Source: Buchnera aphidicola (Myzocallis carpini) (lineage in GTDB: Bacteria > Pseudomonadota > Gammaproteobacteria > Enterobacterales > Enterobacteriaceae). Taken from it: DNA of 64,000 bases. The stretch spans positions 124,392 through 188,391 of the forward strand of contig NZ_OZ060376.1 of NCBI RefSeq assembly GCF_964059025.1. Direction: 5' to 3'. Position numbers and translations under genes: made by a program. Numbering within the stretch: the stretch's first letter is position 1; the number at the start of each line of letters is the position of its first letter. The notes beneath the pieces were generated by a model that searched no databases, was not told where the DNA came from, and saw nothing but the letters and a program-made list of their open reading frames with translations. Below are positions 1 to 64,000 of this stretch, piece by piece.

Positions 1-2249
1 GTTATAGGTGTGTAAGATATTATAAAGATTATTCTGGAGGTGATGATTTTGGAGTTTATGGAACCAGTAATAATATTTATTTTGGTAGATTTCAAGAAGG
101 AGCTTTTAAAAGTGTGCATTCAGGTAATTTAATAGAAGTATGTCCTACTGGTGTTTTTACAGATAAAACATCTTATGAACATTATAATCGAAAATGGGAT
201 TTACAACATTCTCCAAGTATATGTCAACATTGTAGTTTAGGGTGTAATATTATTATTGGAGAAAAATATGGAAAACTTTGTAAAATAGAAAATAGATATC
301 ATGAAAGTTTAAATCGTTATTTTTTATGTGATTTAGGAAGATTTGGATATGGTTATGTGAATGTAGATAATCGGATTAAAAATCCTATTAAAAATATTCA
401 TGTAGATAATACAATTTTAAATGTACAAGATACTATTCTTTTGATTTCTAATATTATCAAAAAATCGAATCGTGTACTTGGTATTGGATCTATTAGATCT
501 AGTATTGAAAGTAATTTTGCTTTAAGAAAATTAGTTCATCAAGAAAATTTTTCTAGTGGTCTTTCCAATACTGATCATAATTGTTTAAAGTTAATTGTAA
601 ATATTTTACAAAATAGCGGAATTTATATTCCTACATTATCCGAAATAGAAGATTATGATGTTGTTTTAATTATTGGAGAAGATATTACACAAACATCTCC
701 TAGATTAGATTTATCAATACGACAATTACATAGAAATAAAAAAAAAGATGCTACAAATATAAGAGATATACCAAATTGGCATAGTATGGCTATGCTGAAT
801 ATTTCTAATGATGATAAAAAATGTATTTATCTTATTTATAGTCATGAAACTTCTTTAGATAATATCACTCAAATGCAATATTATGGTTCTATTCAAGATC
901 AAGAAGTTTTTGCATCTTCTATTTCTGATCATATTAATCAACAATCTCATAATGTACAGAATGTAGATATTAATTTTAGTGAAAAGGTTTTTAAAATTGT
1001 TCATGCTTTATTATCTTCTAAAAAACCTTTGATTATTTCAGGTGCTCATTCTGGTAGTACAAATTTAATTAAAGCAGCTACTAATATTGCAAAAGGTTTA
1101 CAAAATTTAAATAAAAATGTTGGATTACTTTTATTAACTCCCTCTTCTAATAGTATTGGAGTTAGTATCATGTCTAATCTTTCTATAGAATATGCACTTA
1201 ATGAAATTCTTGCTGGAACAGTAGATACGTTAATAGTATTAGAAAATGATTTATATCGTAATTTTTGTTCTGATTTTATAAATAAAGTATTAAAAAAATT
1301 AAAAAACTTAATTGTTTTAGATCATATTATGACAAAAACAACAAAAAAGAGTACTATGTTACTCCCTGTATCGAATTTTTTTGAAAGTTCAGGTACTGTA
1401 ATTAATTACGAAGGTCGTTCGCAAAGATTTTTTTCTGTTTGTGATCCTATTATATATAGTCCTCAATCCTCTATTTTAGAAAGTTGGCAGTGGCTATATA
1501 AAATATATTTGAATATTTATGATCAAAAAAAAAATATTCATTTAGATGATGTTATTGAAGAATATTCTAATGAAATTGAACTTTTTAGGAAAATAAAATT
1601 TTTAACCCCAAATAGTAATTTTCGTATTTTAAATCAAAAAATTTCAAGATTACCCCATAGAGCAAGTGGAAGAACAGCAATATTATCACATTATAATGTT
1701 CATGAACCTGAACAGAAAAAAGATAAAAATACTATGTTTAATTTTTCTATGGAAGGTATGCAACCGTCACATTATAATTTAGAATATATTCCTTTTTCTT
1801 GGTTTCCTGGATGGAATTCTATACAATCATTCAATAAATATGACTTAAAAAAACAAACATATAATTCTGGTATTAGAATTTTTCAAACTCATGCAATAGA
1901 TAAGAATTTTTTTTTTCATATAATGATTAATTTAAATAATATGACAGGTGAATGGAATATTGTTCCATATTATGTATTATTTGGAAATGAAGAATTAAGT
2001 CAATATTCTCCTGTAATTCAAAAACAGTATTCTAAGGTATATGCTTTGTTAAATATTCAATATAAAAAAATTTTAGGTTTAAAAAAAAATTCTGTCATTG
2101 AATGTGATTGTTTGAAAAATAAGTTTACATTTTTTATAAAATTTTCTTATAAATTACCATTACAACAAATAGGACTACCATTGGGACGCCTTAATGTTCC
2201 CAGAACATTATTAGGTAAAAATATTCGAAATATAAGAGGGATTATTTAA
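1..2249 (+). CDS. nuoG: NADH-quinone oxidoreductase subunit G (5' end outside window)
   Basis: This is the large iron-sulfur subunit of the peripheral arm of respiratory complex I, which passes electrons from NADH toward quinone. The reading frame is open from base 3, so the gene enters the window already in progress; the GTG at 114 is internal and not a start. About 748 residues are present, against roughly 908 in E. coli. Visible cluster ligands in this fragment are a Cys in YRCVRYY (fragment residue 3) and in CPTG (47), and the CxxCxxxC...C set at fragment residues 74, 77, 81 and 109 that fits cluster N7. The rest is the degenerate molybdopterin-oxidoreductase-like domain. It is the first visible gene of the nuo operon, and nuoH begins 8 bases after its stop. 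Identification is firm. Confidence 0.96.
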
Positions 2250-2256
2250 AAATGTT

Positions 2257-3228
2257 ATGATAAATTTATTATTAAAATTTGTCAATATAATACATTATCT
2301 TATTAATTCATTATCTATAGTATTTTTAATTATTTTTTTAGGTGCTATGTTAAGTTTTGTAGAACGTAGACTATTGGGTTTGTTTCAAAATCGATATGGT
2401 CCGAATCGTGTTGGTTGGTTTGGAATATTACAAATTTTTGCCGATATTATAAAAATGTTATTTAAAGAAGATTGGGTACCTAGTTTTAGTAAATCTTTTT
2501 TTTTTATTATCGCGCCTATGATTTCATTTATTTCTTTATTATTAGTTATGGCAATTATTCCTATAAATTTTAATTGTTTTGTTATTAATTTAAATATAGG
2601 AGTTTTATTTTTTTTAATGATGGCTTCTTTTTCAATATATGCAATTTTATTTGCTGGATGGTCTAGTAATAATAAATATGCATTACTTGGTGCTGTACGT
2701 GCTGTTGCACAAACTGTAAGTTATGAAGTATTTTTAGGGTTATCTTTAATGGGTGTTGTTGCTAGGTCTCAATCTTTTAATTTAATAGATATTGTAAATT
2801 CTCAAAAGTATTTATGGAATATTTTTCCGCAATTTTTTGGATTTTTAACGTTTTTTATTGCTAGTTTAGCATTATGTCACCGACATCCTTTTGATCAACC
2901 AGAATCTGAACAGGAATTAGCAGATGGATATCATATTGAATATTCTGGTATAAAATTTGGTATGTTTTTTATTGGTCAATATATTTCTATGATAACAGTG
3001 GCATCATTAATGACAACAATGTTTTTTGGAGGATGGTATGGACCATATTTTTCTGGTTATTTTTGGTTTATATTGAAAACAATATTTTTTATCATAGTAT
3101 TTATTTTATTACGTGCAGCTTTACCTCGACCTAGGTACGATCAAATTTTATACTTTGGATGGATAATTTGTTTACCTTTAACATTATTGAATTTAATATT
3201 TACTGCATGGATCATATTATTATTTTAA
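2257..3228 (+). CDS. nuoH: NADH-quinone oxidoreductase subunit H
   Basis: NuoH is the membrane subunit of complex I that forms the quinone-binding chamber at the junction with the peripheral arm. The product is 323 residues, against 325 in E. coli, with about eight hydrophobic segments. Conserved family blocks are plain: [19 protein letters not shown] near residue 37, the [10 protein letters not shown] loop in the middle, and the HRHPFDQPE...[12 protein letters not shown] acidic loop after it. An ATG five bases upstream opens only a two-codon frame, so 2257 is the start. It lies between nuoG and nuoI in the normal enterobacterial order. Confidence 0.97.
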
Positions 3229-3241
3229 TAATAGGTATTTT

Positions 3242-3784
3242 ATGAATTTAAAAAATATTTTATTAGGATTTTTTACTCAGTTGCGTAGTCTTTTTATCAC
3301 TGCAAAACATATGTTTGAAAAAAGAGAAACCCGTTTGTATCCAGAATATCCTATATATCTTCCTCCTAGATATCGAGGTAGAATAGTTTTAACAAAAGAT
3401 CCAGATGGTAAAGATCGTTGTGTAGCTTGTAATTTATGTTCTGCTGTTTGTCCTGTCGGTTGTATATCTTTACAAAAATCACAAAAAAAGTCAGGTCGTT
3501 GGTTTCCAAAATTTTTTAGAATTAATTTTTCGCGTTGTATTTTCTGTGGTTTATGTGAAGAAGCATGTCCAACGACTGCAATTCAATTAATACCTGATTT
3601 TGAATTAGGTGATTTTAATAGACAAGATTTAGTTTATGAAAAAGAAGATTTATCTATTGCAGGAACAGGGAAATATCCAAAGTATAATTTTTATAAACAA
3701 TGTGGTGTTTCTGTTTTTTCAAACGATAAAAAAGACACTTGTATTCATAATATTCCAGTAAATGTAAAAGATTTATTACCTTAA
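3242..3784 (+). CDS. nuoI: NADH-quinone oxidoreductase subunit I (ferredoxin-like)
   Basis: NuoI carries clusters N6a and N6b of complex I and hands electrons to the terminal cluster beside the quinone site. The 180-residue product equals the E. coli length. Two complete CxxCxxCxxxCP motifs are visible, at Cys60/63/66/70 and Cys99/102/105/109, so both [4Fe-4S] clusters should form. The N-terminal amphipathic stretch fits the membrane-surface helix of the family. The gene sits 13 bases after nuoH and 13 bases before nuoJ, in an evident operon. Confidence 0.97.
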
Positions 3785-3797
3785 GGAATAATATTCC

Positions 3798-4319
3798 ATG
3801 TCATTTTTGATTTCTTGTTTTTTAATTTTAACGATTATTTTTACAATATTATCAGCGTTTCAAAATTCTATTATGTATTCATTGTTTTATCTTGGTATAT
3901 CTATTGTAACAACATCTGCGGTATTTTTTTTGTTAGGGGATTATTTAATAGGATCGTTACAAATTATCATTTATTCTGGAGCTATTATAGTTTTATTTAT
4001 TTTTGTGATTATGATGTTTAATATAGAACATAAAATAAAAAAAAGATATTTTTTTTTGAATTATTTTAGATGCTTTTTATTTATAATTTCAATATTTTTA
4101 ATTTTCTTTTTTTTATTTTTCAATATATTATTTTATTTACGTTATAAACAGGTGGTTGTTCTCATTGATAATTTACACACATTAGGAATAGTTTTATTTC
4201 AACCATATATTTTAATTACTGAATGTCTTTCAATATTATTATTGTCAGCTTTAATAATTGTTCTTTTAATTTCTAAAAATGATTTAGTTTCTTTAAAGTT
4301 ATCAAAGGATAGAATATGA
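3798..4319 (+). CDS. nuoJ: NADH-quinone oxidoreductase subunit J
   Basis: NuoJ is a small membrane subunit of complex I (ND6 homologue) that helps couple quinone reduction to proton translocation. The 173-residue product has five hydrophobic segments and is slightly shorter than the E. coli protein of about 184. The central GSLQIIIYSGAIIVLFIFVIM-like segment, which contains the pi-bulge helix of this family, is well conserved. The stop overlaps the nuoK start by four bases (ATGA), a sign of translational coupling. Sequence outside the conserved third helix is fast-evolving, but position and that helix make the call secure. Confidence 0.95.
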   Translation: MSFLISCFLILTIIFTILSAFQNSIMYSLFYLGISIVTTSAVFFLLGDYLIGSLQIIIYSGAIIVLFIFVIMMFNIEHKIKKRYFFLNYFRCFLFIISIFLIFFFLFFNILFYLRYKQVVVLIDNLHTLGIVLFQPYILITECLSILLLSALIIVLLISKNDLVSLKLSKDRI

Positions 4320-4618
4320 TATCTTTATTTCATTTTTTTGCTGTTTCTTTTATATTATTATTTATAGGATTTACTACATTTATTATTAATAAAAATATAT
4401 TTTTTATTTTTATTGGATTGGAAGTTATTATCAACGCTATTGCTTTATTATTTATTGCTGTTGGAAAATATTGGAATCATATTGATGGTCAAATTATGTA
4501 TATATTATTAATTACTTTATCTGCTATTGAAGCTAGTATTAGTTTGATATTACTAATACGATTGTATCGTAAAAAGTATACTCTCAATATTAATAAATTA
4601 AATGAGAAATGTGAATGA
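4316..4618 (+). CDS. nuoK: NADH-quinone oxidoreductase subunit K
   Basis: NuoK (ND4L homologue) is a three-helix membrane subunit of complex I in the proton path. The 100-residue length matches E. coli. The second helix carries the conserved acidic residue in GLEVIINA (Glu about 36) and the third carries the ALSAIEASISL-like block with a second Glu (about 72); both are needed for proton pumping in the family. It overlaps nuoJ upstream by four bases and nuoL downstream by four bases, so the three genes are probably translationally coupled. Confidence 0.96.
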   Translation: MISLFHFFAVSFILLFIGFTTFIINKNIFFIFIGLEVIINAIALLFIAVGKYWNHIDGQIMYILLITLSAIEASISLILLIRLYRKKYTLNINKLNEKCE

Positions 4619-6453
4619 ATATTATTTATTTAATAATTTTATTTCCAATATTAAGTTTTTTAGTATTACAATTTTTACACCGAATATTTTCGTATCGTTT
4701 TATTATTTTTACTGGTATTACCTCAATATTGTTATCTACTATAATAGCAATTTTTTTATTGCTATATTTTATTCATAACAAATTATTTATTATTAAACAA
4801 AAATTATGGTTATGGTTTATTTTAGAAAAATATGAAGTTAATTTTTCTTTATTATTAGATGATTTATCATTGACATTTGTTATTATGATTTTGTGTATTG
4901 GTTTTTTAGTTTCTATTTTTTCTATTTGGTATATGAAAAAAAAAAAAATTGCAATATTTTTTGCATTAATAAATTTTTTTATTGCAAATATGTTAATACT
5001 CGTTTTGTCAGATAATTTTATTACAATGTATATTGGTTGGGAAGGTGTTAGTATTTGTTCATATTTTTTAATTAATTTTTATTATTATAGTAATATTGTA
5101 AATAAATCTGCTATGCAGTCATTTATAATTACTAAAATAGGAGATTTATTTTTTATATCAGCAATATTAACTATATATTTTTATTACCATACTTTGAATT
5201 TTTATGATATACAATTTTTTATTAAAATTCACCTTATCAAATATACAACAATATTAAATGTGATAACAATTTTGTTGTTATTTGGTGCAATAGGAAAATC
5301 AGCACAAATTCCTTTACACATTTGGCTGCCAAAAGCTATGGTTGGTCCTACACCAGTGTCTGCATTAATTCATGCTGCTACTATGGTTACTGCAGGTGTA
5401 TATTTAATTTTAAGAAATCATGATTTATTTATCATGACTCCAAAAATTTTAAATTTATCGGGTATATTAGGAAGTATTACGGTATTAATTTCTAGCATTG
5501 CAGCATTATTTCAAGTAGATATTAAAAAGATATTAGCATATTCTACAATGAGTCAAATTGGGTACATGTTTATGGCTTTAAGTGTAGGAGCATGGTATGC
5601 AGCTGTTGTGCACTTAGTTACTCACGCTATTTTTAAAGCATTATTATTTTTATCTGCAGGTGCATTAATTATACAATGTAAAAATGAAAAAAATATTTTT
5701 TATATGGGTAATCAATTATGGAGAGAATTTCCATTTTTGTATTTTTGTTTTTTAGTAGGAGGTTCTTCATTATCTTCCATTCCAATTCTGACTTCAGGTT
5801 TTTATAGTAAAGGTAGTATTTTATTTTATATTTTTAAAAGTCAGAATATATTTTTTTTCACTATTGCAATGTTATCAACTTGTTTAACAACAATATATAT
5901 TTATCGATTAATTTTTATAGTATTTCATACCCAATCAAATATAATAGTTAAAAAATTTCGTTTTTCTTTTTTACAATGGTGTCCATTAATTATTTTATTA
6001 GTATTATCTACTTTTTTAGGTCGATTTTGTATTTTAAATATATCAAATTTTTTCCCTACACCTGTTAGGGTGCATTATTTTGAAAAATTATATTTAGAAT
6101 GTTGTTCTAGTTTTTTTATTATGTTGAGTTTTGGAATATCATATTTTTTATATTTTACAAAAATTAATATCTTTTCTAAAATATTTAAAAATATATTTGT
6201 ATCTGTATTATTGAATTTTTTTGTTCATGGTTTTTATATTTTCAAAATATATAAATTTATATTTATTACTCCATTTACTAAAATAACAAAATATATATTC
6301 TATAATGCATCAAATGTTTTTTTGAATACTTTAGTAAGTATATTTATTGTTTGTAATAAATATATTTTGTCTATAGAGAATGGATTTTTAAGTTCTTATA
6401 TGACAATTATATTATTTAGTATTTTTTTTATAACATTACTGATTATATATTAA
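4615..6453 (+). CDS. nuoL: NADH-quinone oxidoreductase subunit L
   Basis: NuoL is the distal antiporter-like, proton-pumping subunit of complex I with the long lateral helix. The product has 612 residues (613 in E. coli) and many hydrophobic helices. Conserved blocks include GWEGVSICSYFLI with the key Glu, the AIGKSAQIPLHIWLPKAM segment with the pump Lys, and SALIHAATMVTAGVYL. A run of 13 A (4936-4948) encodes a Lys-rich loop; the frame across it is intact as given. A gap of 111 bases with no gene separates it from nuoM. Confidence 0.97.
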   Translation: MNIIYLIILFPILSFLVLQFLHRIFSYRFIIFTGITSILLSTIIAIFLLLYFIHNKLFIIKQKLWLWFILEKYEVNFSLLLDDLSLTFVIMILCIGFLVSIFSIWYMKKKKIAIFFALINFFIANMLILVLSDNFITMYIGWEGVSICSYFLINFYYYSNIVNKSAMQSFIITKIGDLFFISAILTIYFYYHTLNFYDIQFFIKIHLIKYTTILNVITILLLFGAIGKSAQIPLHIWLPKAMVGPTPVSALIHAATMVTAGVYLILRNHDLFIMTPKILNLSGILGSITVLISSIAALFQVDIKKILAYSTMSQIGYMFMALSVGAWYAAVVHLVTHAIFKALLFLSAGALIIQCKNEKNIFYMGNQLWREFPFLYFCFLVGGSSLSSIPILTSGFYSKGSILFYIFKSQNIFFFTIAMLSTCLTTIYIYRLIFIVFHTQSNIIVKKFRFSFLQWCPLIILLVLSTFLGRFCILNISNFFPTPVRVHYFEKLYLECCSSFFIMLSFGISYFLYFTKINIFSKIFKNIFVSVLLNFFVHGFYIFKIYKFIFITPFTKITKYIFYNASNVFLNTLVSIFIVCNKYILSIENGFLSSYMTIILFSIFFITLLIIY

Positions 6454-6564
6454 TACAATGATGAATTTAACAAATTGTTTAAATAATATTTTATTTGTAT
6501 ATTTTTAGAAAAATTTAAAATATCAGTATGAAATTATAGAGTATAAAACTCATGGGATTATTAT

Positions 6565-8037
6565 ATGTTACTTGTATTTCTAATTATTATACCGATAATT
6601 GGTGGTATTTTTTGTGTACAATATGAATATAATAATATTAAAAAATCTCGATGGTTAGCATTATTTACAACTATTTTAATATTTTTATGTTCTATATTAA
6701 TATGGTTAAAATATTTTTATTGTATTAATTTTCAGATTGAAAAAAATTGTTGGAATACAGAATTTATAATTCCTTGGATTTCCAATGTAGGTATCAACTT
6801 TCATTTATCAATAGATAAATTATCTCTTACAATGATTTTTTTATCTAGTATCTTGGGTATTATTTCTATTTTATGTTCCTGGCATCATACTAAAGAAAAA
6901 TGTGGTTACTTTTATTTAAATTTATTATTAATGCTATCTGGAACATTAGGAACCTTTTTGTCTTGTGATTTATTTTTATTTTTTTGTTTTTGGGAATTGA
7001 TGTTAATACCAGCTTATTTTTTAATTATTTTTTGGGGCAATCCTATTTATAGTTATGTGAAAAGAACAAAAGTTGCAAATCGATTTTTAATATATACACA
7101 AGTTTCTAGTGTCATGATGTTATTTTCAATTTTAGTATTATCATTTTCATTTTATAAAAAAACACATATTTTAACTTTTGATTACAATAAATTTGTTAAT
7201 TTTTCTCTTCCATTCTCATTAGAATTTTTAATTATGTTAGGATTTTTTATTCCTTTTATTGTTAAAATACCAATCTTTCCATTTCATTCTTGGTTACCAG
7301 ATTTACATGCTGTTTCTCCTACAAACAGTTCCGTAGATATATCAAGTTTGTTGATTAAAGTTGGTTTTTATGGATTATTAAGATTTAATATGCATTTATT
7401 TCCGAAGTCTTCTTATTTTTTTTCTCCTGTTGCAATATTGTTAGGAATTATTACTGTTTTTTATGCTTCCTGGATGGCTTTTATAGAAACAAATATTAAA
7501 AGAATTCTTGCTTATAGTTCAATATCACATATGGGATTTATTTTAGTAGCAATATATTGTAATTATTATTTGGCATATCAAGGAGCTATATTACAAATTT
7601 TATTTAGTTCTTTTTCAATGGCAGCATTATTTATTTTATTTAGTCAATTATACCAAAGATTTCATACTAATAATATTGAAAAAATGGGTGGATTGTTTGC
7701 ATGTATTGAATGGATTCCAAGTTTTGTATTATTTTTTATTTTTGTAAATTTAAATTTTCCTGGAACAATGAATTTTATTAGTGAAATGATGATGTTAGTT
7801 GGTATATTTCACACATCTCCATTTTTTTCATATTTATTAATTTTTAGTTTATTTTTTTCAACAATTTATTCATTAAATCTTTTACATAAAATTTTCTACG
7901 GCCCGATAGTACATCGTTCTTTGAAAATAAGATATGCAATTTATTATGATGAATTTTTATTAATTCTTTTTTTTGTATTATGTACATTAATATCAGGATT
8001 GTTTCCAAAAGTAATTTTACATGCTATTACTTTTTAA
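6565..8037 (+). CDS. nuoM: NADH-quinone oxidoreductase subunit M
   Basis: NuoM is the second antiporter-like proton-pumping subunit of complex I (ND4 homologue). The product is 490 residues, against about 509 in E. coli, and is hydrophobic throughout. It contains the conserved FWELMLIPAYFLI segment with the essential Glu and the VKIPIFPFHSWLPDLHAVSPTNSSV block with the pump Lys. In the latter, E. coli has HAQAPTAGS where this protein has HAVSPTNSS, a small deviation in the discontinuous-helix loop. A GGGA ribosome-binding site lies ten bases before the ATG. Confidence 0.97.
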   Translation: MLLVFLIIIPIIGGIFCVQYEYNNIKKSRWLALFTTILIFLCSILIWLKYFYCINFQIEKNCWNTEFIIPWISNVGINFHLSIDKLSLTMIFLSSILGIISILCSWHHTKEKCGYFYLNLLLMLSGTLGTFLSCDLFLFFCFWELMLIPAYFLIIFWGNPIYSYVKRTKVANRFLIYTQVSSVMMLFSILVLSFSFYKKTHILTFDYNKFVNFSLPFSLEFLIMLGFFIPFIVKIPIFPFHSWLPDLHAVSPTNSSVDISSLLIKVGFYGLLRFNMHLFPKSSYFFSPVAILLGIITVFYASWMAFIETNIKRILAYSSISHMGFILVAIYCNYYLAYQGAILQILFSSFSMAALFILFSQLYQRFHTNNIEKMGGLFACIEWIPSFVLFFIFVNLNFPGTMNFISEMMMLVGIFHTSPFFSYLLIFSLFFSTIYSLNLLHKIFYGPIVHRSLKIRYAIYYDEFLLILFFVLCTLISGLFPKVILHAITF

Positions 8038-8063
8038 TATAAAAAATTTACATTTTTGAGGTT

Positions 8064-9527
8064 ATGACGTTTATGTCATTTTCTATGTATCCAATAATTT
8101 CCTTATTACCCTTTTTAATTTTAATTGTTAATGTATTTATTATTCTTTTTTCTATAATTGTGTATCGTAGCCATAAATTTGTATTTTTTACTACAATAAT
8201 TGGATTAAATAGTATTTTTTTATCATTAATATATCTTTGTAATTTTCTTCCAATAAATGTTAATGAATTATTAGATATTAATATTTATTCTTTAAGATAT
8301 ATTGAAATAATTATTTTTATAAGTTTATTTTTTGTTTCTTTTTCTTATTTGTATTTAAATAAATTTTTTTTTTATCGAGAAGAATTTTATATATTATTTT
8401 TATCTTCTCTGTTAGGAAGTATTCTAGTTATTTGTTCCAATCATATGATTGTTTTATTTCTTGGTATGGAATTAATGTCATTACCTATTATTGGTTTAAT
8501 GATATATTCTATATTTGATATAGAATCTATATCAGTGATGTTAAAATATATGATATTATCTATAATATCTTCAGTATTTATGCTATTAGGTATAGTTCTT
8601 ATATATTCCATATGTGGAAATTTAAATTTTAATAGTATTAAAATGTATTTTTTAACTAATCAAATCCAAGATAATAAAATTTTATTGTTAGGAATAGGAT
8701 TTTTATTAATATCGTTTTTTTTTAAATTATCTTTATTTCCATTACATTTTTGGGTTTCTGATGTGTATCAATATACTTATTCTATATTGTTATTTTATAT
8801 TACTACAGTTTTAAAAATAACTACATTTTTTGTACTTATAAAATTATTTTTTTATTTTCCATATTTACAGTCTAAGATTTTGTATTTTATTACAGAAATA
8901 GTTGCGATATTTTCAATCATCTTTGGAAGTATTATGATGTTATTTCAACAAAATATAAAAAAGTTTATTGGATATTCTTCTATTATTCATATGGGATATA
9001 TTATAGTTATATTATTAGTAACAAATCAATATGATAATTATTACAAAATTTCCATAATATACTTTATTTATTATGTACTCAGTAATCTTGGCTTATTTAG
9101 TATGTTATTTTTATCAGAATTATCACAAAATACAAAAAATACTAAAATTAATTATATATCTTATTACGAAGGTTTGTTTTGGAAAAATCCAAAATTAACT
9201 ATTGCAATTACTGTTATTTTATTTTCTTTTTTAGGTATTCCATGTACATTAGGTTTTATTGTGAAATTTTTAATGATTTTCTTCATTACATACCATAATT
9301 TTTGGTTTATAAATTTTGCTATTTTAGTAAATTCAGGATTAGGTATATATTATTATTTAAAAATGATATTAAATTTATATTCTTGTAAAAATATTAACCA
9401 TAAAATAATTTTTAAAAAAAAATATAAAAACATTGAAATATTGATAATTTTCATTAGTATGATAATTTTTTTCTTGGGATTTTTTCCAAATTGTATCATA
9501 AATATGATTGGTTTACATATATTATAG
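8064..9527 (+). CDS. nuoN: NADH-quinone oxidoreductase subunit N
   Basis: NuoN is the third antiporter-like subunit of complex I (ND2 homologue). The 487-residue product is close to the 485 of E. coli and has the usual many-helix profile. The acidic helix is seen as FLGMELMSLPIIGLM, and the pump region as FKLSLFPLHFWVSDVYQ. It is the most divergent of the three antiporter-like subunits, but it sits exactly at the end of the nuo cluster. A GAGG ribosome-binding site lies four bases before the ATG. Confidence 0.96.
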   Translation: MTFMSFSMYPIISLLPFLILIVNVFIILFSIIVYRSHKFVFFTTIIGLNSIFLSLIYLCNFLPINVNELLDINIYSLRYIEIIIFISLFFVSFSYLYLNKFFFYREEFYILFLSSLLGSILVICSNHMIVLFLGMELMSLPIIGLMIYSIFDIESISVMLKYMILSIISSVFMLLGIVLIYSICGNLNFNSIKMYFLTNQIQDNKILLLGIGFLLISFFFKLSLFPLHFWVSDVYQYTYSILLFYITTVLKITTFFVLIKLFFYFPYLQSKILYFITEIVAIFSIIFGSIMMLFQQNIKKFIGYSSIIHMGYIIVILLVTNQYDNYYKISIIYFIYYVLSNLGLFSMLFLSELSQNTKNTKINYISYYEGLFWKNPKLTIAITVILFSFLGIPCTLGFIVKFLMIFFITYHNFWFINFAILVNSGLGIYYYLKMILNLYSCKNINHKIIFKKKYKNIEILIIFISMIIFFLGFFPNCIINMIGLHIL

Positions 9528-9581
9528 TTCATATTATGGTATTAAATTTAATAATTGATATTTTGTTATAGGTACATTGTT

Positions 9582-10538
9582 TTGAATATATTTAATCAAT
9601 TAGTACTATGGATGATATTTTTCGTTGTTATTATATTGACTTTTTTGTGTAGTAATTATATTCAAATAAAATATTTTTATACATTAAATACATTAAAAAA
9701 ATCTTATTTTTTTTTGTTATTTTGGATTTTTTCAACATTTATTTTCACTTTTTTAATTTGGATATATTATTTTTTATATTTTAATCAGAATATAGCAAAT
9801 ACAATATTAACTTCTTTTTTTTTAAGTTTTGGTATTGAACAAATACTATCTTTAGATAATGTTTTAATTTGGATACTATTATTTAAATATTTTATGATTC
9901 CTATTAATTATCAAAAAAAAGTTTTAATGTATGGAATATTAGTTTCTTTTATATTTAGAATGTTATTAATTTTGATTAGTTATTGGTTTATACTACGTTG
10001 GAATTGGATTATTTTTATTTTTGGAATCATATTATTATTTTCTGGTATAGAAATGCTTCTTGTACATAAAAATAATGATAAAAAAAGTTTTAAAAAAGAT
10101 ATTTTTTTTCTCTTATTGGTAAAAATATTTCGTATAACAAATCGTTTATATGGAGATAAATTTTTTGTTTATAAAGAAAAATTTTTATATATTACACCAT
10201 TATTAGTTTCTTTAATTATGATTGAAATTAGTGATATTATTTTTGCGGTAGATAGTGTTCCAATTATTTTATCCTTTGTGCAAAATTTATTTATTGTTAT
10301 TTCATCTAATATTTTTTCTATTTTAATCTTGCGATCTATTTATTTTATATTATCTAATTTTATTTACAAAAGAAAATATATTCAATATATTTTATCAATC
10401 ATGATAATTATTATTTCATTAAATATTATCTTTTCAAATTATATTTATGTTTTAGAAAATATGACCTCTGTAATTATTACTATAATATTTATGATACTAT
10501 TAATTTATAATTTTAGTATAAAAAATATATTTACATAG
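9582..10538 (+). CDS. alx: TerC/Alx-family integral membrane protein
   Basis: The protein resembles E. coli Alx (YgjT), a TerC-family membrane protein linked to manganese export and alkaline response. From the TTG start it has 318 residues and about nine hydrophobic helices. Family signatures with membrane-buried acidic residues are visible: an EQILSLDNVLIW block (Asp about 92) and an EISDIIFAVDSVP block near residue 220, followed by SNIFSILILRSIYF. I chose TTG at 9582 because an AGG lies nine bases upstream and because the start MNIFNQLVLW lines up without gaps with the E. coli N terminus MNTVGTPLLW; a TTG at 9555 is also open. The substrate in this organism is unknown. Confidence 0.85.
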   Translation: MNIFNQLVLWMIFFVVIILTFLCSNYIQIKYFYTLNTLKKSYFFLLFWIFSTFIFTFLIWIYYFLYFNQNIANTILTSFFLSFGIEQILSLDNVLIWILLFKYFMIPINYQKKVLMYGILVSFIFRMLLILISYWFILRWNWIIFIFGIILLFSGIEMLLVHKNNDKKSFKKDIFFLLLVKIFRITNRLYGDKFFVYKEKFLYITPLLVSLIMIEISDIIFAVDSVPIILSFVQNLFIVISSNIFSILILRSIYFILSNFIYKRKYIQYILSIMIIIISLNIIFSNYIYVLENMTSVIITIIFMILLIYNFSIKNIFT

Positions 10539-10570
10539 TTTTAATAATTTTACATACATTAGATAATTAT

Positions 10571-11848
10571 ATGCAACAAAATCAATATAATAAATATACT
10601 TCTTTAAGAAATTGGTTATCTTATATTAAAAATAATAGTTTTATTCATGATGTTTTTTCTCTTGAGAAAGTGATTTTTATTGCAAAAAAATTAAATTTAT
10701 TGCAAAAGTATCCTTTTATTATTACAGTTGCTGGAACGAATGGTAAAGGTAGTACATCTACTTTATTAGAACAGATATTTTTAGATGCAGGATATCGTGT
10801 AGGATTATATACTTCTCCTCATTTATTATACTTTTATGAAAGAGTTCGAATCAATGGAAATACGATTAAAAATTCTATAATTTTTACTACTGCTTTTGAG
10901 CAAGTAGAATTAGTTCGTGGTAATATCCTATTAACTTTTTTTGAATTTATTACACTTGCTTCTTTTTTAATATTTAAATCATTTTTTTTAGATATTTTAA
11001 TTTTAGAAGTTGGTATAGGTGGAAGATTAGATGCTACAAATATTTTCGATCCTAATATAGCTGTTATTACTAATATTGATTTAGACCATACATTATTATT
11101 AGGAAATACTAGAAATGCTATTGGATTAGAAAAAACAGGCATTCTTAGATATGGAATACCAGTTTTTTATGGTGATATAGATATTCCAGATTCTGTATAT
11201 CATATTTCTCAGATTTTAAAAATTTCATTAAATCGTATACCTTATGAGTGGAACTGGAATAAAAATATTAATCATTGGAATTTTTTTGATCAATATGGTG
11301 CTTTAAAAAAATTATTTATTCCTCGGATTAAGTTATCTAATGCTGCTGTTGCAATAGCTGTTGCACGATCTACTAATTTTAATGTAAAATCATTAAATAT
11401 TGTAAATGCTTTAAAAAAAATTACTTTACCAGGTCGATTTCATATTATTTTTTATAATCCATATATTATATTAGATGTTGCACATAACGTAAATTCCGGA
11501 AAATATTTATTAAAAAAATTAAAAGAATTTTTAAAAAGTAAAAATAACATTACAGTATATGGGATCATAGGAATGTCTTTTAATAAAGATATTAAAAATT
11601 TTATTTCTAATTTTTTGGATGTTATTGATATTTGGTGTTCTGCTCCATTAAAAAATCCCAGAGCTGTTTCAGTAAATATTTTAAAAACTTTTCTACCAAA
11701 ACATTCTATTTTTTTTCTGAATATTAATCAGATATTATCTGTACTACTTAAAACGGTCAATCCAAAAGATGTGATATTAGTTTTTGGTTCTTTTTTGATT
11801 GTTTCGGAGGTGATAAAATTTATGCGTGATAAGTTTTTTAAAAAATAA
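10571..11848 (+). CDS. folC: Folylpolyglutamate synthase / dihydrofolate synthase
   Basis: FolC adds glutamate to dihydropteroate and then to folates, making and retaining the one-carbon cofactor in the cytosol. The product has 425 residues (422 in E. coli). It shows the Mur-ligase-type P-loop GTNGKGS at residues 55-61, the YTSPHL block, the LEVGIGGRLDATN motif and the ITNIDLDH motif, and later LDVAHN. The usual E. coli neighbours dedD, cvpA and purF are absent. It ends nine bases before the converging prs gene, with no strong hairpin between them. Confidence 0.97.
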   Translation: MQQNQYNKYTSLRNWLSYIKNNSFIHDVFSLEKVIFIAKKLNLLQKYPFIITVAGTNGKGSTSTLLEQIFLDAGYRVGLYTSPHLLYFYERVRINGNTIKNSIIFTTAFEQVELVRGNILLTFFEFITLASFLIFKSFFLDILILEVGIGGRLDATNIFDPNIAVITNIDLDHTLLLGNTRNAIGLEKTGILRYGIPVFYGDIDIPDSVYHISQILKISLNRIPYEWNWNKNINHWNFFDQYGALKKLFIPRIKLSNAAVAIAVARSTNFNVKSLNIVNALKKITLPGRFHIIFYNPYIILDVAHNVNSGKYLLKKLKEFLKSKNNITVYGIIGMSFNKDIKNFISNFLDVIDIWCSAPLKNPRAVSVNILKTFLPKHSIFFLNINQILSVLLKTVNPKDVILVFGSFLIVSEVIKFMRDKFFKK

Positions 11849-11857
11849 TTTTATTTT

Positions 11858-12826
11858 TTATGTTTTTATGTAATTTTTTACATATTTTTGATAATCAAAC
11901 ATTTCAGAAATAGATTCTTCGTTATTAATACGTCGAATAGCTTCTGCTAACATTCTAGAAATTGTAAGCACCCGAATTTTTTTTTGTTGATATATATTAT
12001 ATGGTAAAGGAATTGTATCACATACAATAATTTCATCTAGATATTTTTTTCTTATGTTATTGAAAATATTACCGGAAAAAACAGGGTGTGTTGCATATGC
12101 TAATACTTTATTAGCTCCATTTTTTTTTAAAGCTTTTGCTGCTTTGCACAGTGTACCTCCTGTATCAATCATGTCGTCTACTAAAATACAATCTCTGTTA
12201 TGTACATCACCAATAATATGCATCACTTGTGCGACATTGGATTTTGGTCTTCTTTTATCTATAATAGCCATTTCAGTATCATGTAATAATTTTGCAATTG
12301 CACGAGCTCTTACAACACCACCAATATCAGGTGATACAATAATAGGGTTTTTTAGTTTTCTTTTTAGCATATCTTCTAATAAAACAAAACTTCCAAAAAC
12401 ATTATCTACGGGAACATCAAAAAAACCTTGTATTTGTTCAGCATGCAAATCAACAGTTAAAATACGATCAACTCCAACACTAGATAAAAAATCTGCTACT
12501 ATTTTTGCTGTAATTGGTACTCTAGCGGATCTTATTCTACGATCTTGTCTTGCATATCCAAAATATGGAATAACAGCAGTAATTCTTCCTGCTGATGCTC
12601 TTCGTAAAGCATCTATCATTACTGCTAATTCCATAATATTATCGTTAGTAGGGCGACACGTTGATTGAATAATAAAAATGTCACTTCCTCGAACATTTTC
12701 ATGAATTTCAACGTTAACTTCTCCATCACTAAATTTATTGACTTTTGCGTTACCCAAAGGATTGTATAATTCATTCGCAATTAATTGTGATAGTTTAAGA
12801 ATTGAATTTCCAGAGAATATTTTCAT
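11858..12826 (-). CDS. prs: Ribose-phosphate pyrophosphokinase (PRPP synthetase)
   Basis: Prs makes phosphoribosyl pyrophosphate from ribose 5-phosphate and ATP, the precursor for nucleotides, histidine and tryptophan. The product has 322 residues (315 in E. coli), with a short extra C-terminal tail. Strong family blocks are visible: [40 protein letters not shown] (metal and substrate binding), KRRPKSN (flexible loop) and the PRPP loop [10 protein letters not shown]. It is read away from prfA; ispE, lolB and hemA, which separate these genes in E. coli, are not present. Confidence 0.98.
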
Positions 12827-12913
12827 AGTAAGTATTATTTTTTATGTAGTAAATATTATAATGATTATACAATTTATATATTAATATATATTGTATATAT
12901 TAAGATGATATCT

Positions 12914-12943
12914 TTGAAGTATAATATAAATTATCATTATAAT
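12914..12943 (+). promoter_or_regulatory. Candidate sigma-70 promoter for prfA-prmC
   Basis: TTGAAG at 12914-12919 and TATAAT at 12938-12943 are separated by 18 bases, about 50 bases before the prfA start in the gap between divergent prs and prfA. In DNA this A+T-rich such matches arise easily by chance, so the call is weak. Confidence 0.25.
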
Positions 12944-12992
12944 AATATATTTTATATCTGAGATTGATCAATTTATAGTATAAGGTATTTTT

Positions 12993-14072
12993 GTGGAATC
13001 TTTTATAGTTAATCAATTAAATAAATTATATATTCGTTTTCAAAATCTTGAGAATTTACTTGCGACTCCAAAAGTTATTCAATCTCAAGAAAAATTTAAA
13101 AAATTATCTAAAGAATATTTAAAATTATCAAATATTATTTCTTATTTTTTAGAATGGAAAAAAAATAACAATGAAATTAACGTAACAAAAACGTTATTAC
13201 ATGATCGTGAAATTTTAGATATGGTACAAGATGAATTAAAAATTTTAAATAAAAAAAATATTTTTTTAGAAACAACGATTCGTAAAATATTATTTCCAAA
13301 AGACTTAAATGATAAAAAAAATTGTTTTATTGAAATTCGAGCAGCAACAGGAGGTGATGAATCCGCAATTTTTGTTGGAGAATTATTTAAAATGTATGGT
13401 AGATATTCTGAATATTATCATTGGAATACGGAAATTATTCATTTTCATGAAAGTGAACAAGGTGGATTTAAAGATATTATTTTTAAAATATCAGGATCCG
13501 GGGTGTTTGGTCGATTAAAATTTGAATCTGGTGGACATCGTGTACAACGTATTCCAAAAACAGAATCACAAGGTAGAATTCATACTTCAACATGTACAGT
13601 AGCTGTAATGCCTGAAATTAAAAATTTGCAAAATACTATTATTCGTTCTTCTGATTTAAAAATTGATACTTTTCGTTCTTCTGGAGCTGGTGGACAACAT
13701 GTCAACACTACTGATTCTGCAATTAGAATTACACATATTCCTACAGGAACTGTTGTAGAATGTCAAGACGAACGTTCACAGCATAAAAATAAAGCAAAAG
13801 CATTATCTATTTTATCTTCTAGAATTCATGCTAATGAAATGGCTAAGCAAAATAAAAAAAAATCTATTATTAAAAAAAATTTATTAGGTACAGGAGATCG
13901 TTCAGATCGTAATCGTACATATAATTTTCCAAAAAATAGAGTTACTGACCATCGTATTAATTTGACTGTATATTGCTTAGATGATATTTTAAATGGTCAT
14001 TTGGATGTTTTAATTGAACCGATGATTCGAGAATATTATTCTCAAATGGATTTGAAAGATATCATGTTGTAA
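12993..14072 (+). CDS. prfA: Peptide chain release factor 1
   Basis: RF1 ends translation at UAA and UAG codons. The product has 359 residues (360 in E. coli). The stop-codon-reading PxT motif is PKT at residues 188-190 and the peptidyl-tRNA hydrolysis motif GGQ is at 233-235, inside RSSGAGGQHVNTTDSAIR. The start is GTG at 12993; its N terminus MESFIV lines up with MKPSIV of E. coli with no gap. prmC, whose product methylates the GGQ glutamine, follows after seven bases, so the two are probably co-transcribed. Confidence 0.98.
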   Translation: MESFIVNQLNKLYIRFQNLENLLATPKVIQSQEKFKKLSKEYLKLSNIISYFLEWKKNNNEINVTKTLLHDREILDMVQDELKILNKKNIFLETTIRKILFPKDLNDKKNCFIEIRAATGGDESAIFVGELFKMYGRYSEYYHWNTEIIHFHESEQGGFKDIIFKISGSGVFGRLKFESGGHRVQRIPKTESQGRIHTSTCTVAVMPEIKNLQNTIIRSSDLKIDTFRSSGAGGQHVNTTDSAIRITHIPTGTVVECQDERSQHKNKAKALSILSSRIHANEMAKQNKKKSIIKKNLLGTGDRSDRNRTYNFPKNRVTDHRINLTVYCLDDILNGHLDVLIEPMIREYYSQMDLKDIML

Positions 14073-14079
14073 TAATAAT

Positions 14080-14907
14080 ATGAAAATTTTTGAATGGATC
14101 AAATACGCTAAAAAAATATTATTATCTACAAATACTCCAAGATTAGATATAGAAATTTTATTAAGTTATGTACTTGGAAAATCTAAAACCTGGATATATT
14201 TATTTGACGATTTTACATTAAATAACAAACAGATTATTTATTTAAAACAATTATTATTTAGAAGAATACATGGTGAACCTATTGCATATATTATTCAAAA
14301 AAAAGAATTTTGGTCTTTATCTTTTTTTATTTCTAAAGATGTTTTGATTCCGAGGCCAGAAACGGAAATTTTAGTTGAAGAAGCTTTATGTAGAATATCC
14401 AGTAATACTAGTATTTTAGATTTAGGTACAGGTTGTGGTAATATATCAATATCTATAGCACATGAACATTCAAATTGTAATATTGTAGGTGTTGATTGTG
14501 ATTCTAAAGCAATATTAATTGCTAAAAAAAATGCGAAATTTTTAAATTGTAATAATGTTTCTTTTTTTTATAGTCATTGGTTTTCGAACATACATCAAAA
14601 ATTTCACATGATTGTTAGTAATCCACCATATTTAAGTCATCATGAAACAGAAATGTTTTCAAAAGATATTTTTTATGAACCTTATACTGCACTATTTTCT
14701 TTAAAATATGGTATATCGGATATTGAATATATTATTTCTAATGCGAAAAAATATTTATTTATACAAGGTTGGTTATTAATTGAACATGGTTGTAATCAAG
14801 TGCAACAAGTAACAAAGTTATTTAGAAATAATAATTTTTATAATATACAATCTTATACAGATTATTCAAATATTTTTCGTCTTACAGTTGGACAAAAAAA
14901 GTATTAA
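14080..14907 (+). CDS. prmC: Release factor glutamine methyltransferase
   Basis: PrmC (HemK) N5-methylates the glutamine of the GGQ motif in release factors, using S-adenosylmethionine. The 275-residue product matches the 277 of E. coli. An N-terminal helical domain is followed by the Rossmann methyltransferase domain, with the SAM-binding DLGTGCG motif at residues 114-120 and the catalytic NPPY motif at 181-184. The linker VLIPRPETEILVE is typical. It lies directly downstream of its substrate gene prfA. Confidence 0.97.
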   Translation: MKIFEWIKYAKKILLSTNTPRLDIEILLSYVLGKSKTWIYLFDDFTLNNKQIIYLKQLLFRRIHGEPIAYIIQKKEFWSLSFFISKDVLIPRPETEILVEEALCRISSNTSILDLGTGCGNISISIAHEHSNCNIVGVDCDSKAILIAKKNAKFLNCNNVSFFYSHWFSNIHQKFHMIVSNPPYLSHHETEMFSKDIFYEPYTALFSLKYGISDIEYIISNAKKYLFIQGWLLIEHGCNQVQQVTKLFRNNNFYNIQSYTDYSNIFRLTVGQKKY

Positions 14908-14998
14908 ATACATATATTAAATATTTAATATAATAATATTATAGATGTATTTTTAATAATTCAATAATATTGATTTATAATATCCGATAGGAACAATC

Positions 14999-16210
14999 AT
15001 GATCAGTGATTTAGTATTAGTATTAAATTGTGGAAGTTCTTCTTTAAAATTTTCGATTCTAGATCCCAAAAAAAATAAAAAATATCTATTTGGATTAGTT
15101 GATCGTTTATATTTATCCGAAACATATGTGATATGGAATTATAAAAATAAAAAAAATAAAATTATTATTGGAGATTATATAAAACATAAAAAATCTTTAA
15201 AATTTATTATTCGTAATATATTTTTTAAATACACAGCATTGATGTTAAGAGTGAAATTTATAGGTCATCGTGTTGTACATGGAGGATATAAAATAAAACA
15301 ATCAGTTATTATTACTGATAATATCATTCAAGAAATAAAAAAAAATATTATTTTTTCCCCTGTACATAATCCCATAAATTTACTAGGTATAGTAGCAGCT
15401 ATAAAATATTTTCCTAGTTTATCTAAGAGAAATGTAGCTGTTTTAGATACTACATTTTATACTCATCTTCCAGAATTTTCCTATTTATATGCTATTCCAT
15501 ATATTTTTTATAAAAAATATCATATTAGAAAATATGGTGCACATGGTATTAGTCATGCTTATGTTTCTCAAGAAGCAGCAAAAATGCTAAATGTTTCAAT
15601 AAATACATTAAATATTATTAGTTGTCATTTAGGTAGTGGATCATCAGTAACAGCAATATGTAATGGTGTTAGCGTAGATACTTCTATGGGATTAACTCCA
15701 TTAGAAGGATTAGTTATGGGGACACGAAGTGGTGATTTGGATCCTTCAATTATATTTTTTATGCATCATGTTCTGAACATTGATATTACAGAGATTGAAA
15801 ATATATTATTAAAAAAATCTGGTATTTTAGGGTTAACAAACGGCATCACTAGTGATTTTCGAGATATTGAAAAGAATTATGATTCTAACAAAGAATCATA
15901 CAGAGCAGTAAATGTTTTTTGTCATCGATTATCTAAGTATATTGGTGCATATAGTGTTTTATTACAAGGAAAGTTAGATGCGATTATTTTTACAGGTGGT
16001 ATTGGAGAAAATTCTGCTTTAGTAAGAAAGATTACTTTGTCAAAATTATCATTACTAAATATTTATATTGATGATAATCTTAATAATGATATTAAATTTG
16101 GAAAACAAGGTTACATTAATAAAAAAAATACTATTCCTGTGCTTGTAATTCCAACAAATGAAGAATTATTAATTGCAAAAGAAACAATAAAATTATTTAA
16201 AAAAACATAA
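14999..16210 (+). CDS. ackA: Acetate kinase
   Basis: AckA converts acetyl phosphate and ADP to acetate and ATP. The product has 403 residues (400 in E. coli). Visible family motifs are the N-terminal LNCGSSSLKF, GHRVVHGG, CHLGSGSSV, the MGLTPLEGLVMGTRSGDLDP block and FTGGIGENS. An AGGA ribosome-binding site sits seven bases before the ATG. It is followed by pta, the two forming the acetyl-CoA to acetate route that gives one ATP per acetyl-CoA. Confidence 0.98.
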   Translation: MISDLVLVLNCGSSSLKFSILDPKKNKKYLFGLVDRLYLSETYVIWNYKNKKNKIIIGDYIKHKKSLKFIIRNIFFKYTALMLRVKFIGHRVVHGGYKIKQSVIITDNIIQEIKKNIIFSPVHNPINLLGIVAAIKYFPSLSKRNVAVLDTTFYTHLPEFSYLYAIPYIFYKKYHIRKYGAHGISHAYVSQEAAKMLNVSINTLNIISCHLGSGSSVTAICNGVSVDTSMGLTPLEGLVMGTRSGDLDPSIIFFMHHVLNIDITEIENILLKKSGILGLTNGITSDFRDIEKNYDSNKESYRAVNVFCHRLSKYIGAYSVLLQGKLDAIIFTGGIGENSALVRKITLSKLSLLNIYIDDNLNNDIKFGKQGYINKKNTIPVLVIPTNEELLIAKETIKLFKKT

Positions 16211-16268
16211 TTAACTAGTATAATAATACTATATTAATTAAGAATGTATGAAAATTAGGATATTTATC

Positions 16269-18371
16269 GTGTTGCGTACTATTATGTTTGTTCCTATTAG
16301 TAACAGTATTGGTATAACATCTACTATTATTAGTTTTATGAATATTTTTAAAGATAAAGGTTTTCGTATTTTATTTTTTAAGCCTTTTTATGAGAATTAT
16401 AGATTTGAAAATCATATGGATGATACAAAAAATTTATTAAAAAAATATTGTGACATTGAAATTGTTTCCATGTGTAATAAAATTAATAAAAATAAATTTT
16501 TTACGAAAGAATGTTACATAAAATATTTAGTAAAATATAATTTAGAATTATATTATAAGTATTATAATCAATATGATATTATTTTTATAGAAGGGATAAA
16601 AAATTTTTCAAAAGAATATTATGTACATGATTTTAATATGAATTTTATTAAAAAAATTTGTCCTGAAATTATTTTTTACACTTCTCAAAATAATAATATA
16701 GAAAATTTTTTAAATCTTTTAAAATTTTGTAAAGACAATATAAATATTGAAAAAAATATTTTAAATATTATTATTAATAATATTCATTTACATCCTAAAA
16801 AAATATACAATAACATTGTACATAAACATTCTTTTACTGATAAAATTTTTAGTTATTTTTCCTCTAAAATTATTAATATTCCTGTGTATTCAGTATTATT
16901 AACAAATTTTTTTCAAAAATTATTCTTTAACTTAAAAATTTTTACAAAAATACAAAAAAATGATAAAATTCATTTGATAGAATCATTTATATTATATGAT
17001 AATGATTTTGTAAAAAAATATCATTATTGTAATTATAATGTTATTATTCTTCCTTTAGATATTAATTTTATAAAATTTTTAGAAAAATTTAATAATTTAT
17101 TTAAAAATTTTAATATTCATTCAATTTTATTAACTAATATCAATACACAGAATTATGATCAAATCAAACAAATAAAAAATCAATATTCTATTACAATTCC
17201 GATTTTTTATACTTTTTTAAAAAAAGAGGATGTAGTATATGTTTTAAATGCATACTATAATCATTTTTTTCAAATTAATAAATCCTATTTTACAAAAATA
17301 ATTAAAAAATTTACTGAATGTTTTTGTGCAAATGATTTTTTTCAAAATACTCTTGAAGAAAATGTATGTTATAAAAGAATTTCATCTTTTGTTTTTCAAA
17401 ATCAATTAGTTAAAAAAGCAAAAAAAATCTGTAGAAATATTTTATTACCTGAAGGAGAAGACATAAGAATACTTAAAGCTACATCGATTGTTTCAAATTT
17501 GAATATTGCAAAATGTACATTATTAGGTAATCCAAAGGTTATTTATAATATCATGCAAAAAGAAAATATTAAATTTTTAAATAATGTAGATATTATTGAT
17601 CCTAAAAATGTTCAAAAAAAATATATTGATCAATTATTACATTTACGTTGTTCTAAAGGAATGACTAAAGAAATAGCATCTATTAGTGTTCGGGATAATA
17701 TGACATTAGGTGCTTTAATTTTACAGAATAATGAAGTAGATGGATTAGTATGTGGTATTAAATATTCTACTGCTGATGTTTTACGAGCAGCATTACAAAT
17801 CATTGGTGTTCTAAAAAATCAAAATAGTGAGTTTTCTTTGGTATCTTCTGTATTTTTTATGTTATTTAATAATTGTGTATTAGTATATGGGGATTGTGCG
17901 ATTAATATTAGTCCAAATGCAGAACAATTATCTGAAATTGCTATTCAATCTGCTAATTTAGCATCTAAATTTTTTATTCAACCTAGAATAGCAATGCTTT
18001 CGTATTCTACTGGAATTTCTGGAGTAGGAGAAACAGTAGAAAAAGTTAGAAAAGCAACACAATTAGTTAAAAAAAGATGTCCTAATTTGGTGATTGATGG
18101 ACCTATTCAGTATGACGCAGCAAGTAATTTATTAATTTCTCAAATTAAATCTTCTGATTCTATTTTAAAAGGCAATGCTAATGTATTCATTTTTCCTGAT
18201 TTAAACTCTGGAAATATTACATATAAAGCTGTACAACAATCATCTGATATTATTTCGATTGGACCAATTTTACAGGGATTAAAAAAACCAATTAATGATT
18301 TATCTAGAGGGGCATCAATTAATGATATTGTATATACAATTGCAATTACAGCTATTCAAGCAGATCAATAG
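16269..18371 (+). CDS. pta: Phosphate acetyltransferase
   Basis: Pta converts acetyl-CoA and phosphate to acetyl phosphate and CoA. From the chosen start the product has 700 residues (714 in E. coli). The N-terminal regulatory half is very Lys/Asn/Ile-rich and diverged, while the C-terminal catalytic half is well conserved (LPEGEDIRILKA, CSKGMTKE, ADVLRAALQIIG, AMLSYSTGISG, DGPIQYDAA, FPDLNSGNITYKAVQ). I prefer GTG at 16269, because AGGA lies eight bases upstream and MLRTIMFVP then lines up with MSRIIMLIP of E. coli; an in-frame ATG at 16248 would add seven residues. Confidence 0.95.
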   Translation: MLRTIMFVPISNSIGITSTIISFMNIFKDKGFRILFFKPFYENYRFENHMDDTKNLLKKYCDIEIVSMCNKINKNKFFTKECYIKYLVKYNLELYYKYYNQYDIIFIEGIKNFSKEYYVHDFNMNFIKKICPEIIFYTSQNNNIENFLNLLKFCKDNINIEKNILNIIINNIHLHPKKIYNNIVHKHSFTDKIFSYFSSKIINIPVYSVLLTNFFQKLFFNLKIFTKIQKNDKIHLIESFILYDNDFVKKYHYCNYNVIILPLDINFIKFLEKFNNLFKNFNIHSILLTNINTQNYDQIKQIKNQYSITIPIFYTFLKKEDVVYVLNAYYNHFFQINKSYFTKIIKKFTECFCANDFFQNTLEENVCYKRISSFVFQNQLVKKAKKICRNILLPEGEDIRILKATSIVSNLNIAKCTLLGNPKVIYNIMQKENIKFLNNVDIIDPKNVQKKYIDQLLHLRCSKGMTKEIASISVRDNMTLGALILQNNEVDGLVCGIKYSTADVLRAALQIIGVLKNQNSEFSLVSSVFFMLFNNCVLVYGDCAINISPNAEQLSEIAIQSANLASKFFIQPRIAMLSYSTGISGVGETVEKVRKATQLVKKRCPNLVIDGPIQYDAASNLLISQIKSSDSILKGNANVFIFPDLNSGNITYKAVQQSSDIISIGPILQGLKKPINDLSRGASINDIVYTIAITAIQADQ

Positions 18372-18388
18372 ATTGTTAATATAAAAAT

Positions 18389-18676
18389 TTATATATTTAT
18401 TTCAATATTGCTATTTATGTTGCAACAACATGGGAATATGTATCCTTTTTTTTTTAAAGCAATAATATTTTTTTTAAAATATTGTACTTTTCCATGAATT
18501 AATCGAATTTTACAGGTTCCACAATATCCTTCTTGACATTGATAAGGAATATGAATATTTATGTATTTTAATAATATTAGTAATGGTATGTTATGTACAT
18601 TATTTTTTATAGTATATATATGATTTTTGATTTTTATAATATATTTTTTTTTATAATTTAAATTTTTTAAATTCAT
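18389..18676 (-). CDS. yfaE: YfaE-type [2Fe-2S] ferredoxin for ribonucleotide reductase
   Basis: YfaE keeps the NrdB diferric-tyrosyl radical cofactor functional by supplying electrons. From the ATG at 18676 the product has 95 residues (84 in E. coli). The plant-type ferredoxin motif CQEGYCGTC gives ligands Cys47, 52 and 55, with the fourth in the CCC cluster at 83-85. An alternative ATG lies 30 bases further upstream. Either start lies inside the 3' end of nrdB, by about 26 or 56 bases, so coupled translation is likely. It converges on pta with a 17-base gap. Confidence 0.9.
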
Positions 18677-19784
18677 GATTTGAGATTTCGCAATCAATTT
18701 GTCCAACTAAATAGGAACTCACTTCAACTTCTTGAGGAGCGGATTGTATATGATCTGATGTTAACCAATTATTAATCCAGGGTATTGGGTTATTGATTTT
18801 GGGAAAAATTTGTGGAAAATCAATGGTTTGCATTCTAATATTTGTAATATATTCTATATATTGATATAAAATTTTTTGATTTAATCCTAACATAGGACCA
18901 TCTTGAAATAAATATCTTGACCATTCTTTTTCTTGATTAGCTGCTTGTTGAAATAAAGAAATGCATTTTTTTTTACAATTTTTAATTATTTTTTTCATTT
19001 CTGAATCATTTTCATGATTTTTAAGAATATCTAAAATATGTTGTGTACTAGTTAAATGTAAAGATTCGTCTCTAGCAATTAACCGAATAATTTTTGCATT
19101 TCCTTCCATAAGTTTTCTTTCAGCAAATGCAAAGGAACAAGCAAAACTTACATAAAAACGAATTGCTTCAAGTATATTAACACTGATTAAACAAAGATAT
19201 AATGCTTTTTTTATAGACTTTAAGTTGACGATAATATTTTTATTATTATGATCTGTATAACAACCTTCTTTAAATAAATTCCAATAATGTACCATATTTA
19301 TTAATTTATCATAATATTTAGATATGTCTTTTGCTCTTGTACAAATATTTTCATTAGAAATGATATTGTCAAATATTTCTGATGGAGAATGGATAATATT
19401 TCTTATGATATGTGTATAAGATCTTGAGTGAATAGTTTCTGAAAATGACCATGTTTCTATCCATGTTTCTAATTCTGGTAATGAAACAATGGGTAGAAAT
19501 GCTATATTTGGGCTTCTTCCTTGAATAGAATCTAATAGTGTTTGATATTTTAAATTACTAAGAAAGATATGTTTTTCATTTTTTGATAATTTTTGAAAGT
19601 CAATTCGATCTTTAGATAAATCAATTTCTTCTGGTCTCCAAAAAAAAGATAATTGTTTTTCTATTAATTGTTCAAAGATAGCATATTTTTGTTGATCGTA
19701 TCGAGCAATATTTACAGATTGTCCAAAAAACATTGGTTCTTTTAGTGGATTATTTTTTTTTCTAGAAAAAGTAGTATATGACAT
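18651..19784 (-). CDS. nrdB: Ribonucleoside-diphosphate reductase 1 subunit beta
   Basis: NrdB is the class Ia ribonucleotide reductase subunit that holds the diiron site and stable tyrosyl radical. The product has 377 residues (376 in E. coli). Iron ligands and radical are visible: Asp85 in LDSIQGR, Glu116 and His119 in SETIHSRSY, and radical Tyr123, with later ligands in EAIRF and ARDESLH. It lies between nrdA and yfaE as in E. coli and is on the same strand as both. Confidence 0.98.
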
Positions 19785-19824
19785 GATATGACCTAGGAAA
19801 ATATATTAATATTAAGATATATAT

Positions 19825-22107
19825 TTATAGGATACACGATCCATTATTACAATGATTATTTTTTTTACGTATATTATTTTCTTGTTCTTGTACGCCATCT
19901 CTAGTATTTTGATAATATAACGTTTTTATTCCTAAATTGTATGCTATTAACAATTCTTTTAGTAGTACTTTTATTGGTATTTTATTATTAAAAAATTTTT
20001 TTGGATCATAATTTGTATTTGCTGAAATGGATTGATCGATAAATTTTTGCATAATTCCAATTAATTCTAAATATCCAATATTATTTGGAAGACTCCATAA
20101 CAATTCATATTGTTTTTTTAATTTTTGGTATTCTGGAACGACTTGTTTGAGCATCCCATCTTTGGATGCTTTAATAGTAATATATCCCCTTGGTGGTTCA
20201 ATTCCATTTGTTGCATTAGAAATTTGTGAGGATGTTTCAGAAGGCATGATTGCTGATAGTGTTGAATTTCTTAATCCATATTTTTTAATGTTCTTTCTTA
20301 ATTTATTCCAATTTAATTGGAGTGGAGTATTACATATATTATCTAAATCTTTTTTATAAGTATCTATTGGTAATAACCCTTTATAATAATTTGTTTGATA
20401 AAATAAAGAACAAGATCCCTTTTCTTTTGCTAATTTACAAGATGCTGTTAATAAATAATATTGAAGATGCTCGAAGGTAGTATGTGTCAATATATTAGCG
20501 CTACCGTCAGAATAGCGAACATTATTTTTTGCTAAATAGTATGCAAAATTTATAACACCAATACCTAAAGGACGTCTATTTTTTGCACTATTTTTTGCAG
20601 CAAGTATAGGATATTCTTGATAATCAATTATTTCATCCAATGCTCTTACTAATATTTCGGATATTTTTTTTAATTCAGATAGATTTTTAATCTTTCCTAA
20701 ATTAATCGCAGATAATATGCATAATGCAATTTCAGCATTTTGATCATTTAAGTCATAAATGGGTTTTGTTGGTAATGTAATTTCTAGACATAAATTTGAT
20801 TGTTTGATAGGTGCATATTTTGGGTTAAAAGCACTATGTGAATTACAATGATCTACATTTTGTATATAAATTCTACCAGTAGAAGTTCTTTCTTGCATAA
20901 TTAATGAAAATAAATGAATAGCTTTAATTTTTTTTTTTCGAATGTTTTTTGTTTTTTCGTATTTTATATATAATTCTTGAAATTTTTTCTGGTCAGAAAA
21001 AAAATAATCATATAATCCTGGAACATCTGATGGACTAAATAATGTAATATATTCTTGATTTATCATTCTTTGATACATGATTTTATTAATTTGTACACAA
21101 TAATCGATGTGTCGTACTCTATTTTCCTCAATACCTCTATTATTTTTTAAAATAATCAGATCTTCTACTTCTAAATGCCATATAGGGTAAAATAATGTAG
21201 CTGCTCCACCTCGTACTCCTCCTTGGGAGCATGATTTTACTGCAGTTTGGAAATGCTTATAAAATGGTATGCATCCTGTATGAAAGTTTTCTCCATTTCT
21301 AATAGAACTACCGATAGCTCGTATTTGCCCTACGTTAATTCCAATTCCAGCGCGTTGTGAAACATATTTTACAATAGAACTTGCAGTAGCGTTAATAGAA
21401 TTTAAACTGTCTGCACATTCAATAAGTACACATGAACTAAATTGTTTAGTGGGAGTACGTACTCCAGACATAATAGGTGTTGGTAGAGAAATTTTAAATG
21501 TAGAAATAGCATTATAAAAATCTTTAATATATTGCATTCTTGTATGGTGGGGATAGTTAGAAAATAAACATGCGGATATCAGAATGTATAAAAATTGAGC
21601 ACTTTCATAAATTTTTCCATTAACTCTATTTTGTACTAAATATTTTCCTTCTAATTGCTTGACTGCAGAATAAGAGAAATTCATATCACGTGTATGATCA
21701 ATAAAACTATCCATAATGTGATATTCTTCTTTTGAATATTTTTTAAGCAATTCATGATCATATTTTTTTAATTGTACCATTTTTTTAACGTGTTTATATA
21801 GAGTAGGTGGGTTAAAGTTACCATATGCTTTTTTCCTAAGCATTAAAATAGATAATCTTGCTGCCATATATTGATAATCCGGATTTTCTTGTGAAATCAG
21901 GTCTGCAGTGACTTTTATTATAATATCATGAATTTGTATAGTTGTAATATTATGATAAAATTGTATTTGAGCATGTGATATTATTCGAGATATTGAAATA
22001 GAATTTAATCCTTTTGCTGACCATTGGAGTACTTTTTTAATTTTATTTAAATTTATGGGTTCTTTTTTTCCATTTTTTTTTTCTACTAATAATGTTTGAT
22101 TTATCAT
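19825..22107 (-). CDS. nrdA: Ribonucleoside-diphosphate reductase 1 subunit alpha
   Basis: NrdA reduces ribonucleoside diphosphates to deoxy forms for DNA synthesis. The product has 760 residues (761 in E. coli). The N-terminal ATP-cone domain is present (KKNGKKEPINLNKIKKVL). Active-site cysteines are visible in FSSCVLIE and ALCILSAINLG, the thiyl-radical Cys in SNLCLEI, and the C-terminal redox pair in HCNNGSC. All known functional residues of the class Ia enzyme that I looked for are kept. ubiG, next to nrdA in E. coli, is missing, so gyrA is now the upstream neighbour on the same strand. Confidence 0.98.
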   Translation of the reverse strand: MINQTLLVEKKNGKKEPINLNKIKKVLQWSAKGLNSISISRIISHAQIQFYHNITTIQIHDIIIKVTADLISQENPDYQYMAARLSILMLRKKAYGNFNPPTLYKHVKKMVQLKKYDHELLKKYSKEEYHIMDSFIDHTRDMNFSYSAVKQLEGKYLVQNRVNGKIYESAQFLYILISACLFSNYPHHTRMQYIKDFYNAISTFKISLPTPIMSGVRTPTKQFSSCVLIECADSLNSINATASSIVKYVSQRAGIGINVGQIRAIGSSIRNGENFHTGCIPFYKHFQTAVKSCSQGGVRGGAATLFYPIWHLEVEDLIILKNNRGIEENRVRHIDYCVQINKIMYQRMINQEYITLFSPSDVPGLYDYFFSDQKKFQELYIKYEKTKNIRKKKIKAIHLFSLIMQERTSTGRIYIQNVDHCNSHSAFNPKYAPIKQSNLCLEITLPTKPIYDLNDQNAEIALCILSAINLGKIKNLSELKKISEILVRALDEIIDYQEYPILAAKNSAKNRRPLGIGVINFAYYLAKNNVRYSDGSANILTHTTFEHLQYYLLTASCKLAKEKGSCSLFYQTNYYKGLLPIDTYKKDLDNICNTPLQLNWNKLRKNIKKYGLRNSTLSAIMPSETSSQISNATNGIEPPRGYITIKASKDGMLKQVVPEYQKLKKQYELLWSLPNNIGYLELIGIMQKFIDQSISANTNYDPKKFFNNKIPIKVLLKELLIAYNLGIKTLYYQNTRDGVQEQENNIRKKNNHCNNGSCIL

Positions 22108-22151
22108 AAAAACCTAATTTTTTATTTTCAAGATAATAAAGTTCAATATAT

Positions 22152-24677
22152 TTAATAAGATGTTTTAATATTATTTTTAGAAATTTTTTGTACTGCTACT
22201 ACTTTTTCATTTTTCGTAGTTCTTATCAAAATAACACCTTGTGTGTTTCTACCTAATATTCTAATTTCTGCTACTCTAATTCGTACTAGTGTACCAGCAT
22301 TAGTAATAATTACAATATGATCAGATTCTATTACTTGTATTGCGCTAATTACAACACCATTTTTTTTAGTAATTTTAATAGATCGAATACCTTTAATAGC
22401 TCTAGATTTTATTGGAAAATATTGTATTTGAGTTTTTTTTCCATATCCATTTTCTGTGACTGTTAGGATAGTTCCATCTTGATGTGGTACTAATAATGAT
22501 ACTACTTGATCATTTTGATCTATATTAATACCTTTAATTCCATATGCTGTTCTTCCCATTTTTCGCACTGTTTTTTCAGAAAAATGTACTACTTTACCTT
22601 GTTTGCTAAATAGCATAATATTATTCATACCATTTGTTAGTGCTACTCCAATCAATTCATCACCTTCTTTTAGATTAATTGCTATCATCCCTGTAGATCT
22701 TGGTTTTTTAAAAGTATTTAGAGAAGTTTTTTTTACAATTCCGTATGCTGTTGACATAAAAACGTTTTTGTTTTTTATAATTTTATTTAGGTTTAAAATA
22801 GCTGTAATTCTTTCTTTGTGATTTAAAGGAATTAAATTAATAATTGGTTTTCCGCGGGCGTGCCTACTGGATTCTGGTAATTGATACACTTTCATTCTAT
22901 ATAAAATTCCCTGATTTGAAAAACATAAAATCGTATCATGTGTATTAGCTACTAACAATGTTTCTATACAATCTTCTTCTTTTATTTTTGCTGTAGAACG
23001 TCCTTTACCACCACGATGTTGTGCTTCATAATCTGATAATGGTTGATATTTTACATATCCTGAATGAGATAAAGTAACTACTACATCTTCTTTTGTAATC
23101 ATATCTTCAATATTGACTTCAGTATTATTTTGAATAATTTCTGTTTTTCTATTGTCTCCAAATTTTTTTTGAATACTTTTAAGTTCTTTTGTTATACTAT
23201 GTAATAGATTTTGATGATTATTTAAAATTTTTGATAATGAAGAAATTTTTTTTAATAGTTCTTTATATTCTTCAATAATTTTTTTATTTTCTAGATTTGT
23301 TAATCTATGTAATTTTAATTCTAAAATAGATTGAATTTGTATTTCACTAAATTTATATTGATTATCAGAATTATTATTTTGTTGTTTTTGATCATCTATG
23401 AAGTGATTATAAAAGATTTTTTCATGCATTTTCCATTTTTTTAATAATAATTTTTCTTTTACTATTTTTTGTGTTTTAGATTCTTTAATAATTTGAATAA
23501 TATGATCAATATTTTTTATTGCAATCGATAATCCTTGTAAAATATGTGCTTTTTTTTTAGCGCGTTTTAATTCAAATATACTACGTCTCGTAATAATATT
23601 TTCTCTATGTAATATAAAACATTTTAGTATATCTTTTAAAGACATGACTTTGGGTTGTCCATGGTATAATGCTACCATATTAATTCCAAATGATATTTGC
23701 ATCTGGGTTAGTACATATAATTTATTTAATAATATTTCTTTTATAACATCTTTTTTAATTTCAATGACAATTCTCATACCTTCTTTATCAGATTCGTCTC
23801 TTAATGTATGAATACCTTCAATTTTTTTTTCTTTGATTAATTCTGCAATTTTTTCCATTAAAATTGCTTTATTAACTTGGTAAGGTAATTCGTATATTAC
23901 AATGGATTCTCGTTTATTTTTAAAGTGTTTTTCAATTGTATATCTAGCACGAATATAAATTTTGCCTTTTCCAGTGCGGTATGCGTTTTCAATACCTTCA
24001 GCATTACTAATAATACCAGATGTTGGAAAATCTGGACCTGGTAAATAGTACATCAGTTCTTTTAATGAAATATTTTTGTTATTAATATATGCTAAACAAG
24101 CATTAATGACTTCGTTAAGGTTATGTGGTGGAATATTAGTTGCCATCCCTACTGCAATACCTGATGATCCATTAATTAATAAGTTAGGTATTTTAGTTGG
24201 TAGAATTTCTGGTATTTTTTCTGTTTCGTCATAGTTTGGTAAAAATTCTACGGTATTTTTATCTAAATCTTCTAATAATTCATGTGCTATTCTTGACATT
24301 CTAATTTCTGTATATCGCATAGCAGCTGCTGAATCACCATCTATGGAACCAAAATTACCCTGTCCTTCGATTAATACATATCTTAATGAAAAATTTTGTG
24401 CCATTCTAACTATAGCATCATAAACTGCGGAATCTCCATGTGGATGATATTTTCCAATAACATCACCTACTACACGAGCAGATTTTTTATATGGTTTATT
24501 CCAATCATTACCTAAAATTTTCATTGCAAATAATATTCTTCTATGTACTGGTTTCAATCCATCTCTAACATCTGGTAATGCTCTTCCTACAATTACAGAC
24601 ATTGCATAATCTAAATATGAAGATTTCAATTCTTTTTCAATATCAATTTTTTGAATATTCTTAGGAATATCTTGCAT
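22152..24677 (-). CDS. gyrA: DNA gyrase subunit A
   Basis: GyrA is the DNA breakage-reunion and wrapping subunit of gyrase, which introduces negative supercoils. The product has 841 residues (875 in E. coli). The catalytic Tyr122 in AAMRYTE is present, and the quinolone-region residues Ser83 and Asp87 are the wild-type ones. The C-terminal beta-pinwheel repeats are present, but the GyrA box reads QHRGGKG (codons at 23001-23021) instead of QRRGGKG, and the acidic C-terminal tail of E. coli GyrA is absent. Gyrase subunit B is not in the window. Confidence 0.97.
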
Positions 24678-24759
24678 ATATTGATTTTCTCTTAAAATTA
24701 AATATATAATTTTATTGAATATATAATGATTTTATATTAAACATAATACATGAAATCAA

Positions 24760-24793
24760 AAAATAATAATTTTATTTTTATAATTATTATTTT
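24760..24793. repeat. 12-bp A/T inverted repeat between gyrA and DUF2076 gene
   Basis: A 12-base arm (24760-24771) and its exact complement (24782-24793) flank a 10-base loop. It lies in the gap between divergent gyrA and the next gene, so it could be a regulatory hairpin or cruciform. The arms are all A and T, so chance is a real alternative. Confidence 0.4.
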
Positions 24794-24856
24794 AATAATA
24801 GTGTATTTTATAATTTTAAACACTTAGAAAAATATTATTTATATTATAGGATATTT

Positions 24857-25582
24857 ATGAAAGATACAGAAAAATTATTAATTATAGAATTATTTAATAA
24901 ATTACGTAATATTGAAAATCAAACTCCTGAAAAGGATTCTGCGGCAGAAAAGATGATTGATGATTTATTAAAAAATCATCGTAATGCCACTTATTATATG
25001 GTACAAACTTTATTAGTACAAGATATTATTATTAAAGAATTAACTGAAAAAATTAAAAATTTGGAAAATAAAATATGTAAAATGAATTATCGTTCTGAAT
25101 TTTTATCTGGTGAGGTAAAAAATAATATTGCAAATTCTGTTAGAAGAGATGATGTATTAAATAAAAAAAATATATTTTCTAACCAAAATGTACAAAATGA
25201 TTCTCAAGATTTAAAAAATAGTTATACTCATCATGCAAATCAACCTGTTCATAATACCAATAAAATATCTAGTTTTCTTGGAAATGCTTTACAAACAGCA
25301 GTAGGTGTTGCTGGAGGAATTGTTGCAGGAAATATGTTATCTGATTTTTTTCATCATGGGCAGGATTTAAACCATAACACGCAAGATATCAATAGTGATC
25401 ATACTCAAGATTCTGAAAATCATACTAATATTGATCCTGTTCATAATAATTTTGTAGGTTCACATCATTTAAATGATTCTGTAAATAATGATACACCAGA
25501 TACGAGTGATCATGATGATGTAGAAGACTTTGATAATAATGTTTCAGACATAGAAGATGATACAGATTATTTTGGTTTATAA
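24857..25582 (+). CDS. Uncharacterised DUF2076-type protein
   Basis: The function is unknown. The 241-residue product resembles the DUF2076 family, kept in Buchnera next to the peroxiredoxin gene (recalled as yba2). Residues 1-90 are helical with a conserved core (LFNKLRNIE, AEKMIDDLLKNH, TYYMVQTLLVQD, ELTEKIKNLE) that looks like a coiled coil. A polar linker follows, then a Gly/Ala-rich helix (SFLGNALQTAVGVAGGIVAG, about 137-156) that could be a membrane hairpin. The last 80 residues are His/Asn/Asp-rich and very acidic (DDVEDFDNN, DIEDDTD). There is no signal peptide and only one cysteine. An AGGA lies before the ATG. Confidence 0.8.
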   Translation: MKDTEKLLIIELFNKLRNIENQTPEKDSAAEKMIDDLLKNHRNATYYMVQTLLVQDIIIKELTEKIKNLENKICKMNYRSEFLSGEVKNNIANSVRRDDVLNKKNIFSNQNVQNDSQDLKNSYTHHANQPVHNTNKISSFLGNALQTAVGVAGGIVAGNMLSDFFHHGQDLNHNTQDINSDHTQDSENHTNIDPVHNNFVGSHHLNDSVNNDTPDTSDHDDVEDFDNNVSDIEDDTDYFGL

Positions 25583-25616
25583 ATGGAATAATATAATCTT
25601 ATAGTTTTTAAAATTA

Positions 25617-25653
25617 TTAAAACCAGAATAAAAGATTTTATTACTGGTTTTAA
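25617..25653. terminator. Bidirectional terminator hairpin
   Basis: Arms TTAAAACCAG (25617-25626) and CTGGTTTTAA (25644-25653) pair perfectly, and the loop itself continues the stem (AATAAAA with TTTTATT), leaving a single bulged A and a 2-base turn. It lies between the converging DUF2076 gene and peroxiredoxin gene and could end transcripts from both sides. Confidence 0.8.
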
Positions 25654-25665
25654 TAAATTATATAT

Positions 25666-26250
25666 TTACTGATAGTATTTTTTTAGTCCTTCTTCAGATG
25701 GATGTATACTAGTTTTTCCGGTTTCCCAATTTGCTGGACAGACATCTCCATGTTTTTCATGAAATGTAATAGCATCTACCATTCTTAGAATATCTTTAAT
25801 ATTTCTTCCAAATGGTAAGTCGTTAATAACTTGATGTCGAATAATCCAATTTTTATCAATTACAAATGTTGCTCTTAATGCAATTCCCATGTTAGGATGT
25901 GTAACATCATATGAATCTTGTATTTCTCCTTTAATATCTGAAACCATAGTATAATTAATTTTTCCAATTCCACCTTTCTGAATAGAAAGATTTTGCCATG
26001 CTTTATGTACAAAAACAGAGTCTTTAGAAACTCCAATAATTTCTGTGTTTCTTTTTTTAAATTCAGGATATAATTCGTTAAATGAAATAATTTCTGTTGG
26101 GCATACAAAAGTAAAATCCATTGGCCAAAAAAATAATACAGTAAATTGATTTTTAATATTTTGTTTAAAATTAAATTCATTAATAATATTACCATTCTTT
26201 AATATTGCTGGAGCGACAAAGTTAGGTGCTGTTTGGGTTACTAAATTCAT
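25666..26250 (-). CDS. ahpC: 2-Cys peroxiredoxin (AhpC/TSA family)
   Basis: This enzyme reduces hydrogen peroxide and organic peroxides. The 194-residue product has the peroxidatic Cys50 in DFTFVCPTE and the resolving Cys171 in GDVCPANW, as in typical 2-Cys peroxiredoxins. It is closer in layout to the PrxC/TSA branch than to E. coli AhpC (187 residues), so the symbol ahpC is used in the loose sense applied to Buchnera; tsa is an older name. No ahpF reductase gene is nearby, so the electron donor is not shown by the window. It is divergent from ung. Confidence 0.93.
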   Translation of the reverse strand: MNLVTQTAPNFVAPAILKNGNIINEFNFKQNIKNQFTVLFFWPMDFTFVCPTEIISFNELYPEFKKRNTEIIGVSKDSVFVHKAWQNLSIQKGGIGKINYTMVSDIKGEIQDSYDVTHPNMGIALRATFVIDKNWIIRHQVINDLPFGRNIKDILRMVDAITFHEKHGDVCPANWETGKTSIHPSEEGLKKYYQ

Positions 26251-26366
26251 TTTTCCTCTTTAATATGAATATGGAAAATCATATACTATAATTTATTATA
26301 TTTGATATTATATGAATTACAAAAATGTCTTTTAGTATTTTTTAAAAATATATGTATGGTCAAGTT

Positions 26367-27026
26367 ATGAACAATATTATTTTTAATTGGAAAGATTTAT
26401 TTTACAAAGAAAAAAATAAATTATTCAAAATATTACATAGAGTTAATAAAAAACGACTAAGTACAATGATTTTTCCAAGTAAGGAAAATGTTTTTAACGC
26501 TTTTTATTATACTCCTTTTCATAAAATAAAAATTGTTATTATCGGACAAGACCCATATCATCAACGAAACCAAGCAAATGGACTATCTTTTTCAGTAAAT
26601 TATAATTGTAAAATTCCTCCTTCTTTAAAAAATATTTATAAGGAGATTATTAATGATTTACTTTTACCGAAAAATTATTACGATCATGGATGTTTATATC
26701 ATTGGGCTCATCAAGGTGTTTTATTATTAAATAGTATTTTAACTGTTGAATTAGGAAAGCCAAAATCGCACATATTGTATGGTTGGTCTGATTTTACTGA
26801 TGCTATTATTTATTATATTAGTAAATATTTGGATAATATTATTTTTGTATTATGGGGAAAGTATGCTCAACAAAAATCGTATATTATTAATCATAATAGA
26901 CATTATGTGTTGTGTGCTGCACATCCTTCTCCATACTCAGCAAATTTAGGGTTTTTTGGTTGTCGGCATTTTTCGGAAATCAATAAAATTTTATTATTGC
27001 ACAATAAAATTCCTATTTTTTGGTAA
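26367..27026 (+). CDS. ung: Uracil-DNA glycosylase
   Basis: Ung removes uracil from DNA, the first step in repair of deaminated cytosine. From the ATG at 26367 the product has 219 residues (229 in E. coli). Catalytic motifs are present: GQDPYH (Asp about 62), LLLNSILTV and HPSPYSA with the catalytic His. I chose this start because MNNIIFNWKDLF lines up with the E. coli N terminus; an in-frame ATG at 26352 would add five residues. It converges on grpE with an eight-base gap. Confidence 0.96.
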   Translation: MNNIIFNWKDLFYKEKNKLFKILHRVNKKRLSTMIFPSKENVFNAFYYTPFHKIKIVIIGQDPYHQRNQANGLSFSVNYNCKIPPSLKNIYKEIINDLLLPKNYYDHGCLYHWAHQGVLLLNSILTVELGKPKSHILYGWSDFTDAIIYYISKYLDNIIFVLWGKYAQQKSYIINHNRHYVLCAAHPSPYSANLGFFGCRHFSEINKILLLHNKIPIFW

Positions 27027-27034
27027 TAAAATTT

Positions 27035-27415
27035 TTATTTGATATCATTATTGTTTATTTTTTTTTGGAATACTTGAATATTATTAGATAGTGATTTTTT
27101 TGTTAGTTTAATACCTTCTATAATAGAGTGTTGTTCTATTTTTTGTTTTTTTGCTATTTCAAATATATTCTTGAATTTATTAATTATATTAGATATTTTT
27201 TTTATGAAAACGCTTAAATTCTCTTTTTGTAATTGCAACATTTTATTTTCAGATTTTTTTTTTATGTTTTCAGTATTTGCTTGTTTTCGTAATTGAAGTT
27301 CTTTTTTTTTTTTTTTTAATACTAAAAGTTTTTCTTTTAATATTTGTATTTGAATTTTTAGATGTTGTTTTTGTACTTTTGATTCTTTTTGCATATTTTC
27401 TTTGTTATTGTTCAT
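27035..27415 (-). CDS. grpE: GrpE, shortened: lacks the C-terminal DnaK-binding domain
   Basis: GrpE is the nucleotide exchange factor for the chaperone DnaK. The 126-residue product (197 in E. coli) keeps the long, charged coiled-coil helix (about 20-85) and the start of the four-helix bundle, with the recognisable EGIKLTKKSL at residues 100-109 against EGIELTLKSM of E. coli. It stops right after this, so the beta-wing domain that contacts DnaK is missing. Only eight bases lie between its stop and the converging ung gene, so no out-of-frame remainder can exist. It lies beside nadK as in E. coli. A run of 16 A encodes five Lys. Buchnera often has a second grpE elsewhere, which may carry the function. 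Confidence 0.82.
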   Translation of the reverse strand: MNNNKENMQKESKVQKQHLKIQIQILKEKLLVLKKKKKELQLRKQANTENIKKKSENKMLQLQKENLSVFIKKISNIINKFKNIFEIAKKQKIEQHSIIEGIKLTKKSLSNNIQVFQKKINNNDIK

Positions 27416-27533
27416 ATAATTTGATTTTTTATTCTGTTAAATAATATGTTTTATTATAAGGTTTTTTATTGGTTTATTCAATAACATATAACACATTTTA
27501 TTTTTATAGATGAAAATAGGAAATATGTAGATT

Positions 27534-28409
27534 ATGAATATAGAATTTAAATGGATTGCAATTTTAGGATATCCTCGTAACGAACATTTATTTTTTACAC
27601 ATCAGATATTATATAATTGGTTAAAAAAAAAAGGATATAATGTTGTTATTGAATATAGTATTTCAAAGTTTGTTAATATTAAATCTGCTAAAATATTTAC
27701 TTTTGTGGAGATTGGAGAGCAATGTGATTTAGGTATTGTAATAGGAGGAGACGGAAATATGTTGTATGTTTCAAGAATGTTATCTTCGTACCCTATTAAA
27801 CTAATTGGAATTAATTGTGGTAACTTAGGATTTTTAACTGACTTACAACCCAAAAATATGTTTTTGGGATTATTTGATATTTTATCAGGAAATTTTTTTT
27901 TAGAGAAACGATTTTTATTAGAAGTATCAGTAGAAAATCAAAAGATTAAAAAAAAAAGTGTTGCTGTAAATGAGGTGATGATATCGTCAATCAAAAAATC
28001 GTACATGATGAGTTTAAAAGTGTATTTAGATAATCAATTTGCTTTTTATCAACGTTCTGATGGAATAATGATTTCTACTCCTACTGGTTCTACTGGTTAT
28101 TATTTGTCAGCGGGAGGTGCAATTTTATCTCCTACTTCGGAAGTAATATCTATAATTTCAATTTTACCACATACTTTATCATCACGTCCTATTATTATTA
28201 ATAATAATACCGTTATTATGATTAAGTTATTTAATTCTGAGAATAACTTTGAAATTAGTTGTGATAGTCAGGTTATTTTACCTATTAAACATGAAAATAA
28301 AATTTTTATTTATAAAAGTAAATATTATATTAATTTAATTCATCCAAAAAGTTATCATTATTTAAAAGTTTTAAGAAAGAAATTAGATTGGTTTAAAAAT
28401 TTTTTTTAA
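27534..28409 (+). CDS. nadK: NAD kinase
   Basis: NadK phosphorylates NAD to NADP. The 291-residue product matches the 292 of E. coli. The signature GGDGN is at residues 71-75, with the catalytic Asp, followed by NCGNLGFLTD, and later the diacylglycerol-kinase-like TPTGSTGY and LSAGGAI blocks. It is divergent from grpE, the same arrangement as in E. coli, and converges on the tmRNA gene. Confidence 0.97.
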   Translation: MNIEFKWIAILGYPRNEHLFFTHQILYNWLKKKGYNVVIEYSISKFVNIKSAKIFTFVEIGEQCDLGIVIGGDGNMLYVSRMLSSYPIKLIGINCGNLGFLTDLQPKNMFLGLFDILSGNFFLEKRFLLEVSVENQKIKKKSVAVNEVMISSIKKSYMMSLKVYLDNQFAFYQRSDGIMISTPTGSTGYYLSAGGAILSPTSEVISIISILPHTLSSRPIIINNNTVIMIKLFNSENNFEISCDSQVILPIKHENKIFIYKSKYYINLIHPKSYHYLKVLRKKLDWFKNFF

Positions 28410-28500
28410 GTAATTAATATTTTTATTTAATTTGTTATATTTTTATTTTTTATTGTGCATGTATTTAAGATTGTGAATATATGAATATTGAATTTTTATT

Positions 28501-28863
28501 TGGAGCTGGCGGGATTTGAACCCGCGTCCAAAATATCTAATACTATAGTACTACATGCTTATTCTTTTAATTGATTTAGTATTTTAATATAAAAGAAAAT
28601 ATTATTTAAATACCTATCTCAGTTTTTTAATTCATATAAATTCTGAGAATAATTTATTATGAATACTCTTTTTATTCAACCTTTATAGTATATGATTTTT
28701 AAAAGAGTACTAAAAATCAAAAAGGGCTTTATTAGTGTTTTAAGCTGCTAAAGCGTATTTTTCTTGTTTTGCATTTATTAATTTACGGTTTTTATCGAGG
28801 CAACCGTACCTCGGCATGCACTGATAGTTTTTAGAAGATTTTGTCGAATCCAATATCAGCCCC
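28501..28863 (-). ncRNA. ssrA: Transfer-messenger RNA (tmRNA); tag peptide AKQEKYALAA
   Basis: tmRNA rescues stalled ribosomes and adds a degradation tag. The gene is 363 bases, like E. coli. The tRNA-like ends are clear: the 5' end GGGGCTG pairs with CAGCTCC at the 3' end, and the T arm is GCGGG-TTCAAAT-CCCGC. The tag frame starts with the resume codon GCA at 28772 and reads AKQEKYALAA, ending in TAA at 28740-28742; the last five residues match the E. coli tag. The bases after the discriminator A are AAT, so CCA is not encoded and must be added by a nucleotidyltransferase. SmpB is not in the window. Confidence 0.96.
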
Positions 28864-28887
28864 CTATCTATTCTATCATATAGTATT

Positions 28888-28917
28888 ATAATAATACTAA
28901 TTAAATTAAAAAGTCAA
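28888..28917 (-). promoter_or_regulatory. Candidate promoter of ssrA
   Basis: Read on the minus strand, TTGACT (28912-28917) is followed after 18 bases by TATTAT (28888-28893), or after 21 bases by TATAAT (28885-28890), about 25 bases before the mature 5' end of tmRNA. A 7-bp inverted repeat, TAGTATT/AATACTA at 28881-28899, overlaps the -10 region. Confidence 0.5.
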
Positions 28918-29016
28918 TAAAATATTTCTTACTTCCATAAAAATAATATTTAATTTTTATAATATTTATTTTATAATACTATGAATAGTTTGTATTTTGT
29001 TACAAAAAGGTACATT

Positions 29017-29337
29017 ATGCATATAAAAAAGATTATTCAAAAACAAATTAGTGAAAATACCATTTTAATTTATATGAAGGGCTCTCCAGAATCTCCAAGT
29101 TGTGGTTTTTCAGCTAAAGCAGTAGAGGCATTGTCAAGTTGTGGTGTATCATTTGCATATGTGGATGTATTAGAAAATGAAAATATTCGTTCTTTTTTAC
29201 CTCAATATTCCAATTGGCCGACCTTTCCTCAGCTTTGGGTAAAAGGAGAATTAATTGGAGGATGTGATATTATATTAAAAATGTTAGAAAATGGAAAATT
29301 AAAAAAAATTTTATTGAGTGCAACACAGAAAAATTAA
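29017..29337 (+). CDS. grxD: Monothiol glutaredoxin
   Basis: GrxD (Grx4) is a monothiol glutaredoxin that binds and transfers [2Fe-2S] clusters. From the ATG at 29017 the product has 106 residues (115 in E. coli). The CGFS active site is at residues 29-32 in the block PSCGFSAKAVEAL, followed by YSNWPTFPQLWVKGELIGGCDI, which carries the glutathione-binding TFPQ and GGCD motifs. AAGG lies six bases before this ATG; an in-frame ATG at 28981 would add 12 residues with no match in the family. The short acidic tail of E. coli GrxD is lost. Confidence 0.96.
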   Translation: MHIKKIIQKQISENTILIYMKGSPESPSCGFSAKAVEALSSCGVSFAYVDVLENENIRSFLPQYSNWPTFPQLWVKGELIGGCDIILKMLENGKLKKILLSATQKN

Positions 29338-29355
29338 TTATTTATTAAAATTTAA

Positions 29356-29389
29356 TTAGATTAATAAAATGTTATTTTTATTAATCTAA
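29356..29389. terminator. Bidirectional terminator hairpin
   Basis: A perfect 14-base stem (29356-29369 with 29376-29389) has a 6-base loop. It lies in the 62-base gap between converging grxD and rnt and could end both transcripts. Confidence 0.78.
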
Positions 29390-29399
29390 TACTTTTTAT

Positions 29400-30047
29400 T
29401 TAATAATTAAAATATTTTTTTGGTGGCCATCCTCCAAGTTTTTTCCATTGATTAATTAATTTACAAAATAATTTTGCAGTTTTTATAGTATCATATAGTG
29501 CAGAATGTGCCTGATGATTATCAAATGGTATTTTGAAGTATTGACAGGCTTTAGATAATACTGTTTGTCCTACAGCTAATCCACTTAATGTTGCTGTATC
29601 AAAAGTTACAAATGGATGGAATGGATTATTGGTTATTTTACATCTTTTAGCAGCTTCCATTAAAAAATTATGATCAAATGTTGCATTATGAGCTACAATA
29701 ATACTTTTTTTACATTGATGATATTGCATATCTTGAGATACAATATCAAAAATACATTTTAGTGCATATTCTTCGTCAACTGCTTGTCTTAAAGAACTAA
29801 ATAGATTGATTTTGTGTAAAATCATAGATTGTTTTTCAATTATTGCACCAAGGAATGGTTTAATATGAAAATGTATTGTTCTTAAATTTTCTAACCATCC
29901 TTGTTGATTCATTTTTAATGTAATGACTGCGATTTCTAGTAAAGCATTCATTTTATGGTCAAATCCTGTAGTTTCAATATCTATCACTACAGGATAAAAA
30001 TTTCGAAATCTATTTTTTAATAAATTATATTTTTTTTGTATATTCAT
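29400..30047 (-). CDS. rnt: Ribonuclease T
   Basis: RNase T is a DEDD-family 3'-5' exonuclease that trims the CCA end and 3' tails of tRNA and other stable RNA. The 215-residue product equals the E. coli length. Catalytic residues are visible: Asp23 and Glu25 in VIDIETTGF, Asp in [10 protein letters not shown], and the late His/Asp in HSALYDT. It converges on grxD and is divergent from ychF. Confidence 0.97.
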
Positions 30048-30438
30048 ATATTAATTTTAATTGTTAAAATATATTATATTTTATACAAAATTTTTATTTA
30101 TTTTTATAAACAATTTGATAAGTTTTATTACATATCATTCTAACTTTGGTAATTATTGTACGATGTAACATAATCATAATGATATTATTGAGAATACGTA
30201 TCATGTATTATATTATTTAAAGATATATATTTAAATTTTGAATTATTAATTTTATATGTAAAATTGTATATTATTAATCATATATGATAAATATTATTTT
30301 TTATATTTATAGATTGTATTAATTTATTCTTTTGGTATTATATTTTTATTGTGATTATTTTTATGAAAGTGAGTATTTTTTAATTATATAATATATTAAT
30401 GATATTGAAAGTGATATATTTTTATTTTAGGGATCTTT
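30048..30438. other. 391-base gap between divergent rnt and ychF
   Basis: No gene, RNA or strong repeat is visible; the stretch is almost all A and T. It should hold the promoters of rnt and ychF. In E. coli, pth (peptidyl-tRNA hydrolase) lies just upstream of ychF, so this gap may be a fully decayed pth locus, although no Pth motif can be read in any frame. Confidence 0.5.
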
Positions 30439-31527
30439 ATGAGTTTAAAATGTGGTATTATCGGTCTTCCAAATGTTGGAAAGTCTACGTTATTTAATAT
30501 TTTAACAAAATCTAAAATACCAGCAAAAAATTTTCCATTTTGTACTATTGATCCCAATATTGGCATTTCACCTGTTTTTGATGATCGATTATCTTTAATA
30601 TCAGAAATTATACATCCAGAAAATATTGTAACATCTTACGTAAAATTTATAGATATTGCAGGATTGGTTAAAGGAGCTGCTAAAGGATCAGGATTAGGTA
30701 ATGAATTTTTAAGTCATATTAGAACAGCTGATGCTATTATTCATATAGTACGTTGTTTTGAAGATCCTAATATTATTCATGTACATAATAAAATATCACC
30801 TGCATATGATATTGAAGTAGTTAATATGGAATTGATTTTATCAGATCTACAAATTTGTGAAAAAGAATTATTAAAATTAAAAAACCAAAAAAATAATATT
30901 GATATTGAACATGAAAAAAAAATAAAGATTTTACATATTTGTTTAAAGAATTTACAAAATTGTAAAATGATTAGGGCAGTATTTTTTAATGAAAAAGAAC
31001 TAGAGTTAATTAATTATTGTAAATTTATTACATTAAAACCAATTTTATATCTTGCAAATGTTTTAGAAAATAACAATAGTATAAAATATTTTAATCAATT
31101 ATTGAATTCTAATGCTGTTTTTAAAAATACTGTTATATCTGTTAATATTTTATCAGAATCTCATAAAAAAAATTCTATAGTATCAAAAAATAAAAATTTT
31201 TTAAATTTTACAAAAAATACAAGTTTCAAAATTCATACCATAATTAATTCTGCATATCATTTATTAAAATTACAAACTTTTTTTACTGTTGGAAAAAAAG
31301 AAGTACGTGCATGGGAAATTCATAAAGGTACAACAATTCTTGAAGCTGCTAAAAAAATTCATTCTGATTTTAAAAGAGGATTTATTAGAGCTCAGGTAAT
31401 TAGTTATATAGATTTTATTAATTGTAACGGAGAAAATAAAGCAAAGGCATTAGGTAAAATACGATTAGAAGGTAAAAAATATATTGTTCAAGATGGAGAC
31501 ATTATTAAATTTTTATTTAAAGTATAA
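30439..31527 (+). CDS. ychF: Redox-regulated ATPase YchF
   Basis: YchF is an Obg-family P-loop ATPase that associates with ribosomes. The 362-residue product (363 in E. coli) has the Walker A motif GLPNVGKST near residues 9-17, the PFCTIDPN switch, the DIAGLVKGA motif and, in place of the GTP-specifying NKxD, the family-type YLANVLE. The C-terminal TGS-like domain (TFFTVGKKEVRAWEI, FKRGFIRA, VQDGDIIKFLF) is complete. AGGGATC lies shortly before the ATG. Confidence 0.97.
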   Translation: MSLKCGIIGLPNVGKSTLFNILTKSKIPAKNFPFCTIDPNIGISPVFDDRLSLISEIIHPENIVTSYVKFIDIAGLVKGAAKGSGLGNEFLSHIRTADAIIHIVRCFEDPNIIHVHNKISPAYDIEVVNMELILSDLQICEKELLKLKNQKNNIDIEHEKKIKILHICLKNLQNCKMIRAVFFNEKELELINYCKFITLKPILYLANVLENNNSIKYFNQLLNSNAVFKNTVISVNILSESHKKNSIVSKNKNFLNFTKNTSFKIHTIINSAYHLLKLQTFFTVGKKEVRAWEIHKGTTILEAAKKIHSDFKRGFIRAQVISYIDFINCNGENKAKALGKIRLEGKKYIVQDGDIIKFLFKV

Positions 31528-31531
31528 TTTT

Positions 31532-31564
31532 TTAGAGAAGAAAGAAATAGCTATTCTTCTCTAA
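31532..31564. terminator. Bidirectional terminator hairpin
   Basis: An 11-base perfect stem, TTAGAGAAGAA (31532-31542) with TTCTTCTCTAA (31554-31564), has an 11-base loop. It fills most of the 45-base gap between converging ychF and thrC and has more G+C than its surroundings. Confidence 0.8.
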
Positions 31565-31572
31565 TAAATTAT

Positions 31573-32859
31573 TTATGTAATTAAAATTTTTTTTAGTTTT
31601 TCAAAGTTTGGTTTCATGTAGTGTGATAATATAGGTAATTTAGATGGTATTTTTAGTTTTTCAGGTAACGGAACAGTAATATTTAATATATCATCTACAA
31701 CATTTTTAAATTTTGCTGGATGTGCTGTACCAAAAAATAGTCCATATTCATTAGATTGTAATTGATTTTTAAGTAATTTATATGCTATTGCTGCATGTGG
31801 TTCAGAAATATATCCCATATTTTTTAATTGAATTAATGTTTTACAGGTTACATTATCTGATATACTTCCATATCCTAGTTGATTTAATTTCCATTTTTTT
31901 CGGTGAAATAATTCCTCTACTCTTGGCCAATTATTAGGACGACTAATATCCATTGCATTAGATATTGTGGAAATACAGTTATATGGTTTCCATTTTCCAG
32001 TTTTTAAAAATCTAGGAACGGTATCATTAGTGTTTGTTGCAGCAATAAATGATTTTATAGGAAGACCCATGGATTTTGCTAGTAAACCTGCTGTTAAATT
32101 TCCAAAATTTCCACAAGGTACTGAAATTACTATATTATTACGATGTTTTTTGGGAATTAATGCATATGCTTCAAAATAATAACATATTTGCGCTAATAAT
32201 CTACTAATATTAATAGAATTAGCAGAGTTTAAACCTGTGTTTTTTTTTAATTGATGATCATTAAATGCTTGTTTCACTAATGTTTGACATTCATCAAAAC
32301 TACCATCTATTGCAATTGTTGTAATATTATGCCCTAATGTACAAAATAATGTTTCTTGTAATTTACTAATTTTTCCTTCCGGATATAGTATAACCACTCG
32401 AATATTTTTAGATTTATAAAAAGCATGCGCGACGGCTGCTCCAGTATCTCCTGAAGTTGCTGTTAAAATTGTTATAATTTCGTTATTTGTATTTAAATGA
32501 GATAGTATTCTTTCCATAAATCTAGCACCAAAATCTTTAAATGCTAGTGTAGGTCCATGAAAAAGTTCACAACATGATATATTATCAGTCACTGGAGCGA
32601 TTTTTGGGCCTGGAAATGAGAATGCGTGGTATACATATTTTTTTAAATCGTTAATACTGATTTCATTTCCTATTAGCATAGATAGTATTTTAACACTACG
32701 TGTTAAAAAATCCATTTCGATCATGGCATCTAATTCTTTTGCTTTCAAAATAGGTAAATCTATTGGAAAGAATAATCCTTGATGTTCTCCTAATCCCATT
32801 TTTACTGCTTTTAAAAAACTTACCTGTTCATAATGATTCTTTAAATTATATAATTTCAT
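31573..32859 (-). CDS. thrC: Threonine synthase
   Basis: ThrC makes threonine from O-phosphohomoserine using pyridoxal phosphate. The product has 428 residues, the E. coli length. The PLP lysine is Lys108 in TLAFKDFGARFM, with TATSGDTGAAVAHAF for phosphate binding, and VSVPCGNFGNLTAG later. It is the last gene of thrABC; its start is five bases after the thrB stop. Threonine is one of the essential amino acids supplied to the host. Confidence 0.98.
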   Translation of the reverse strand: MKLYNLKNHYEQVSFLKAVKMGLGEHQGLFFPIDLPILKAKELDAMIEMDFLTRSVKILSMLIGNEISINDLKKYVYHAFSFPGPKIAPVTDNISCCELFHGPTLAFKDFGARFMERILSHLNTNNEIITILTATSGDTGAAVAHAFYKSKNIRVVILYPEGKISKLQETLFCTLGHNITTIAIDGSFDECQTLVKQAFNDHQLKKNTGLNSANSINISRLLAQICYYFEAYALIPKKHRNNIVISVPCGNFGNLTAGLLAKSMGLPIKSFIAATNTNDTVPRFLKTGKWKPYNCISTISNAMDISRPNNWPRVEELFHRKKWKLNQLGYGSISDNVTCKTLIQLKNMGYISEPHAAIAYKLLKNQLQSNEYGLFFGTAHPAKFKNVVDDILNITVPLPEKLKIPSKLPILSHYMKPNFEKLKKILIT

Positions 32860-32864
32860 GGATA

Positions 32865-33797
32865 TTATACTCCTATATTTCTTGTTCCTTTTGTATCTAC
32901 ATTACAAATATGAACAAATCCGTGTTTATTTTTTAGATAATGTTTTGATAACCATATTGATATTTTATTTGCTGATGTTTCATTTTCACATATTACAAAG
33001 ATTGTTGGTCCTGATCCGGATATTCCAAAATTAATTGCTCCTAAATCTAATATATTTTTTTTGATATTAGTAAAATTTTGAATTAATGGTATACGATATG
33101 GTTCTGCAAGAATATCTTTCATTAATGTATATGCTAATTTTTCTTGTTTTGTATAAGATGCATGTATAAATCCTGCTAATAATTTACTGTGTTCAATACA
33201 AATTTTTTTATTATATTGTAAAGGTAATATTGATCTTGCTTGTGATGTTGATATTTTTATTCCTGGCCAAGCAACAATCCAAATCCAATTTTTAAAAAAG
33301 GGAATTGATTGGCTAATAATATTATTTTCATTTATTATTAATTGTAAACCTCCGTAGTAGCATGGAGCAACATTATCATAATGTATTTCTCCAGATATTT
33401 CACCTTCAATTTTTCCCATTAATTTCAGTAATTGTTGTTTATTTAGAGGTTTTTTGCAAAATTCATTGATAGCTACTAAAGTTGCTACAATGGAACATGC
33501 GCTAGAACCCAGTCCAGAACCAATAGGCATATTTTTTTCTAATAGAATTGAAATAGGTATTTTTTTTCCAATAATTGTACAAAAATGATTCCAACATTTC
33601 CAAATAATATTTTCTTGAATATTTTTTGGAAGTTGAAATGCAAACTTTCCTATGTTTGTCAAGGAAAAAGTGTGATTTTTTTTTACAATTACACAATCTC
33701 CTAACTTTTTTCCATCTTTCGGTGAAATAGCAACTCCGAGTGTATCAAAACCGACATTGATATTTCCGATAGAAGCAGGTGCATAAATTTTTATCAT
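32865..33797 (-). CDS. thrB: Homoserine kinase
   Basis: ThrB phosphorylates homoserine, the step before threonine synthase. The product has 310 residues, as in E. coli. The GHMP-kinase ATP motif [12 protein letters not shown] is visible near residue 90, together with the N-terminal [15 protein letters not shown] block and the C-terminal GSGPTIF block. It lies between thrA and thrC with short spacers (17 and 5 bases), as an operon. Confidence 0.98.
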
Positions 33798-33814
33798 ATT
33801 TATATTCCTAATAA

Positions 33815-36265
33815 TTATGATAATATTTGTAATAAATCAGAAAAAATTCCAGCAGCTGTGACATTATTTCCAGCACCATAACCTCTTAATACTAATGGTA
33901 TTGGTTGATAATAATTACTATATATAGTAAGTGCATTTTCTCCATTTTTAACATTATATAATGGGTTTGTTTTATCTACTTCGATGAGTTTAACCTGGCA
34001 AATGCCTCCTGATTGAATGTTTCCAATATATCTTAAAACTTTTTTATTTTTTTTAGCTTTTTTTGACTTTTCAAGAAAAATTTTATTTATTTTTTGTAAT
34101 TCTTTAAAAAATATTTTTTCATCATTAATATCAAAAAATTCTTTAGGTAATATTGGTTGAATATCAATATCTTTTAATTCTAAAGGATATCCTGCTTCTC
34201 GAGCAATAATTAATAATTTTCTAGCAACATCAATTCCAGATAAGTCATCTTTTGGATTGGGTTCGGTAAATCCTAATTTTTGTGCCATTTTTGTAGATTC
34301 TGTAATTGATACTCCTTCTTCTAATTTTCCAAAAATATACGATAACGATCCTGAAAGTATTCCTTGAAAGCTAATGAGTTTATCTCCTGCATAAAATAAA
34401 TTTCTTAATGTTGTAATGACTGGTAATCCAGCACTAACATTAGTTTCGTATAAAAATTTTTTATTTACTTTAATAGCTATTTTTCTAATTTTTTTATATT
34501 CATTCCAATGATTTGTATTTGCTTTTTTATTTGGTGTGACAATATGAATTTTATTCGAAAGAATTTTATCATAGGAATCAGATATTTTTTGACTTGCAGT
34601 ACAATCTATAATTACTGGATTATATAAATATTTTTTCTTTGCATATTGAATAATTGTTTTTATACAGAATGGTTTTTGATTTTGGTAAAAATTTTTTCTC
34701 CAATCATCTAGTCTAATACCATGGAGATTTATAAACATATTTTTTGAATTTGCAATACCACATATTTTAAACTTTATATTTTTGTTTTTTAACCAAAATT
34801 TTTGTTTTGAAAATTGTTGTATTAAAGCAGAACCAACACCTCCAATACCTATTAAAAATATTTCAAGAATATTTTTTTTGTTAAAGAGACGATCGTGTAT
34901 TATTTTAATTTTTTTTATAATATTTTTGGTATTGGTAATAATGGAAATAGAATTTTGAGATATATGATTAATAATATTAAAATTATTCATATTACTATAT
35001 TGTATAGCATACATAATTTTTTTAATAATTTTATTGTCATTTTTAATATTATTACCAATCACTGATATTACTTTAATATTTTTTTCAATTTTTATAATCT
35101 CTATAATTTTATTATCAATTTTGTTTTTTAATGTATGATATAGTAGTTCTTGAATTTTTTGATATTTTTCCCCAATTATATAAAACGTATATATATTTTG
35201 CAGATGTGAATATTGAGTTAGTAATATCTGTATTTTAGATTCAAAAAATATTAAAAAAATTTTTTTTGTTATTACATGACTTTCATAAGTTTTTAATATT
35301 TTAATTTGAACCATAATGATTTTATCAAGATATGTGATACCTTTAATTTTGTTTTTTAAATGATTTTTTTGTTGTTTTTCAATAATTGTTCCTTCATTGT
35401 TTGGAGCAGATGTGTTTTTTATAACACATTTTATATTGTTTTTGAATAACGGTAAAATTGTTTTTGGATGTAATACTTTTGCTCCAAAGTAAGATAATTC
35501 AATTGCTTCTTCGTAAGATAGTGATTTTAATAATTTTGCTTTTTTAGATATTTTAGGATCTGTTGTATATACACCATCTACATCAGTCCAAATTTCACAA
35601 GTATGTGCATTTAAACATACTGCAAGTATTGCAGCAGAATAATCTGATCCATTTCTTCCTAATGTTACTAATTGATTTTTTTGATTTCCAGCAATAAAAC
35701 CTGCCATTAGTATAATTGTTTTTTTAAGAGGAATATTTTTTTTAAAATTGTTTTGTGTTTCTTGAAGTTCTACTGTTGCATGTAAAGGATTTCCTGTTGC
35801 TATAATTGTTTTTATTGGATCAATAACAAATATAGAAAAATTTTTCAGTATTAATAGTTCTTTCATAATAATTATGGATATTCGCTCACCAATAGAAATA
35901 ATCTTTGCATAAATATAATTGATATCTTCTTGTGTATTTTGAATATCCTGAATTATTTCTTGTATTTTTTGCAGAATATTATTAACTTTATTTAATATTT
36001 TTTGATATGGAAAGTGTATTTGAAAATTTTGTATTTCATAAATAATGTTATTAAAAATTTTTTTTAAAGATATAAATATGTTTTCTGATGATTGATTACA
36101 TTGAATATTTTCAATAATTTCGGATAAATAATTAGTTACTTTTGCTGGAGCAGATAATACAACAGATACTGATGTATCTTTTGTTTTATTTTTAATAATT
36201 TCAGAAACATGTAAAAATTTCTTTGCATTTGATAATGACGTGCCACCAAATTTAAGGGTTTGCAT
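33815..36265 (-). CDS. thrA: Bifunctional aspartokinase I / homoserine dehydrogenase I
   Basis: ThrA catalyses the first and third steps from aspartate to threonine. The product has 816 residues (820 in E. coli). The kinase start [10 protein letters not shown], the [11 protein letters not shown] and [12 protein letters not shown] motifs, and the dehydrogenase [16 protein letters not shown]-like and GSLSYIFG blocks are all present. The central regulatory ACT region is much less conserved, and the second loop that reads AQGSSERSIS in E. coli is shortened to SQNSIS, so feedback by threonine may be altered. No thrL-like leader peptide with runs of Thr and Ile codons was seen upstream. Confidence 0.97.
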
Positions 36266-36682
36266 TGAATGTTTATTTCCTTAATGATAAATTAAAAATT
36301 TCAATCATTTTTATTTTTTAAAGACTCATTTTCTTATCAAAATTTTTATGTTTTATGATAAAAATTATTATCTTATTCAATATTTTGTATAAATATACAA
36401 TTTATATACTATAAAAATATCATACATGAAAATAAGAAATTTGTTATATATGTGAAGAAGAAATCATATTTATAGTTTGTTTTGTATGATATAAGACATT
36501 GAAATTATTCTGTATTTTATATATTTTATATACATATTTATTGCATTATTATACTGATGATATATTTTTTTTGAAATATATTTATTTTAAATGATATATT
36601 ATTAATAAAATAATTATTGTATAAATTGTGAACATATGTAATTTTTTATTTTATATTTTATATTTTATATTATAGGATTTTT
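36266..36682. other. 417-base gap between divergent thrA and truA
   Basis: No gene or RNA is visible. It should contain the thr operon and truA promoters. A 9-bp hairpin (36341-36349 with 36358-36366) lies about 75-100 bases upstream of thrA on the transcribed side; it might be part of a leader, but it is all A and T. The gap is large for this genome and may be the remains of lost genes. Confidence 0.5.
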
Positions 36683-37471
36683 ATGTATCACGGTACTCAT
36701 GTTATAAAATTTGCACTAGGTGTAGAATATGATGGTAGTTATTATCATGGATGGCAAGAACAAAAATCAGGTATTGCAAGTATTCAAGAAGAAGTGGAAA
36801 AAGCAATTTCTATTATTGCTAACCATAAAATAAAAGTATTTTGTGCAGGAAGAACAGATTCTAAAGTCCATAGCTTAGGACAAGTAATACATTTTTATAC
36901 TACTGCTATTCGTAAGAATATTTCTTGGATACTTGGTATTAATAGTTATTTACCGAATAGTATTTCTATACAATGGATTAGAAAAGTATCTCAATTATTT
37001 CACGCAAGATATAGTGCAGTATCACGTTGTTATAGATATATTATTTATAATAATAAATTTCGATCTCCTATTTATTATAATAAAACAACACATATTCATC
37101 ATAATTTAAATGTAGAAAATATGTATAAAGCAAGTCAATTGATTCTTGGAGAACATGATTTTACTTCATTTAGATCTAGTACATGTCAAGCTTGTACAAC
37201 ATATAGAAAAATTGTATATATTAATGTTTCTAAATTTCATAATTTTGTTTTTATTGATATTAAAGCAAATTCTTTTTTACAATATATGGTACGAAATATT
37301 GTAGGATGTTTAATTGAAATTGGAAAAATGAAAAAAAATTTTGAATGGATAAAATATGTTTTAGAAAAAAAAAATCGTTTATTTTGTGCACCTACTGCTA
37401 TTGCAAATGGTTTGTATTTATTTACAATCAATTATCCTAGTTATTTTAATATACCATCTATTTATTTTTAG
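36683..37471 (+). CDS. truA: tRNA pseudouridine(38-40) synthase
   Basis: TruA makes pseudouridine at positions 38-40 of the tRNA anticodon arm. The 262-residue product (270 in E. coli) has the catalytic Asp59 in [11 protein letters not shown], the [17 protein letters not shown] block, ENDFTSFR-like EHDFTSFRS and the MVRNIVG block. The usual AGRTDAGVH is AGRTDSKVH here, but the RTD core is kept. An AGGAT ribosome-binding site precedes the ATG. Confidence 0.97.
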
Positions 37472-37569
37472 AATATTTGATATTGTTATAATTATATTAA
37501 ATTTATATGTACATAATATATTTTATTTTAAATACTATTTTATATCTTAATTAATAATACGAGAATTCT

Positions 37570-40058
37570 ATGGATGCCAATGTTTTTGATTTTTTTTTAA
37601 AAAATAATAATAAAATATTTAATCATGTAAAAAATACTCTTAATATTATTAATAATTTAGAACGTTCTTTTCAAAAGCTATCAGATAAAGAATTAAAAAA
37701 AAAACTATTTTTTTTAAAAAAAGTTTAAAATATGGAAAGTCATTAGAAGAATTATTACCTGAAGCATTTGCAACTGTTCGAGAAGCTAGTAAAAGAGTAT
37801 TCAATATGCGGCATTTTGATGTTCAGATATTAGGTGGAATTTTTTTATATAAAAATTATATTACAGAAATGAAAACAGGCGAAGGAAAAACTTTAACAGC
37901 TACTTTACCTGCATACTTATATGCATTAAAAGAACGTGGTGTACATATAATTACCATGAATGAATATTTAGCAACACGGGATGCGAAAAAAAATAAACAA
38001 TTATTTGAATTTCTTGGTTTAACTGTGGGTCTTAATATTTCTGGTCTTTCTCTTGAATTAAAAAAAAAAGCATATTTTTCTGACATTACTTATGGTACAA
38101 ATAGTGAATTTTGTTTTGATTATTTACGAGATAATATGATTTTTCATACAAAACATCGTGTTCAAAGAGATTTATATTATGCTTTACTTGATGAAGTTGA
38201 TTCTATTTTAATTGATGAAGCACGAACGCCATTAATTATTTCTGGTGTATTATATGAAAATACTAATATTTATAACACGATTAATAACTTAATTAAATAT
38301 TTTCCTAAAACGGTTGGATATGATGCGCAATTTGTAAAAAATTCTGGAGACTATGTTATAGATTGGAAATCTAAACAAATTATTTTAACGGATCAAGGTT
38401 TAATTCGAATTGAAAAATTACTTGTTAAAAATAAATTAATTACTACACCTTCTTCTTTGTATTTAGTAAATAATATTATCTTGATTAAATATTTTATTTC
38501 TGCTTTACGTGCACATATTTTTTTTAAAAAAGATATAGATTATATTGTCAAAGAAAGAAAAATTATTATTGTTGATGAACATACTGGTCGTATGGTTCCA
38601 AATAGGAGATGGTCAGATGGATTACATCAAGCCATAGAAGCTAAAGAAAAAGTATCTATATTACATGAAACGCAAACATTAGCATCCATGACTTTACAAA
38701 ATTATTTTAAATTATATAAGTATCTTTCTGGTATGACAGGTACTGCAATGACTGAAGCATTTGAATTTAAAGTTATTTATAATATAAAAACAGTTGTGAT
38801 TCCTACTAATTGTCTCATGATACGTAAAGATCTCTCAGATGTATTATATGTTACAGAAAAAGAAAAAATTAATGCAATTGTTAAAGATATTCAAAATTGT
38901 CTGTTAAACAAAAGACCAGTATTAGTAGGAACAATATCGATTCAAAAGTCAGAAATACTTTCTCAACAATTAACGAAGTTAAATATTAAACATAATGTCT
39001 TAAATGCAAAATTTTATAAAAAAGAAGCTAAAATTATTTCTCAAGCTGGTCAGTTAAATGCTGTGACAATTTCTACTAATATGTCTGGTAGGGGAACAGA
39101 TATTGTATTGGGAGGAGAAATACAAAAAAGAGAAGATTGTACTTCTGATATTGAATATGAAAAAAAAAAAAAAATATGGAAAAAAAGACATGATTTAGTT
39201 GTTTTTTCTGGTGGTTTACATGTGATTGGTACCGAAAGACATGAATCACGACGTATTGATAATCAATTAAGGGGTAGAGCAGGAAGACAAGGAGATCCAG
39301 GTTCTTCTCGTTTTTATTTATCTATGGAAGATGTTTTAATGAAAATTTTTATCCCAAGAAATATAAAAAATATTATTCAAAAATATAATTTAACATACGG
39401 AGAACCTATACAACATAATTGGATTAATCATTTTATTTTGTATGCACAAAAAAAAATAGAAAATAATAATTTTGAAATTCGTAAACAATTATTAGAATAT
39501 GATAATATTTTAAATATTCATAGAAATATAATATATTTTTTAAGAAACTATATATTAGAGATGAAAGATATAAAAGTATTAATAAAAAATTATTTATTTA
39601 TAAATATATGTAAAATAATTCATAAAAATTGTCTAGAAAAATCTTTTTTAAAAAAAAAACAAATTTTTAGAATTATCAATATTTTAAAAGAAGATTTTCA
39701 TATAATATATCGTTTTTCTTATAATAACAGTAATTATTACTATATTTCTCCTAGAGATTTTTGTAAAAAAATTTATCAATTTATTAAATATTCTTATTGT
39801 GCTAAAGAGAGAAAAATTGGATTTTCTACAGTTAGAAAATTTGAAAAAACTATTATGTTAAGTACTTTAGATTTGTTTTGGATAGAGCATTTATCTTTTA
39901 TGGATTATTTACGAAAAGGAATACATTTTCGAGGATATGCACAAAAAGATCCTAAACAAGAATATATTAAAGAAGCATTTAATATTTTTTCTATTATGTT
40001 AGATACATTACAATATAAAGCAATTTCTAAAATAATAAAAAAAATTATGGGTTTTTAA
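37570..40058 (+). CDS. secA: Preprotein translocase ATPase SecA, frameshifted near 5' end
   Basis: SecA drives protein export through SecYEG. Translation from ATG 37570 gives a SecA-like N terminus (LSDKELKKK) for 52 codons and then hits TAA at 37726. The tract T8A7 (37708-37722) ends this frame; in the -1 frame the match continues at once (SLKYGKSLEELLPEAFATVREASKRVF) and stays open to 40058. One extra A or T would restore an 829-residue protein. Walker A (TGEGKT), LLDEVDSILIDEARTP, MTGTAMTEAFEF and GRAGRQGDPGSS are intact. The C-terminal linker and zinc-binding SecB site of E. coli (901 residues) are absent. The TTA AAA AAA G context allows -1 slippage, so a functional product is plausible. 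Confidence 0.9.
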
Positions 40059-40158
40059 AATTTTATTTTATAATACAAATAATTTAACTATTTTTTTTAT
40101 TTCTGTTATTATATAATATAATAATCATGAAGTAAATTTTTTAAAATTTGGAATTGTG

Positions 40159-41202
40159 ATGCGTATTGAAGAGGGTATTAAATTAGGGTTTAAAGACGTT
40201 TTAATTAGGCCTAAAAGATCAGTTTTAAAAAGTCGTTCAGAAGTTAATTTAATACGAAGTTTTAATTTTAGGTATTCTAAATATATCTGGTCTGGTATTC
40301 CTCTTATTGCATCAAACATGGATACAATTGGAACTTTTAGTATTGCTAAAGTATTGTCGAATTTTCATGTATTAACAGCAATACACAAACATTATGAATT
40401 AACGTGTTGGAAAAATTTTATTAGTACTGCTTCAAAAAATCTTTTAAATTATATTATGGTATCAACAGGTATATCTGATATAGATTATGAAAAATTAAAA
40501 AAAATTTTTTCACTATCTTCTTCATTAAATTATATTTGTATAGATGTAGCTAATGGATATTCTGAACGATTTTTAGATTTTGTAAAAAGAGTACGTAATG
40601 ATTTTCCTGAAAAAATCATTTGTGCAGGCAATGTTGTAACAGGAGAAATGGTAGAAGAATTAATTTTATCTGGTGCTGATATTGTAAAAGTTGGTATTGG
40701 TTCAGGTTCAGTTTGTACTACACGTTCTAAAACAGGTGTTGGCTACCCTCAACTTTCTGCTGTTATTGAATGTGCAGATGCTGCGCATGGTTTAAATGGG
40801 CAGATTATTAGCGATGGTGGTTGTATTAATTCAGGGGATATTGCAAAAGCATTTGGTGCTGCTGCTGATTTTGTAATGTTGGGAGGTATTTTTTCTGGTC
40901 ATAATGAATGTGAAGGAGTAATTGTTAAAAAAGATAATAAAAAATTTATGTTATTTTATGGGATGAGTTCTCATTATGCTATGAAACTGCATATTGGAAA
41001 AATAGAAAGTTATAAAACTGATGAAGGCAAAGTTGTACAAGTGTTATTAAAAGGTACGGTAAAAAATACTATTATGGATATTTTAGGAGGATTAAGATCA
41101 TCTTGTACTTATGTAGGAGCAAGAAATATTAAAGAATTAACGAAGCGAACAACATTTATTCGTGTATTAGAACAAGAAAATAAAATTTTTAATCTTCAGT
41201 AA
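40159..41202 (+). CDS. guaC: GMP reductase
   Basis: GuaC reduces GMP to IMP with NADPH, linking guanine and adenine nucleotide pools. From ATG 40159 the product has 347 residues, exactly the E. coli length, starting [21 protein letters not shown]. The catalytic Cys186 lies in [11 protein letters not shown] (GIGPGSVCTTR in E. coli), with SDGGC and MLGGIFSGH phosphate-binding blocks and LFYGMSS later. A GTG directly before the ATG is open but less likely as the start. Confidence 0.98.
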
Positions 41203-41319
41203 GATGAAAGTTATTATATGATGATTGTGGTGATTTATTTTTGATTTTTGATATAACAATTATTTTATTATAATATAACAACCATATGAATTTTTATTTA
41301 TTATATAAGGAATATATAC

Positions 41320-43983
41320 ATGTCAAACAATTTTTATGATGATATTGATCCTGTTGAGACTCTTGAATGGGTAGATTCTATTTCTTCCGTTATTATGACC
41401 GATGGGTTAGACCGAGCTAAATTTATATTAGATCGTTTGCTTGAAAAAATGAAAAAATGTGGCATGAATACTATCAATAATATGTCAATTACAAATTATA
41501 TTAATACAATAACAAAAGTACATGAAGAACGATATCCAGGGAATTTAGAAATAGAAAATAAAATTTGTTCTGTTATAAGATGGAATGCTATGATGATGGT
41601 TTTACGTGCTTCTAAAAAAAATTTAGATTTAGGGGGTCATTTATCTTCTTTTCAATCTTCTGCAACTATTTATGAAGTATGTTTTAATCATTTTTTTATA
41701 GGTTCTAATGAAACTTGTGATGGTGATTTGGTATATTTTCAAGGTCATATTGCTCCAGGTATTTATTCTCGTGCATTTTTAGAAGGTAGATTAACACATG
41801 AACAAATAGATCATTTTAGACAAGAAGTGTTCGGGAAAGGTATTTCTTCTTACCCTCATCCTAAATTAATGCCGAATTTTTGGCAATTTCCAACAGTATC
41901 TATGGGTTTAACTCCTATTAGTGCGATTTATCAAGCAAAATTTTTAAAATATCTTGAAAATAGAGGATTAAAAAATACTAGTAAAAGAACAGTATATGCT
42001 TTTTTAGGTGATGGTGAAATGGATGAACCTGAATCAAAAGGTGCTATGGTTATTGCATCTAGAGAAAAATTAAATAATTTAATCTACGTGATTAATTGCA
42101 ATTTACAAAGATTAGATGGACCAGTATATGGCAATGGAAAAATTATTAATGAATTAGAAGGTTTATTTCATGGTGCTGGTTGGTTAGTTATTAAGGTGAT
42201 TTGGGGTGGTTTATGGGATAGATTATTTAAAAAAGATCATAGTAGAAAATTAATACAATTAATGAATGAAACTGTAGATGGGGATTATCAAAACTTTGCA
42301 TCCCAAGATGGATCTTATATAAGAAAGTATTTTTTTGGGAAATATCCTGAAACATTAAAATTAGTAGAAGATATGTCAGATGAAGAAATTTATTCTTTAA
42401 ATAGAGGTGGTCATGATTCTCAGAAAATATTTTCTGCTTTTTATAAAGCAAAACAGTCAAAAGAAAAACCAGTAGTTATTTTATTTCATACAATTAAAGG
42501 ATATGGAATGGGGGATGTTGCAGAAGGAAAAAATGTTGCTCATCAAGTTAAAAAAATGAGTTTAGATTCATTAAAATATTTTTATCATCGTTTTAAAATA
42601 CCTATATCTGAAGATCAAATTTCTTCTCTTCCATATATTACTTTTAATAAGAATTCTGCAGAATATATTTATTTACACAATCAAAGAAAAAAATTAGGGG
42701 GATATCTTCCACGTAGATATTCAAAATTTACAAATCAAATACAATTACCAGAACTAAAAGATTTTCATTCTGTAATTATCAGACAAAAAAAAAGAATTTC
42801 TACTACTATTGCATTTGTACGTATATTAAATATATTATTGAATTTATCGTATTTAAAAGATCGTATTGTTCCAATTATTGCTGATGAAGCTAGAACATTT
42901 GGAATGGAGGGACTATTTAGAAAAATTGGTATTTATAATGTTGATGGACAACAATATACTCCGCAAGATAAAAATCAACTTTCGTATTACAAAGAAAATA
43001 AAAATGGTCAAATTTTACAAGAAGGTATCAATGAGTTAGGTGCTGCTGCTTCTTGGTTAGCTGCTGCCACTTCATATAGTAATAATAACTTTCCTATGAT
43101 TCCTTTTTATATTTATTATTCTATGTTTGGTTTTCAAAGAATTGGAGATTTATGCTGGGCTGCTGGGGATCAACAAGCACGTGGTTTTTTAATTGGCGGA
43201 ACTTCTGGTAGAACAACCTTAAATGGGGAGGGTTTACAGCATGAAGATGGGCATAGCCATATTCATTTTTTAACAGTTCCTAATTGTATTTCTTATGATC
43301 CAGCTTATTCGTATGAATTAGCAGTGATTATTAATCATGGTATAAAAAAAATGTATGGAAAAAAACAAGATAATGTGTATTATTATATTACAACAACAAA
43401 TGAAAATTATAATATGTTAGAAATGCCTGAAAATTCTGAAGAAGGTATTATTAAAGGTATATATAAATTAACAACAAAATTTGGAAAAATAGGAAAAATT
43501 CAATTAATGGGATCAGGGGCAATTTTAAACAATGTAAAAAAAGCAGCAAAAATATTACATGATGATTATAATATTGGTTCTGATGTTTATAGTGTCACAT
43601 CTTTTACAGAATTAGCAAGAAATGGACAAGATTGCGAAAGGTGGAATATGTTACATCCAGAAGAAAATCCAAAAGTACCTTATATTGCTCAAATTATGAA
43701 TAGTGCTCCGGCAATTGCTGCTACTGATTATATGAAATTATTTGCTGATCAAGTACGTAATTACATACCTGCTATAAAGTATCGAGTATTAGGAACAGAT
43801 GGTTTTGGTCGTTCTGATAGTAGAGAAAATTTACGTAGACATTTTGAAATTGATGCAAATTATATTGTTATTGCTGCATTAACAGAATTATCAAATTGTC
43901 GTATTATAGATAAAAAAATGGTTTCTACTGCGATTTTAAAATTTAAAATTGATATTAAAAAAGTTAATCCCCGTTTATTATAA
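41320..43983 (+). CDS. aceE: Pyruvate dehydrogenase E1 component
   Basis: AceE is the thiamine-diphosphate-dependent homodimeric E1 of pyruvate dehydrogenase; it decarboxylates pyruvate and acetylates the lipoyl group of E2. The 887-residue product equals the E. coli length. The TPP motif GDGEMDEPES...N, the N-terminal DPVETLEWVDS, YFQGHIAPGIYSRAFLEGR and the DEARTFGMEGLFR block are well kept. AceF follows after 12 bases and lpd further downstream, as in E. coli, without pdhR in front. Confidence 0.98.
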   Translation: MSNNFYDDIDPVETLEWVDSISSVIMTDGLDRAKFILDRLLEKMKKCGMNTINNMSITNYINTITKVHEERYPGNLEIENKICSVIRWNAMMMVLRASKKNLDLGGHLSSFQSSATIYEVCFNHFFIGSNETCDGDLVYFQGHIAPGIYSRAFLEGRLTHEQIDHFRQEVFGKGISSYPHPKLMPNFWQFPTVSMGLTPISAIYQAKFLKYLENRGLKNTSKRTVYAFLGDGEMDEPESKGAMVIASREKLNNLIYVINCNLQRLDGPVYGNGKIINELEGLFHGAGWLVIKVIWGGLWDRLFKKDHSRKLIQLMNETVDGDYQNFASQDGSYIRKYFFGKYPETLKLVEDMSDEEIYSLNRGGHDSQKIFSAFYKAKQSKEKPVVILFHTIKGYGMGDVAEGKNVAHQVKKMSLDSLKYFYHRFKIPISEDQISSLPYITFNKNSAEYIYLHNQRKKLGGYLPRRYSKFTNQIQLPELKDFHSVIIRQKKRISTTIAFVRILNILLNLSYLKDRIVPIIADEARTFGMEGLFRKIGIYNVDGQQYTPQDKNQLSYYKENKNGQILQEGINELGAAASWLAAATSYSNNNFPMIPFYIYYSMFGFQRIGDLCWAAGDQQARGFLIGGTSGRTTLNGEGLQHEDGHSHIHFLTVPNCISYDPAYSYELAVIINHGIKKMYGKKQDNVYYYITTTNENYNMLEMPENSEEGIIKGIYKLTTKFGKIGKIQLMGSGAILNNVKKAAKILHDDYNIGSDVYSVTSFTELARNGQDCERWNMLHPEENPKVPYIAQIMNSAPAIAATDYMKLFADQVRNYIPAIKYRVLGTDGFGRSDSRENLRRHFEIDANYIVIAALTELSNCRIIDKKMVSTAILKFKIDIKKVNPRLL

Positions 43984-43995
43984 GAGGTACAAGTT

Positions 43996-45231
43996 ATGGA
44001 TATTGAAATTAAAATTCCAGATCTTGGTATTGATGAAGCCGAGGTAATTGATATTTTGGTTTGTGTTAATGATACCATTCTCAAAGAGCAAAGTTTGATT
44101 GTTGTAGAAGGCGAAAAAACTTCTATGGAAATTCCTGCTCCATGTTCTGGTGTGATTAAAGAAATTAAAGTAAATATTTCAGATATTGTAAAAAAGAATT
44201 CTATTATTATGATTGTTGAGAATAGAGAGCATCCGGAAGGAAATAATAATATTATAAATAATGGTAAAAAAGATATTTATACTAATGAGAATGGTTTTGA
44301 TTTTACTCACAAGACTATACATACGTCTCCATTAGTTCGTCGTATGGCACATACTTTAAAAATTGATTTACATACAGTAGTAGGCACTGGCAGGAAAAGT
44401 AGAATTACTAAACAAGATATTCAGAATCATATTAAAAATATTGATCACAGTATACATCAAGATGTTGCTAGTAAAGAGGGTATTTTTGATATTAATGATG
44501 CCAGTATAAAAGATTTTGATTTTAGTCGTTTCGGAAAAATTGAAACTATAGAATTAAAGAAAGTAAAAAAAATTTCTGGAGACGTATTATTTAAAAATTG
44601 GTCTACTATACCTCATGTTACTCAATTTGATGAAGTAGATATTACTGATTTAGAAAATTTTCGCAAAAAATATAATATGGAAGTACAGAATATTCAAGAA
44701 AAAAAAATCACTTTATTGTCTTTTATTATAAAAGCGCTTGCAAAAGGATTAGAAAAATTTCCTTATTTTAATAGTTCAATTTCTTTAGACAATAAAAAAA
44801 TATTTTTAAAAAAATATATTAATATTGGTATAGCTGTTGATACAACTTATGGATTAGTAGTACCAGTGGTTAAAGATGTAAAAAACAAAAGTATATTTGA
44901 TGTTTCTCAAAATATATTATATCTTTCTAAGAAAGCAAGAGAAAGAAAATTAAGTGTTTTAGATGTTCAGGGTGGTTGTTTTACTATTTCTAGTTTAGGC
45001 GGAATTGGAGGTACTTTTTTTACGCCTATTATTAATCATCCAGAAGCTGCAATTTTAGGAGTTTCAAAAGCTTTTTATAAACCTATTTGGAATGGTAATA
45101 AATTTTTACCAAAATTAATATTACCGTTATCTTTGTCTTATAATCATCGTATTATTGATGGAGCTGATGGTGCAAGATTTATTTCTTTTATTAATAAATT
45201 ATTATCTGATATTAGATGGTTATTATTATAG
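43996..45231 (+). CDS. aceF: Pyruvate dehydrogenase E2 (acetyltransferase), single lipoyl domain
   Basis: AceF is the acetyltransferase core of pyruvate dehydrogenase. The product has 411 residues, against 630 in E. coli, because only one lipoyl domain (1-75) is present rather than three. The lipoylated Lys41 lies in VEGEKTSMEIP. A short linker leads to the E1/E3-binding domain (111-146, SPLVRRMAHTLKIDL...GRKSRITKQDI) and then to the catalytic domain with NHRIIDGADG (His384, Asp388) near the C terminus. It is likely co-transcribed with aceE. Confidence 0.97.
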   Translation: MDIEIKIPDLGIDEAEVIDILVCVNDTILKEQSLIVVEGEKTSMEIPAPCSGVIKEIKVNISDIVKKNSIIMIVENREHPEGNNNIINNGKKDIYTNENGFDFTHKTIHTSPLVRRMAHTLKIDLHTVVGTGRKSRITKQDIQNHIKNIDHSIHQDVASKEGIFDINDASIKDFDFSRFGKIETIELKKVKKISGDVLFKNWSTIPHVTQFDEVDITDLENFRKKYNMEVQNIQEKKITLLSFIIKALAKGLEKFPYFNSSISLDNKKIFLKKYINIGIAVDTTYGLVVPVVKDVKNKSIFDVSQNILYLSKKARERKLSVLDVQGGCFTISSLGGIGGTFFTPIINHPEAAILGVSKAFYKPIWNGNKFLPKLILPLSLSYNHRIIDGADGARFISFINKLLSDIRWLLL

Positions 45232-45342
45232 ATATAGTATGTGATATTAAAGTATTTTCATGAATATTATAAATGTGTGATGTATAATATGTACTATTGA
45301 ATTTATTAAATTATATTTAAAATTTTTATTAAGGAAAACATT

Positions 45343-46767
45343 ATGGTGATGGATATTCGTACACAAGTATTAGTTATTGGATCTGGTCCTGCAGGATATG
45401 CAGCAGCTTTTAGAAGTTCTGATTTAGGTTTAAAAACTACTTTAATAGAAAAATATAATTCATTAGGTGGTGTGTGTTTAAATGTTGGATGTATTCCTTC
45501 AAAATTTTTATTACATATTGCAAAAGTTATTCAAGAAGCAAAAGAGATATCAAAACAAGGTGTATTCTTTAAGACTCCTAAAATTGATTTAGATATTATT
45601 AGAAAGAAAAAACAAGAAATTATTTCTACATTGTCTTCTGGTATTAAATACATGGCAAAAAATAGAAAAGTACAAATATTATATGGAATGGGTTCTTTTA
45701 TAAATAAAAATACAGTACTTGTTGTTAATGAAAATGAAATGATTACTGTACATTTTGATCATGTAATTATTGCTACTGGTTCACAATCAATTGCTTTACC
45801 TAATATTCCTATAAATAGTGAATATATTTGGAATTCTACTGAAGCCTTATCTTTGCGTTTTATTCCACGAAAAATGTTGATTATTGGATCTGGTATTATT
45901 GGTTTAGAAATGGCTACTTTATATAGTGCACTGGGTTCTCAGGTAGATGTTGTAGATCGTGATAATAGGTTATTATCATTTTTAGATCAAGATATTATTA
46001 ATATTTATAAAAAATCTCTTTCAGAGAATTTTAATATTTTATTACAAACAAATATTAACGAAATAATTGTGAAAAATAATCAAATATTAGTTACTTTATC
46101 TAATACTAATTTTGATAAAAAAGAAATTTTTTATGATGCCGTATTAGTTGCTATTGGTAGGAAATCAAATATTCTTCCATTAAAATTAGAAAATGCTGGA
46201 GTAAAAATTAATTCTAATAATTTTATTCAAGTGGATCGTCAATTACGAACAAATATAAATAATATATATGCTATTGGAGATGTTATTGGTAATCCTTTAT
46301 TAGCACATAAAGGAATACATCAAGGTCATATTGCTGCAGAAGTTATAGCTGGATATCAGCATTATTTTGAACCTATAGTTATTCCTGCAGTTGCTTATAC
46401 TGATCCTGAAATTGCTTGGGTAGGAATGAATGAGAATGATGCAATTAAAAAAAATATAAATTATGAAGCTGCTGTTTTTCCTTGGAAAGCTTCTGGAAGA
46501 GCTATTGTATCTAATTGTTCTCATGGCATGACAAAATTAATTATTAATAAAGATACTCGTAAAGTTCTTGGTGGAATCATTATTGGTAGACAAGCTGGAG
46601 AATTATTATCAGAAATTACATTGGCGATTGAAATGGGTTGTGACGTAGAAGATATTTCATTAACTATTCATCCTCATCCTACGTTGTCTGAATCTATTGG
46701 ATTATCTGCACAGGTTTTTTTAGGTACGATTACTGATTTAATCAATTCAAAATCTGTATTTAAATAA
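45343..46767 (+). CDS. lpd: Dihydrolipoyl dehydrogenase (E3)
   Basis: Lpd reoxidises dihydrolipoamide and makes NADH for pyruvate and 2-oxoglutarate dehydrogenases. The 474-residue product equals the E. coli length. The FAD-binding GSGPAGYAAAF, the redox disulfide Cys45-Cys50 in GGVCLNVGCIPSK, the NAD-binding GSGIIGLEMATLY, AIGDVIGNPLLAHKG and the catalytic HPHPTLSES block are all present. A gap of 111 bases from aceF suggests it may have its own promoter as well. AAGGA lies before the ATG. Confidence 0.98.
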   Translation: MVMDIRTQVLVIGSGPAGYAAAFRSSDLGLKTTLIEKYNSLGGVCLNVGCIPSKFLLHIAKVIQEAKEISKQGVFFKTPKIDLDIIRKKKQEIISTLSSGIKYMAKNRKVQILYGMGSFINKNTVLVVNENEMITVHFDHVIIATGSQSIALPNIPINSEYIWNSTEALSLRFIPRKMLIIGSGIIGLEMATLYSALGSQVDVVDRDNRLLSFLDQDIINIYKKSLSENFNILLQTNINEIIVKNNQILVTLSNTNFDKKEIFYDAVLVAIGRKSNILPLKLENAGVKINSNNFIQVDRQLRTNINNIYAIGDVIGNPLLAHKGIHQGHIAAEVIAGYQHYFEPIVIPAVAYTDPEIAWVGMNENDAIKKNINYEAAVFPWKASGRAIVSNCSHGMTKLIINKDTRKVLGGIIIGRQAGELLSEITLAIEMGCDVEDISLTIHPHPTLSESIGLSAQVFLGTITDLINSKSVFK

Positions 46768-46899
46768 TGTTTGAAAAAATAAATTATTATTTTAAAAATT
46801 AAAATCATTGATGATCATATATAATATTGATTATATAGGTAATATATATTTTTAAGAAGAATATTATATAATATAATTTTTATATATTATTTATTTTAA

Positions 46900-47007
46900 A
46901 TAACTTATACAATTACAAATTTTATAAAAATGATAGATATTAAGAAAATTTTGTATCTTCAAAAGTATCCATGATCATATGTATGGATATATAATTGTAT
47001 AAGTTAT
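46900..47007. repeat. Long-range 16-bp inverted repeat with nested hairpin
   Basis: A 16-base arm (46900-46915, core AACTTATACAATTA) has its exact complement at 46992-47007, 76 bases away. Inside, TATCCAT (46966-46972) pairs with ATGGATA (46983-46989), and the loop holds ATGATCAT. It lies in the 264-base gap between converging lpd and erpA, which has no gene. It may act as a two-sided transcription end or mRNA-stabilising structure; the role is inferred only from position. Confidence 0.6.
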
Positions 47008-47031
47008 ATATAAAATATATAATTTAAATAT

Positions 47032-47373
47032 TTATATACTAAATGATGATCCGCAACTACATGTTGTTTTTGCATTAGGGTTAGATACAGTAAATTTTGA
47101 TCCTTCTATATTTTCTATATAATCTATTACGCCTCCATGAAGATATTGTATACTGATAGAATCAATAATAATATTTTTTTCTTTTTTGAGTATAATGTCA
47201 TTATCATGTATTTTATTATCTATTTTAAATTGATATTGAAATCCATTACATCCTCCACCGATAATATAAATTCTAAATTTTAAATAGGTATTATTTTTTT
47301 TATGAGTTAATTGATAAATTTTTTTGATTGCTGTACTAGTAATTTTTAATTTCAATTTGGATATTATAATCAT
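47032..47373 (-). CDS. erpA: Iron-sulfur cluster insertion protein ErpA
   Basis: ErpA is an A-type carrier that delivers Fe-S clusters to target enzymes. The 113-residue product (114 in E. coli) has the three conserved cysteines: Cys42 in GGGCNGFQY and Cys105 and Cys107 in TCSCGSSF. In E. coli erpA is not next to ftsZ; here it follows ftsZ after 32 bases on the same strand. It is relevant to loading the clusters of complex I. Confidence 0.96.
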
Positions 47374-47405
47374 ATTTGTATTTTTTATTGTTATTATGAT
47401 AATTA

Positions 47406-48563
47406 TTAATATTTTTTTTTTCTTAAAAATGCCGGAATATCTAGGTAATTAGATTCTATTTTATGATTTTTATTACATTCTAAATGATTTTTTATATTTT
47501 TTTTCTGATTATTATTTCTCATATATGAATTAAAATTTTGATATCGATATTCTGATTTTTTTTCTTTGTTAGTATTATTTTGAGATAAAATATCATTTTT
47601 TTGATGATTATCAGATCCAATACCAGTTGCCACTACTGTTACTCTTAAAGAATCATTCATTTCTGGATCTAATGAAGTACCAATTACTACTGTTGCATTA
47701 TCGGAAGAAAAAGATCGCACGGTATTTCCGACTGTTTCAAATTCATCTAATCTAAGATCAATTCCAGCAGTAATATTGACTAATACTCCTCTTGCACCTG
47801 ATAAATCAATATCTTCTAACAATGGACTAGAAATAGCAATTTCTGCTGCTTCTTCAGCTCTATTATCTCCAGTAGATAAACCGGTTCCCATCATGGCATA
47901 TCCCATTTCAGACATTACAGTTCTGACGTCTGCAAAATCTACATTCATTAATCCTGGTTTTGTAATTAATTCTGCAATCCCTTGTACTGCACCTCTTAGT
48001 ACATTATTTGCAGCACTAAATGCATCAAGTAGAGAAATTCCTCTGTTTAATACTTTTAATAATTTATCATTTGGTATAATTATTAATGAATCAACATATT
48101 TTGAAAGTTCTAAAATACCTTGATCGGCAAATACCATTCTTTTTTTTCCTTCAAATATAAATGGTTTTGTGATTACTGCAACAGTTAAAATACCCATTTC
48201 TTTTGCTATAGAAGCTACAACAGGTGCTGCTCCTGTTCCGGTACCTCCTCCCATTCCTGCAGCTATAAATACCATATCTGCTCCTTTTAGAGCATTATTA
48301 ATAGAATCTTTATCTTCTTCTGCTGCATGTCTTCCAATTTCTGGATTTGCACCTGCCCCTAATCCTTTGGTAATATTACTACCAATTTGAATTGTTTGTC
48401 CTACTTCTATTTTTTTTAGTGCTTGTGCATCAGTATTGATTGCGAAAAATTCTACTCCTTCTATTTTTTCTCTTACCATATGTTCTACTGCATTACCCCC
48501 TCCTCCTCCTATACCTAATACTTTAATAATTGCTTCATTACTTAATTCTGTAGATTCAAACAT
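47406..48563 (-). CDS. ftsZ: Cell division protein FtsZ
   Basis: FtsZ is the tubulin-like GTPase that forms the division ring. The 385-residue product (383 in E. coli) has the nucleotide-binding [13 protein letters not shown] at the start, the GTP motif [11 protein letters not shown], the T7 loop [11 protein letters not shown], and a C-terminal peptide [13 protein letters not shown] that matches the conserved FtsA/ZipA-binding tail. The variable linker is Asn/Lys-rich. It is intact although the adjacent murein-synthesis genes are gone. Confidence 0.98.
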
Positions 48564-48584
48564 AATATATCCTATTTAAAAAGT

Positions 48585-49844
48585 TTAGTGTTTATTTGAA
48601 ATCTTTTGAAACCAATTTTGTATTTTGTAAATCCATTTTTTAAATATAAAAGTTTTATTATGATTTTGATAATGATATTTTTTTTGACTATATTTTAATA
48701 ATCCTATTACTGTGGAATAACTAGGATGAAGAATATTTTGGTTGTTTGTTTTAACATTATTGGGTACTCCAATTCTTACTGGCATTTTAAAAATTTTTTC
48801 TGCAAAACATTTTAACGATTTTGTTTGTGCGCTTCCTCCAGTAATGACGATACCCGATCCAATTAAATATGGTTGTTTAGAATAAAATAATTTTTTTTGT
48901 ATTTTTATAATAATATCATTAATGATATTTAATAATTCAGAATATCTTGATTCTATAATTTCAATTAATATATCTTTTTTTATTTTTTTAGTATTCATTC
49001 CATTTAAGTTAGAAAATTCTATTAATTCTGGTATCGAAAAAGATGATAATACTGTAGATCCGTATTTTATTTTGATCATTTCTGCATTTTTGAATGATGT
49101 ATTAAATATACATGCAATATCATTAGTAATAGTATTTCCGGCATATGGAATAACCTCGCTGTGTTGGATATATCCATTGGTGTATATTACAATTTCTATA
49201 CTTCCACCGCCAATATCGATCATACAAACTCCAGAACTTTTTTCTTCGGATGTTAATATGGCTTGGCTAGATGCTAATCCTGAAAATATTATTTTTTTAA
49301 TTTTTAAATTACAGTTTTTAACAGCTTTTATAATATTTTTTTTAATATGATTTCGATATGTAATTAAGTGAACATTAGCAGTCATTCGAAATCCAGATAA
49401 TCCAATTGGATTTTTGATTCCTTGTTCTTGGTCAATAGCATATTCTTGAGGAATAACATGTAATATATTATAATCGTAGTTTAATTTAATGGATTTTGCA
49501 GTATATATAGCATATTGTACATCTTTTGTGGTGACTTCGTTATTATGGATTGGAACAATTCCAGTTTCATTTTTACATTGAATATATTTATTAGATAATG
49601 ATAAATATATAGAAGAAATATTACATTGTGCAGTTTTTTCTGCTTCATCTATGCTTTTTTTAATACATTTAGTTACAGAATTTAAATCATTAATATTTCC
49701 TACACTAATTCCTTTGGAGGAACATTTTCCTATTCCGACAATATTAATATTATTATTTTCTAAAATTTTTCCAATTAAAACAACAACTTTGGTAGTTCCT
49801 ATTTCTAATCCTGCTACCAATGTTTCTTGTTTTTGATTCATCAT
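48585..49844 (-). CDS. ftsA: Cell division protein FtsA
   Basis: FtsA is an actin-like ATPase that tethers FtsZ filaments to the inner membrane. The 419-residue product (420 in E. coli) has the phosphate motifs GLEIGTTKVVVLIG and VCMIDIGGGSIEIVIY, the ATP site ITGGSAQTKSL, and a C-terminal amphipathic stretch WIYKIQNWFQKIS like the membrane-targeting helix of E. coli FtsA. It lies upstream of ftsZ as usual. Upstream, after a 166-base gap, is rsmH instead of ftsQ and ddlB. Confidence 0.97.
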   Translation of the reverse strand: MMNQKQETLVAGLEIGTTKVVVLIGKILENNNINIVGIGKCSSKGISVGNINDLNSVTKCIKKSIDEAEKTAQCNISSIYLSLSNKYIQCKNETGIVPIHNNEVTTKDVQYAIYTAKSIKLNYDYNILHVIPQEYAIDQEQGIKNPIGLSGFRMTANVHLITYRNHIKKNIIKAVKNCNLKIKKIIFSGLASSQAILTSEEKSSGVCMIDIGGGSIEIVIYTNGYIQHSEVIPYAGNTITNDIACIFNTSFKNAEMIKIKYGSTVLSSFSIPELIEFSNLNGMNTKKIKKDILIEIIESRYSELLNIINDIIIKIQKKLFYSKQPYLIGSGIVITGGSAQTKSLKCFAEKIFKMPVRIGVPNNVKTNNQNILHPSYSTVIGLLKYSQKKYHYQNHNKTFIFKKWIYKIQNWFQKISNKH

Positions 49845-50010
49845 GATAATTTTAACCTATTTAATAATAAATTACTTTTTATATATTTATAATCATAAAT
49901 ATGATTTTCATGTATAATTTTTACATATTATTATTTTTAATTAAAAGAAATCTTTACAATATATTGAGTATCATCAATATTTTATATTTTATATGCAAAA
50001 AATTTTATAA

Positions 50011-50946
50011 TTATTGTATATATTCCGCTATTCTTAAAATAGCACTTCTTGACTTTGGATTATCTATAATTTCTTTTGTAGTTGGAAAAATCCTATCAAC
50101 AATTTTTATATTTTTTTGATACAATAATTTTATATTTTTTTCAGATATCGGTATTCCATTTGGTATATGAGGTATACAACTATTTTGTACCATAAATTGT
50201 TTTATAATTCTATCTTCTAATGAATGAAAACTAATGACAACAATGCGAGCATTTTTATTTAAAAATTTTAGTATTTTTTGTAAAAATATTTTTATTGCAT
50301 ATAATTCTTGATTAATAAAAATTCGAATTGCTTGAAAACTTTTTGTTGCTGGGTGTTGACGTTTTTTTTTTTTAAATATTACTGATTGAATAATTTTAGA
50401 TAATTCTAAAGTTGTTGTAATTGGTTGATTTTTTTTTTTTTTTTCAATTATTGCAGCAATTTTATTTGCAAATTTTTCTTCTCCGAATGTTTTTAAAACA
50501 TATGCTATTTCTTTTTTTGTACTAGAATTGATCCATGTAGTAGCAGATATTCCTTCTGTTGGATTCATCCTCATATCTAATGGTCCATCTAGTTTAAATG
50601 AAAAACCTCTATCTTTAAACATTAATTGCATGGACGAGACTCCTAAATCTAGTATAATACCATCAATTTTTTTATTGATATTATATTTTTTTACGAAAAT
50701 ATCAATATCAGAAAAATTTCCGTGAATGATTTGTAATCGATGATCTAATATTTTTTTTGCAATGTTAATTGCATATGGATCTCTATCAATAGCATATAAT
50801 TTTCCATCTTTATTTAAATTTTTTAATATTTTTAAAGAATGTCCTCCAGCACCAAAAGTACAATCGATATATATACCATTTTTTTTTATTTTTAGTGCTT
50901 GAATAGATTCTTCCAACATTACTGTTTTGTGTAATAAAGTATTCAT
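50011..50946 (-). CDS. rsmH: 16S rRNA (cytosine(1402)-N4)-methyltransferase
   Basis: RsmH (MraW) methylates C1402 of 16S rRNA in the ribosomal P site. The 311-residue product (313 in E. coli) shows HKTVMLEESIQAL at the N terminus, the SAM-binding DCTFGAGGHS, DLGVSSMQ, SFKLDGPLDMRM and the late VVISFHSLEDRIIKQFM block. A run of 16 A (50429-50444) and one of 12 A (50362-50373) lie in the coding strand and the frame crosses both correctly. In E. coli it heads the division and cell wall cluster; here its next downstream gene is ftsA. Confidence 0.97.
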   Translation of the reverse strand: MNTLLHKTVMLEESIQALKIKKNGIYIDCTFGAGGHSLKILKNLNKDGKLYAIDRDPYAINIAKKILDHRLQIIHGNFSDIDIFVKKYNINKKIDGIILDLGVSSMQLMFKDRGFSFKLDGPLDMRMNPTEGISATTWINSSTKKEIAYVLKTFGEEKFANKIAAIIEKKKKNQPITTTLELSKIIQSVIFKKKKRQHPATKSFQAIRIFINQELYAIKIFLQKILKFLNKNARIVVISFHSLEDRIIKQFMVQNSCIPHIPNGIPISEKNIKLLYQKNIKIVDRIFPTTKEIIDNPKSRSAILRIAEYIQ

Positions 50947-51029
50947 AATGAAGTTAATAATATTTTTTATAATTAATATATGTAATCTTTGAATATTAAT
51001 TGTAATTCTTTTATATTGTTATTTCGTGA

Positions 51030-51497
51030 TTAAATAATAATAGTTCCTGATCGAGAAATATTTATAATTTTAGAATGTTTTTTTATTATATTTAAAAAAT
51101 TATTGATTTGAGTGTTATTTTCAAGAATTTGAATAGTATATATTGGGCAAAATTCTTTTATAATTTGACTGTGAAATTTTTCTAAAATTTTTTTTATATT
51201 TTGTATTTCATACTTAGATGCCTGAATTTTAATAAGAGCAAGTTCTTTTTCTATATATTGTTGATGGTGTATGATTTGAATTTTTAATATATTAATGAGT
51301 TTATGTAATTGTTTTTCAATTTTTTCAATTATTTTTTGATCTCCGCTAGTTTGTATTGTAACAGTAGATATTGAAGTGTCTTCTGTTGGACAAACAGATA
51401 AGTTATCTATGTTATATCCTCTTTGTGAAAATAAACCGACTACTCTAGACAAGGCGCCTGGTTCATTTTCTAATAATATTAATAGCATTGTTTTCAT
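51030..51497 (-). CDS. ilvH: Acetolactate synthase III small (regulatory) subunit
   Basis: IlvH activates IlvI and mediates valine feedback. The 155-residue product (163 in E. coli) has the N-terminal ACT domain MLLILLENEPGALSRVVGLF. Residues linked to valine sensing in E. coli (Asn11, Gly14, Ser17, Asn29) are unchanged, so feedback may still work. The C-terminal domain is diverged and ends a few residues early. It follows ilvI after 17 bases. cra and mraZ, which lie between ilvH and rsmH in E. coli, are missing. Confidence 0.96.
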   Translation of the reverse strand: MKTMLLILLENEPGALSRVVGLFSQRGYNIDNLSVCPTEDTSISTVTIQTSGDQKIIEKIEKQLHKLINILKIQIIHHQQYIEKELALIKIQASKYEIQNIKKILEKFHSQIIKEFCPIYTIQILENNTQINNFLNIIKKHSKIINISRSGTIII

Positions 51498-51514
51498 AGT
51501 TTTTTATCATCCCT

Positions 51515-53227
51515 TTATTCTCTAAACCACATTTCATTCATTCCCCCACCTCGAATTTGCATAGGATATACATGTTCAGTATGATCAATTTTTACATCTA
51601 TAAAGACCAGATTTCCTTCTTTGAGTTTTTGTAATGCGACTTTTAATTTTTCTTCTAATTCTTGATTATTAATAATAGAAATTCCAATATGTCCATAAGA
51701 TTCTGATAATTTTATAAAATTTGGTAATGACTTCATATATGAATGAGAATGTCTTTCTTCATAAATGATATTTTGCCATTGTTTGACCATTCCCAAGGAT
51801 TGATTATTTAAATTCAGTATTAATATTGGTAATTTATATTGCATTGCTGTAGAAAGTTCTTGAATATTCATTTGAATACTACCATCTCCAGTAATACAAA
51901 TAACCATTTTTTTAGGAAAGGCTATTTTAACTCCTAATGCTGCTGGTAAACCAAAACCCATGGTACCTAGTCCACCTGAATTAATCCATCTTCTTGGTTT
52001 TTCAAATAAATAATATAATGCTGCAAACATTTGATGTTGTCCAACATCGGATGTGATATATGCTTTTCCATTTGTAAGATTCCATAAAGTTTTTATCACA
52101 TTTTGAGGTTTTATCTTATTGCTCATTTTATTGTATTGTAAACTTTTTTTATTTTTCCATATTTTAATTTTTTCCCACCATGGTTGAATATTATAATTTT
52201 TTATTAATGTTTTGTTTTCATCCAGAATTTTTAATAAACATTGTAATATTTTTTTTGCATCTCCAACAATTGGTATATCTGCAGAGACTGTTTTAGATAT
52301 TGATGTAGGGTCTATATCTATGTGTAAAATTTTTGCTGTAGGACAATATTTTTTTAAATTATTTGTAGTACGATCATCAAATCTCACTCCAATAGCTAAA
52401 ATAACATCGGAATAGTGTATAGCCATGTTTGCTTCATAAGTTCCATGCATTCCGAGCATGTGAAGATTTTGTACGTGTGTTCCTGGAAAAGCTCCAAGAG
52501 CCATTAGAGAATTAGTAACTGGTATTTTTAGTAGTTCCGCGAATTTTTTTAATTCTTTTGTACTATTAGAGTTTACAACTCCTCCTCCAATATATAATAT
52601 AGGTTGTTTTGCTTTTAATAATATTTTTAATATTTTTTTTATTTGTTTTTTATTTCCATGAATTATAGGATTGTATGATCGTATATAAGGTTTTTTTGGC
52701 CAAAAATATGGTTTTTTATTTTTTGCATTCAAAATATCTTTTGGTAGATCAATAACTACTGGTCCTGGTCTACCTGTTGATGCTATCCAAAAGGATTTTT
52801 TAAATATCATAGGAATATCTTCGGTATTTGTGATTAAAAAACTATGTTTTACTATTGGTCTTGAAATGCCTAACATATCGCATTCTTGAAATGCATCGTA
52901 TCCAATTAAAGATGAATCGACTTGTCCAGAAATAACAATCATGGGAATAGAATCCATATATGCTGTTGCAATTCCTGTAATAGAATTAGTGGCACCAGGT
53001 CCAGAAGTTACTAATACGACTCCCACTTTCCCTGTAGCTCTTGCATATCCATCTGCCATATGTGTAGCAGCTTGTTCATGTCGTACTAATATGTGTTTAA
53101 TATCAGTATTTTTTTTTAAAGAATCATAGATATCTAATACCGCACCTCCAGGATATCCGAAAATATGTTTTATTCCTTGATCTATTAATGATCGAATGAC
53201 CATATCTGAGCCTGATAATAATTCCAT
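51515..53227 (-). CDS. ilvI: Acetolactate synthase III large (catalytic) subunit
   Basis: IlvI joins two pyruvates, or pyruvate and 2-oxobutyrate, as the first common step of valine, leucine and isoleucine synthesis. The 570-residue product (574 in E. coli) has the catalytic Glu51 in [16 protein letters not shown], and the TPP motif GDGSIQMN...NN near residue 440. The [13 protein letters not shown] and [18 protein letters not shown] blocks are typical. It forms an operon with ilvH; leuO is absent upstream. Confidence 0.98.
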
Positions 53228-53583
53228 TATTTCTCCTAATAGGATATTTATTTTATAATATTATTGATAATATTATTATGTTGAATAGTGGTGATCGTGT
53301 ATTAGTTAAATTTTTATTTTTGATTATGAAATATTATGATATTTTAAAAATAGTTTTTATGAATGTAGTTGTGCAATTGGAATAATTAAAACTATTGTGT
53401 TATATATGAATTATTTTCTTTTAAGATTATAAAGTACGATTGTTTATTGATTTTGATTGTAGTATTTAGTAAATTACTATATTAATATTGTATTTTTATT
53501 ATATTACATAGTTTTTTAACTAAGATAGTTTTATAAAATTTTCAGATCCATATATTTTTCTTGGATCTGAATATTTCAATTCA
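53228..53583. other. 356-base gap between dapD and ilvI
   Basis: No gene or RNA is visible. It holds the hairpin at 53541-53571 just after dapD, and should include the ilvI promoter on the minus strand. The rest is A+T-rich with no clear repeat. I found no Lrp-site-like pattern that I could defend. Confidence 0.5.
53541..53571 (-). terminator. Terminator hairpin after dapD
   Basis: A 10-base perfect stem, TTCAGATCCA (53541-53550) with TGGATCTGAA (53562-53571), has an 11-base loop and begins 12 bases after the dapD stop on the minus strand. It is followed by an A+T-rich stretch and has more G+C than the flanks. Confidence 0.72.
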
Positions 53584-54408
53584 TTATTGAATATTTCGTA
53601 ATAATTCATTAATTTCTACTTTTTTGAGTGTTTTTGTATCTACTTTTTTAACAATAACTGCGCAATATAAGTTATATTTTTTGTTTTTTGACGGTAAAGT
53701 ACCAGAAACCACTACAGACCCAGAAGGTATTTTGCCATATGTAATTTCTTCTGTTTCTCTATTATAAATTCTTGTACTTTGTCCAATATATACTCCCATA
53801 GAAATTACTGATCCTTTTTCTACAATTACACCTTCCACAATTTCAGAACGTGCGCCAATAAAACAATTGTCTTCAATAATTGTTGGATTACTTTGGATTG
53901 GTTCTAGTACACCTCCTATACCTACACCACCTGATATATGTACATTTTTTCCAATGTATGCACAAGATCCAACAGTAGACCATGTATCTATCATAGTATT
54001 TTGATTAATATAAGCACCAATATTAACATAAGAAGGCATTAGTACAGTATTTTGTGCAATAAATGCACCCTTTCGGATTGTAGCTGGTGGTACAATACGA
54101 ATATTATTTTTTTTTAATTCCTGTTCTGTAATATGTTCATATTTGAGGGGGATTTTGTCATAAAAAGTATTTTTAATGCCTCTAGTTATTTTATTTTTTT
54201 GGATACAAAAATATAATAAAATTGCTTTTTTAATCCATTGGTGAGTAATCCATGATCCTGATATTTTTGTTGATACCTGTATTTTACCTTGATCAAGAAG
54301 TTCAATGGTTTTCTTAATTGCATGGGAATATTCAATATTCATTTTATTAAAATTAATATGTTCTTTTTTTTCAAAAATTTTATTTATAATCTTTTCTAAT
54401 TTTTCCAT
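53584..54408 (-). CDS. dapD: Tetrahydrodipicolinate N-succinyltransferase
   Basis: DapD succinylates tetrahydrodipicolinate in the diaminopimelate/lysine pathway. From ATG 54408 the product has 274 residues, exactly the E. coli length; AGAG sits seven bases upstream, while the in-frame ATG at 54414 is too close to it. The left-handed beta-helix hexapeptide repeats are obvious ([56 protein letters not shown]). Lysine is supplied to the host. With murein genes lost nearby, diaminopimelate may serve only lysine here. Confidence 0.97.
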
Positions 54409-54466
54409 AAACATACTCTGTATTATTAATATAGTGGATTGATAATTTTTTTATTTTTGATCTATT

Positions 54467-55255
54467 TTACATATTAATATATATGTTTTTTATATTTTCA
54501 GTTTTTCTTTTTGTTAAGATTTCGCATCCATTTTTAGTGACTAAAATTGTATGTTCGTATTGTGCGGATAAACTATTATCTTTTGTTTTAATAGTCCAAC
54601 TATCATCCATACAAATGACATCACTTTTTCCAGAATTTATAATGGGTTCTATAGTAAATACCATACCTTCTTTAAATAATATTTTATTATTTTTATTAAA
54701 ATAATGTAAAATATATGGATCTTCGTGAAATTCTTTTCCAATTCCGTGTCCACAATATTCTGTGACAATAGAAAAAGGTGTTTTATGAATATTTTTTTGT
54801 ATTGTTTTGCCAATGATGTTGATAGGAATATTTGGTTTGATTACTGAAAAGGTTTCATATAATATTTTCTTTGCTGTATAGCATAATTTTTTTGCAATAG
54901 AATTTGTATTTCCAACAATAAACATTTTTGATGTATCAGCATGGTATTGATTTTTTATGATGGTGACATCAATATTTACGATATCTCCATGTTTTAATTC
55001 GGTGTTATTAGGAATGCCATGACATACAACTTCATTTACAGAAATACATGTTGATTTTGGAAATCCTTGGTATCCTAAACAAGCTGGAATAGCATTTTGT
55101 TTTTCAACAATATAGTTATGACAAATGTAATCTAAGTGTTCTGTTGTAATTCCAGCAACTACATATGGTGTAATCATTTCTAATACTTGGCTGGCTAATT
55201 TTCCAGAAATTCGCATTTTCTTAATTTCTTCAGAATTTTTTATGGAAATTTTCAT
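54467..55255 (-). CDS. map: Methionine aminopeptidase
   Basis: Map removes the initiator methionine from new proteins. The 262-residue product (264 in E. coli) keeps the metal ligands: two Asp in VNIDVTIIKNQYHADTSKMF, His in CGHGIGKEFHEDP, Glu in FTIEPI and Glu in SAQYEHTI. It is divergent from rpsB, the same arrangement as in E. coli. Confidence 0.98.
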   Translation of the reverse strand: MKISIKNSEEIKKMRISGKLASQVLEMITPYVVAGITTEHLDYICHNYIVEKQNAIPACLGYQGFPKSTCISVNEVVCHGIPNNTELKHGDIVNIDVTIIKNQYHADTSKMFIVGNTNSIAKKLCYTAKKILYETFSVIKPNIPINIIGKTIQKNIHKTPFSIVTEYCGHGIGKEFHEDPYILHYFNKNNKILFKEGMVFTIEPIINSGKSDVICMDDSWTIKTKDNSLSAQYEHTILVTKNGCEILTKRKTENIKNIYINM

Positions 55256-55477
55256 TTTGATATCAATATTTTATTTAATAATATATAATACATATTATAC
55301 GATTGTAAATATTTTTTATTTTATTTTATTGGAAAAAAAGTTTTATTTAGTTTAATATAAACTTATTATTTTTATAATCCTTAATGATATATTATATTTA
55401 TAATACATGTTAATCAATTGAAATACTATGAATATTATGAAATATAATTGTTATTTATTACTTTTGAGGGAATTATT

Positions 55478-56182
55478 TTGAGTATGATTTCTATGCATGA
55501 TATGATAAAAGCAGGTGTTCATTTTGGACATCAAACTCGTTATTGGAATCCTAAAATGAAGCCTTTTATTTTTGGTTCTCGTAATCGAGTACATATTATT
55601 AATTTGGAAAGAACTTTACCAATGTTTCAATCTGCTTTAATAGAACTAAAAAAAATTCATGTTCGTAAAGGAAAAATATTATTTGTAGGAACTAAAAAAC
55701 CTGCTAGCAAAATGATTAAACAGTCTGCAATATTTTGTAATCAATTTTATGTTAATAAAAGATGGCTTGGAGGTATGTTAACAAACTGGAAAACTGTCTG
55801 TCAATCTATTATTCGATTAAGAGAATTAGAAGTACAAATGAAAGATGGAACTTTATCAAAATTGACAAAAAAAGAAGGTTTAATTAGATCAAGAGAATTA
55901 TTAAAGTTAGAAAATAGTTTAGGTGGTATTAAAAATATGCATGGATTACCTGATGTTTTATTTATTATAGATGCAAAGCATGAAAAAATTGCTATCCAAG
56001 AAGCAAATACTTTAGGTATTCCAGTATTCTCAATAGTAGATACTAATGCAAGTCCTGATGGTATAGATTTTATAATTCCAGGTAATGATGATGCTATTCG
56101 TGCAATTAATTTGTATTTAAAAACTATTGTAAATTATATATCTAGTGATATTGAGGATATTGTTTTTCAATCTAATAAATAA
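55478..56182 (+). CDS. rpsB: 30S ribosomal protein S2
   Basis: S2 is a late-binding protein of the small ribosomal subunit. From the TTG at 55478 the product has 234 residues (241 in E. coli). GAGGGA lies six bases upstream of this TTG, and MSMISMHDM then lines up with MATVSMRDM of E. coli; ATG 55484 is the nearest alternative. The [33 protein letters not shown] and [11 protein letters not shown] blocks are conserved. It is followed by tsf, as is usual. Confidence 0.96.
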
Positions 56183-56259
56183 TTTTTATATTATAATATT
56201 TGAAGTAAATTATTTTTTTGCCCTTTTAAATAGGTATAATTTGATAAGGAAAAAATATA

Positions 56260-57054
56260 GTGCATATTAATAAAGAGCTTATTAAAAAATTACGTTTAAA
56301 ATCTGGTATTGGAATTTTAGATTGTAAAAAAGCATTGATAGATTCTGATGGTAATTTTGATAAAGCTATTGTTATATTAAAAAAAAGAGGATATGTAAAA
56401 GCAGAAAATAAAATTAAAAATTCTACTCTTAGAGGGATCATTGCAACACATGTATTAGAACAATATTCTTGTATTTTGGAATTAAATTGTGAAACTGATT
56501 TTGTTGAACAACATGCGAATTTTGTTCAATTTGCTCAAAAAATATTATATACAATACATAAAGAAAAAATTTATCATCTGAATTTATTAAATGATTTTTT
56601 TAAAAAAGAAAGATTATCTTTAATTGCTCAGTTTGGTGAAAATATTGTTATTCGTAGATTTTCGATATTAAATGGAGAGTTCCTTTTTTCGTACATACAT
56701 AGAAATAAAATCGGTGTTTTATTAAGTTCTGAATCTTATAATACCTTAGTAATGAAAAAGATATCAATGCATATTATTGCAAATAATCCTGATTATTTAA
56801 AACGTGAGAGTATTCCAAATGCAATCCTTGAACGAGAAAAAGAAATACAAGTAGATATTGCTATGAAATCAGGAAAACCAGAATTTATTGCACAAAAGAT
56901 CGTTAGTGGAAGAATAGAAAAATTTATTCAAAATATTTGTTTGTTAGAACAATCATGTGTTTTTGATACTGATATTGTTATGAAAGATTTTCTATTGCAA
57001 AATAATTTTAAGATTGTACAATTTATACGTTTTGAATTAGGTGAAGAAATATAA
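56260..57054 (+). CDS. tsf: Elongation factor Ts
   Basis: EF-Ts regenerates EF-Tu-GTP. The 264-residue product (283 in E. coli) starts at GTG with AAGGA nine bases upstream. The N-terminal KLRLKSGIGILDCKKAL domain, the TDFV motif (CETDFVEQHANF) that disrupts nucleotide binding in EF-Tu, and the IAMKSGKPEFIAQKIVSGR block are present. The protein ends at FELGEEI, so the C-terminal helix of E. coli EF-Ts is missing. Confidence 0.96.
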   Translation: MHINKELIKKLRLKSGIGILDCKKALIDSDGNFDKAIVILKKRGYVKAENKIKNSTLRGIIATHVLEQYSCILELNCETDFVEQHANFVQFAQKILYTIHKEKIYHLNLLNDFFKKERLSLIAQFGENIVIRRFSILNGEFLFSYIHRNKIGVLLSSESYNTLVMKKISMHIIANNPDYLKRESIPNAILEREKEIQVDIAMKSGKPEFIAQKIVSGRIEKFIQNICLLEQSCVFDTDIVMKDFLLQNNFKIVQFIRFELGEEI

Positions 57055-57115
57055 AATATTTTTTAAAATACATGTTATAATGCTTATATATTTTATAATC
57101 ATGATTGCAAACTGT

Positions 57116-57829
57116 ATGAAATTTATATATAAACGTATTTTACTCAAAATGAGCGGAGAAGTAATAAAAGGGGTTGATAAAGTTAATTTTAAAAACTGTT
57201 TAATTTATAATATTGTGAAAGAAATACGATTTTTAGTTAAAAATGGTATTGAAATTAGTTTAGTAATTGGTGGTGGTAATTTATTTCGAGGATCTTTTTT
57301 ATCAAAATTAGGTATAAATAGGGTTTCTTCTGATTATATAGGTATGTTATCTACAATAATTAATGGTTTATTTCTTAAGGATATTTTTGAACGATATAAT
57401 ATTCCTGTATGTTTAATGTCTTCTATTACTATAGATAATGTATGTAAAAAATATAATTTAGAAAAAGCTATGAAATTATTATCTAATTCAGTAGTGATAA
57501 TTTTTTGTGGTGGTATGGGTAATCCCTTTTTTACCACAGATTCTGCTGCATGTGTAAGAGCTATTGAAACTAACTCGGATATTATCTTCAAAGGTACTAA
57601 AGTGAATGGAATATATTCTCAAGATCCCAATAAATATCCTGATGCTTTTTTTTATAAAAAATTAAATTACCAAGATGTTTTACAAAAAGAATTTAAAGTG
57701 ATGGATTTAACAGCTTTTATTTTAGCAAGAGATTATAATATTCCTGTTCATATTTTTAATATTTATCATAATAATATTCTTTCTCGTATCTTACAAGGTA
57801 ACACAGAAGGAACTTTAATTACTAGTTGA
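57116..57829 (+). CDS. pyrH: Uridylate kinase
   Basis: PyrH phosphorylates UMP to UDP. From ATG 57116 the product has 237 residues (241 in E. coli). Amino-acid-kinase-family motifs are clear: YKRILLKMSGE, VIGGGNLFRG, FFTTDSAACVRAIE and KVNGIYSQDP. The frame is open up to 57041, overlapping tsf, with possible ATGs at 57041, 57080 and 57101, but the family N terminus fits 57116 best; no strong ribosome-binding site is seen before any of these. A TATAAT-like stretch at 57092-57098 could be an internal promoter. Confidence 0.95.
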   Translation: MKFIYKRILLKMSGEVIKGVDKVNFKNCLIYNIVKEIRFLVKNGIEISLVIGGGNLFRGSFLSKLGINRVSSDYIGMLSTIINGLFLKDIFERYNIPVCLMSSITIDNVCKKYNLEKAMKLLSNSVVIIFCGGMGNPFFTTDSAACVRAIETNSDIIFKGTKVNGIYSQDPNKYPDAFFYKKLNYQDVLQKEFKVMDLTAFILARDYNIPVHIFNIYHNNILSRILQGNTEGTLITS

Positions 57830-57887
57830 TGAGATATTTATACTGATAGTTTTTACAATTTTTTAATTATTTATGTAGAGAATATAT

Positions 57888-58445
57888 ATGAATACTATTT
57901 TAATACAGGATTTGAAGGTTCGTATGGAAAAATCCTTACAATCTTTTCAAAACATCATTTATAGTTTTCGAACTGGAAGGGCATCTCCCAATTTATTAGA
58001 TAATATTGCAATAGATTATTTTGGTAAAAAAATGCCATTAAAAAAAATATCTAATATAACTGTTGAAAATTCTAATACTTTAAAGATTAGCGTATTTGAT
58101 TATTCTATTATTCGTGATATCGAAAATTCCATTTTGAATTCCAAATTAGAAATTTCGCCACTAGTACAAGGTAATATAATTAAAATTATTTTACCTTCTT
58201 TAACAGAAGATAGAAGAAAAAATTTGTTTAAATTAGTACGTTCTGAAGCTGAAAAAACACGTGTTAATATGCGTAATATTCGACGTAATGCAAATGAAAG
58301 ATTAAAAAAATATATTAAAGAAAAAACTATTAATAATGATACAGAGCATAGTATGCAACATACAATACAAAAAATAACAGATGATTACATTAAAAAGATC
58401 AATGATATACTTTTACATAAAGAAAAAGAAATTATGCAATTTTAA
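57888..58445 (+). CDS. frr: Ribosome recycling factor
   Basis: RRF splits the post-termination ribosome with EF-G. The 185-residue product equals the E. coli length. The head-domain FRTGRASPNLLDNIAIDYFG and the C-terminal long-helix LTEDRRKNLFKLVRSEAEKTRVNMRNIRR blocks are highly conserved. In E. coli dxr, ispU (uppS), cdsA and rseP follow; here bamA comes next after about 145 bases. Confidence 0.98.
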   Translation: MNTILIQDLKVRMEKSLQSFQNIIYSFRTGRASPNLLDNIAIDYFGKKMPLKKISNITVENSNTLKISVFDYSIIRDIENSILNSKLEISPLVQGNIIKIILPSLTEDRRKNLFKLVRSEAEKTRVNMRNIRRNANERLKKYIKEKTINNDTEHSMQHTIQKITDDYIKKINDILLHKEKEIMQF

Positions 58446-58590
58446 TTTTGAATAATTTATAAAAATTTTTTATTTTATATCATTTGGGTAAAATATTACT
58501 TAGTGTTTTTATAGTTATTGTAATTGTGAGTAATTTTTGTAATTAATATTGTTAATGTTCATTATTTTAGATTTGAGATATATAATATAT

Positions 58591-61017
58591 ATGTTAATCA
58601 TACGGTGTATTTTATTACTTTTTTTTCTTTTTTATAGCAACATTTGTTTTGCTAGTACAGACATATATATTAAAAAAATAAATATTCTAGGTTTACATCA
58701 TATGTCTCAATTACATATTTTAGATGATTGCAAGATTTATTATGGACATTTAGTGGCTTATGATAGTATTAAAAAAAATATCTTAAAATTATATAAAACT
58801 GGTTTTTTTAATCATATTACTCTTTTACAAAAAAGAAACAAAATAATTATTTTATTTGAAGAAAAATATATTCTGAAAAATATTACTATTATTGGAAATA
58901 GAAAATTTAAAAAAAAAATTATATTAGATACTTTAAGATCTTTTGGTATTAGAAATGATAATTTTACAGAAAAAAAAAAATTATTTAAATTACAAAATAT
59001 AATTAAAAAATTATATAATAATATTGAAATGTATAATACAAAAATTAATATTCATTTTTGTTTTATAAAAAAAAAATACATTTTTTTAAAAATCAATATT
59101 ATTGAAGGAAGAAAATTTTTATTTCGAGATATTAATGTTTCTGGAAATAAATTTTTTTCTTATAAAAAAATTATTTCTTTTTTAAATTTTTATCCAGATT
59201 TATTTCAAAAATTTATTTTTCATCATAAAAAATATAATAATGTAAATTTTAAAAAACATTTAATATATTTAAAAAATTTATATTATACAAATGGATATAT
59301 TAGTTTTTTAGTAAAAAATATTCAGTTTTCCATTTTGAAACATAAAAAATATTTTTTAATATTTTTAAATATATTTGAAGGTTTACAGTATACACTTTCT
59401 TCTATAGTTCTTGATGGTAATTTTGGTAGATACCAAATAGATATTCAAAAAATCATCCATAATTCGAATTTACACCAAAAATACGATGTAAATCAAATAC
59501 TATTATTGCAAAAGAAAATAGAAAATTTTTTTGAAAATATAGGTTTTTTACAATGTAAAATTTTTTTAAAACCATTAATATTAAATATTAATAGTAGAAA
59601 AATTATTTTACATATTTATATTGATCTACAAAATAGATTTTTAATTAAAAAAATTGTGATCAATGGTAATAAAATAATTCACAATATAGATTTACATGGT
59701 GCTATGAAAAAAATTTTCGTTGGATCGTATGTAAATTTAAATATCATACAAGAAAGTAAAAAAAATATACGAAAAATAAATTACATTGATAATGTAGATA
59801 TTAAAATTATTAAAGATGATATAATTGGTAGTGATGTAAAGATTATCTATACTATTCGTGAAAAAAATCCAAATACTTTAAATATAAATTGTGGATATAG
59901 TACATTTAGTGGTTTAAATATACGTTTTCAATTAGATCATGATTATTGGATGGGATACAATATAAAATCTGTAATGCATATTATCCATAATAATTATCAT
60001 AATTATATTGATTTATTATACAAATACCAAGTTTTTTTACATAATGTTATTTTTAGTAATCGAATTTTCTATAATTATGTACAAAATAATATAAAAAATA
60101 TTTTATTTTATAAAAACAAAAATTATGGATTAGAAGAAAATATAAAATGCACTTTTTCGGAATATCAACATGTAAAATTAATTTTTGGATATATTGTAAA
60201 TAATATTTTAAATTTGAACAATGAGATTACATTATGGAAACATATTAAATTTCTCGAAAATAATATTCATGATTGTATTTTAGATTATAAAAAAAATTCG
60301 AACATTATGATTACATATATATGGAAATATAATAGTATTTTAGAAACTAATTTTCCTGATGCAGGAGTAAAATCGGTTCTTAATGTAAAATTTTCTTTAC
60401 CTGGTGGATTTAATAATTTTTACAAAATATCATTTTCTTTTGAAAAATATTTATCTCTTTTAAAATCGTTTAAGTATGTTTTACACACTTTTTTGAATAT
60501 GGGTTTTGGAAGTAATTTTCATAGAAACGATTTTCCTTTTTATGAAAATTTTTCTTTTCATGAAAATAATAATGTTCGTGGTTTTATGAATAATAGTATT
60601 GGTCCACGATGTATTAATTATAATGGTATGAATATAAATAAAAAATCTATAATCTTAGAATCTAATTCTTTGAAATCTAATTATTCTATTGGAGGGAATA
60701 TTTTTATTCTCAGTAAATTAGATTTAATAATACCGAATTTTTTTCTTTTAAATAAATATTATGACCATTATTTTGAAACCTCTTTATTTTTAGATTTTGG
60801 AAATTTATGGGATACCTTTTGGAAAAATACTATACGAAATGTATCTTATAAGATACATAATTATAATAATCCATATAATATGAATATTTCTACAGGTGTT
60901 CAAATAAAATGGATATCTCCTGTTGGACCAATCTCTTTATCTTATTCTTTTCCAGTATTATATACGAATAAAAATTCTTTAGAACCTTTACAATTTAATA
61001 TGAATTATCATTGGTAG
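58591..61017 (+). CDS. bamA: Outer membrane protein assembly factor BamA
   Basis: BamA inserts beta-barrel proteins into the outer membrane. From ATG 58591 the product has 808 residues (810 in E. coli). A signal peptide of about 22 residues ends at NICFAS, matching the E. coli length. Five POTRA-like domains follow, heavily Lys/Ile/Asn-rich, then the barrel with the signature VRGF at about residue 662 in NNVRGFMNNSIGPR and a C-terminal aromatic strand ending in Trp. In-frame starts at 58549 (TTG) and 58555 (ATG) would lengthen the leader. Its survival implies an outer membrane is still built even though murein genes are missing here. Confidence 0.95.
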   Translation: MLIIRCILLLFFLFYSNICFASTDIYIKKINILGLHHMSQLHILDDCKIYYGHLVAYDSIKKNILKLYKTGFFNHITLLQKRNKIIILFEEKYILKNITIIGNRKFKKKIILDTLRSFGIRNDNFTEKKKLFKLQNIIKKLYNNIEMYNTKINIHFCFIKKKYIFLKINIIEGRKFLFRDINVSGNKFFSYKKIISFLNFYPDLFQKFIFHHKKYNNVNFKKHLIYLKNLYYTNGYISFLVKNIQFSILKHKKYFLIFLNIFEGLQYTLSSIVLDGNFGRYQIDIQKIIHNSNLHQKYDVNQILLLQKKIENFFENIGFLQCKIFLKPLILNINSRKIILHIYIDLQNRFLIKKIVINGNKIIHNIDLHGAMKKIFVGSYVNLNIIQESKKNIRKINYIDNVDIKIIKDDIIGSDVKIIYTIREKNPNTLNINCGYSTFSGLNIRFQLDHDYWMGYNIKSVMHIIHNNYHNYIDLLYKYQVFLHNVIFSNRIFYNYVQNNIKNILFYKNKNYGLEENIKCTFSEYQHVKLIFGYIVNNILNLNNEITLWKHIKFLENNIHDCILDYKKNSNIMITYIWKYNSILETNFPDAGVKSVLNVKFSLPGGFNNFYKISFSFEKYLSLLKSFKYVLHTFLNMGFGSNFHRNDFPFYENFSFHENNNVRGFMNNSIGPRCINYNGMNINKKSIILESNSLKSNYSIGGNIFILSKLDLIIPNFFLLNKYYDHYFETSLFLDFGNLWDTFWKNTIRNVSYKIHNYNNPYNMNISTGVQIKWISPVGPISLSYSFPVLYTNKNSLEPLQFNMNYHW

Positions 61018-61050
61018 TATATTGTTAATAAAATATAAGGTTAATTTGTT

Positions 61051-61512
61051 TTGAAAAGACCATTTTTAAATTTTAATTTGCATAGTATTTTAAATTTAAT
61101 ACCTCATAGATACCCTTTTTTATTAATTGATAGAATTCTGTCTTATAAAAATCAAAATAGTATTCGAGTTTTAAAAAATATCAGTCTCAATGATCCATTA
61201 TTACAAGGTCATTTTCCGTCAAAATTTATTTTCCCTGGAGTATTAACCATAGAATCTATATCACAATCTGCAATAGCTTTATCATTGTTAAATCACCCAG
61301 AACATAATCATGCTCATGGTATTTATTGTATTATCGGTATTGAAAAAACAAGATTTAAAAAATTTATTATACCTGGTGATCAATTGATAATTACAGTCAC
61401 AATCAAAAAAGAATATAAAAATTTATTTTTTTTTAAAGGTTATGTTCATGTGAATAATGATCTTGTTTGTTATACAAATATTATATGTAAGTATGTTGTA
61501 AATATATTATAA
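61051..61512 (+). CDS. fabZ: 3-hydroxyacyl-[acyl-carrier-protein] dehydratase FabZ
   Basis: FabZ dehydrates 3-hydroxyacyl-ACP in fatty acid elongation. The 153-residue product (151 in E. coli) begins at TTG, with AAGG ten bases upstream. The catalytic His and Glu are in GHFPSKFIFPGVLTIES; E. coli has GHFPGKPIFPGV, so one of the motif prolines is Phe here. LIPHRYPFLLIDRI and FKKFIIPGDQL are family blocks. It lies between bamA and dnaE; skp, lpxD, lpxA, lpxB and rnhB of E. coli are missing. Confidence 0.94.
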   Translation: MKRPFLNFNLHSILNLIPHRYPFLLIDRILSYKNQNSIRVLKNISLNDPLLQGHFPSKFIFPGVLTIESISQSAIALSLLNHPEHNHAHGIYCIIGIEKTRFKKFIIPGDQLIITVTIKKEYKNLFFFKGYVHVNNDLVCYTNIICKYVVNIL

Positions 61513-61558
61513 ATTTAGTGCACGATATTATTATGAATATTTTGAAAGAATTTTAAAT

Positions 61559-64000
61559 ATGATGCAACCAAATTTTATACATTTATCTATTCGTAGTGAT
61601 TATTCTATTATTAGTGGTTTAAATAAACCAAAAGCATTGATTAAACAATCTTATTTATATAACATGCCAGCATTAGGTATAACTGATTATGGAAATTTGT
61701 ATGGAGTAATTAAATTTTATAAATATTCTATGAAATTTGGAATTAAACCAATTTTTGGAATAAAAATTAAAGTACAATTTTTATTTTCTACTTTTTTAAG
61801 TGAAATTAATATTTTAGCAACTAACGATATTGGATATAAAAATTTAATAATATTAGTTTCAAAAGCTCGTACGAAAAAAAATGATACATTTTTTTTAAAA
61901 GATGATATTGTAATTACTCAAGATTGTTTAGTAAAATATAGAACAGGTCTTATTATTCTTTCTGGTGGTTTTAATGGTGATTTTGGAAAAAATATTATTT
62001 ATAAAAACTATGAAATTATTGATCATTTTATATCTTTTTATAATCAATATTTTAAGAATTCGTATTATTTTGAAATTCATAGAACAAGTAGAATGTATGA
62101 AGAAATATATATACAATATGTTATCAAGCTATCTAAAATTTATAAAATTCCTATCGTTGCCACTAATGATGTTTGTTTTATAAATAAAAAAGATTTTTAT
62201 GTTCATAAAATTAAAGTATCCATTTATCAAGGTGTTTCAATTAATTCTGAAAAGTTTTATTATCAATATAGTCAAGAGCAGTATTTTAAAACTGAAAAAG
62301 AGATGTTAGATTTATTTTTTGATATTCCATCAGCTTTAAAAAATACTATAGAAATTGCAAAACGTTGTAATATTAGTATATCTACAGGAAATTACTTTAT
62401 TCCAAAATTTTGTACAAATTCTATAGATATAAAAGATTTTTTAATTACTAAAAGTGTTCAAGGAATGCAAATTCGTTTGAAAGAATTATATCAAAATCCT
62501 CAAGAGAGAAAAAAAATTTATAAAAAATATCAAGAAAGGTTATCTTTAGAATTAAATATTATTAATAAAATGAATTTTCCGAGTTATTTTTTAATTGTAA
62601 TGGAATTTATTCAATGGGCTAAAAAAAATGATATTCCTGTTGGTCCGGGAAGAGGTTCTGGAGCTGGTTCTTTGGTAGCTTATTCTTTAGGAATTACAGA
62701 ATTAGATCCTTTATCTTTTGATTTATTGTTTGAACGATTCTTAAATCCAGATAGAACATCTATGCCGGATTTTGACATTGATTTTTGCATGGAAAAAAGA
62801 GATTTAGTTATTGAGCATGTTGCGAGTGTTTATGGAAAAGATAAAGTATCTCAAATTATTACTTTTGGAACTATGTCTGCTAGATCTGTGATTAGAGATG
62901 TTGGAAGATCCTTAGGATATCCATATGGTTTTGTGAACAAAATTTCTCAATTAATACCATTAGATATTGGTATTACATTAGAAAAATCTTTATCGAAAGA
63001 ATTTGATTTGATTAAATTATATAAAAAAGATGTAGAGGTAAAAAAAATTATTGATATATCTAAAAAATTAGAAGGTGTGATTAGAAATACAGGGAAACAT
63101 GCTGGAGGTATTGTCATTGCTCCAAATAAATTAACTAATTTTACACCTTTACAACGCGATGATAATGATATTTTTGTTACGCAATTCGATAAAAATGATA
63201 TTGACTATGTTGGATTATTAAAATTTGATTTTTTAGGATTACGAACATTAACAATTATTCATTCATCTTTAAACATGATTAATAAGTATTTGCATCGCAA
63301 TAATCAAAAAAGGATTTTTTTAAATCAAATACCATTCAATGATACCAAAAGTTTTACTTTGTTAAAGACTGCGAAAACTATTGCAGTATTTCAATTAGAA
63401 TCTGAAGGGATGAGAGATTTAATTTTACGTTTGCAACCGGATTGTTTTGAAGATATTATTGCTTTAATCGCTCTTTTTAGACCGGGCCCTTTGCAATCAG
63501 GTATGGTAGATAATTTTATTAATCGTAAACATGGTAAAGAAATTATCTCTTATCCTGATCCAAAATGGCAGCATATATCTTTAAAACCTATTTTAGAATC
63601 TACATATGGTATTATTTTATATCAAGAACAAGTAATGAAAATTGCACAAGTATTATCTGGTTATACATTATCTAAAGCAGATATTTTGCAACGTGCAATG
63701 TCTAAAAAAAATTTCAAAGAAATGTCTAAACAACGTACATTTTTTCAAAATTCTGCTAAAAAAAAAGGTATTTCTACAGTATTATCAAGTAAAATTTTTG
63801 ATTTATTGGAAAAGTTTTCGGGTTATGGGTTTAATAAATCACATTCTGTTGCTTATGCATTAATATCATATCAAACATTGTGGATGAAAGCAAATTATCC
63901 AGAAGAATTTCTTGCTGCTGTTATGAATTCTGATATTGATAATACTGATAAAATTAAAGTTTTAATTAAAGAATGTTTAGATATGAAAATTATTATTGTT
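61559..64000 (+). CDS. dnaE: DNA polymerase III subunit alpha (3' end outside window)
   Basis: DnaE is the replicative polymerase subunit. The frame runs from ATG 61559 to the window end without a stop, giving 814 residues of about 1160. The start MMQPNFIHLSIRSDYS lines up with MSEPRFVHLRVHSDYS of E. coli. The PHP domain comes first, then the polymerase core: GPGRGSGAGSLVAY, the catalytic pair Asp406 and Asp408 in MPDFDIDFCMEKRD, TGKHAGGIVIAP, the third catalytic Asp in LLKFDFLGLRTL, FRPGPLQSGMVDNFI, and the start of the thumb/fingers region with GFNKSHSVAYALISYQT. I checked the frame at several points and it is unbroken. Confidence 0.97.
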   Translation, partial: MMQPNFIHLSIRSDYSIISGLNKPKALIKQSYLYNMPALGITDYGNLYGVIKFYKYSMKFGIKPIFGIKIKVQFLFSTFLSEINILATNDIGYKNLIILVSKARTKKNDTFFLKDDIVITQDCLVKYRTGLIILSGGFNGDFGKNIIYKNYEIIDHFISFYNQYFKNSYYFEIHRTSRMYEEIYIQYVIKLSKIYKIPIVATNDVCFINKKDFYVHKIKVSIYQGVSINSEKFYYQYSQEQYFKTEKEMLDLFFDIPSALKNTIEIAKRCNISISTGNYFIPKFCTNSIDIKDFLITKSVQGMQIRLKELYQNPQERKKIYKKYQERLSLELNIINKMNFPSYFLIVMEFIQWAKKNDIPVGPGRGSGAGSLVAYSLGITELDPLSFDLLFERFLNPDRTSMPDFDIDFCMEKRDLVIEHVASVYGKDKVSQIITFGTMSARSVIRDVGRSLGYPYGFVNKISQLIPLDIGITLEKSLSKEFDLIKLYKKDVEVKKIIDISKKLEGVIRNTGKHAGGIVIAPNKLTNFTPLQRDDNDIFVTQFDKNDIDYVGLLKFDFLGLRTLTIIHSSLNMINKYLHRNNQKRIFLNQIPFNDTKSFTLLKTAKTIAVFQLESEGMRDLILRLQPDCFEDIIALIALFRPGPLQSGMVDNFINRKHGKEIISYPDPKWQHISLKPILESTYGIILYQEQVMKIAQVLSGYTLSKADILQRAMSKKNFKEMSKQRTFFQNSAKKKGISTVLSSKIFDLLEKFSGYGFNKSHSVAYALISYQTLWMKANYPEEFLAAVMNSDIDNTDKIKVLIKECLDMKIIIV

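Follow-up and report, generated by a model that had tools for sequence, protein, structure and literature searches.

The secA locus and its reading frames

The window, i.e. the whole stretch of 64,000 nucleotides that was analysed, comes from the genome of Buchnera aphidicola (Myzocallis carpini), a single contig of 442,466 bases, and carries a secA gene split between two reading frames. SecA, the motor that drives protein export, is essential. The gene opens with an ATG at 37570 and is closed after 52 codons by a TAA at 37726-37728; the match to SecA resumes in the -1 frame and is stop-free to 40058, and the addition of one base at the break gives 829 codons. An earlier, sequence-only reading of the same DNA had described this arrangement (the N terminus from 37570, the stop at 37726, the continuation in the -1 frame and the 829 codons restored by one base), and all of it was confirmed. 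The features of the locus are the following:

37570..37704, + strand: SecA codons 1-45 (N-terminal part), in frame 0, with the 3' end TTA AAA AAA AAA
37695..37704, + strand: A10 slip tract, the site of the one-base break; A10 in 7/7 broken genomes
37705..37728, + strand: frame-0 tail of the unslipped message, seven codons and the TAA closing a 52-aa peptide
37704..40058, + strand: SecA codons 46-829 and stop, in the -1 frame, beginning with ACT, the last A of the tract being re-used
37806..37808, + strand: Met80, the first ATG in the SecA frame past the break
37708..37722, + strand: T8A7 tract, unconserved and rejected as the slip site
39160..39174, + strand: in-frame A15 run within secA, at least A10 in 3/7 broken genomes

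A scan for RNA families over 37200-38300 gave no match up to an E value of 1, and a viral scan gave no match. A scan of genome contigs gave three distant loci, which were left unused.

The read-through product aligns lengthwise with SecA: its residues 11-824 correspond to residues 4-820 of 2vda_A, the best-matching solved SecA chain, which we take to be that of E. coli. The 52-aa ORF alone matches the Pfam domain SecA_DEAD weakly (positions 4-46, E 0.0015, 18.3 bits for a cut-off of 24.6), and residues 1-226 of the read-through protein cover domain positions 4-222 at an E value of 3.5e-92. This domain and the alignment to a solved SecA together assign the product to the SecA ATPases. The break splits SecA_DEAD; the ORF that opens at the first ATG past it enters the domain at position 76.

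The sequence-only reading had noted a T8A7 tract at 37708-37722, which is indeed present, and had placed the break there. This placement was not borne out; the A10 tract at 37695-37704 fits both the alignment and the pattern of conservation. Read-through at A10 gives ELKKKTIFFKKSLK, and read-through at T8A7 gives ELKKKLFFLKKSLK. The A10 reading outscores the T8A7 reading by 12 to 16 BLOSUM62 units against nine of nine genus members (three in-frame and six broken; the in-frame genome G008, in which the stretch has another length, was omitted). The Thr of K-K-K-T is restored by the A10 reading only, the T8A7 reading putting a Leu in its place, and this Thr is found in all four in-frame genus members, in 2vda_A and in 16 of the 16 readable SecA stretches from other genera (30 loci were supplied, 14 of which were unmatched by the motif used). 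A10 is present in all seven broken genomes, T8A7 in the window's genome only, and T8A7 was ruled out as the slip site on the basis of the alignment scores and this absence of conservation. The secA gene of the window contains three further in-frame runs of A10 to A15 (38060-38069, 39160-39174 and 39650-39659), which are poorly conserved. Slippage at these runs may cost full-length messages, and the A15 run could be a second spot at which transcripts leave the frame.

Distribution of the break and selection around it

A comparison of secA with related Buchnera, proposed as a check in the sequence-only reading, revealed six relatives with the identical break at A10. The break is therefore present, at exactly A10, in seven of eleven genomes of the genus: G000 (the window's genome), G001, G002, G003, G006, G007 and G010. 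The gene is in frame in the remaining four, with interrupted runs in G004, G005 and G009 and an A11 run in G008. Broken and in-frame genomes alike are presumably from Buchnera of calaphidine and phyllaphidine aphids. Protein identity between the window's genome and its nearest relative does not exceed 68%. Outside the genus, SecA was a single stop-free match in all 43 comparison genomes, which belong to 26 other genera of the family (genomes of 400-600 kb, picked from 246 listed).

In a tree of 33 proteins (12,700 columns; a quick search, with two rows of odd make-up), a branch with an SH-aLRT support of 94, not starred, separates the seven broken genomes from the rest. A SecA tree built without the N-terminal part and rooted on 20 SecAs from other genera also grouped the seven (83, not starred), with G008 adjoining (94). 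From the 30 outgroup loci, 20 were used in this rooted tree, 16 in the Thr list and eight in an enlarged SecA tree, in which, with more proteins and fewer outgroups, G008 and the seven form an unresolved fork. The simplest history would start from a common ancestor of G008 and the seven with A11, one A being lost afterwards; given this fork and the unstarred supports of 94 and 83, G008 might instead have returned to A11. The G008 SecA past codon 80 is identical, in the tree columns, to the Pterocallis alni protein.

Selection was measured as base differences per codon position (1/2/3) over all pairs of the seven broken genomes. The values were.317/.211/.373 before the tract,.254/.136/.390 for the 35 codons after the tract up to Met80, and.272/.152/.363 for the following 740 codons; over the 120 bases preceding the secA start, they were.470/.472/.490. 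These patterns show that selection acts on the protein encoded on either side of the break. The coding pattern extends over the part before the break, the part from the break to Met80 and the part beyond, and all three thus look translated and used as SecA. The differences accrued after the seven lineages parted, and they therefore post-date the break if the break is ancestral. The SecA frame is free of stops from the tract onward through the domain in all seven.

The uniform length of the tract was compared with that of other A runs in gene clusters present in all seven broken genomes. Of 158 in-frame sites with at least A9 in at least one genome, only one is common to all seven, at A9. There are 79 in-frame sites with at least A10, in 42 clusters, and these are found in one genome (58 sites), two (13), three (6) or four (2), none being at least A10 in more than four of the seven. 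A run of at least A10 was paired with at least A10 in the partner genome in 86 of 654 ordered comparisons, and with a run of equal length in 34. Elsewhere in secA, A10 is reached at four other sites in at least one genome of the genus, none of them shared by more than three of the seven. Codon usage gives a product of about 0.03 for TTA in seven codons and AAA in 21, kinship being ignored; given a fixed Leu-Lys-Lys-Lys, the all-A codons are fairly likely, or at least not very improbable. If an interruption of the run would kill SecA, part of the conservation of A10 stems from the break itself.

Other frame breaks were sought in 585 cluster-genome pairs from 61 clusters around secA (secA included; 64-74 kb from each of eleven genomes) and in 279 pairs from 58 clusters elsewhere (80 kb from five genomes), so that roughly one third of the sequence was covered in five genomes and roughly one sixth in the remaining six. 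This survey recovers the secA break in 7/7, and a break common to all genomes would escape it. Among the 119 sampled gene clusters, no break other than that in secA was seen in more than one genome, so that the secA break is the sole shared one in this sample. Three genes appear broken, each in one genome. The ErpA-like gene of G005 (cluster c36, L068:7279-7428, minus strand) consists of two frames split at an A14 run, the ORF being open in the other ten genomes, and rsmI of G004 (L108:931-964) of two frames split at an A11 run, this gene being a single frame in four other sampled genomes; poly(A) breaks thus also arise singly in the genus. The ArgB-like gene of G002 (L095:1422-1425) changes frame near its 3' end, with no long A run, and it holds two Ns, making an error possible.

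Several other flags raised by the survey were rejected. Those on c1, c2, c9, c46 and c55 correspond to extensions overlapping a neighbouring gene in another frame; c35 and c57 have a one-frame match from residue 18 or 20 onward, and the weak flag on c50 a one-frame match from residue 26. Eight clusters with short ORFs were inspected and were explained by other start codons, or by true N-terminal loss in pta of G007. The thrS gene matches ThrRS only from residue 213 or 233 of 643 in G002 (L097) and G006 (L101), and over its full length in G000, G004 and G010; its N-terminal part appears to have been lost in the first two. In a cluster of ORFs about 356 residues long, the match is interrupted by a single stop in G000 (L092:2684-3757) and by none in G002 or G010.

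Proposed production of SecA from the broken gene

As six related genomes share the break, SecA is most likely produced by slipping on the A10 run. The favoured reading, to which we assign a probability of about 0.7, is that of a single ancestral loss of an A, with A10 kept ever since and full-length SecA made via slippage, RNA polymerase being the main agent. In the ancestor of the seven Buchnera lineages, an A11 run in secA would have been shortened by one A, and the tract would have stayed at A10 in all its descendants. On this tract, RNA polymerase, with an RNA-DNA hybrid made up of A:T pairs only, would slip back by one base and add an A; a fraction of the messages would thus be A11 and be read as LKKKT through codon 829, and the remaining messages would give the 52-residue peptide. 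The sequence-only reading had proposed that slippage or recoding yields functional SecA, and this part of it is well supported by the comparison (7/11 genomes, selection on both sides), although the tract to which it was assigned was the wrong one.

The gene has the features of a poly(A) frameshift, i.e. one indel in an A or T run of about nine or more bases in an otherwise open gene (here A10, open to 40058), shared by relatives without gene decay (here 7/11 genomes, with constraint on both sides). According to the consulted part of a study of Buchnera transcripts, 151 of 157 insertions were in homopolymers, exclusively of A or T, and insertions climb exponentially with run length, the hybrid being nine bases long (PMC5574713). 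A nine-base hybrid fits within ten A's. In the same study, no transcription error restoring a frame was detected (PMC5574713). For poly(A)-broken endosymbiont genes, 12-50% of corrected transcripts are quoted in the part of a review that was consulted (PMC5009743). A10 may also be a kept control element, with slippage setting the amount of SecA and repairs to A11 being selected against in all seven lineages. This idea is tentative and on the doubtful side; the in-frame G008 shows an A11 repair to be workable, and the absence of any return to A11 in the seven lineages hints at dosage control rather than a tolerated defect.

The same protein could be made by the ribosome, through -1 frameshifting on A_AAA_AAA in the tract, either alone or alongside slippage by RNA polymerase, and this is the alternative to be taken most seriously, although we consider it rather unlikely. 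The sequence-only reading had pointed to an A-AAA-AAA slippery site; the idea is sound, but it also applies to A10, as TTA AAA AAA AAA contains two overlapping in-frame heptamers of this type in all seven broken genomes, and the product of a ribosomal -1 shift has the same peptide as that of an A11 message. The slippery heptamer is thus in the zero frame, as in dnaX-type frameshifting, but its usual helpers were not found. There is no clear downstream stem-loop (the consensus of the seven sequences has an energy of -2.57 kcal/mol, with two-sided change in 2/25 pairs), and the stretch downstream of the tract in the window folds no better than shuffled sequences (z +1.47) in a fold test for stem-loops. 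Visual inspection of the 20 bases immediately 5' of the tract revealed no Shine-Dalgarno-like stretch in any of the seven sequences. Seven A's would be enough for a ribosomal shift, yet ten have been kept, which is only mildly surprising under codon usage. The absence of a clear stem-loop or Shine-Dalgarno-like helper leans towards RNA polymerase over the ribosome; polymerase slippage is thus ranked first and ribosomal frameshifting second, and both may act.

Buchnera is polyploid, and a mixture of A10 and A11 DNA among cells or genome copies, with the A11 copies supplying SecA, could be hidden as minor alleles in consensus assemblies; it is nevertheless very improbable, given that the majority length is identical in seven assemblies while other long A runs vary. 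An internal start past the break, giving a truncated SecA, or simple decay of the gene is slightly less credible still. Met80 is present in 7/7 broken genomes, the database SecA proteins of these genomes start at scattered internal codons, and an ATT codon, ATT being a rare start codon in bacteria, lies in the SecA frame right before the run in 6/7. A start at ATT would, however, leave the constraint on codons 1-45 unexplained, and a restart at Met80 would remove 34 constrained codons lying upstream; with the seven genomes pooled, the N-terminal part and these 34 codons evolve as coding sequence, the interval from the tract to Met80 contains no ATG, GTG or TTG common to the seven, and none of them has a stop in the SecA frame between the tract and the end of the domain. 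An internal start was judged unlikely on these grounds, namely the constraint before Met80 and the lack of a shared start codon. Least probable of all, to the point of being barely tenable, is a sequencing or assembly error. Long A runs are prone to error, but the identical break occurs in seven genomes, and 109 A runs of at least ten bases sit in open frames in clusters present in all seven, a set that broken genes cannot enter. Four of the broken genomes are tied to two accession series, which makes an assembly error unlikely: CP032996 and CP032999 (Therioaphis, Sarucallis), and CP134977 and CP134979 (Shivaphis, Takecallis; NovaSeq reads), as given in the available part of PMC11193766.

Known frameshifts and database records

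Programmed -1 ribosomal frameshifting is known for E. coli dnaX. In this system, as in secA, an A-rich slippery heptamer allows one gene to give two products, but secA differs in that no stem-loop or Shine-Dalgarno-like helper was found and in that its shifted product is the whole enzyme. Conserved poly(A) frameshifts were reportedly described in Blochmannia by Wernegreen and colleagues in 2010. The E. coli dnaX case is also named in PMC3017870, the consulted part of which lists dnaX and dnaG among the genes with poly(A) frameshifts in Blochmannia, dnaX being broken in two of three genomes (Williams and Wernegreen 2010, PMC3017870). The likeness is close, with a one-base indel in an A run of an otherwise open gene, shared between species, and transcriptional slippage proposed as the remedy (PMC3017870); the genus and the genes are different, and a break in 2/3 genomes there compares with one in 7/11 here. 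Poly(A) rescue in Buchnera and Blochmannia (Tamas et al. 2008, via the consulted parts of PMC5009743 and PMC3017870) resembles the present case in involving an aphid symbiont, an A run and partly corrected messages (12-50%). It differs in the genes, which in those parts are cell-wall genes and a histidine gene (PMC5009743, PMC3017870).

Among the matches listed in a search of the open-licence literature, no report of a secA frameshift in Buchnera was found; 'secA' is absent from the main texts of PMC6908640 and PMC5574713 and from the examined part of the review PMC5009743. The secA case is new and unusually deep, and it affects an essential gene, conserved poly(A) frameshifts being already known from Blochmannia. 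If seven Buchnera lineages have run secA frameshifted since their common ancestor, slippage would be a lasting feature of gene expression and not just a short stage of decay. The genus gives a natural series for measuring slippage, with A10 in seven genomes, A11 in one and interrupted runs in three.

The break also has consequences for public records. In the nine examined, the predicted SecA proteins of broken genomes and near kin are 742 to 783 residues long, with scattered starts past the break, and about 46 to 79 residues are missing from the N terminus of the entries for broken genomes. P0001, P0005, P0007, P0021, P0023 and P0069 begin at unlike internal codons, which indicates that their N-terminal part is missing. 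P0004 and P0024 are proteins of other genomes; in the tree they sit among those of the broken genomes, and the same N-terminal stretch is missing from them, which suggests two more broken cases. P0041 is identical to the G010 protein past codon 80.
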